Position numbers and translations under genes: made by a program. 28,947 bases of DNA from a virus. A model generated the notes under the pieces. It saw only the letters and a list, made by a program, of their open reading frames with translations. It searched no databases and had not been told where the DNA came from. Shown in pieces: positions 1 to 28,947 of the stretch. The stretch is from positions 1-28,947 of IMG/VR virus record IMGVR_UViG_3300037087_000054, one strand, 5' to 3'. Positions within the stretch are counted from its first letter, which is position 1. The number at the start of each line of letters is the position of its first letter.

Positions 1-2
1 AG

Positions 3-1670
3 AAGTTCAAGGCGACGCTGCGCTTTTCTAAGCGCGAGAATGTCAACGACCTTTGGGGTGATATTCAGGATCGCATCATCACGAAGTTCAGCATGGGGGT
101 CGAATTTCTCAAATTGAAAAACACTGAGGAAAAAGGCCTGAAAATCAGAACAGCGGAGGCGTGGCGCCCGTTCGAGTTGAGCGTTGCGCCGGTCCCCGCA
201 GATTTCGGAACAACAATTTTAGCCGCTGAAGCAGGCGGTATTTCACAACGGGCTAATGCCCAGGAGGAAAGAACAATGCCTGATGAAAAAACAACGGGCA
301 CTAGCTCTAGTGCCGAAGATGCCACCACCACTTTGACCGCCGAAAAGATTTATGAGGATCGGCTGAGAAGTGAACGGGAAAACGGCGTTATCCAGGAACT
401 GGCCCGCGTGACCGCCATCCTCAAGGTCAACCAGATCTGCGGCCTGGACCCGGATTTTGCAAACAAGCACATCAAGGCGAAGACGTCGCTTGATAAGTTC
501 CGCGAACTCGCCATCGACAGGCAGGCCGAATTGGCCATAGGTCGGCCTCAGACGAGAGATGGCCGCGTAACCCTCATCAGCGACGAGACCGACACGCGGC
601 GCGAACTCATGGGCGCCGCCATCTACGGGATGATGAATCCCAAGAACCGGAAGGAAGATAAGGACAATCCCTTCCTGCATCTCTCGATCAAACAGATTGC
701 GGAAGAGTCCGTCCGGCTCCAGAGAGGCATTCGCGGCCCAGTCCCGATGGCCGATGTCGCGACTCTCGCGATGCAGACCACAGCGGATTTCGCAGCGGTC
801 CTGGAGAATACGGCACGCAAGCAGTTGCTCGCCAAGTATAACGCGGCGAATCCAACCTATCGGCTCTGGTGCAAGCCGAGCACGACGCCTGACTTCAAGT
901 CGATGACCCGCGTTCGACTCGGGGAAACGCCGTCCTTCCTCAAGGTTCCGGAGGGCGCGCAGATCACTATCGGTCTGATGACCGACCAGAAGGAAACCTA
1001 TTCCTTAGCGACCTATGGCCGCGGCGTTTCCTTCACCCGGCAGATGCTCATCAACGACGACTTGGGCGCTTTTAACGACCTGATCGGCGCTTTCGGACAA
1101 CAGGCCGCACGCCTGGAAAATAAAGTCGTATACCTGATCCTAGCTAACTCGGCCAGCACGAGCAGCCCGTATGCGATGGCGGATGGCTACGCACTGATCG
1201 ACGGCGCGCATCACTACAACACCGATACGGGCGTCCTCGGCAATACGGCATTCGACTCCATGTTTGGTCTGATGGGCGTACAGAAAGGCGTCGACGGCGA
1301 GACCGTCCTCAACCTCATCCCGAAATATCTACTCGTCCCGAGAGCCCTGGAATCGACCGCCCGTTCCGTAACCACGGCGACGGGTCCGAACCTGGCGGCC
1401 TCCTCGCAGAACTGGTTCGCCGGCCGCCTCGAGGTTGTGTCAGATGGCGAACTCGATACCAACGGATCGGGCGTCGTCCACTACTTTATGGTAGCCGATC
1501 CCGAGATTGCTCCAGTTATTGAATACTGCCATCTGGAAGGCGCGGAAGGTCCTCAGTTTATCCGCAAGGACAACGAGCAGGGCGTCCTTGGTATCCAGTT
1601 CTATGCCTACCTTGACTTCGCCGCGAAGGCAGTTGACTGGCGCGGAATCGTGTACTCGACCGGCGCGTAG
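3..1670 (+). CDS. Prohead protease / major capsid protein fusion (5' partial)
   Basis: The frame is open from the left edge, so the N-terminus and the protease catalytic residues lie outside the window. The first ~80 visible residues read like the C-terminal part of an HK97/Mu-type prohead protease: an RFSKRENVNDLW segment, then WRPFELSVAPVPA, which matches the 'E.SVVPVPA' hallmark of that family. An acidic, helical scaffold-like linker follows. The last ~300 residues resemble the Mu gpT-like capsid shell domain of known protease/capsid fusions (for example LLVPRALESTAR). The protein would process and form the procapsid shell. A strong ribosome site and in-frame ATG at 276 could also give capsid protein alone (464 residues). 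The family assignment is from recognition of patterns; I am confident of the capsid role and fairly confident of the fusion. Confidence 0.85.
   Translation, partial: KFKATLRFSKRENVNDLWGDIQDRIITKFSMGVEFLKLKNTEEKGLKIRTAEAWRPFELSVAPVPADFGTTILAAEAGGISQRANAQEERTMPDEKTTGTSSSAEDATTTLTAEKIYEDRLRSERENGVIQELARVTAILKVNQICGLDPDFANKHIKAKTSLDKFRELAIDRQAELAIGRPQTRDGRVTLISDETDTRRELMGAAIYGMMNPKNRKEDKDNPFLHLSIKQIAEESVRLQRGIRGPVPMADVATLAMQTTADFAAVLENTARKQLLAKYNAANPTYRLWCKPSTTPDFKSMTRVRLGETPSFLKVPEGAQITIGLMTDQKETYSLATYGRGVSFTRQMLINDDLGAFNDLIGAFGQQAARLENKVVYLILANSASTSSPYAMADGYALIDGAHHYNTDTGVLGNTAFDSMFGLMGVQKGVDGETVLNLIPKYLLVPRALESTARSVTTATGPNLAASSQNWFAGRLEVVSDGELDTNGSGVVHYFMVADPEIAPVIEYCHLEGAEGPQFIRKDNEQGVLGIQFYAYLDFAAKAVDWRGIVYSTGA
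262..267 (+). promoter_or_regulatory. Strong internal Shine-Dalgarno site
   Basis: AGGAGG at 262-267 ends 8 bases before the in-frame ATG at 276. It sits inside the protease-capsid reading frame, where its codons encode the linker residues QEER. It decides the nested capsid start. Confidence 0.65.
276..1670 (+). CDS. Nested in-frame start: capsid protein without protease
   Basis: An ATG at 276 lies in the same frame as the protease-capsid fusion and is preceded by AGGAGG at 262-267, with 8 bases between them. This is one of the best ribosome sites in the window, yet it lies inside a gene. Initiation here gives a 464-residue protein beginning MPDEKTTGTSSS, with a charged helical segment (about residues 20-80) before the shell domain. 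The arrangement recalls lambda C/Nu3, where a scaffold is made from a nested start; here the nested product would carry scaffold plus shell. What is seen is the site and the frame; that it is used in vivo is inferred. Confidence 0.6.
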   Translation: MPDEKTTGTSSSAEDATTTLTAEKIYEDRLRSERENGVIQELARVTAILKVNQICGLDPDFANKHIKAKTSLDKFRELAIDRQAELAIGRPQTRDGRVTLISDETDTRRELMGAAIYGMMNPKNRKEDKDNPFLHLSIKQIAEESVRLQRGIRGPVPMADVATLAMQTTADFAAVLENTARKQLLAKYNAANPTYRLWCKPSTTPDFKSMTRVRLGETPSFLKVPEGAQITIGLMTDQKETYSLATYGRGVSFTRQMLINDDLGAFNDLIGAFGQQAARLENKVVYLILANSASTSSPYAMADGYALIDGAHHYNTDTGVLGNTAFDSMFGLMGVQKGVDGETVLNLIPKYLLVPRALESTARSVTTATGPNLAASSQNWFAGRLEVVSDGELDTNGSGVVHYFMVADPEIAPVIEYCHLEGAEGPQFIRKDNEQGVLGIQFYAYLDFAAKAVDWRGIVYSTGA

Positions 1671-1705
1671 TCGGAACCGATTGCAAACATTTCAGAATTG
1701 AACCG

Positions 1706-1730
1706 AAGGCCTCGGGAAACCGGGGCCTTT
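1706..1730 (+). terminator. Terminator-like hairpin after the capsid gene
   Basis: AAGGCCTCGG (1706-1715) pairs with CCGGGGCCTT (1720-1729) around a GAAA tetraloop, giving ten pairs including one G-T. The following T stretch is short and interrupted (TTTCCATTT). It lies between the capsid stop at 1670 and the next start at 1750. It may terminate or attenuate read-through, or stabilise the 3' end of the abundant capsid message. Confidence 0.6.
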
Positions 1731-1749
1731 CCATTTACGGAGAATAAAC

Positions 1750-2136
1750 ATGACTGCAACAGGAGTTGGATTCCTCATTCCTCGGCCTCCTCTGGTGGCA
1801 CCAAATGCCGCCGTGAGTGCTCAGGGCTCAACCGTATCACTCGCCATTACCGACTACGCCAAGAACATCACAAACACAGGGTCAAACAGCACGACTGTTT
1901 ACACCCTGCTTGCAGCGGCTGACGCCGCCGGCATGTCCCTACGCATACAAACGACGGTTGCCCAGATCATCCGCCTGCTGCCGGCGAGTGGTGAGGTCAT
2001 TTGTCTCGGCGGGAGTTGTGTCGTCACCAAATATCTGCAGATTGCCGCAACCATTGGCAACTACTGCGAGCTGTACTGCGACGGCGTGCGGTATCTCGTC
2101 ACCAGCTACAGCGGCGTCGTGACCAAGGAAGCATAG
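1750..2136 (+). CDS. Putative head decoration / head-fibre protein, copy 1
   Basis: A 128-residue, Ala/Thr/Ser-rich protein directly behind the capsid gene, preceded by GGAGA and starting at the first ATG. The segment LAAADAAGMSLRIQTTVAQ, the later LLPASGEVICLGG and the end ELYCDGVRYLV follow a beta pattern common in phage head and tail fibre proteins (LP.AA.AG..., I.PA..., V.L.CDG..W.V). It is clearly paralogous to the next gene: both begin MTATG.GF.IP.PPLV. Its position suggests a capsid-decorating protein. Copy 1 has extra cysteines (CLGGSCV) that copy 2 lacks. Structural role likely; the exact role is inferred from position. Confidence 0.6.
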   Translation: MTATGVGFLIPRPPLVAPNAAVSAQGSTVSLAITDYAKNITNTGSNSTTVYTLLAAADAAGMSLRIQTTVAQIIRLLPASGEVICLGGSCVVTKYLQIAATIGNYCELYCDGVRYLVTSYSGVVTKEA

Positions 2137-2185
2137 GTCCGGGGTTTTTCGAAACCACCACTTCGAAATAAGAAGGAGACAGGAA

Positions 2186-2569
2186 ATGACAGCAACAGGA
2201 ACCGGATTTATGATACCGGAACCTCCCTTAGTTCCGGCTAACGCGGGCGTTGTCGAGCACACCGCCGATGCCACGCTGACGGTGGCTAGTTTCGCACGCA
2301 TTCACACGAACACGGGAGCGGGCGCGGCAAAGAATCTGACGCTTCCCTCGGCAGCGGATGCGGCTGGGATGTCGATCAAGATTCAGATCACAGCCGCGTG
2401 GGCTCTGGTCCTCATACCGGCAAGCACCGAGAAGATCTATCTCGGCGGTGACGGCGTCGCGGATTCAACGCTCACGATTGCTGGCGTCATCGGAAACTAT
2501 GCCGACGTCTACTGTGACGGCAAACAGTACCACGTCATCGATTACAACGGCGTTCTGACTAAGTCGTAA
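2186..2569 (+). CDS. Putative head decoration / head-fibre protein, copy 2
   Basis: A 127-residue paralogue of the preceding gene, with its own AAGGAGA ribosome site. Shared landmarks are the N-terminal MTATGTGFMIPEPPLV, the central SAADAAGMSIKIQ and the C-terminal YCDGKQYHV. The two copies have diverged substantially, so the duplication is not recent. It is probably a virion surface protein bound to the capsid, or a partner subunit of copy 1. It is followed after only three bases by the next gene, suggesting coupled translation. Confidence 0.6.
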   Translation: MTATGTGFMIPEPPLVPANAGVVEHTADATLTVASFARIHTNTGAGAAKNLTLPSAADAAGMSIKIQITAAWALVLIPASTEKIYLGGDGVADSTLTIAGVIGNYADVYCDGKQYHVIDYNGVLTKS

Positions 2570-2572
2570 ACG

Positions 2573-2890
2573 ATGGCCGTCGACTTCACCAAGCATAACC
2601 CGGCCTTTCTGCGAGCGTTCGGGCAATCTCTGACGCTCCTGCGCTCGCAGGAGGTCGCGTCGGCTACTTTCACCGGAGTCCTGCAAACCGGTCTGCAACT
2701 GGAGAGTCAGGCACCCGGCGCGGGCAGCATCTATGCCAAATGCTGGACGGAGACGGGGCAATTGGATCCGGCTCCGGTCGCGGGAGATGAGATCAGTACA
2801 GATGATTTTGTTTACAAGATCCTTGACCCTCTTAGCGACGGCGCTGGCGGTATCGAGATGACGTTGCGCCAGGACAGGCCGGTAGATTGA
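2573..2890 (+). CDS. Head-tail joining protein (lambda FII-like)
   Basis: A 105-residue protein. After a helical start (FTKHNPAFLRAF) it is a small beta domain: ATFTGVLQTGLQLES, IYAKCWTETGQL, then AGDEISTDDFVYKILDPLSDG ending in MTLRQDRPVD. That order, with 'GD.I...D..Y.I....DG.G...L.L', matches the FII/gp7-like connector fold that attaches tails to filled heads. The length is typical. The start at 2573 lies three bases after the preceding stop. Family recognition is moderate; the gene position supports it. Confidence 0.55.
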   Translation: MAVDFTKHNPAFLRAFGQSLTLLRSQEVASATFTGVLQTGLQLESQAPGAGSIYAKCWTETGQLDPAPVAGDEISTDDFVYKILDPLSDGAGGIEMTLRQDRPVD

Positions 2891-2900
2891 GGTTGCGAAC

Positions 2901-3032
2901 ATGCCTGTGATTTTCATCGTCGCTCCTGTAGTGATTCGCGTTCCTGAGCGCTTCCATAGTTTCTCGGCCACAAGCCGGAATCATTCCTTTCGAGTCGTCT
3001 GTCGGTCCTACATCCGCAAGGTGAGTCCATGA
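2901..3032 (+). CDS. Small 43-residue ORF, unknown
   Basis: Fills the gap between the FII-like gene and the next gene. It starts at ATG 2901 after a GAGGT-like site. Its TGA overlaps the ATG of the next gene (ATGA, 3029-3032), a common sign of translational coupling. The product starts with a hydrophobic stretch (VIFIVAPVVI) and is then basic. No family is recognised. It may be a leader or coupling ORF rather than a functional protein. Confidence 0.4.
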   Translation: MPVIFIVAPVVIRVPERFHSFSATSRNHSFRVVCRSYIRKVSP

Positions 3033-3328
3033 TTCGCTTCCAAAAGACGCCATACGAAAACATTCCCCTGACGCTCGACTTTGTTGACGCGTTGCCGACT
3101 GGTGAGACCCTTGATTCCAGTCCGACGATTACCGCCACGGATGTCGATGGAAACGATGTCACGGCGGACCTGATAGATGATGTTACGGTGGTCAGTCCGC
3201 AAGTGACCGTGCGTTTGCTCGCCGTTGTCGATCCCGGAGTTTACCTGATCCGGTACCTCATGACGACCACACCGGGAGCCTACACGCCCGAGGCGGATGT
3301 AAAGCTCACGGTCAAGGAGCCGGTGTAA
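3029..3328 (+). CDS. Small Ig-like virion protein, possible adaptor
   Basis: A 99-residue all-beta protein. The pattern (FQKTPYENIPLTLDFVDAL, GETLDSSPTITATD, VTVRLLAVVDPGVYLIRYLMTT, ending DVKLTVKEPV) matches a common small phage protein found between connector and tail genes, sometimes called a fibre-tail or head-tail adaptor. It overlaps its neighbours by 4 bases upstream and 1 base downstream, so it belongs to the head-tail operon. The precise function is not known to me. Confidence 0.55.
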   Translation: MIRFQKTPYENIPLTLDFVDALPTGETLDSSPTITATDVDGNDVTADLIDDVTVVSPQVTVRLLAVVDPGVYLIRYLMTTTPGAYTPEADVKLTVKEPV

Positions 3329-3813
3329 TGGGTCAGAGCGTGCGTATCTGGAAGAAAGGGTCTCTGAATCTAGGCGACATCACCTTCCAGCAACGCGAGA
3401 TGGTGGAGGTAGGTTCAACCGGCCTGCTGAGCGTGTTCAAGCGCGTCATCCAAGCACAGGGACCGACCGACGCACCCGCGAAACCCCTGACCAAGCGGTA
3501 TGCGATATACAAATCGAGGATGGGGAAGGGAAATAGACGCAACCTGTTCCTGACGGGGCAACTGCTCGGCAGTCTCAAATTGAGGACGGTTACAGAGAAC
3601 CGGGCCTACTCAGCCCCGGATGCCAGGATGCGCGTAGAAAACCGGGCGGCGCGCAAGAAGGATAAAAGTGTTTCACGTTTCACAAACCGAGATGTCGGAA
3701 TGGCGAACATGAAACGGGAACCGTGGCTCGTATTCTCGCCGAACAATGTCGCGGTGATTGTAGCCAAGGCTAAAGAAGTTTTCGCGCGTGTGATTCAGAG
3801 GATTCCGAAATGA
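3328..3813 (+). CDS. Putative tail-completion / neck protein
   Basis: A basic 161-residue protein. The stretch RNLFLTGQLLGSLKLRTVTEN resembles the 'R.L...G.L..S' element of the phage morphogenesis/HK97-gp10-like group that caps or completes tails. The start overlaps the previous stop (TAATG) and the end overlaps the next ATG. The position between FII-like and terminator-like genes is where such proteins are found. Alternative: another connector protein; the family match is by eye only. Confidence 0.5.
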   Translation: MGQSVRIWKKGSLNLGDITFQQREMVEVGSTGLLSVFKRVIQAQGPTDAPAKPLTKRYAIYKSRMGKGNRRNLFLTGQLLGSLKLRTVTENRAYSAPDARMRVENRAARKKDKSVSRFTNRDVGMANMKREPWLVFSPNNVAVIVAKAKEVFARVIQRIPK

Positions 3814-4265
3814 TGCTGCCGGCAAACGTGGTCGATGCTCTGGTCGCCAAACTACAGGTGATACCCGACCTCGTGGCGGAACTCGGCGGAGATCCCGGCG
3901 CGATTTCAGCATATGTCGATGTCTATCCGTCCGCGACTAATCTGCCCAAGGCGGTGACGGGGATGCGCAGTTCGTCAATCCTGGTTGTTTACGATTCGTG
4001 GGGAACCGGATCCGAGGGTGGCTTCCATCCGATAAATCACCGCGTCGAGATCTATATGCGGCCGCGCGATGGCGGTTCCTATTCGACGTTGAGCACGCAC
4101 CTGGTCAACGGCATACCAGCCGGTCAACCGCTCCCGATGATCAACCTCATGATCGACTCCGGCCTGTTGCCGATGGCAATCGAGGGCCGCTGCACGCGGG
4201 AGTTGGATTCCGAGCAAGTCGAGTATTGGCTTTTACCAATCAGTTTCAATGAGACGTGGGGTTAA
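3810..4265 (+). CDS. Putative tail terminator protein (gpU-like)
   Basis: A 151-residue protein directly before the major tail protein, the usual place for the tail terminator that stops tube growth and joins the tail to the head. It starts with a helix (NVVDALVAKLQVIPDLVAEL), then shows beta strands SSILVVYDSWG, HRVEIYMRP and a C-terminal VEYWLLPISFNETW, the helix-plus-sheet layout seen in gpU-type proteins. It overlaps the upstream gene by four bases. Function is inferred from position and fold pattern. Confidence 0.5.
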   Translation: MMLPANVVDALVAKLQVIPDLVAELGGDPGAISAYVDVYPSATNLPKAVTGMRSSSILVVYDSWGTGSEGGFHPINHRVEIYMRPRDGGSYSTLSTHLVNGIPAGQPLPMINLMIDSGLLPMAIEGRCTRELDSEQVEYWLLPISFNETWG

Positions 4266-4268
4266 ATC

Positions 4269-5603
4269 ATGCCAGCAAACATTCAGGAAATGCTCATCGG
4301 TTTCGGGAAATGCAAACAGGCCGCGCTCGCCACGGCCAATACGGTTGTTGGCATTTGGCGACTGGGAAAACTGAATACTGATTTCGCGGGTCCGCAACTA
4401 AAAACGGAGAACGATGCCGACGAACTCGGCAAGGGCAATGAATTCGCCACGCAACTTTTCAAAACCTCTTGGGATGTGGCGGGCAAGCTCGAAAAGTACG
4501 CGAGCGCTGAATTCGCGGCCTGGGTCATGGCCTTCGGGCTCGGAAAGGTAGTGAAGACCGGGACAACCCCGAACTGGATCTACACCTGCACGCCGCTGAA
4601 TCCCGTCACTGATGGCATTGAACTCCCATGTTTCAGCTACCTCGAACAAATCCGTCCGGGCGCGGCCGCCGTGATCGACCGGATGATGATCGGATGCGTC
4701 ATCGAAGACTGGACCCTGACCGTCGGCAGCGGACCCGGCCGCGCCAATAGCAAGTTGGCTGTCAGCTTTGTCGGATCGGGGAAGCATCTGCAACCCTCGG
4801 GGATCACCCTGCCGGCGGCGACGGCTGAACTGCTTCTGCCCTCAGCATCTCTCACGGCCACAATCAACGGCGTGGATTATGTCACCGCGAAGAACCTCGT
4901 GAGCCTTGAAGCGAGTTGGAAGAATAACATCCGGCTCGATTCAGGGTTCTATCTTGGCTCCGGCCTCCAGGGTGCGATCGCCCAGGTCGAAGTCATCACG
5001 CTGACCGGATCGAGTGGAACGGCAACCATCGCGGCCGCAGGGAGCCTCAGCAAAGTTGCGACATGGGGAACCGACCTGAGCACCACTGCGGCTGCTTTCG
5101 TAAGTTCCTGGGCCGCGGCTTATACCGGCGTGGGCATCACGATCACCAGCAATGGTCCGACCATAATCTTCACCGCCGCTGTTCCTGGGACTGGTTTCAC
5201 AGCTCCGACCATCACCAATCTGACAACCAACCTCGCCGGCACGGTTGCGCACATAGCGCCGAATGTCGTATCCGGAGGTTCCGGCGCCATTCGCGGCAGG
5301 ATGGAAGTCGGGAAGCGGGAGGCTGGGCTGCAATTCACGGCTCGGTTCGCTTACGGCTCTGATGAGCTGATCAAACTCCTGGCACTGACCGAAGGCACTG
5401 CTGTAATCACTCTCTCCTATGATTCGAACAGCAGTCTCCAACTGACATTCCAGCGCGTAACTTTCCAAGTGGCAGACCCCGACAATACGGACGGCCTCGT
5501 TTCCGTGATGGTCACATGCCTGCCGATGTGGCACTCCTCGAATGGCCTATTGACCGCCGTGGCCAAGTGCATCATCGACGGAATAGCACAACCAGAGAGC
5601 TAA
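4269..5603 (+). CDS. Major tail (tube) protein with an inserted beta domain
   Basis: A 444-residue protein between the terminator-like gene and the tail chaperones, the position of the tube subunit. The outer parts (1-237 and 335-444) form one domain: IQEMLIGFGKCKQAAL, a long beta region, and a C-terminal TFQRVTFQVADPDNTDGLVSVMV typical of tube proteins. Residues about 238-334 look like an independent Thr/Ala/Gly-rich beta module (QVEVITLTGSSGTATI ... GVGITITSNGPTIIFTAAVPG), a repeat-type domain I recognise from other phage virion proteins. This would sit on the outside of the tube. It is long for a tube subunit because of this insertion. Confidence 0.75.
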   Translation: MPANIQEMLIGFGKCKQAALATANTVVGIWRLGKLNTDFAGPQLKTENDADELGKGNEFATQLFKTSWDVAGKLEKYASAEFAAWVMAFGLGKVVKTGTTPNWIYTCTPLNPVTDGIELPCFSYLEQIRPGAAAVIDRMMIGCVIEDWTLTVGSGPGRANSKLAVSFVGSGKHLQPSGITLPAATAELLLPSASLTATINGVDYVTAKNLVSLEASWKNNIRLDSGFYLGSGLQGAIAQVEVITLTGSSGTATIAAAGSLSKVATWGTDLSTTAAAFVSSWAAAYTGVGITITSNGPTIIFTAAVPGTGFTAPTITNLTTNLAGTVAHIAPNVVSGGSGAIRGRMEVGKREAGLQFTARFAYGSDELIKLLALTEGTAVITLSYDSNSSLQLTFQRVTFQVADPDNTDGLVSVMVTCLPMWHSSNGLLTAVAKCIIDGIAQPES

Positions 5604-5614
5604 TCGGAGGAAAC

Positions 5615-6283
5615 TTGAAAGAGCCGGCAGTGTTTGACGCAAGCCAATTATTCGAGATGAAGACCGTCACTCCCGACGGGATCAAGGTAGTAAAGGTAAA
5701 ATTCCCGTCCGATGACGACTGGATCGAGCGCGGTATCCGACGGCCTCTGATCAAGAGGACGATCGAGGGCAAGACGCAATGGGTGCAACCCGACCCGGAT
5801 GATGATGACCTTGAGCTGTTCAACCGACTCTGCGACCACAAGGACCTGCAGGTCGACGAGTACGATGCCTGCCGGATTGTCGACGACCTAATGACCGCCG
5901 AGATTGTCGAAGAGCCGGTGCTTGAGGCGGGCTCCTACAAAATCCTATTGAAGGTTCTGCCACCTCTCGAAAGTTCGCAGTGGCCGATCACGACGCACAT
6001 CCTCCGCATGCCGACATCGAAGGACCGGCTGAAATACGAGAAGACCACGATGCCCTTTACCAAGGGTAACAGGGAAATCCATCCGACGAGTTTCGAGCCG
6101 AAGGCCGAAATCTATAAGGATCTCTGCACGAAAACGATCGGATACGTCGGCGGCCCGCCGATCGTCCATATGTGGGCCGTGATCAATGCACTTTTCAGAG
6201 CGCACAACCTGGCCGGAAAGAGAATCGAACCGGTAAATTTTTTAATGCGAAGTGGCCCCGAAGACCAAGCCTTAGATTCCTGA
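5615..6283 (+). CDS. Tail assembly chaperone, short form (gpG-like)
   Basis: A TTG start at 5615 is chosen because a GGAGGA site ends just before it; the upstream frame overlaps the tube gene and has no such site. The 222-residue product is hydrophilic and acidic in the middle (DPDDDDLELF). Position between tube protein and tape measure, together with a slippery heptamer near the 3' end, identifies it as the G-type chaperone that coats the tape measure during assembly. Its sequence is divergent, so identification rests mainly on position and the frameshift arrangement. Confidence 0.7.
   Translation: MKEPAVFDASQLFEMKTVTPDGIKVVKVKFPSDDDWIERGIRRPLIKRTIEGKTQWVQPDPDDDDLELFNRLCDHKDLQVDEYDACRIVDDLMTAEIVEEPVLEAGSYKILLKVLPPLESSQWPITTHILRMPTSKDRLKYEKTTMPFTKGNREIHPTSFEPKAEIYKDLCTKTIGYVGGPPIVHMWAVINALFRAHNLAGKRIEPVNFLMRSGPEDQALDS
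6238..6244 (+). promoter_or_regulatory. -1 ribosomal frameshift site (T TTT TTA)
   Basis: In the chaperone frame the codons here are AAT TTT TTA ATG. The heptamer T TTT TTA therefore sits in the exact X XXY YYZ phase needed for a -1 slip. After slipping, both tRNAs re-pair on TTT TTT, and reading continues in the frame that stays open to 6564, where the tape measure starts. This is the same arrangement as lambda G/GT. Confidence 0.8.
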
Positions 6284-6564
6284 TCTATCAGAGCCTGCGG
6301 GCGGAGGATCTGTGCGACATCAACCTCTGTCCTCAATCGCCAGGAAACGGCGAGAGGTGCGACGATTGCCCACGGGACCGGCTTGACGCTTCGATGGACT
6401 CGCCGGCGGGACGCCTTCTGAGTCGCGTTCTCGACTTGAGGCTCTCGATAAGAATGGGAATCACGATCGGCCTGCAGGACATTGACGCTGACGAGCTTGT
6501 TGCAATGGCGGTAGTCGAGGAAGAGATGGAAAAGTTCAGAGCGGAAAGGTCGAAGGAACGCTGA
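6244..6564 (+). CDS. Frameshift extension of tail chaperone (gpT-like part of GT)
   Basis: This is an open frame of 106 codons, reached from the short chaperone by a -1 slip at 6238-6244; the fusion would be 316 residues. It has no plausible ribosome site of its own. Its stop overlaps the tape-measure ATG by one base. The C-terminal half (GITIGLQDIDADELVAMAVVE, then an acidic/basic helix) matches the usual T-part pattern. The N-terminal half carries a C-x4-C-x9-C-x2-C cluster (DLCDINLCPQ ... RCDDCP), which resembles a zinc-binding knuckle and is unusual for this protein. In lambda the T part links the tape measure to tube subunits. Confidence 0.75.
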   Translation, partial: NAKWPRRPSLRFLIYQSLRAEDLCDINLCPQSPGNGERCDDCPRDRLDASMDSPAGRLLSRVLDLRLSIRMGITIGLQDIDADELVAMAVVEEEMEKFRAERSKER

Positions 6565-9014
6565 TGGGACCGTCGAACACGCTGCAACTGGTTGTTGAAG
6601 TCGATACAGCCAGCGGCAACCAAAACATTCGTCAACTGCAAACCAACCTGGCCGGTATGGGTTCGTCTGCATCCGCATCGGCAAAGAATGCCGCCGACGG
6701 TATGGAGCGGTTTACTGGCGGCATGGGCATTGTAAGGAGAGAAAGTTATCAGGCCAGGATGGCGGCCCAGTTACTTGGCAGTGAGATCGGCATCAGTCTG
6801 CCGCGCGGGGTCAGAAGCTTCCTTGCTTCGACCGAGTCGGTTGGTCCCGCCTTAGCCACTGCCTTCCAGGGTGCCGTCGTCGTAGCCATGGGTGTGGCCG
6901 TGGTGGGGCTAGTCGAAAAACTTCCGGCCCTCCTGAACAGCATCGAAGATCTGACGATGGGCCTCGGGGAAAGCCGCGCCGAAATGGTCAAGGATGCCGT
7001 CGAAATGGAGAAGCTCGGCGGGCACGCGCGGGAGTTGCGCGGTGAACTGGACCTGATCGGGGCAACCGGCGCGCAAAAACTCGGTAAGGAGAGCGAGCAG
7101 GCAGCCGCGAACCTCGCTGACGCGCAACGAAAGGCGAACGTCCTCAAAGGAACATGGGAAAGTCTCAAGAAGGCCCAAGACGAGGATTTTACAGGTGTGG
7201 CGGTGACGGCGGCGACCGGAAGCGGCTTACAGGCCGGTATAGATGCGATCTGGAATTATTTCTTCGGTTTCTCACAAAAGGATGTCGACGCAGCATTTAC
7301 TGCATGGCAGCAGGCACAAGACAAGGTCCGTCAATCCACAGTCACGACCGCGCGTGCGGAATCGGCAGTGGTGACGGCGGCTACAAAAGAGATCGTCGAC
7401 TCCCTTGAAATGCGCGTTAAACAGCAACTGGAAGCGGCGAAGTTGCTGACCAAAGAATACGAGAAGATGGCAGGAACCGCGAAGACCGGGGCATTCGCCG
7501 GAGAGTATAACCTTGGAGATCTGAAACATACAGACCCGCTCGCCGGACTGATAGACCCGGAGAGATTGAAGGGCCTGGTCGACGCCGCCAAGGTTACTGA
7601 GGAACTCGGTAAGAGCAACGACACTCTGCATGAATCGATCCTACGCAGCAAGAAGGACTATGCCGGGGTCGCGCAGATCGAAATCGACGCGCTCAATGCA
7701 CAAGAAGAGAAATACGCCGGATATGGAGATGCCGTGGCCGCAATCGAGGAACGCAAGAAGCTTGTGGTCGAACAAGCTAACGCGGAAATTGCCAAGGATG
7801 CGCAGACCCAATTCGACAAGACAGCCAACGCAATCGAGGGATTCTTCAACCGCGTATTCCTGACAGCCAAGTCATTCGCGGATGTCTGGAAGCAACTCTG
7901 GACGCAGGCCGTCGGCTATGTGACGAGCCAATTCGCCAAGATGGCCGCGGGCATGGTCATGGGTAAGGGCGGCGGCGGTTATGCGGCCGCTGGCGGATCC
8001 TCAGGGGGTGGAGGCGGCGGAGGTATCCTCGGGGCCCTAGGTGGCTTCCTGCCGGGCTTGAGCAAGGGTAGCGGGGGTTCTGGTGGATTCCTTGGAACAC
8101 CCGGGTTCAACCCTAACGCCAGTTCGCCGACCGGTGGAGGAGCCGGAGGCGGAGGTATCCTCGGCATGCTTGGAGGAGGTGGCGGTGGGATGCTTGGCAA
8201 TCTGAAAAGCTTCTTCGGCCTGGGTCCGGGCGGAGGCGGAGGCGCGCATCTGCAGGACACACTGGGAAGCGGCGGACAAGCGACGCTTGGAACTACCCTA
8301 TCCGACATCGGCCACTCGAATGCTGCCTTGCTCGGCGGCGGGTTGCTCGCCATGAATGGGCTGATGCGCGGGGGTATTTCGGGACTGGCAGAGACGACCG
8401 CGGGCGGCGCCATGATCGGCTTCAAGTTCGGTGGACCTGTCGGCGCGGCTATAGGGGCCGCCGCTGGGGCTGTGGCTGGCACTGTGAGGCTTTTCATCAA
8501 GGGATCGATCGAGAAGGCGCACGACAAAATCAAAGCAGCCTACGGCGTCGACATCGCAGACAAGGGTGTCCTCAGTCAGATCGTCGACATCGCGAAGCAG
8601 AGCTACGGTGGCAACCTGGACATGTGTATTCGCTCGAGCCAGGTGGCCGACCTCGTGCGGCTCTATGCCATGAGTACGAACCAAAGCACGGGTGGGATGG
8701 CTGCGCCGATGACTTCCTCCACCATGATCGAGAGCGGTAGCGGCATGTCCCTGGCCCCGACCTATTACGGCGGCAACATTATGGGCGGCGGATTACCGGG
8801 CGCGATATCGGCGGGTGGCGGTGGATACGGCAGTAACTACACGATCCAGTTGGATGGCCCGGCAACGACGAAAGTTCTGAATGGTCAGGTGGTCAAGACC
8901 GTTCAGAGCAATCCCAGGATGATTCAGTCGGCCACGATGCAGGCTACCCAGCAGAGTTTCAATCGTCGGCAGATGAGTGCACTCATGCTCAGTCCGGGGA
9001 CACTGACATCATAG
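6564..9014 (+). CDS. Tail tape measure protein
   Basis: An 816-residue protein, the second longest in the window. It has coiled-coil and Ala/Gln/Lys-rich helices (about 120-460), a hydrophobic segment near 95-117, a very Gly-rich stretch (about 467-565), and a second hydrophobic Gly/Ala stretch near 617-647 (GGPVGAAIGAAAGAVAG). This composition and the position right after the chaperone pair are typical of the ruler protein that fixes tail length and later enters the host envelope during DNA injection. The length implies a medium-length tail. No peptidase or lysozyme motif was seen. Confidence 0.85.
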   Translation: MGPSNTLQLVVEVDTASGNQNIRQLQTNLAGMGSSASASAKNAADGMERFTGGMGIVRRESYQARMAAQLLGSEIGISLPRGVRSFLASTESVGPALATAFQGAVVVAMGVAVVGLVEKLPALLNSIEDLTMGLGESRAEMVKDAVEMEKLGGHARELRGELDLIGATGAQKLGKESEQAAANLADAQRKANVLKGTWESLKKAQDEDFTGVAVTAATGSGLQAGIDAIWNYFFGFSQKDVDAAFTAWQQAQDKVRQSTVTTARAESAVVTAATKEIVDSLEMRVKQQLEAAKLLTKEYEKMAGTAKTGAFAGEYNLGDLKHTDPLAGLIDPERLKGLVDAAKVTEELGKSNDTLHESILRSKKDYAGVAQIEIDALNAQEEKYAGYGDAVAAIEERKKLVVEQANAEIAKDAQTQFDKTANAIEGFFNRVFLTAKSFADVWKQLWTQAVGYVTSQFAKMAAGMVMGKGGGGYAAAGGSSGGGGGGGILGALGGFLPGLSKGSGGSGGFLGTPGFNPNASSPTGGGAGGGGILGMLGGGGGGMLGNLKSFFGLGPGGGGGAHLQDTLGSGGQATLGTTLSDIGHSNAALLGGGLLAMNGLMRGGISGLAETTAGGAMIGFKFGGPVGAAIGAAAGAVAGTVRLFIKGSIEKAHDKIKAAYGVDIADKGVLSQIVDIAKQSYGGNLDMCIRSSQVADLVRLYAMSTNQSTGGMAAPMTSSTMIESGSGMSLAPTYYGGNIMGGGLPGAISAGGGGYGSNYTIQLDGPATTKVLNGQVVKTVQSNPRMIQSATMQATQQSFNRRQMSALMLSPGTLTS

Positions 9015-9023
9015 GAGGATCGG

Positions 9024-9419
9024 ATGCCCGGATCTGTAGCCAACGCTGCACCGGCGACGGTGATGCCGTTGAGCCTGTGCAAAGCCTTCAGCCATTCTCG
9101 CGAATTTGTCGTGCTCGAAAATGAATTCAAGAATGGCGAGTCGCAGCGCAGCAAGGTGACGGCCACGAGCCGTAAATCCTGGCGGACGTCCAGACGTCTG
9201 ACTCCGACGTTTCTGGCAACCTTCCGGGATCACTATGAGGCAAGGAAAGGCCCGCATCAGCCGTTCTATTTCTACGACCCTTACGATTCAGTTTTCAGTT
9301 ATGACGCGACTGGAGTCCAGGCCCTCGGGAGATTCACGGTTCGCTACGTGGGAACGTGGGAGCAGATGGTCGGCATGGGCCGCGCGGATGTGGGAATCAG
9401 CCTGATCGAAATTGCATGA
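9024..9419 (+). CDS. Minor tail / distal-tail protein (gpM-like, DUF2460-like)
   Basis: A 131-residue protein with a GGAGG site that overlaps the tape-measure stop. The layout is an N-terminal strand pair (SREFVVLENEF), basic strands (RSKVTATSRKSWRTSRRL), a helix (FLATFRDHYEARKG), then PFYFYDPYD and C-terminal strands. This is the arrangement of minor tail proteins that form the ring at the tail tip. It aligns by eye with residues 30-130 of the large tail-tip protein at 12366, so the phage carries two versions of this module. Position after the tape measure equals lambda M. Confidence 0.6.
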   Translation: MPGSVANAAPATVMPLSLCKAFSHSREFVVLENEFKNGESQRSKVTATSRKSWRTSRRLTPTFLATFRDHYEARKGPHQPFYFYDPYDSVFSYDATGVQALGRFTVRYVGTWEQMVGMGRADVGISLIEIA

Positions 9420-9438
9420 ATTCAGTAGGGAGATGACA

Positions 9439-10302
9439 ATGAGACGAATAATGATTTTGATTCTGCTGCTTTTGGTCCTGACAATGCCGGCGGTTGCTCA
9501 GAACGTAACTCGCATCCGTAAATTCACTACCGCGATTCCAGATGACGGAGTTGTGACAACGCGGCTCACTGGCATCTACAACCATCGCCTCACATGGACG
9601 GGAGCCGGGACCCGGACGTCCTGCACGATCAAACTTGAACAGAGCGTAGACGGCGTCTCATTCACGGATCTGATCTCCGCTCAAAGTTGCACAACCGATA
9701 GTGCCGCAACAGCAACCGGATACGCCAATTTCGTCCGTATAAATGTGACAGTGCTAACAGGGTCTGGCAATACCGTTTTCGCTGCGTATGCCGGCACTAC
9801 GGTTGCTCCCTCCCTGGGGACGGTAACAGTCGATAATGCGGCGGTGGAAACGGGTGGCAACTTGGCCAGCGTCAAAACCGACGTGGACAAAATACCGTCT
9901 CAGGGACCGGCTCTCCCGTCAGCATCCACGCCCGTCGTGACTTCCCCAAATCCGCTGGTAAACGGATGCAGTGGCGGAAGTGGCTGCGTAACTGCGATGA
10001 CCGGAACGACCTCGACCGTGGTCATAGCTGCGGTCACGTCCAGTTATTTGTACATCACCCATTGCAGCCTGTCTGTGGATTCCGCAACGGTTGCGACTCT
10101 CATGGTGTTGCAGGACGGCGACGGCGGTACGGCCATTTGGAGCGGCTATGTGCCCGTCACTCTTGGCAGAGAGGTAGGTTGGCCTAAGGATTCTCCGCTG
10201 AAAATTCCAACGATCAGCCACGGCCTTTACATCAAGAATGCCACGACTGGCAGCAGCAGTTACGCGAGTTGCAGCGGATTCTCATCGACCGTGAGTTATT
10301 GA
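9439..10302 (+). CDS. Secreted beta-rich protein in tail operon, copy A
   Basis: The ATG at 9439 is preferred over 9412 and 9433 because AGGGAG lies six bases upstream. The 287-residue product begins with a classic Sec signal peptide: MRRIM, a leucine-rich core, then a PAVA|Q cleavage site at about residue 20. The mature protein is Thr/Ser/Val-rich beta (TSCTIKLEQSVDGVSFTDL, NFVRINVTVLTGSGN), with six or more cysteines, some paired as C..GG..C, consistent with disulfides formed outside the cytoplasm. Family unknown. It lies between tail-tip genes, yet is predicted to be exported. It could be a surface moron, or a virion protein matured in the periplasm. Confidence 0.6.
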   Translation: MRRIMILILLLLVLTMPAVAQNVTRIRKFTTAIPDDGVVTTRLTGIYNHRLTWTGAGTRTSCTIKLEQSVDGVSFTDLISAQSCTTDSAATATGYANFVRINVTVLTGSGNTVFAAYAGTTVAPSLGTVTVDNAAVETGGNLASVKTDVDKIPSQGPALPSASTPVVTSPNPLVNGCSGGSGCVTAMTGTTSTVVIAAVTSSYLYITHCSLSVDSATVATLMVLQDGDGGTAIWSGYVPVTLGREVGWPKDSPLKIPTISHGLYIKNATTGSSSYASCSGFSSTVSY

Positions 10303-10309
10303 GGACAAT

Positions 10310-12349
10310 ATGAAAAGACTTTGCTTTTTGCTGTTTTGTCTTCTGATCACCGCTCCCCTCTTCGCCACCCCTCGAGCAGATGTTACGGCCACGGTTGCTG
10401 GCAATGCAGTCGTCTTCGCATGGGACCCGAATACTGAGCCGGACCTGGCTGGCTACAACGTGTATCAGGGCACTCATACTGGCGGGCCCTATACCAAGAT
10501 CGGTTCAGTCGGAGTGATGGCGACCCCGACCTATGCGGACACGAATTCAGCCCCACATGACGAGACGGGATACGCTTGCCATGTGAGTTTAGACAATGCA
10601 ACCTGGTCGACTCCCTATCAGGTAGGTGCTGGCGTAACGACCATGACAGCCGCTCAGGCGTATGGCGCGCCACTCGTGGGCAGTACGCTCTATTATTTCC
10701 AGTGCAAAGCGGTGGGAGATGGCGGGAAGACCACGAATGATAGTGCCTATACGGCGAGTTTCAGTTTCACGACAGGAGCCGTGCGCTATTGGGTCGGGGG
10801 CACGGGCAACACGAACGCAACCACTCACTGGTCAGATTCGTCTGGTGGCGCTGGTGGGCAGAGCATCCCCGGTGCTGTCGATACGGCTATTTGGGACGCC
10901 AATTCGGGCACGGGTTACACGGTCACCGTTGACGCGGCGTTCTCAGTGGGCACGTTCTCGTATACCGGATCTGCATCTAAACTGAATTATTTGACGCTTG
11001 CGGCCAATGTCACGGCTACGAGTGCGTTCACGATTGCAGGAGGCTCGGCAGTCAACAGACCGCTTGTTTCATCCAACACGATAGGGACGGCTCGAACTAT
11101 CACGCTGACAGGTGCAACCGTCTCAATTGCAAATGCTGATTTCCGAGACATCACGATGACTCCCGCGCAGGACATATCCGCGGGAAATAACGGCGGCGGA
11201 ACCATGGCGGGAGATTCCGGAATCACGTTCCCTGCGCCACTTGACATCTATTTCTACAAGGCTTCTGGTAACGCAAACTGGTCCGACTCCAACTGGTTCC
11301 TTGGTTCTGCTGGCACAGGCGGAGCGGGACGTGTACCGTTAATTCAGGACACTGCCAAGTTCCTGAATGGCTTCGGCGCTGCGAGCATGGTGCTGACTCA
11401 GGATATGCCGCGTATCGGAGGCAAGGACTTCACTGGAGCAAACAACACTCCCGAGCTGACGACGAGCACGGGGGCAAGTGTCTTCGGGTCAAGCACGTTC
11501 ATTTCAGCCATGATTCTGACCGAGAGCACGCAGGTTTACACCTTTGAGGGTCGTGGCTCTTATACGATCACGAGTGCGGGGCTGAGTAGGGCAAAGAGCT
11601 TTGTCCTGAATGCACCTGGGGGGACTTACACACTGCAGGATGCGTTTGTGACAACTGGATATTTAGGGCTAATTAACGGTACATTGACGGCCAATAACCA
11701 GAATGTGACCATAGGTTTGTTTGATCACGAGACGGCAGGAACCTGTGTTCTGAATATGGGGTCGGGAACCTGGACGTTAACAGGATCATTGGCAATTTGG
11801 TACGATAGAATTGCCGGAATGACAATAAACGCGGATACAAGTACGATTGTTGCATCCTACTCTGGAACGAACGACAAAGACTTTTATGGTAATGGAAAAA
11901 CATTTCATAATCTGTCTTTTACGGGCGGGACTGGCAACATTGTCCTGATCGACGCGAATACCTTTTCTGGCACTCTCTCCGACCTGAACACCAGCACTCA
12001 TTCAATCACCTTCCCCAACGTCACCACGACCGTTGGCGGATTCGCTCGCGGCTCAGGGACGAATGTAATCAGCCTGATTCGCACGGGAGCAAGCGGGCAA
12101 TTCACGCTGCTAAAGACTGGTGGGGGAGTCGTCAACCTCGATTACATGAGCATCAGCAACGGCGTGGCGAGTCCGGCGACCACTTGGTATGCAGGCGCGA
12201 CTCCTCCAAGTACGGACGGGGGAGGGAACAGCGGATGGGTGTTTACAGCGGCGCCGGCGGGAACAAGCAAGGGCGGTATGCTGCTGCTGTTAGGCGGCAG
12301 GCACGGCGGGCCAGGGGACAACTCAAATCAGCCTCCAAAGAAACGGTGA
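10310..12349 (+). CDS. Secreted FN3 and beta-helix-like protein in tail operon, copy B
   Basis: A 679-residue protein. It has a signal peptide (MKRLCFLLFCLLITAPLFA) and a fibronectin type III-like domain at about 24-155 (VFAWDPNTEPDLAGYNVYQG ... LYYFQCKAVGDGG). Two similar units beginning YWVGGTGNTNATTHWSD and FYKASGNANWSDSNWF follow, then a long parallel-beta region. Near the end LDYMSISN ... TTWYAGATPPSTDGGGNSGW matches a motif I know from phage adhesin-like proteins. The C-terminus has a short hydrophobic GGMLLLLGG and a basic end. It is probably a surface or receptor-binding protein. The region around 11640-11960 is visibly more AT-rich than its surroundings, suggesting module exchange. 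Confidence 0.6.
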   Translation: MKRLCFLLFCLLITAPLFATPRADVTATVAGNAVVFAWDPNTEPDLAGYNVYQGTHTGGPYTKIGSVGVMATPTYADTNSAPHDETGYACHVSLDNATWSTPYQVGAGVTTMTAAQAYGAPLVGSTLYYFQCKAVGDGGKTTNDSAYTASFSFTTGAVRYWVGGTGNTNATTHWSDSSGGAGGQSIPGAVDTAIWDANSGTGYTVTVDAAFSVGTFSYTGSASKLNYLTLAANVTATSAFTIAGGSAVNRPLVSSNTIGTARTITLTGATVSIANADFRDITMTPAQDISAGNNGGGTMAGDSGITFPAPLDIYFYKASGNANWSDSNWFLGSAGTGGAGRVPLIQDTAKFLNGFGAASMVLTQDMPRIGGKDFTGANNTPELTTSTGASVFGSSTFISAMILTESTQVYTFEGRGSYTITSAGLSRAKSFVLNAPGGTYTLQDAFVTTGYLGLINGTLTANNQNVTIGLFDHETAGTCVLNMGSGTWTLTGSLAIWYDRIAGMTINADTSTIVASYSGTNDKDFYGNGKTFHNLSFTGGTGNIVLIDANTFSGTLSDLNTSTHSITFPNVTTTVGGFARGSGTNVISLIRTGASGQFTLLKTGGGVVNLDYMSISNGVASPATTWYAGATPPSTDGGGNSGWVFTAAPAGTSKGGMLLLLGGRHGGPGDNSNQPPKKR

Positions 12350-12365
12350 CCAGGGCTGACACCCA

Positions 12366-15300
12366 ATGAGCGAATATCTCGGCAATATAGAAATCCCAGA
12401 AATCACCCCTTCGGGCACATTCCCTATCACCAGCGACTATGGGTATGGAATGTCCGAAGATCCGCAAGTCGCCATCCACCAGTTCGGCAGTGCGAATGCG
12501 AAGATTGAGCAGAGATTCCTCTTAGGGACCGGCGCGAAGCGGTTTACCGTCCACAAAGCGGCCATGAGTGAGGCGCAACGCGCGGCACTCCGCAACTTCT
12601 GGGAAGCCGAGTACGGAGCTTACGGCGCCTTTACCTACAACGCTCCGAATGATGACGGCATTGGTACCACGCCCTACACGGTTCATATCGCGAATGAGCC
12701 GCTCTCCTGGGAATTCCTGCTCGACTCGCTTTCCACAACCGGCGTCACGCTCGTCGAAATCCCCGCAACTGATCCAACCTACACCCTGAACAGCACTGTC
12801 ACGCGTTTCCCCTCGAGCGGCCTGAAGACTGCCCTGCTCTCGCAGGTCCAAGAAATAATTCCCCTGATCAAGATCCAGCCAAGGGAGACGGGCTATCCCG
12901 CGATCTACGTTTCTGATCGCCGCTGCACCATCGATACGCAGCTCTACCTCGCGCGCATGCTCGAGTTCGACGGCATCTCGCAGTCGATCGGAAACGAGAG
13001 TGATCAGGCGCAATTCACGTTCGGCAACGCCGACCGCGTTATGACGGCGCTCGTTAACGACACCAACCTTAATCGAGCGTCCCTCGAATTCAGCCTCTTC
13101 CACGTCGGGACCGGAATCAAGGTCGACTTGTGGAAGGGCGAAATTGTCAATTGGGCCGGGAGCGAGGGGGCAGAGTTCCAGGTTACGGCGGCGGATGGCA
13201 TTTACGAATTGACGCTCCCCTATCCAACCCGGCAGATATCGCGAACCTGCTGGAAATGCTTCGACGACGGCAATGGCTGCCCATTCACCGCTCAGAGCAC
13301 GGGCATGGACATGACCCATTTTCCGACAGCCGATGATGGGGTCTGCGACAAGAGTTACGACGGGCCAAACGGCTGTATCGCGCACGGGATGAAGCGGTAC
13401 TTTGGCGGGGTAATCGCCGTCCCGCAGAGCGTCATGCTCAAGGACAACTCGAGCGGCACACTCGGATTCGGCAGGACCGCAATCAACAGCACCTCAATCG
13501 TTTCCGATTCCGTTTATGATCAGTTCGTGCCTGAGGTCTACACCGAGGCTCTCTCCTACACGGATCCCAATGGCTACGTCACGACCGGGATGCGCGTCAA
13601 CTGCAAGATCGCCGCGGGCCGTGCGGAGATCGACTTCTATGAGGCGATTGGCATCGTCAGCGAAGGGCCGATCGAGATCAACACCCACGGCCCGACCAAG
13701 GTCAGCTCCACGCAGCTGGGAACCCCCTACGAGATTCCGACTCTCGATAGCCAGTATGACCATATGTATCCGGGGCTCCTCGGCCGCCTGGTAGCTGGCA
13801 ACGACCCGGCCGGGGCCACGGAGTTTTTCTCTCTCGATGCGAATGGAGACAAAACGGCGGGCAACTGGCGACTGATTTATAGCGGTGGCCAAACCTATGA
13901 TGACAATTTCGCGGCGGGCACGTCCTTTCTCACGATCCGCCGGAAGGACACCGGGAGCCTGAGCCTCACGACGCCAAGCGAGCATGCGATGGTTGTCAAC
14001 GTGCTCAACGGCATATCCGGCTGGGTATGGACTGCGGCCAATACGCGCACTTGGCAGGTATTGGGCAACCCAATTTGGATCATCGTCAATATGCTGCTCC
14101 GGGCTCTGGGCCTGCGATTCGCGAGCGCGGCCACCGCGGAAGGCTATTTTGATGTCGATGCGGCGATCGTTGCGGCGGGAATCTGTGAGGAATCCGTTGT
14201 CAGATTGATCGGTACCGGGGACGAGAAGCAATTTGTTTTCAACGGCGCGCTGCAGGAACAGAAGCCATTGCGCGACTGGATTCAGGAGGTCCTGAACAAC
14301 TGCCTGGGATATTTCACGTTCTCATTTGGAAAGTTGAAACTGGGGATCCGTGAAAACTCGTCTGCAGTCGAAGCCTTCACGGTCGGAAACATCATCTTTC
14401 AGAGCCTGCAACTTAGCCCGCTCAAACCTGCATTCAACCACTTGACGGCGAACTTCGGCGACCTCGAGTATAACTTCGCCGCCAATTCGGTGACCGTCTA
14501 CGACATCGACCACGCCAAGTTGATCGGCGGTGCGACCGCTCCGCTATTCCTCAAATCGTCGATAAGCCTGTCCGGCACCTGCACAAAATCTCAGGCGGCC
14601 AGGATCATCTCCACGCGCATGCGCGAGGAACTGGGCGGAGTCGGCGCGGACCAGTGGAAGGCGGGACGGTTGCTGTCCTACAAAACCACCGTCCTGGCAC
14701 TCAACACCGAATCCGGAATGGTCTGCTCCATGACGCATCCGGACATGCCCGCCGGCGCCATCGACGGGGATCCGACCCCGAACTATGGAGAATTCCGGAT
14801 CACCGGATGGAAGCTGAACAAAGATTACTCGATCGAAGTCCAGGGCCAGACGACGACCGATGAAATGTACGATCTGACGATCGGGCCGAAGCCGGCGGAT
14901 GTACTTGTCTCTGCGGTCCCTGTTGAAACAATAATCGCAGGACCCTCCGGCGCCAGCGACCTCGAGGTGTACACGCACGCCGATGACGACACGATCCCGC
15001 TGGGAGCCTACGTCGCACAATGCGCCGGAGAGACCACCTACCAGGAGACGATCAAGGGAGAGGCCTATTGGCTATCGCCGGCGCTGCCGAGCCAGGGCCC
15101 ATACTCCACGCAGCGGACCGCCTTCCCCTCAGCCAGCCTCGAGTCGGGGACCTGCACGGTCCAGGGAGGGACCAAGAGGATCTCCTGCACACGCACGGCC
15201 GCGCCGACGATGGTAGACAAAGTGCTCTGCATATACGTGCCGGGCGACGATCCAGACGCGCAACTCTCCGGGCAGATCATCACCGCCGAAGGCACCGATT

Positions 15301-16904
15301 ATCTTGAGGTGGATCCGGCCTTTGTTTTCAGTGGAAGTTTCTCCTATGTCATCATCCAGCCCTGGTGGGACAAAACCGTCAGCATCGATGTCGGTTACAA
15401 GTGGGTCCCGAAAGAGCAGTTCATCCCGATCACGAGCACCTTGCACAAGACACCTCCGCTAGATGCGCCGGCGGGAACCTACTATCTGACACGCGCCAGC
15501 ATGAACCAGTACGGTCTCGGAACGCTGTTGACGGTCGGCCCGTTCACCATCGTGGCCGCGGGTGGTGGAGTTGGTGACTCTGCAATACCAGGAGAGGCCG
15601 GCTCCCTTGTTGGCACGGGTGCCGGCGGTATATTCCATGTCGATTGGACTTTGCCGACAACCGGCGGCCTGCAGACCCTGGATCAATTTGCCCTGCAGTA
15701 TTCAGTCAACAGCGACCACAGCAGCCCCGTGGCCACCATCATATTGGGTAAGGATCAGCACTACGAATTCATTGGCCCGAATAAGACCTATTATTTCCAG
15801 GTTGCGGCACACAACATGAGCGGGATTGCCAGCGATGCCGGCAGCGTTTCCCTTGGGGCCACGGGCTGGGGGCCATGGAAAACATATCCGGTGGCGGCGT
15901 CCAGCGGAGACTTCACAGGAGCTCCACCTCCCGCGGCGCTTCCCGGATCGGTCAACAGTTTTGCCGTCTGGGTGCAGAACGGGAACGACTTCGTCGCCAC
16001 ATGGGAACCGCCGTCCACGGGCGGACCGTTTGATGACTACCTGCTTGAGTATAGTCCGGTGGCGGCCTTCACGAATGACGGCACTCTGATCTCCGTACCT
16101 CTCGGGACCGTGCTCTCAATAGACGGCAAGGAGTGGGGCAGGACTTACTATTTCCGCATCTCAGCGCACAACCTGAGCGGCATCACAAGCGGTGGCGGCA
16201 GCGGGGATGCGCGCCAGAGTTACTGGCATTCCTCCGGGTGGGGGCCCTGGACGAATTATGGATCGCCAACTGCCGTCACAAGCGACCCAATGCCTACCGG
16301 AAAACTCGATTCGACTGGACAGAGCGGGATAAGCCGCGCCAATACCGGCCTGACGAGCCTGGGTGATGTTGCCAGGACGTTGCCGGATAACAAGGTTCCG
16401 TCCAGTGTCACCACGGGAATCAGTGACGCCCATGCCGCTGGCGACACCGCCTATGATTACGCTGACACCGCCTACTCGCGCGCGGGAACAGCATTAACGA
16501 ATGCCGCGACGGCTGACGGAAAAGCAGTGACAGCCGATGGCAAAGCAGTGACCGCGGACGGAAAAGCGGTGACGGCAGACGGAAAGGCCGTGACCGCTCA
16601 AGGCACGGCAAACACAGCGACAGATCTGGCCAATACCGCTCAAGGTTCTGCTGATACGGCTCAAACTGCAGCCGACACCGCATGGGATCATGCGGAAGAC
16701 GGTATCGCATATACCGGAATCGTCGAAGGCGAAACCGCAACCGCGCAGGGTAGAGCGGATGATGCCTACGACTATGCGGATAGCGCCTACTCGCGGGCAT
16801 CAACCGCTCTGGACACAGCCAACAACGTAGATTCTTCGATTGGCAGTATCGATAGCGAACTGTCCAACCACGAAAGCAGAATTCAATATTTGGAGGATCA
16901 ATGA
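12366..16904 (+). CDS. Tail-tip multidomain protein (M-like + L-like + hub/J-like + FN3)
   Basis: A 1512-residue protein, the largest here. Residues 30-130 resemble the gpM-like protein at 9024. About 170-345 resembles lambda gpL, with cysteines at 295, 298, 305, 327 and 337 that could hold an iron-sulfur cluster as in gpL. About 345-870 is the likely baseplate-hub (J-like) part. Two FN3 domains start near 1078 and 1194 (each with ...YYF...AHN.SGI). The end (about 1360-1512) is a coiled-coil tail with AVTADGK heptads. The protein would form the tail tip that contacts the host. One polypeptide doing several lambda jobs (M, L, J) is the unusual point. No NlpC/P60 (gpK) domain was seen. Weak ribosome site; stop overlaps the next ATG. 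Confidence 0.75.
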   Translation: MSEYLGNIEIPEITPSGTFPITSDYGYGMSEDPQVAIHQFGSANAKIEQRFLLGTGAKRFTVHKAAMSEAQRAALRNFWEAEYGAYGAFTYNAPNDDGIGTTPYTVHIANEPLSWEFLLDSLSTTGVTLVEIPATDPTYTLNSTVTRFPSSGLKTALLSQVQEIIPLIKIQPRETGYPAIYVSDRRCTIDTQLYLARMLEFDGISQSIGNESDQAQFTFGNADRVMTALVNDTNLNRASLEFSLFHVGTGIKVDLWKGEIVNWAGSEGAEFQVTAADGIYELTLPYPTRQISRTCWKCFDDGNGCPFTAQSTGMDMTHFPTADDGVCDKSYDGPNGCIAHGMKRYFGGVIAVPQSVMLKDNSSGTLGFGRTAINSTSIVSDSVYDQFVPEVYTEALSYTDPNGYVTTGMRVNCKIAAGRAEIDFYEAIGIVSEGPIEINTHGPTKVSSTQLGTPYEIPTLDSQYDHMYPGLLGRLVAGNDPAGATEFFSLDANGDKTAGNWRLIYSGGQTYDDNFAAGTSFLTIRRKDTGSLSLTTPSEHAMVVNVLNGISGWVWTAANTRTWQVLGNPIWIIVNMLLRALGLRFASAATAEGYFDVDAAIVAAGICEESVVRLIGTGDEKQFVFNGALQEQKPLRDWIQEVLNNCLGYFTFSFGKLKLGIRENSSAVEAFTVGNIIFQSLQLSPLKPAFNHLTANFGDLEYNFAANSVTVYDIDHAKLIGGATAPLFLKSSISLSGTCTKSQAARIISTRMREELGGVGADQWKAGRLLSYKTTVLALNTESGMVCSMTHPDMPAGAIDGDPTPNYGEFRITGWKLNKDYSIEVQGQTTTDEMYDLTIGPKPADVLVSAVPVETIIAGPSGASDLEVYTHADDDTIPLGAYVAQCAGETTYQETIKGEAYWLSPALPSQGPYSTQRTAFPSASLESGTCTVQGGTKRISCTRTAAPTMVDKVLCIYVPGDDPDAQLSGQIITAEGTDYLEVDPAFVFSGSFSYVIIQPWWDKTVSIDVGYKWVPKEQFIPITSTLHKTPPLDAPAGTYYLTRASMNQYGLGTLLTVGPFTIVAAGGGVGDSAIPGEAGSLVGTGAGGIFHVDWTLPTTGGLQTLDQFALQYSVNSDHSSPVATIILGKDQHYEFIGPNKTYYFQVAAHNMSGIASDAGSVSLGATGWGPWKTYPVAASSGDFTGAPPPAALPGSVNSFAVWVQNGNDFVATWEPPSTGGPFDDYLLEYSPVAAFTNDGTLISVPLGTVLSIDGKEWGRTYYFRISAHNLSGITSGGGSGDARQSYWHSSGWGPWTNYGSPTAVTSDPMPTGKLDSTGQSGISRANTGLTSLGDVARTLPDNKVPSSVTTGISDAHAAGDTAYDYADTAYSRAGTALTNAATADGKAVTADGKAVTADGKAVTADGKAVTAQGTANTATDLANTAQGSADTAQTAADTAWDHAEDGIAYTGIVEGETATAQGRADDAYDYADSAYSRASTALDTANNVDSSIGSIDSELSNHESRIQYLEDQ
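16512..16595 (+). repeat. Four 21-bp tandem repeats in tail-tip gene
   Basis: Four units of 21 bases (starting at 16512, 16533, 16554 and 16575) encode the heptad ADGKAVT four times; a fifth unit is degenerate. Third positions differ between units, so the protein heptad is conserved more than the DNA. This fits a trimeric coiled-coil stalk. The flanks carry a longer protein duplication, AYDYAD.AYSRA.TAL, at about residues 1360 and 1460. Confidence 0.85.
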
Positions 16905-17293
16905 AGACCTTAAAAGTATCCACGACTACGCCAGATGGGACTCGCACACCGTTCACGCTCGATTATGGCATGAGCACGCCGGATATCCAGCAAGTGTACA
17001 TTCAACTGGGAAGTTTCTCGATCAACAATATCACCAGCATGCTCAAGCTGGAGTTCAGGCTCGGAGCATACGACATCAAGGGTCTGTTTCACCCTCACCC
17101 GCTTTATCCGACGGGAATCTATATCATCAGCGCAGTGAAGGATCCTGACTTCTGGAAGATGTACGTTATGGGACGTACCCAGTGGGATCTTGACGCCATG
17201 CTCGACTGGCTCGTAGCGGCTGGGGCTGTTCCGAAAGTGGCTGAACGATTCTGGAATATCCCGAACCTTGTTGTTGAAGTCGTAACACTCTAA
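16901..17293 (+). CDS. Tail-associated protein, unknown
   Basis: A 130-residue protein coupled to the tail-tip gene by an ATGA overlap and preceded by GGAGG. It has a mixed alpha/beta look: KTLKVSTTTPDGTRTPFTLDYG, VYIQLGSFSIN, then IYIISAVKDPDFWKMYVMGR, a helix DLDAMLDWLVAAGAVPK and an aliphatic end. I recognise no family. By position it belongs to the tail tip or fibre set. Confidence 0.5.
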   Translation: MKTLKVSTTTPDGTRTPFTLDYGMSTPDIQQVYIQLGSFSINNITSMLKLEFRLGAYDIKGLFHPHPLYPTGIYIISAVKDPDFWKMYVMGRTQWDLDAMLDWLVAAGAVPKVAERFWNIPNLVVEVVTL

Positions 17294-17323
17294 TCGACGT
17301 AAATCCAATTTCCAATCAGGGGA

Positions 17324-17680
17324 TTGAACGCCGACCTCTTCGGCGCGCTAAAATTTGCGGGATACACCTCGATTGAACTAAGCGGTGGATATCTCTACTT
17401 GAGATTTCCGGTATTTGTCCAAGACGGGTCAGCGGTACTCAAGGATCTCCATGCCGCCGGGATCTATGGCACTACGCTATTTGCCTCATCATATGGCGGC
17501 GGCGGGTACGAACTCGGAGCGGCGGTGACCGGCCTGGTTTCAGCCGTAGCCGGCAAGGTTGATAAGATCACGGTGGCCGCACATACGATGACGATACCCA
17601 AACTGACCACACTCGGCACAGCCGGGTCAATCAGTTGGAACGCGCAGGGGCAAGTCACGAGTTGGGTAGATCCAACCTAA
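17324..17680 (+). CDS. Small tail-fibre-like protein
   Basis: A 118-residue frame opening with TTG at 17324. The AGGGG just before it is closer than ideal and no ATG is available, so the start is uncertain. The C-terminal part (KITVAAHTMTIPKLTTLGTAGSI then SWNAQGQVTSWVDPT) is the 'T.AGTAGS..FNAQG.VT....PT' pattern that ends many phage tail-fibre proteins. It may trimerise as a fibre tip or be a remnant of a longer fibre gene. Confidence 0.5.
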   Translation: MNADLFGALKFAGYTSIELSGGYLYLRFPVFVQDGSAVLKDLHAAGIYGTTLFASSYGGGGYELGAAVTGLVSAVAGKVDKITVAAHTMTIPKLTTLGTAGSISWNAQGQVTSWVDPT

Positions 17681-17713
17681 ACCACAAAGAGCAGGTATTT
17701 AGCGGAGACTGGT

Positions 17714-18103
17714 ATGAACGAAATCCAACGGCACGGCGAGGTAATGGAGGCCATCGGCACCCTGAACGGAAACGTCTCTGGAATCAATAGGCGCCTGGAT
17801 CAGATAAACGGGACGATTGCGAAGCATTCTGAAGGCCTGATTGCGGTCGGCAAGGAGGTTTCGGAACATCCGTTTGTCTGCGAGTTGCGTCCGAAGATGG
17901 AGCAAATCAGCCGGCAACTTGGGTTGGATGAAACCGCCGCGGTGGCCAGGGATAGTAATCAGACAACCGCCGCGGTGGCCAGGGATGCCGCAAATGCTCG
18001 CTGGCGCCGGGTGGTCATGCCGATCGTGTACATCACCACGGGAGCGATAGTGAACGCGTTTGCCCCGAAGTTGGCCGAGTGGCTAAAGCTGGTGTTGAAA
18101 TGA
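17714..18103 (+). CDS. Coiled-coil protein with C-terminal membrane helix (lysis-associated?)
   Basis: A 129-residue protein. The N-terminal ~95 residues are helical and polar (IQRHGEVMEAIGTLNGNVSGI, later RPKMEQISRQLG). One hydrophobic helix follows near 100-118 (VVMPIVYITTGAIVNAFA), then a short amphipathic end. GGAG site upstream; its stop overlaps the endolysin-like gene. This topology resembles haemolysin XhlA-type or holin-accessory proteins. Residues TAAVARD are duplicated by a 22-base perfect direct repeat. Function inferred from topology and position only. Confidence 0.5.
   Translation: MNEIQRHGEVMEAIGTLNGNVSGINRRLDQINGTIAKHSEGLIAVGKEVSEHPFVCELRPKMEQISRQLGLDETAAVARDSNQTTAAVARDAANARWRRVVMPIVYITTGAIVNAFAPKLAEWLKLVLK
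17932..17986 (+). repeat. 22-bp perfect direct repeat in frame
   Basis: The same 22 bases occur at 17932-17953 and 17965-17986, giving a 33-base period that duplicates TAAVARD within the coiled-coil protein. Perfect identity suggests a recent in-frame duplication. Confidence 0.85.
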
Positions 18104-18516
18104 TCCGCTACAAAGACGGCATTATTACTGACGGCTTGCGCTCGCAGATTATCGGCCTGTTCGCGAAGATCGACGTGATTTTCCATGAGCACGGCGCCCA
18201 CATGACGATCACATGCGGGCTCGATGGGCATCCTGAAGACGATCCGCACAGCCACGGATTCGCTGTCGACTTGCGGACGCACGATCTGGCCATCGGTGAC
18301 AGGTCCAACGTGCGCGATGAGATAGCGCAAATGGCGGGGCCCGACTACACCGTGCTGCTCGAATACCCCGGCGGCGCGAATGAACACATCCACGTCCAGT
18401 ACCGCAAGGATCTGTGGCATGGGATCGTGGCCGAAGAGTCCACGGATGCGCACAAGCTGGCCGAAGCGCGGCCGCCGAACGATTCACCCATCAATGACGG
18501 TGGGAAAATAGTCTAA
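18100..18516 (+). CDS. M15-like zinc peptidase, putative endolysin
   Basis: The start at 18100 (ATGA overlap with the previous stop) gives 138 residues. The motif SHGFAVDLRT (H52, D57) and the later NEHIHVQYR (E95, H98) match the H-x4-D ... E..H.H zinc and catalytic arrangement of peptidase family M15 (D-Ala-D-Ala carboxypeptidase / L-Ala-D-Glu endopeptidase type). The protein is short, as phage M15 enzymes often are, and has no wall-binding domain or signal peptide. It would cleave the peptide part of peptidoglycan. The neighbouring membrane proteins could provide export or holin function. Confidence 0.7.
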   Translation: MIRYKDGIITDGLRSQIIGLFAKIDVIFHEHGAHMTITCGLDGHPEDDPHSHGFAVDLRTHDLAIGDRSNVRDEIAQMAGPDYTVLLEYPGGANEHIHVQYRKDLWHGIVAEESTDAHKLAEARPPNDSPINDGGKIV

Positions 18517-18529
18517 ACGAAAGGAAACT

Positions 18530-18724
18530 ATGCCGCTACTTCAAATTATGCTCGTGATCATCGTCGTGGGGGTCATTCTGTGGCTCGTTGAGGCGTTTCT
18601 GCCAATGCCGGCGAACATCAAGCGCCTGCTCGAAATTGTTGTGATCATCGTCCTTGTGATCTGGCTGCTTCAGATCAGCGGATTGCTCGGATATCTGCCG
18701 AATCCGCGCATCGGGAGAATGTGA
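18530..18724 (+). CDS. Two-pass membrane protein (Thivi_2564-like)
   Basis: A 64-residue protein with an AAGGA site. It has two hydrophobic helices: IMLVIIVVGVILWLVEAFL and IVVIIVLVIWLLQISGLL, separated by PMPANIKRLLE. The sequence pattern matches the Thivi_2564 family of small membrane proteins, often seen in phage and prophage lysis regions. It could be a holin or holin-associated protein; that role is inferred from position and topology. Confidence 0.6.
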   Translation: MPLLQIMLVIIVVGVILWLVEAFLPMPANIKRLLEIVVIIVLVIWLLQISGLLGYLPNPRIGRM

Positions 18725-18728
18725 CGCT

Positions 18729-19007
18729 ATGCTGGACTTGCTCAAAGAGGAGTTCGACAAGATTCTTGTCTTCGTGGTCGTCATCTTGCTGTGCCTCATG
18801 TACTACCTGAAGCCGGGGGAGCTGACGGCAGGGTGGGTGTCGGCTATCATCGGCGTCATGGCAACCCTGCTCACCCAGAAGATCGCGAAATCCATCACGG
18901 ACAGGATTGACGCCGGCAATGGGAACGGCAAGCCCCAAGTAAGCAACGCCGTGCAGAATGTTACCAGCACGACAACCGTTACACCAAAGGAGGAAGTAAA
19001 ACCGTGA
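18729..19007 (+). CDS. Holin-like small membrane protein
   Basis: A 92-residue protein. Short N-terminal amphipathic helix, a membrane helix near 12-27 (ILVFVVVILLCLMYYL), a second weaker hydrophobic segment near 34-50 (AGWVSAIIGVMATLL), then a charged and Ser/Thr-rich cytoplasmic tail. This layout is common in phage holins. Its stop is embedded in the GTG start of the next gene (GTGA). Confidence 0.5.
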   Translation: MLDLLKEEFDKILVFVVVILLCLMYYLKPGELTAGWVSAIIGVMATLLTQKIAKSITDRIDAGNGNGKPQVSNAVQNVTSTTTVTPKEEVKP

Positions 19008-19276
19008 CCGAAATACCGCGCCGATGCTACATAAACAAGATGTCACCGGCAGAACTCGCTATCCACGATGCGAAGCGTGTAGTTGAGGAAGCGGGGTGTG
19101 ATGTGCTGTTGACGGAAGCAATCATCTTGCTTTCAGAGGCACAAGAAAAGGTGGCGGATTATTTTGATTTGATGTCAGTGCAACCAAAACCTAAACCTGT
19201 TCCGCCCGTGAATGCGTCGTCGCTCGCTGGGGGCGATCCCACCGACCTGCGCTTCGGGCTGGACGAAACAATCTAG
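19004..19276 (+). CDS. Small protein, unknown
   Basis: A GTG start at 19004 with a good AAGGAGG site and a 4-base overlap with the upstream gene. 90 residues: a helical part (PAELAIHDAKRVVEEAGC, EAIILLSEAQEKVADYF) followed by a Pro-rich and polar tail. No family recognised. It travels with the lysis cassette. Confidence 0.55.
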   Translation: MTEIPRRCYINKMSPAELAIHDAKRVVEEAGCDVLLTEAIILLSEAQEKVADYFDLMSVQPKPKPVPPVNASSLAGGDPTDLRFGLDETI

Positions 19277-19285
19277 GAGAAAAGC

Positions 19286-19720
19286 ATGAAACGATACGCA
19301 ATCGCAATACCAGTTCTGCTTTTAATGCTGGCCTGCGGGCCGGCAGACCTTCAGAAGGTGGCCCAGGGTCTTGACGCCTTGGCAACAGCTACGGGCACGG
19401 CTCAGACCACTATAATCGAGATGAACCGGCAGGCAATGATCGACACCGAGACGACGCGCGGCATTCTGACCGTATTCCAGGACGTTAACCGGGCTCAGAA
19501 GCAGGCCATCGGCATCACACGGCAACTGACCAAGCTGACCGGGACGACCACGCAGCAACTACAGCAGATCATGGGGCCTATCACTGCCTCGATCAAAGAG
19601 CTGGTGGATAAGGGTGCGGTAGGCATCAAAGACCCGGCGACTCAGCAGAAAGTCCTGGCCGTGATCGTGACGGTCCAGACCGTCATTTCGGCGATAAACA
19701 TCTCTCTCAGTGGTAGTTGA
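19286..19720 (+). CDS. Putative phage lipoprotein
   Basis: A 144-residue protein with AGGAG upstream. It begins MKRYAIAIPVLLLMLAC, a signal sequence ending in a lipobox-like MLA|C (Cys17); the -2 leucine is not ideal. The mature part is helical and Gln/Thr-rich (ALATATGTAQTTIIEMNRQ ... TRQLTKLTGTTTQQLQQIM), suggesting a coiled coil in the periplasm. Position near the holin and endolysin genes makes an outer-membrane spanin-type lipoprotein one possibility; a superinfection-exclusion lipoprotein is another. Confidence 0.55.
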   Translation: MKRYAIAIPVLLLMLACGPADLQKVAQGLDALATATGTAQTTIIEMNRQAMIDTETTRGILTVFQDVNRAQKQAIGITRQLTKLTGTTTQQLQQIMGPITASIKELVDKGAVGIKDPATQQKVLAVIVTVQTVISAINISLSGS

Positions 19721-19725
19721 ATAGC

Positions 19726-19753
19726 TTGACAATCTTTGCGAATGTGTTACTAT
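19726..19753 (+). promoter_or_regulatory. Sigma-70-type promoter for HNH gene, leaderless
   Basis: TTGACA (19726-19731), 16-base spacer, extended -10 TGtTACTAT (TACTAT 19748-19753). Transcription should start about 19760-19761, at the ATG of the HNH gene, so the mRNA would be leaderless; no ribosome site is present. TGTGTT (19743-19748) and AACACA (19756-19761) form an inverted repeat across the -10, a possible operator. Confidence 0.65.
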
Positions 19754-19760
19754 TCAACAC

Positions 19761-20393
19761 ATGAGAAAATACAAAGATCGAAGCGAATACTACCGGAAAT
19801 GGTACGAAGACCGTGGCAAAGACTGGTCGGCCCAATACTATAGAGAAAAACATCCCAATGCCGCCCCCTATCGGACACGAGAGAAAGCCAGGGGAATCAG
19901 GTGTTCCGTCGATGGGTGCAATAGTGATCGCAAGTCAACCGGTTTCTGTTCCAAGCACTATGCGAGATATAGAAATTGGGGAGATCCACTCTTTTCCAAA
20001 TATCCGAATCGCGGGCACGGAAACATCACGGAAGATGGGTATAAAAGGATCTGTGTGGATGGAGTGAACGTCCTGGAGCACAGATTTATAATGGAAAAGA
20101 TTTTGGGCAGGAATCTTACAAGGGATGAGACGGTCCATCACAAGGATGGCAATCGTCTCAATAATTCTCTGGAAAACTTAGAGATATTGCCCAACGGAAT
20201 TCACGTGACCCTTCATCTGAAAAGACGTGTCCCAGAAAATACTGAAGCCAACAAGCGTTGTCCGAAATGTGGTCTGGTCCTGTTGCGTTCTGAGTTTCAC
20301 AAAGGGTCCAGTAATTCCGACGGTCTCAGAAGTTGGTGTAAGCAATGTACCTTAACGGATAACAAGGCAAGGAAAGAGAGGGTATCCATATAG
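19761..20393 (+). CDS. Free-standing HNH homing endonuclease
   Basis: A 210-residue protein. It has an N-terminal basic segment, then a CxxxxC...CxxH zinc knuckle (CSVDGCNSD ... GFCSKHY), an HNH core (LEHRFIMEKILG ... ETVHHKDGNRLNNSLENLEIL) with the paired histidines and the Asn-rich finger, and a C-terminal CPKCG ... WCKQC zinc ribbon. These are HNH_3-type homing nucleases that cut DNA and spread their own gene. It brings its own promoter, is more AT-rich than its neighbours, and lies just before a 5'-truncated reading frame. All of this fits a recent selfish insertion. Confidence 0.85.
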   Translation: MRKYKDRSEYYRKWYEDRGKDWSAQYYREKHPNAAPYRTREKARGIRCSVDGCNSDRKSTGFCSKHYARYRNWGDPLFSKYPNRGHGNITEDGYKRICVDGVNVLEHRFIMEKILGRNLTRDETVHHKDGNRLNNSLENLEILPNGIHVTLHLKRRVPENTEANKRCPKCGLVLLRSEFHKGSSNSDGLRSWCKQCTLTDNKARKERVSI

Positions 20394-20581
20394 GACTCGC
20401 ACTTCAAATACTGGCTCTGCTCAACGCAGCGGAGCCCGGAATCGCGTCCCTGATCGCAATCTTGCGAAAGCCGGATGGGACCGTGACGATAATCAACTAC
20501 CTCGACGCGGCCGATGCTGCGGTCGACGCCAATATCAAACAAATCGCGGACTGGATGGCCGCGCACCCGAAGGGAGTTTGA
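20363..20581 (+). pseudogene. 5'-truncated gene remnant behind the HNH gene
   Basis: The open frame overlaps the HNH end and runs to a TGA at 20579-20581, but no ATG, GTG or TTG occurs before codon 34. The protein text is clean: LALQILALLNAAEPGIAS, ILRKPDGTVTIINYLDAADA, then a helix ending in DWMAAHPKGV. GC content and codon style match the phage, unlike the HNH gene. The likeliest reading is a small phage gene whose start was lost when the HNH gene inserted. Translation from ATA 20390, overlapping the HNH stop, or from TTG 20462 cannot be excluded. Confidence 0.5.
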
Positions 20582-20582
20582 A

Positions 20583-20837
20583 ATGGACGACACACTTGAC
20601 ATGCTTTGCCTGAAGTACAACCTGCTCGCCGCTGACCCGGTGAACGTGAAGCTGTTCCCGCCGATCACCAATTTCGCGCAATCGGGTTTCATGCTCCAAT
20701 TCGACATCGGCACGTTGCACTACGCTCAGTACGAACAGGATTTCCGCGACATGGTGGCCGGGCAGCTGCTCATGTTCCAGATGCGCATTGCCAACATGCC
20801 GAAAATCGTGGATTGGCTCAAGGCCAACGCTTCTTAG
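20583..20837 (+). CDS. Small protein, unknown
   Basis: The start at ATG 20583 is preferred over 20514 because AAGGGAG lies just upstream and the earlier part is the opposite frame of the remnant. 84 residues: MDDTLDMLCLKYNLLAADPV, a central beta-like FAQSGFMLQFDIGTLHY, then a helical end (DFRDMVAGQLLMFQMRIANM). It has several methionines. No family recognised. Confidence 0.5.
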   Translation: MDDTLDMLCLKYNLLAADPVNVKLFPPITNFAQSGFMLQFDIGTLHYAQYEQDFRDMVAGQLLMFQMRIANMPKIVDWLKANAS

Positions 20838-20892
20838 CTCGTCCGCCACGCGCGAAAGGAGTAACGGGGCCGTGAGAACAGCTCCAGACCTG

Positions 20893-20980
20893 CACCATTG
20901 ACCGCAACATCACTGCAGCACAACCGCAGACGCCACGGGGCCGGAGCGTAACTTCGGCCCTACGGTGCAATGGTGTTTTT
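20893..20980 (+). terminator. Branched terminator-like fold at the convergent junction
   Basis: GGGCCGGAG (20938-20946) pairs fully with CTTCGGCCC (20952-20960) around a 5-base loop, with one G-T pair. An outer pair, CACCATTG (20893-20900) with CAATGGTG (20968-20975), closes the structure and is followed by a run of Ts (20975-20979). This could end rightward late transcription. The inner hairpin also lies directly behind the stop of the minus-strand gene and could serve it. The region 20838-20959 holds no convincing gene. Confidence 0.45.
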
Positions 20981-21175
20981 GGCCACCAGGATGATGAACC
21001 AGATCACACCCGCGATGATCGGCAGGAGCGCACAGAACACGAGCGTCCGTGCACACCGCCTGATGGTATCGAGCTTATTATCGATGCCTCTGAGGCAGCG
21101 GAGCGTTTCCTCTTCGGGCGTTGGCTTCGGTCCCGCCTTTCCTGATCTCTCAATTTCTGACGCGAGCGTTGACAT
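20960..21175 (-). CDS. Small minus-strand membrane protein
   Basis: A 71-residue protein transcribed against its neighbours. An AGGAGG site ends six bases before its ATG, so I believe it is real. The first ~40 residues are polar with KPTPEEETLRCLRGIDNKLDTI; one membrane helix follows (LVFCALLPIIAGVIWFIILVA) near 45-65. A TACAAT element lies upstream at 21204-21199, with no good -35. Its role is unknown; orientation and location next to the RHH genes suggest expression in a different phase (for example lysogeny). Confidence 0.6.
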   Translation of the reverse strand: MSTLASEIERSGKAGPKPTPEEETLRCLRGIDNKLDTIRRCARTLVFCALLPIIAGVIWFIILVAKNTIAP

Positions 21176-21243
21176 GGTGCCTCCTTTTCATGGGGGCCAT
21201 TGTACACCCGGTTTCTCCGCGGTAGGCGGTAGTGGTTTACCTT

Positions 21244-21468
21244 ATGATGTGCCCGGCGTCACGGAATCAGAAGCACGAATGGCAAACTCCATTCCCAAAC
21301 CACCACCTTGAGCATTGCCCGCATTGTGACGCCTGGCGGATCCACACCGAAGATCGCGTGATCTGGCTACCGCCGCCCGATGCGCTTTCCACTCTGAGAG
21401 AGAATAATTCCTCCGGATTCTGCGGGCATCTGCTCGACTTTTGCGGGCGCGGGCGGAAGCCCCATTAG
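21244..21468 (+). CDS. Small Cys/His protein, unknown (possible)
   Basis: A plus-strand frame with ATG 21244 or 21247 and no clear ribosome site. The product (about 74 residues) has HCPHCDAW and further Cys/His residues, suggesting metal binding, and ends FCGHLLDFCGRGRKPH. Its 3' ~100 bases overlap the minus-strand RHH gene. The clean motif favours reality; the missing ribosome site and the overlap argue against it. Confidence 0.35.
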   Translation: MMCPASRNQKHEWQTPFPNHHLEHCPHCDAWRIHTEDRVIWLPPPDALSTLRENNSSGFCGHLLDFCGRGRKPH

Positions 21469-21666
21469 AAATGTGCGATCCTCCTCCGTGATGAATTCAC
21501 GCCCCTTAAGGCTCATCAATTCTGCATAGATTTCTGAGGCATCAACGCGCTTGTTATCCGCTTGCACCCGCATGATTAGCGCGTCTAATCGCTGTCGTTG
21601 AGCCACTGTTATCCGAAATCCTACCTGGCACGGCTTCAATTCTTCCGGACTCTTTTTTCTCGTCAT
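21367..21666 (-). CDS. RHH-like regulator, minus strand
   Basis: The ATG at 21666 is chosen because the coding pattern becomes regular there. 99 residues. Residues 14-53 fit a ribbon-helix-helix fold: strand QVGFRIT, helix VAQRQRLDALIMRVQA, turn, helix ASEIYAELMSL. A C-terminal tail with PPAPAKVEQMP follows. It is divergent from the RHH-like gene at 21770 across a 103-base promoter region, the geometry of a two-repressor switch such as Arc/Mnt in P22. No ribosome site; TACAAT (minus strand, 21678-21673) would place the transcript start at or next to the ATG. Alternative: a nonspecific helical protein. Confidence 0.5.
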   Translation of the reverse strand: MTRKKSPEELKPCQVGFRITVAQRQRLDALIMRVQADNKRVDASEIYAELMSLKGREFITEEDRTFLMGLPPAPAKVEQMPAESGGIILSQSGKRIGRR

Positions 21667-21672
21667 GCCTGT

Positions 21673-21678
21673 ATTGTA
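21673..21678 (-). promoter_or_regulatory. Candidate -10 element for leftward RHH gene
   Basis: TACAAT on the minus strand, seven bases before the ATG at 21666. The -35 position (around 21696-21701, TTTTAT) is poor, so the promoter would be weak or activator-dependent. Confidence 0.3.
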
Positions 21679-21731
21679 CGACACGTCAAACATAGATAAA
21701 ACCCCCCGCCGAAAAATAATTGAAATAGTTC

Positions 21732-21761
21732 TTGACATAGGTGTATAACAGCGCATAACAT
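21732..21761 (+). promoter_or_regulatory. Rightward promoter in switch region, leaderless
   Basis: TTGACA (21732-21737), then TAACAT (21756-21761) at 18 bases (or CATAAC at 17), preceded by an A/T-rich stretch. The expected transcript start is at or within two bases of ATG 21770, and no ribosome site exists. ATAACA occurs twice, ten bases apart (from 21745 and 21755), and CATAATTATG (21763-21772) is a perfect palindrome over the start codon. These are candidate operators for the RHH proteins. Confidence 0.55.
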
Positions 21762-21769
21762 GCATAATT

Positions 21770-21958
21770 ATGAGATCACAAAAACCAAAACAGAGCAAAA
21801 CGGCGTCCACGGAACAGGTGGGACTCAGGCTCAAGATCGACCTCGCTAAGGAAGTGCGTCGCATTGCCGCGGCGGACGAGCGTGATCTTACTTGGGTAAT
21901 TACTAAAGCACTCGAACTCGGACTTCCGATGTTGCGGAAGAGACAGAGTGCGGTCTGA
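21770..21958 (+). CDS. RHH (Arc/CopG-like) regulator
   Basis: A 62-residue protein. A basic N-terminal arm (RSQKPKQSKT) precedes strand VGLRLKID at 17-24, then helix LAKEVRRIAAADERD, and helix LTWVITKALELGLPML at 40-55. This is the ribbon-helix-helix layout of Arc/CopG-type repressors, which bind DNA as dimers through the strand. Size is typical. It is the first gene of the rightward transcript and may repress its own promoter. No ribosome site was found. Confidence 0.65.
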   Translation: MRSQKPKQSKTASTEQVGLRLKIDLAKEVRRIAAADERDLTWVITKALELGLPMLRKRQSAV

Positions 21959-21965
21959 GGCCCAC

Positions 21966-22184
21966 ATGCCCAAACAATCAGATCCAACCGGATGGCGCGG
22001 CAATCGGGAGCGGAGTAGGACAATCCGTTTCCGAGAGGACGACCTCCTCAAAGCTGACCGACTTGCTTGCAGGTACGATCTACCGTTTTCCATCATCGTC
22101 CGCAAGTGTCTGTCACTCCTGCTGGCCGATCAATCTTTGCAATGCAAACTGTTGGGTTACGTTGTAACGCGGAGAGTTTCGTGA
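21966..22184 (+). CDS. Second plus-strand RHH-like protein
   Basis: ATG at 21966, with GAGG overlapping the upstream stop; 72 residues. The segment RTIRFREDDLLKADRLA then YDLPFSIIVRKCLSLLLADQ again gives strand-helix-helix, with RTIRF as the probable DNA-contact strand. The last base of its TGA is the first base of the next ATG. It is a third RHH-type protein within 820 bases, and distinct in sequence from the other two. Confidence 0.5.
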   Translation: MPKQSDPTGWRGNRERSRTIRFREDDLLKADRLACRYDLPFSIIVRKCLSLLLADQSLQCKLLGYVVTRRVS

Positions 22185-22336
22185 TGCCACGCATAGCAAC
22201 GAAGCGCGAAAAGTATTGGGGAACGGAACCGAATGTTCAGGTCGGAGACCACTGCAGATATTTGGGTCGTGTTGCCCGCGGTGACAAATGGCGCAAGGCC
22301 AGGAACAAGAGGAAGGCCGCAAGGAGAACAGCATGA
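22184..22336 (+). CDS. Small basic protein, unknown
   Basis: 50 residues, starting at ATG 22184 with GGAGAG upstream and a 1-base overlap with the RHH gene. The C-terminal end is very basic (WRKARNKRKAARRTA), suggesting nucleic-acid binding. The longer frame from 22067 has no ribosome site and is rejected. Its stop overlaps the next ATG. Confidence 0.5.
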   Translation: MPRIATKREKYWGTEPNVQVGDHCRYLGRVARGDKWRKARNKRKAARRTA

Positions 22337-23001
22337 GTGAAAGCGCACTCGTCATTCAGAGCATGCCAAACCCGAGCGCGATCAAATCGGCTCGCCTTCC
22401 CGAGACATACCAAATCGCGAAAGTCGCCATCAGGGAATGCGCCGAAGTGGATGAGTGCCAGAGCTGGGCGGACAAAGCTGAGGCGCTTGCGAGCTACGCT
22501 CGGCAGATGGGAGATGATGAATTGCGTAAGATGGCAGATCGGATTCAGGCGCGGGCGATTGCCAGGGCCGGGGCGATCCTCAAGGAGATTGAGAAGGCCC
22601 GTAACCAGCACGACGCGGCGGAACGTGCAAGGGTCGGTGCCGTCCCTAGCAGAAAACAGGCAGCCGATGACGCTGGTCTCTCAGAACGCCAGCGCAAGAC
22701 CGCCTTACGCGTCGCCAACGTCCCAGAGCATGAATTCGAGAAAGCAATCGAGAGCGATAATCCGCCGACAGTGACAGCGCTTGCTGAGCGTGGAACTAAT
22801 AAGTCAAGTTCCATAGTCAATCCAGACGCGCAATTCCGGCGCATCCTAGACCCGGTGCATCGAATCATCGGCGAACGGAGAAGTTACGAGTCCCTGATAT
22901 CGTCCATCACGCGAGATTCGAAGCTCGATTTCTGCCGGGAGATTGAAATGTTGATTAAAGCTCTTAACCGTTGGCTCAAAGAACTCAAGGGGGATCTGTG
23001 A
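22333..23001 (+). CDS. ParB/KorB-HTH-like phage protein
   Basis: Start at ATG 22333 (ATGA overlap), 222 residues. The first half is helical (IRECAEVDECQSWADKAEALASYARQM then RIQARAIARAGAILKEIEKA). The middle (PSRKQAADDAGLSERQRKTALRVANVPEHEFEKAI) reads as a helix-turn-helix of the ParB/KorB type, a combination seen in phage and plasmid proteins of unknown role. The end is a charged helix. It may bind DNA for early control; the ParB nuclease domain itself is absent. Confidence 0.55.
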   Translation: MSESALVIQSMPNPSAIKSARLPETYQIAKVAIRECAEVDECQSWADKAEALASYARQMGDDELRKMADRIQARAIARAGAILKEIEKARNQHDAAERARVGAVPSRKQAADDAGLSERQRKTALRVANVPEHEFEKAIESDNPPTVTALAERGTNKSSSIVNPDAQFRRILDPVHRIIGERRSYESLISSITRDSKLDFCREIEMLIKALNRWLKELKGDL

Positions 23002-23126
23002 AGCAAATAACCAAAGATATCGATCTTAAACTAATTTCGGATGAAGTCATTTGCAGACTAGCCCTTAATCATAAGAAGGTTGAAGAGTACGCCATCGTGG
23101 TGATTCTCACTTGGAGTTGGAAATGA
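22998..23126 (+). CDS. Micro-gene, 42 residues, unknown
   Basis: A GTG start at 22998 overlaps the previous stop (GTGA) and is preceded by a purine-rich AGGGGG. The product is helical with LISDEVICRLALNHKKVEEY then a hydrophobic AIVVILTWSW. No family known. Overlaps on both sides support it. Confidence 0.5.
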   Translation: MKQITKDIDLKLISDEVICRLALNHKKVEEYAIVVILTWSWK

Positions 23127-23224
23127 CTAATCCAGATACGAAGCCAACCGGGTGCGACATCATTGTACTCGGATTCATCTTGATCGTCATGTTCGTGGCG
23201 ATCTTGTGGGTGAGCGTGAAATGA
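23123..23224 (+). CDS. Micro-gene, 33-residue single-pass membrane protein
   Basis: ATG at 23123 and TGA overlapping the ATG of the pentapeptide gene, so both ends are coupled. The product has a polar N-terminus ([12 protein letters not shown]) and one membrane helix ([20 protein letters not shown]). Function unknown. Confidence 0.5.
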
Positions 23225-23850
23225 TAGAAATCAAAAATAGATTCACAGGCGAGATCATTTATAAACACGAATCGGATAATCTGCGGGATGTGATGATCGC
23301 CGCGGTGAAGTACAGAGCCAACCTGTCCGGAGCCAACCTGTACAGAGCCAACCTGTCCGGAGCCGACCTGTCCGGAGCCAACCTGTCCGGAGCCAACCTG
23401 TACAGAGCCAACCTGTCCGGAGCCAACCTGTCCGGAGCCGACCTGTACAGAGCCAACCTGTCCGGAGCCGACCTGTACAGAGCCAAGCTGTCCGGAGCCA
23501 ACCTGTTGGAAGCCAACCTGTCCAGAAGCATTTTGGACCCGACAAACAAACCCAATTCTGATACCAAACTATTCGAAGCCGTATCAGATCAAGAGGGATG
23601 GGTTTACGGCTACCGGACACGCGCCACATCTGCCGCTGGACTGGTGCTCCAAGATGATCGGATTTACGGCACGGAGGTATTCAGCACCTCCGATGATGAG
23701 TGTCACCCCGGCTGGTATCTATGGCCAACTCTTGAACTGAGCAAGGGATTCCGAGATGGTGATCACGTCAAGGTCAAAGCTCGCGTCATCGACATCCACC
23801 ATGCGGGCACCAAATGGCGTTCTCGGGCGATATGGGTGATTGGGAGGTGA
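23221..23850 (+). CDS. Pentapeptide-repeat protein
   Basis: Start at ATG 23221 (ATGA overlap); the longer frame from 23152 has no ribosome site. 209 residues. About 30 residues of lead ([17 protein letters not shown]) are followed by fifteen five-residue repeats ([15 protein letters not shown] and variants), which form a right-handed quadrilateral beta helix. A ~100-residue beta domain ([13 protein letters not shown] ... [13 protein letters not shown]) resembles the C-terminal domain often linked to pentapeptide repeats in phages. Pentapeptide proteins can mimic DNA and bind gyrase, but many have other roles; function here is open. Confidence 0.75.
23311..23535 (+). repeat. Fifteen 15-bp tandem repeats (pentapeptide coding)
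   Basis: Fifteen units of 15 bases, mostly exact copies of two types (tacagagccaacctg and tccggagccaacctg) with a few single-base changes. The last units are more divergent. The near-identity at DNA level, including synonymous positions, indicates recent expansion or ongoing homogenisation. Confidence 0.9.
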
Positions 23851-23851
23851 A

Positions 23852-23935
23852 ATGACGCGCCGCACCCGAAGCGCATGGCTGCTGATCTTGTGGGGCTCTG
23901 TGGCCCTTATGCTTCTGATTCAACTTTGGAGGTAG
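23852..23935 (+). CDS. Micro-gene, 27-residue membrane peptide
   Basis: ATG at 23852, one base after the pentapeptide stop; the GGGAGG that serves it lies inside that gene. The product is MTRRTRS followed by one membrane helix (AWLLILWGSVALMLLIQLW). The positive N-terminus and single helix indicate an inner-membrane peptide. Function unknown. Confidence 0.5.
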   Translation: MTRRTRSAWLLILWGSVALMLLIQLWR

Positions 23936-23937
23936 CG

Positions 23938-24183
23938 ATGAAAGCAGCGCACGAACTGAAGCCCCGCGACGTGACGCGCTTCCTCCAGGAGCATGGGCAG
24001 GAGGATGAGGATAGTGTGGAGATTCTCAGGCGGCAGCACGGGACCTGTCTGATCGACGCGCGCGGCAAGAATGAGCCGCACTGCGTGGACTGCGATCACC
24101 TATTCGACGGTGAGACGCCTAAACGACAACGGCGGTACGGGTGGCTGAGACGGATGATGATCAGAATTTGGGGGCGACGATGA
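23938..24183 (+). CDS. Small CxxC protein, unknown
   Basis: Start at ATG 23938 with GGAGG upstream, two bases after the micro-gene stop. 81 residues: helical first half (VTRFLQEHGQEDEDSVEILRR), then CLIDARG ... HCVDCDHLF, a likely metal-binding knuckle, and a basic end with RRMMIRIWGRR. Function unknown. Confidence 0.55.
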   Translation: MKAAHELKPRDVTRFLQEHGQEDEDSVEILRRQHGTCLIDARGKNEPHCVDCDHLFDGETPKRQRRYGWLRRMMIRIWGRR

Positions 24184-24220
24184 AACTCCGAAGGCAGGTC
24201 CAAAGGTTTTTAAGGAATAT

Positions 24221-24301
24221 ATGATCTTGCCGCCCTGCGGAACATTGGCACTCATAGAGGCCAGGAACCCCGCAAGCGCAAAAGGTCGGCAATCAACTTA
24301 A
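24221..24301 (+). CDS. Possible 26-residue ORF
   Basis: ATG 24221 has an AAGGA site five bases upstream. The product (MILPPCGTLALIEARNPASA...) has no known motif. The stretch 24184-24310 is otherwise empty apart from a 14-codon frame starting at ATG 24180. Confidence 0.3.
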   Translation: MILPPCGTLALIEARNPASAKGRQST

Positions 24302-24310
24302 AGGAGAAGT

Positions 24311-24559
24311 ATGAGAAAACTTGGAAGCCAGAAGGGATTTCACATCCTACAGGTAACTGAAGATGAGTGGGGCACGCTCATGAAAGCTGGTGGCATTCCC
24401 TACGACAAGCGCAATGATTGTACCGACTGTACTACGACAGGAATAGCGATCGCTCAGGACGCTCTTGCTCAGATGCAAACATTCAGGATCGAGTTAGGCA
24501 AGTTGCAGTCAAAATGGGACAAATTGGCGATTGCGATTGACAACATATTGCCGAAGTAA
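24311..24559 (+). CDS. Small protein, unknown
   Basis: 82 residues with a good AAGGAG site. N-terminal part GFHILQVTEDEWGTLMKAGGIPY with a NDCTDCTTTG turn, then a helical coiled end (AQMQTFRIELGKLQSKWDKLA). No family recognised. Confidence 0.5.
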   Translation: MRKLGSQKGFHILQVTEDEWGTLMKAGGIPYDKRNDCTDCTTTGIAIAQDALAQMQTFRIELGKLQSKWDKLAIAIDNILPK

Positions 24560-24585
24560 CGGCAACAATCTTCCCGAGGCCAGCG

Positions 24586-24666
24586 ATGCCCGGAAATACT
24601 CATTGCGGAACAGGCATGGAGAATCGCAACCGGCTGTGCCGGGGTCTCGGGAGCGTTCTTAAATAA
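24586..24666 (+). CDS. Possible 26-residue ORF
   Basis: ATG 24586 with a GAGG site; the product is Arg/Gly/Cys-rich. The remaining bases up to 24727 hold only a short TTCTT/AAGAA inverted repeat (from about 24656) and the AAGGA site of the ATPase gene. I see no convincing promoter in this 170-base gap. Confidence 0.25.
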   Translation: MPGNTHCGTGMENRNRLCRGLGSVLK

Positions 24667-24727
24667 AGAAGGCCCGCGCGTCAACGCAGACCGGTGAAGT
24701 AAACGAAAAGTCGAAAGGAATCCTACA

Positions 24728-26116
24728 ATGAAGATCAAGTCATTTACAACAAAGAATTGGATGGGCGCACCCGACGGAACCATAGAACCGGGAACGCTGA
24801 CCATATTTTCCGGCCGCAACGGAAGCGGAAAGACCTCTAAGATCGAGGCGCTACGCTACTGCGTCGGCTCTGGCCATGATCCGTCGGTGATCCGCGTGGG
24901 CCAGGACTCAGCCGAAGTGGAGATCAAAACCGATGATGGCAACACCCTAAAGGTGGTCGTCAACCAAAAGCGCACGACGCGCGCAATTACGGACGCCAAG
25001 GGTAAGAAGGCTGGAGCGGAATTCATCCACACGCTCGTGAGTGAGCTTTCCGTAGATCCGATTCGCTTTCTGGACATGGCGCCGAAGGAACAGTTATCGG
25101 CACTCCTGGCAGCAATTCCCTTGCGCGTGACCGTTCAAGATCTGGCTTTCATGCCGGTCGATCACCTTCGCGGAAAGAACCTCGACCAGCACGCCCTCAC
25201 CGTTCTCGCTGACATCCGCAAGGATCTATACGAGGAGCGCACGGGCGTCAATCGAGTGGCCAAGGAGAAGCGCATCACAGCCTCGCAGATGACGGCAACG
25301 CTTCCTCCAGAGGCGCCGGCGGGGAAGAACTGGAAAGGGGAATTTGACCGGCTGTTTACCGAAAACAAGCGGCTCAATGAGGAGCTTAAATCGCGGTCGG
25401 ATGCGATCAGGGATGACGCCAATTCCGCAGTCGAATCGCAGCGTGGTCTCTGCCAGGCGAAAAAGGACGCGATCAACGAAGGGTTCAATACTGAAATTAG
25501 CCGGTACCGAGCCGACCTGGAGGCGGCAATCGCCAAGCTGCGCAAGGGATTCGAGATCGAAATCAGCCTCTGCGAATCACAGCGGGATACGGTCATCTCC
25601 GCATCGGAGAATAACCGGAATGAAGCGCTGGCGTCCCTTGAATCTGAATTGCGCCCCCGAATTAACCAGGTGCTCACCGACGGCAGGGAAGCAAAGACCA
25701 TGTTTGAGCAGACCGCAAAGGCTGAGACGACGCGCACGTTCGTCGCGACCCTGAAGGGAGATGCCGACGTTCTGGATTCGAAAGGCAATGCGCTCACCGC
25801 TGCAATCGACAAGGTAGACGCACTCAAAGTCAAGCTGGCGAGCGAACTGCCGATTCCGGGGCTGGAGATCACTCCGGACGGGCTCACGTTGGATGGCATC
25901 CCATTTGCGCGCGTGAATAAAGCGAAGCAGATCCAGGTTGCGCTATCGGTCGCGAAATTGCAGGCCGGGGAATTCGGGCTTGTCGTGCTGGACGACTGCG
26001 AGCACCTGGACACGAAATCCTTAGCGTCATTCGAAGAAGCAGCCCAACTCTCGGGGCTTCAGTTCGTGGCCGCGCGTGTGACCGATTCCGAGTTGGAGGT
26101 TGCCAATGTCGGATGA
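24728..26116 (+). CDS. SMC/RecF-like recombination ATPase
   Basis: 462 residues. An N-terminal half-site with Walker A GRNGSGKT (29-36), a long charged coiled coil (about 200-345), and a C-terminal half with Walker B LVVLDDCEHL (418-427) preceded by a KAKQIQVALSVA segment in the place of the ABC signature. This split architecture is that of RecF/SbcC/SMC-type ATPases, which act on DNA ends or gaps. The coiled coil is short compared with SbcC. It is followed closely by a PD-(D/E)XK nuclease, so the two probably form a phage recombination or end-processing pair. Confidence 0.8.
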   Translation: MKIKSFTTKNWMGAPDGTIEPGTLTIFSGRNGSGKTSKIEALRYCVGSGHDPSVIRVGQDSAEVEIKTDDGNTLKVVVNQKRTTRAITDAKGKKAGAEFIHTLVSELSVDPIRFLDMAPKEQLSALLAAIPLRVTVQDLAFMPVDHLRGKNLDQHALTVLADIRKDLYEERTGVNRVAKEKRITASQMTATLPPEAPAGKNWKGEFDRLFTENKRLNEELKSRSDAIRDDANSAVESQRGLCQAKKDAINEGFNTEISRYRADLEAAIAKLRKGFEIEISLCESQRDTVISASENNRNEALASLESELRPRINQVLTDGREAKTMFEQTAKAETTRTFVATLKGDADVLDSKGNALTAAIDKVDALKVKLASELPIPGLEITPDGLTLDGIPFARVNKAKQIQVALSVAKLQAGEFGLVVLDDCEHLDTKSLASFEEAAQLSGLQFVAARVTDSELEVANVG

Positions 26117-26609
26117 CGGCACTCTCCACGTTCCGAAAGTCGAACTAGAGCCAGGGACGAAGTATGCCGCGCATTTTAAGCACGGTCAAAATAGACGTGG
26201 GCGCGTGACTCCTGAGTATTGGATATGGCATGCGATGATTCAGCGGTGCCGCAATCCGAAAAACAAAAGATACAGCTCTTATGGCGGTCGGGGGATATTC
26301 GTCTGTGATGCGTGGCTAGATTCATTTTCCGCATTCTTCTCAGACGTTGGGCCGAGGCCATCGAAGGAATACAGCCTCGATCGCATTGCAAACGACGAGG
26401 GGTATTTCCCCGGTAACGTAAGGTGGGCGACATTCACCGATCAGGCGAGGCACACGCGGCGCTCAAAACTCATAGCAATCGACGGAGTGGAGCTTCCTCT
26501 TGTCGCTTGGACTCAAAAACTCGGATTGAACTATGGAACCGTCCGAGGACGTTTGATTCGTGGCTGGCCTGAGCACCAGGCATTGGGGTTGCCTGGAGGT
26601 CAGATATGA
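26106..26609 (+). CDS. HNH-like phage protein with HTH end
   Basis: ATG 26106 is chosen for the GGAGG at 26095-26099; it overlaps the ATPase end by 11 bases. 167 residues. Signature text: TPEYWIWHAMIQRCRNPKNK, then YGGRGIFVCDAWL, SLDRIANDEGYFPGNVRW, and a C-terminal HTH-like VAWTQKLGLNYGTVRGRLIRGW. I know this from many phages, usually as a hypothetical or mobile-endonuclease-like protein; SLDRI...GY..GN.RW plays the HNH-type core. Catalysis is likely but not proven. It overlaps both neighbours yet leaves both frames intact. Confidence 0.6.
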   Translation: MSDDGTLHVPKVELEPGTKYAAHFKHGQNRRGRVTPEYWIWHAMIQRCRNPKNKRYSSYGGRGIFVCDAWLDSFSAFFSDVGPRPSKEYSLDRIANDEGYFPGNVRWATFTDQARHTRRSKLIAIDGVELPLVAWTQKLGLNYGTVRGRLIRGWPEHQALGLPGGQI

Positions 26610-27406
26610 GCGACAGACCCCAATTACACGCCAGTGCCCTGGGAATGACTTGTTTTGAGGCTTTTCGCCGGCGCTATATTGAGAATGAGATCATCCCTCC
26701 AGGTGTGGCGCTGATCGTGGGCACTGGGACACATGCCAGCGTCGAAAAGAACCTAACAGCCAAAATTGAAACCGGCACTCTGCTGACCCTGGATGCGGTG
26801 AAAGACGCAGCCCGAGATGGCGTGAATAACGCATGGGAACAGGGCGTCAAGCTCAACGATGAGGAAGCCGAGCGCGGGATTAAGGCGGTGAAGGGTGAGG
26901 CTGTAGACAAGGCCGTCCGGCTCGCAACCCTACATGCCAACGACAAGGCGCCGTCTCTTCGTCCTACCCATGTCGAGCGCAAATGGTCGCTTGAGCTGCC
27001 CGGCTATCCGGTGGACCTTGTGGGCCGTATCGACATCCAGGAAGGGCTTGTCTCGATTCGGGACACTAAGACGAGCGGGAAAACTCCTGCTGAGAATTGC
27101 GCCGACAAATCAATCCAGTTGAAGGCATACGCGGCGGCGGTTCGCGCGATCGATGGCACTCTCCCTCAATTCGCTGTGCTGGATTACCTCATCGACACCA
27201 AAACTCCCGCAGCCAAAACCTTTTCGATGGTTCCCACGGTCGAAGACACTCACGCCATGCTGGCCAGGGTTGAGACGGTCGTGCTAGCCATGGAGAAAGG
27301 CGTCTTCATCCCGGTAGAGCCTACGCACTGGTGCTGCGATCCGAAATGGTGTGGATACTATCAGACGTGCCGATACATACGGCAACCAAAGCAGTTCGCA
27401 ATCTAA
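26606..27406 (+). CDS. PD-(D/E)XK nuclease with Fe-S cysteines (Cas4/RecB-like)
   Basis: 266 residues. The nuclease core is GRIDIQEGLVSIRDTKT: D142, then D153-T-K155, followed by the helper Gln in QLKAYAAAV. Cysteines at 16 and at 243/244, 249 and 255 (CCDPKWCGYYQTCRY) fit the split 4Fe-4S clamp of Cas4/AddB-type nucleases. Such phage proteins act as exonucleases in recombination. It is coupled by a 4-base overlap to the HNH-like gene and lies one gene after the SMC-like ATPase, its probable partner. Confidence 0.8.
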   Translation: MSDRPQLHASALGMTCFEAFRRRYIENEIIPPGVALIVGTGTHASVEKNLTAKIETGTLLTLDAVKDAARDGVNNAWEQGVKLNDEEAERGIKAVKGEAVDKAVRLATLHANDKAPSLRPTHVERKWSLELPGYPVDLVGRIDIQEGLVSIRDTKTSGKTPAENCADKSIQLKAYAAAVRAIDGTLPQFAVLDYLIDTKTPAAKTFSMVPTVEDTHAMLARVETVVLAMEKGVFIPVEPTHWCCDPKWCGYYQTCRYIRQPKQFAI

Positions 27407-27422
27407 CATAGGAGATTTATTT

Positions 27423-28505
27423 ATGGCTACGACAATCGAAGATACCGGGCTTGCTACGCGGACGGAGCAGACTTTCGAACTCGCTCCGACTTCTGGAGCA
27501 GCCGAGAAACAGTTTGAGATCCAATCCGCAATCATCATTGCGCGGCATTTCCCGCGAAACGAGGATCAGGCTTTTGCACGGTTAATGAAAGCGAGCAAGC
27601 GCCCATCATTCGCGGACGAAGCCTCCTACTCATTCAAGCGCGGAAAGAAAAAGGACGAAGAAACCGGGAAGTATGTTGACAACTATGTCGAGGGTCCCTC
27701 AGTCAATCTCGCCAGAGAGGCTGCCCGTGTCTGGGGCAATATTCGCTACGGCCTAGAGGTTATCCGCGACGATGAGGAAACGCGGCAGATACGGGGCTGG
27801 GCCTGGGATCTGGAAACAAACGTCAAGGTGACCGCCGAGGACGACTTCAAGAAGCTGGTCCAGCGCAAGCAGTATGGAGATGATGGCAAGGCGAAGGGGA
27901 CGGCATGGGTCACGACAGATGAGCGCGACTTGCGCGAACTCACGAACAGGCGCGGCGCCATCCTCGTCCGTAACTGCATCTTGCAATTGATGCCAATGGA
28001 CTTGATTGATGATTCCCGGAGTGAGTGCAACAAGACGATAGAGTCCAAAGCCAAGACCGATCCTGAAGGCGAACGAAAGAAAATCATCATCGCCTTTGCT
28101 AGTCTGAACGTCACCCCAGATATGATCGAGCAAAAGCTTGGGCACAAGCTCGCAGAATGCTCTCCTACCGAAATATCAAGCCTCCGCAAGATCTACAAGA
28201 GCATCTCGGACGGGAATTCGACCTGGGCCGAGTACGTCGAACCGAAGCGCGCGGAAGCAGAGAAGGGAACTCTGAAGACCGAAGACCTCAAAGCCGGAGC
28301 GGAGAATCGCGGCCACGGACAGGAGAATTTGGGATCTGTCGGAAAAGCGCCTGCCACTCCCGCGCCCGCCACGCCACAGCCACAACAGGACGCAGGCAAG
28401 GTTAAGGGCAAGGCATCCGTTCCGTCCGCGCCACAGCCAAATAAAGAGGCTGCGCCCTATTCCGATCGGGAGGCCGATCCCTTCAAAACCGGAGAGCTTT
28501 CATGA
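27423..28505 (+). CDS. Conserved phage protein, putative recombination/annealing partner
   Basis: ATG 27423 with AGGAGA seven bases upstream gives 360 residues; the longer frame from 27351 overlaps the nuclease. The conserved-looking core is EIQSAIIIARHFPRNEDQAF, GPSVNLAREAARVWGNIRYG, RGWAWDLETNVKV and ELTNRRGAILVRNCILQLMP. The last ~90 residues are Pro/Ala/Gln-rich with an acidic end, like the flexible tail of SSB or annealing proteins. I recognise it as a recurring phage protein but not a named family. Position after an exonuclease supports a RecT/SSB-like role, which is inference. Confidence 0.5.
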   Translation: MATTIEDTGLATRTEQTFELAPTSGAAEKQFEIQSAIIIARHFPRNEDQAFARLMKASKRPSFADEASYSFKRGKKKDEETGKYVDNYVEGPSVNLAREAARVWGNIRYGLEVIRDDEETRQIRGWAWDLETNVKVTAEDDFKKLVQRKQYGDDGKAKGTAWVTTDERDLRELTNRRGAILVRNCILQLMPMDLIDDSRSECNKTIESKAKTDPEGERKKIIIAFASLNVTPDMIEQKLGHKLAECSPTEISSLRKIYKSISDGNSTWAEYVEPKRAEAEKGTLKTEDLKAGAENRGHGQENLGSVGKAPATPAPATPQPQQDAGKVKGKASVPSAPQPNKEAAPYSDREADPFKTGELS

Positions 28506-28786
28506 GCGAAGATTATGACTGTTCTGGAGCAGAAATTCACATCGCCGACCTTGAAGCGAAACTCGACGACGCCCGGGTGGAGATTGGGCAAGCGTGGTCG
28601 GCGTATGACTCCGCTTCAGGGCTATGGGATAGCATGAAAGCCTCTGAGGATAGATTGAACGAAAGTTGTGCGGCCGGAGATCCCCTAGACATTATCAAGG
28701 CACGATGCGTCGCCTGGCGAGAGTCGTTCAAGGCTGCGATCTGCGCATATCTAGAGCAAAAGGATACGGGCATAGGCCATGATTAA
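28502..28786 (+). CDS. Small helical protein, unknown
   Basis: 94 residues, ATGA overlap with the gene before. Acidic and helical: ADLEAKLDDARVEIGQAW, KASEDRLNESCAA, then CVAWRESFKAAICAYLEQ. It may be a coiled-coil accessory protein of the recombination genes. No family recognised. Confidence 0.5.
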   Translation: MSEDYDCSGAEIHIADLEAKLDDARVEIGQAWSAYDSASGLWDSMKASEDRLNESCAAGDPLDIIKARCVAWRESFKAAICAYLEQKDTGIGHD

Positions 28787-28947
28787 ACTGATGAAAATCT
28801 TTGGATGGATACCTTGTGGGTCATGCGGCAGATACACGAGGAATGCAATTATATGCACGGGTTGTTGGAACGAGTCCAAGCATGACGCGGGCTGGGGATT
28901 CCCTAAAATCGCGGATGTATTTAAGGAAGAAGAGGCAAAATTACAAA
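28779..28947 (+). CDS. Zinc-ribbon-like small protein (3' partial)
   Basis: ATG 28779 overlaps the previous gene by eight bases and the frame is still open at the window end. The visible part has CGSCGRYT ... CTGCW (Cys 13, 16, 26, 29), a four-cysteine zinc ribbon, then an acidic helix. Function unknown. Confidence 0.5.
   Translation, partial: MIKLMKIFGWIPCGSCGRYTRNAIICTGCWNESKHDAGWGFPKIADVFKEEEAKLQ

Follow-up and report, generated by a model that had tools for sequence, protein, structure and literature searches.

The window analysed here is an IMG/VR viral record of 28,947 bp, in which two + strand genes with predicted signal peptides (SPs), referred to as gene 1 and gene 2, are flanked by a gpM/DUF2460-like gene and a gene encoding a 1512-aa tail-tip protein (Table 1). 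The gaps are 19 bp between the gpM-like gene and gene 1, 7 bp between gene 1 and gene 2 and 16 bp between gene 2 and the tail-tip gene, and the coordinates and reading frames that a sequence-only reading had assigned to the two genes are correct. On the + strand, neither a promoter-like site just upstream of the pair nor a terminator-like site upstream of it is found with E. coli-type consensus sequences. Given the lack of such a promoter-like site on their own strand and their tight fit in the tail operon, the suggestion that the two genes are a moron finds little support.

Table 1. Features of the two-gene locus and its borders, in window coordinates
Feature	Position	Strand	Basis or remark
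gpM-like (DUF2460-like) tail gene, left slot border	9024..9419	+	Pfam DUF2460, E = 6e-4, below cut-off
Gene 1 ribosome-binding site, GGGAG	9428..9432	+	Sequence; 6 nt before ATG at 9439
Gene 1, predicted 287-aa exported protein	9439..10302	+	
Gene 1 predicted Sec SP, aa 1-20, cleavage AVA/QN	9439..9498	+	Rule-based; N-terminal helix 2-20 in model
Gene 1 C-terminal domain, ~aa 168-287	9940..10299	+	Homologues in L266, L346/L347
Gene 2 ribosome-binding site, GAGG	10301..10304	+	Sequence; 5 nt before gene 2 ATG
Gene 2, predicted 679-aa exported protein	10310..12349	+	
Gene 2 predicted Sec SP, aa 1-19, cleavage LFA/TP	10310..10366	+	Rule-based prediction
Gene 2 FN3-like module (FAWDPNTEPDLAGYNVY...)	10364..10654	+	63% identity to L266 SP-FN3 protein; PDB match
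Gene 2 YWVGG/W-repeat beta-rich fibre region, aa 157-645	10778..12244	+	SP-less relatives in L002, DC31
Gene 2 C-terminal tail (...GTSKGGMLLLLGGRHGGPGDNSNQPPKKR)	12257..12346	+	Resembles tail of L266 1048-aa SP beta-helix protein
Tail-tip gene, 1512 aa, right slot border	12366..16904	+	Pfam fn3; relatives in other stretches

Elsewhere in the window, two tandem, similar genes (1750-2136 and 2186-2569; 128 and 127 aa, MTATG.GF.IP.PPLV...) follow right after the major capsid gene and probably encode duplicated decoration-type proteins. A lipoprotein-like gene with an LMLAC lipobox (19286-19720) is found near genes for small membrane proteins (18530 and 18729) and an M15-like peptidase (18079), a region that is likely the lysis region. 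The gene at 23152-23850 encodes a protein containing a run of pentapeptide repeats.

Signal peptides and start sites

The protein of gene 1 starts with MRRIMILILLLLVLTMPAVA and that of gene 2 with MKRLCFLLFCLLITAPLFA, and cleavage is predicted to occur before QN and TP, respectively. All SP predictions are based on a rule that combines a hydrophobic core, a positively charged n-region and a -3/-1 cleavage site. The n-regions carry KR/RR, and hydrophobicity is 3.86 for gene 1 and 3.41 for gene 2. In the Markov-shuffled window, 12 of 5,044 ATG ORFs (0.24%) pass this rule and none does so at the hydrophobicity of the pair, while in the real window only gene 1, gene 2 and the lipoprotein-like gene at 19286 pass. 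The claim that both proteins begin with Sec SPs is thus borne out by the rule-based prediction, in which n-, h- and c-regions are all present and far above chance. A chance origin of the signals is ruled out by the shuffled-sequence control together with the enrichment of SPs in the slot described below.

Mis-annotated start sites were also considered. For gene 2, the only alternative start before codon 51 is a TTG at codon 7, and a mis-annotated start was rejected because no downstream start removes the signal yet keeps the FN3-like region whole. Gene 1 has a TTG-extended form from 9412 and a possible start at Met16; a wrong start is unlikely, since the ATG at 9439 is preceded by a GGGAG ribosome-binding site and Met16 by none. 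The residues that follow the predicted cleavage sites are Q (gene 1) and T (gene 2), so that the lipobox Cys at +1 is absent, and family searches, including Pfam, revealed neither an autotransporter family match nor an outer-membrane translocation domain in the pair. Judged from sequence, Sec export of both proteins is very likely.

Domains of the two proteins and their relatives

The mature part of the gene 1 protein has 6 Cys, in agreement with its earlier description as Cys-rich. Searches of Pfam, NCBIfam, PHROGs and PDB returned for it only phrog_9522, 'major tail protein' (E = 2e-4, aa 35-115). Its C-terminal domain is present in only three viral contigs: in L266 the protein that contains it (E = 4e-16) has a hydrophobic, signal-type N-terminus, while in L346 and L347 the proteins are SP-less and encoded inside a normal tail module.

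The gene 2 protein consists of an SP, an FN3-like module and a W-repeat fibre region ('YWVGGTGN...HW'). Homologues favour the FN3 domain proposed for it, as does the one match that the same database searches gave for this protein, a weak PDB hit on an Fn3-like entry (E = 0.016); Pfam returned none. The SP-FN3 module also occurs as a stand-alone small gene in many viral contigs, where 41 of the 77 usable matches pass the strict SP rule and further ones seem signal-like by eye; in L009, the closest tail-tip relative, the slot is empty, but an SP-FN3 gene is found downstream. FN3-like N-modules of the gene 2 type have matches in 108 of 200 Terriglobia genomes, mostly over residues 19-120. An SP-less 1227-aa protein of L002 shares 44% identity with the fibre region. 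Related proteins of Limnohabitans phage DC31 and of Methylophilaceae phage P19250A start with MADRYWVGG or similar and have no SP, and a further SP-less relative is encoded in G033.

Structure models of both proteins by AlphaFold have pLDDT values of 36 and 41 and are unusable. The view that both mature parts are beta-rich agrees with these low-confidence models, which do not prove the fold. With the low-pLDDT model of gene 2 as the query, a PDB fold search yielded nothing significant, and BFVD gave 'Parallel beta-helix repeat' as its best-supported match (E = 6e-3), which is not meaningful for the same reason.

In L266, which is an unrelated phage contig, a protein with the gene 1 domain, an SP-FN3 protein (63% identity to gene 2 over residues 16-78) and a 1048-aa SP beta-helix-type protein are encoded in this order next to head-tail adaptor genes. 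As the set is kept in order, the cassette moves between phages. The window (12257-12346) and L266 (5200-5290) also have in common a C-terminal tail, T-x-K-G-(G/S)-(M/L)-LLL followed by basic residues, which is a possible sorting or anchoring signal of the exported W-repeat and beta-helix proteins.

The sequence-only reading had named as evidence against export any homologues with a downstream start and no hydrophobic N-terminus. What was found is that SP-bearing families keep their SPs across divergent phages, with the qualification that the mature domains recur, differently fused, in SP-less phage proteins. This recurrence suggests that the mature parts of the pair are structural-type phage modules that have acquired export signals and been rerouted to export.

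The variable slot and the QIRD family

An alignment of the N-terminal part of the tail-tip protein (window and L008) was used as the query for a survey of the slot, and relatives of the tail tip were found to be encoded on 158 viral stretches (80 kept) and 28 bacterial genome stretches (27 loci). The genome-contig relatives are almost all from Acidobacteriota (Bryobacterales, Solibacter, Paludibaculum and Terriglobia MAGs), which makes an Acidobacteriota bacterium the most likely host of the window phage, and their presence in bacterial contigs means that lysogens probably exist. A gpM-like homologue is located upstream of the tail tip at about 99 phage or prophage loci, mostly of Acidobacteriota, where the length of the slot ranges from -8 bp to 5.2 kb; the slot is essentially empty (<100 bp) at about 23 loci and contains fibre-type modules at many others. 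The proportion of SP families among protein clusters is 11/63 in the slot, against 6/217 for the upstream head and tail genes (Fisher p = 1.4e-4) and 20/261 for the downstream region (p = 0.03), with genes called by a simple script and clustering that corrects for relatedness only in part. SP proteins in the slot include a beta-helix protein in L008 and small proteins in L094 and L109. The VLTDGG fibres, a family reached from L004, were rejected as an SP family: they are mostly SP-less (63 members with no SP), and of the four that the rule flagged, two (L180 and L183) seem to be false positives and a third, L156, is the same as L004, which leaves SPs sporadic in this family.

At eleven other loci the slot is occupied by members of a family termed QIRD here, in which the SP is followed by a domain of ~110 aa (TQIRDTxYTG...EPNDTATPAGTSYxVxY...SERWVVPTS). 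Neither window protein is among the QIRD profile matches, and the pair is thus analogous to this family, not part of it. Longer QIRD members add tail-fibre motifs (VFGRTGAVTAQAGDY, SHSHDI), collagen repeats (L097, with tail fiber as its best PHROG match, E = 1e-33) or a beta-helix (L043). A wider scan found the family at 31 viral loci, and every inspected homologue keeps the SP, placed directly before the domain. QIRD fibres occupy the slot at 11 loci and SP-less fibre modules at 30, with none having both (p = 7e-5), the pattern to be expected if they are alternatives in a single role; a small phrog_4137-like gene accompanies the SP-less modules and is absent from the QIRD loci. Recurrence of predicted SP fibre genes in the same slot of related Acidobacteriota phages means that the pattern is wider than the window pair.

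Cysteine content provides a clue to the compartment of folding. A YGPK hairpin repeat is flanked by two Cys in the SP fibres of L097, L126 and L138, whereas no paired Cys accompany the repeat in two SP-less tail proteins, one from Sinorhizobium phage Phosso (738 aa, without any Cys) and one from Burkholderia phage SURPRISE13 (a single Cys over the 1,158 aa read). Among the few proteins compared, the paired Cys suggest folding in an oxidising compartment. General Cys enrichment was discarded as an export test, because SP proteins are not higher in Cys than other slot proteins.

QIRD-like proteins are also encoded on host chromosomes. An SP-bearing form is present among host-type genes in 8 of 8 examined Acidobacteriota genomes, in one case beside rpoB/rpoC, and 64 of 151 Terriglobia genomes have such a protein, mostly in one copy. 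The two long chromosomal forms examined end with GDSL hydrolases. Profile comparison of the phage and host alignments gives E = 6e-39. In the QIRD tree, which is built from a short domain and has several weak branches, the phage sequences lie in long lineages of their own, and labels change only a few times. Recent capture of host QIRD genes is therefore not supported, and phages appear to have retained the SP through long divergence. The conserved chromosomal QIRD fibre of Terriglobia seems to be uncharacterised. In layout, it and the phage QIRD family match the mosaic adhesive trimer (MAT) fibres of Bdellovibrio (PMC10769870), which are cellular proteins of a predator; gene 2 has an FN3-like N-module and no QIRD domain.

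Several further SP-bearing genes were observed. Terriglobia stretches L239-L246 and L253-L258 encode chromosomal proteins in which an SP, a QIRD-like domain and fibre-type regions are joined in some cases by a GDSL hydrolase as the tip. L138 (6559-8986) encodes an SP protein of ~802 aa with collagen and GDSL/SGNH-like parts, the second of apparently three close SP genes. Within structural regions of L141 and L143 there are runs of adjacent SP-like genes, and after the small tail genes of L141 comes a long SP fibre ORF of 1418 codons.

Possible roles and known systems

We regard it as highly probable from sequence that the pair are exported, adhesin-type proteins of modular fibre or adhesin build, encoded in a late operon. 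Their synthesis would come late, along with that of the tail proteins; Sec would then export them, signal peptidase I would remove the signals, and folding would take place outside the cytoplasm. Because no lipobox or autotransporter barrel is visible, they would probably stay in the periplasm until lysis, when they would meet the released particles and could play an accessory receptor-binding or decoration role on the particle, or act on debris and neighbouring cells. On balance we lean slightly toward accessory fibres or adhesins staged in the periplasm. That they form an accessory cassette in a variable tail-operon slot and act with the particle at or after lysis is proposed tentatively, at somewhat below even confidence. 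The earlier suggestion that the proteins join the virion during lysis is in keeping with their place in the tail slot and with the mutual exclusion of QIRD fibres and SP-less modules there. A broader proposal, for which our confidence is lower, is that Acidobacteriota phages may have fibres that are Sec-exported, folded and disulfide-bonded in the periplasm and attached to tails when lysis mixes the compartments. Several points count against fibres of the particle: we know of no tailed phage that builds fibres from the periplasm, the QIRD domain is common to a chromosomal host fibre that has no particle to bind, the phrog_4137-like gene is missing where QIRD fibres occur, and there is no overall rise in Cys.

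Some of the same observations are compatible with host-envelope adhesins, which would stay with the infected or lysogenic cell in the periplasm, on the outer surface or in a secreted matrix and alter adhesion or block superinfection, in the manner of phage surface proteins that are produced from tail operons. We consider this slightly less likely than action with the particle. Besides the SPs themselves, the prevalence of gene 2-type N-modules and chromosomal QIRD fibres in Terriglobia, the relatives in bacterial genome contigs and the host-type transporter genes near the L095 phage end all point this way, while the close packing into the operon, with no promoter-like site ahead of the pair, the lack of a visible lipobox or outer-membrane translocation domain and the match of the mature domains to SP-less phage proteins argue against it.

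It is unlikely that the pair are decoys or depolymerases that are set free at lysis and cut or coat surface polysaccharide on debris or neighbours, never binding the particle. Related SP proteins have enzyme-like tips or folds, GDSL/SGNH-like in L138 and beta-helix in L008 and L043, but no enzyme domain is recognised in either window protein, and cytoplasmic fibres would escape at lysis without any SP. A cellular precedent is Pantoea WceF, an exported enzyme with a phage tailspike fold and a Tat signal that is encoded in a bacterial exopolysaccharide cluster (PMC7949094); its likeness lies in being an exported protein with a phage-type fold, and the cluster location and Tat signal set it apart. 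Least probable of all, and very doubtful, is a non-working signal whose hydrophobic helix serves assembly of cytoplasmic proteins into the tail: the position inside the tail-tip operon and the structural-type mature domains would suit it, but canonical n-, h- and c-regions occur in unrelated families, the mature domain begins just past the cleavage site in the inspected QIRD homologues, and the existence of SP-less relatives means that the fold does not depend on the helix.

Assembly of tailed phages is taught as purely cytoplasmic. The superinfection-exclusion proteins Cor (N15/phi80) and Llp (T5) are phage-encoded and exported, some of them from near tail genes, but are small lipoproteins or membrane proteins, unlike the modular fibres of the window. 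Accessory tail fibre or spike genes of siphophages, with beta-helix, collagen-like or W-repeat shafts, also occupy a variable tail-operon slot; slot and shaft types are alike, but the ordinary ones lack the SP found in the pair. The PblA and PblB proteins of streptococcal prophages are encoded in tail operons and have been proposed to be bacterial surface adhesins, and a putative SP is described for pneumococcal PblB, while the domain figure legend for that of S. mitis gives none (PMC4508584). The pair resembles them in tail-operon location, proposed adhesin role and, for pneumococcal PblB, putative SP, and differs in that theirs is a Gram-positive host and the proteins are unrelated. A study of Bacteroides phages states the reverse rule for DGR targets: those of phages are without the SPs found on bacterial ones (PMC6199706).

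The literature searched contains no report of Sec-exported tail fibres in tailed phages, and an exported accessory adhesin cassette in a phage tail operon is apparently undescribed there. Recurrent SP fibres in tail operons would imply either a second, periplasmic assembly compartment or widespread phage-encoded envelope adhesins, in phages of one of the most abundant soil phyla, and would connect the fibres of phages with an exported fibre family encoded on host chromosomes. The question is directly testable, as concrete genomes, a conserved slot and natural domain pairs with and without the SP are available. Consecutive SP-bearing FN3 proteins are also encoded by a 20-kb element, Moorella phage MCACPph1 (OR602863.1; L007), whose annotations as 'Hoc-like head decoration' and 'central tail fiber J' look doubtful.
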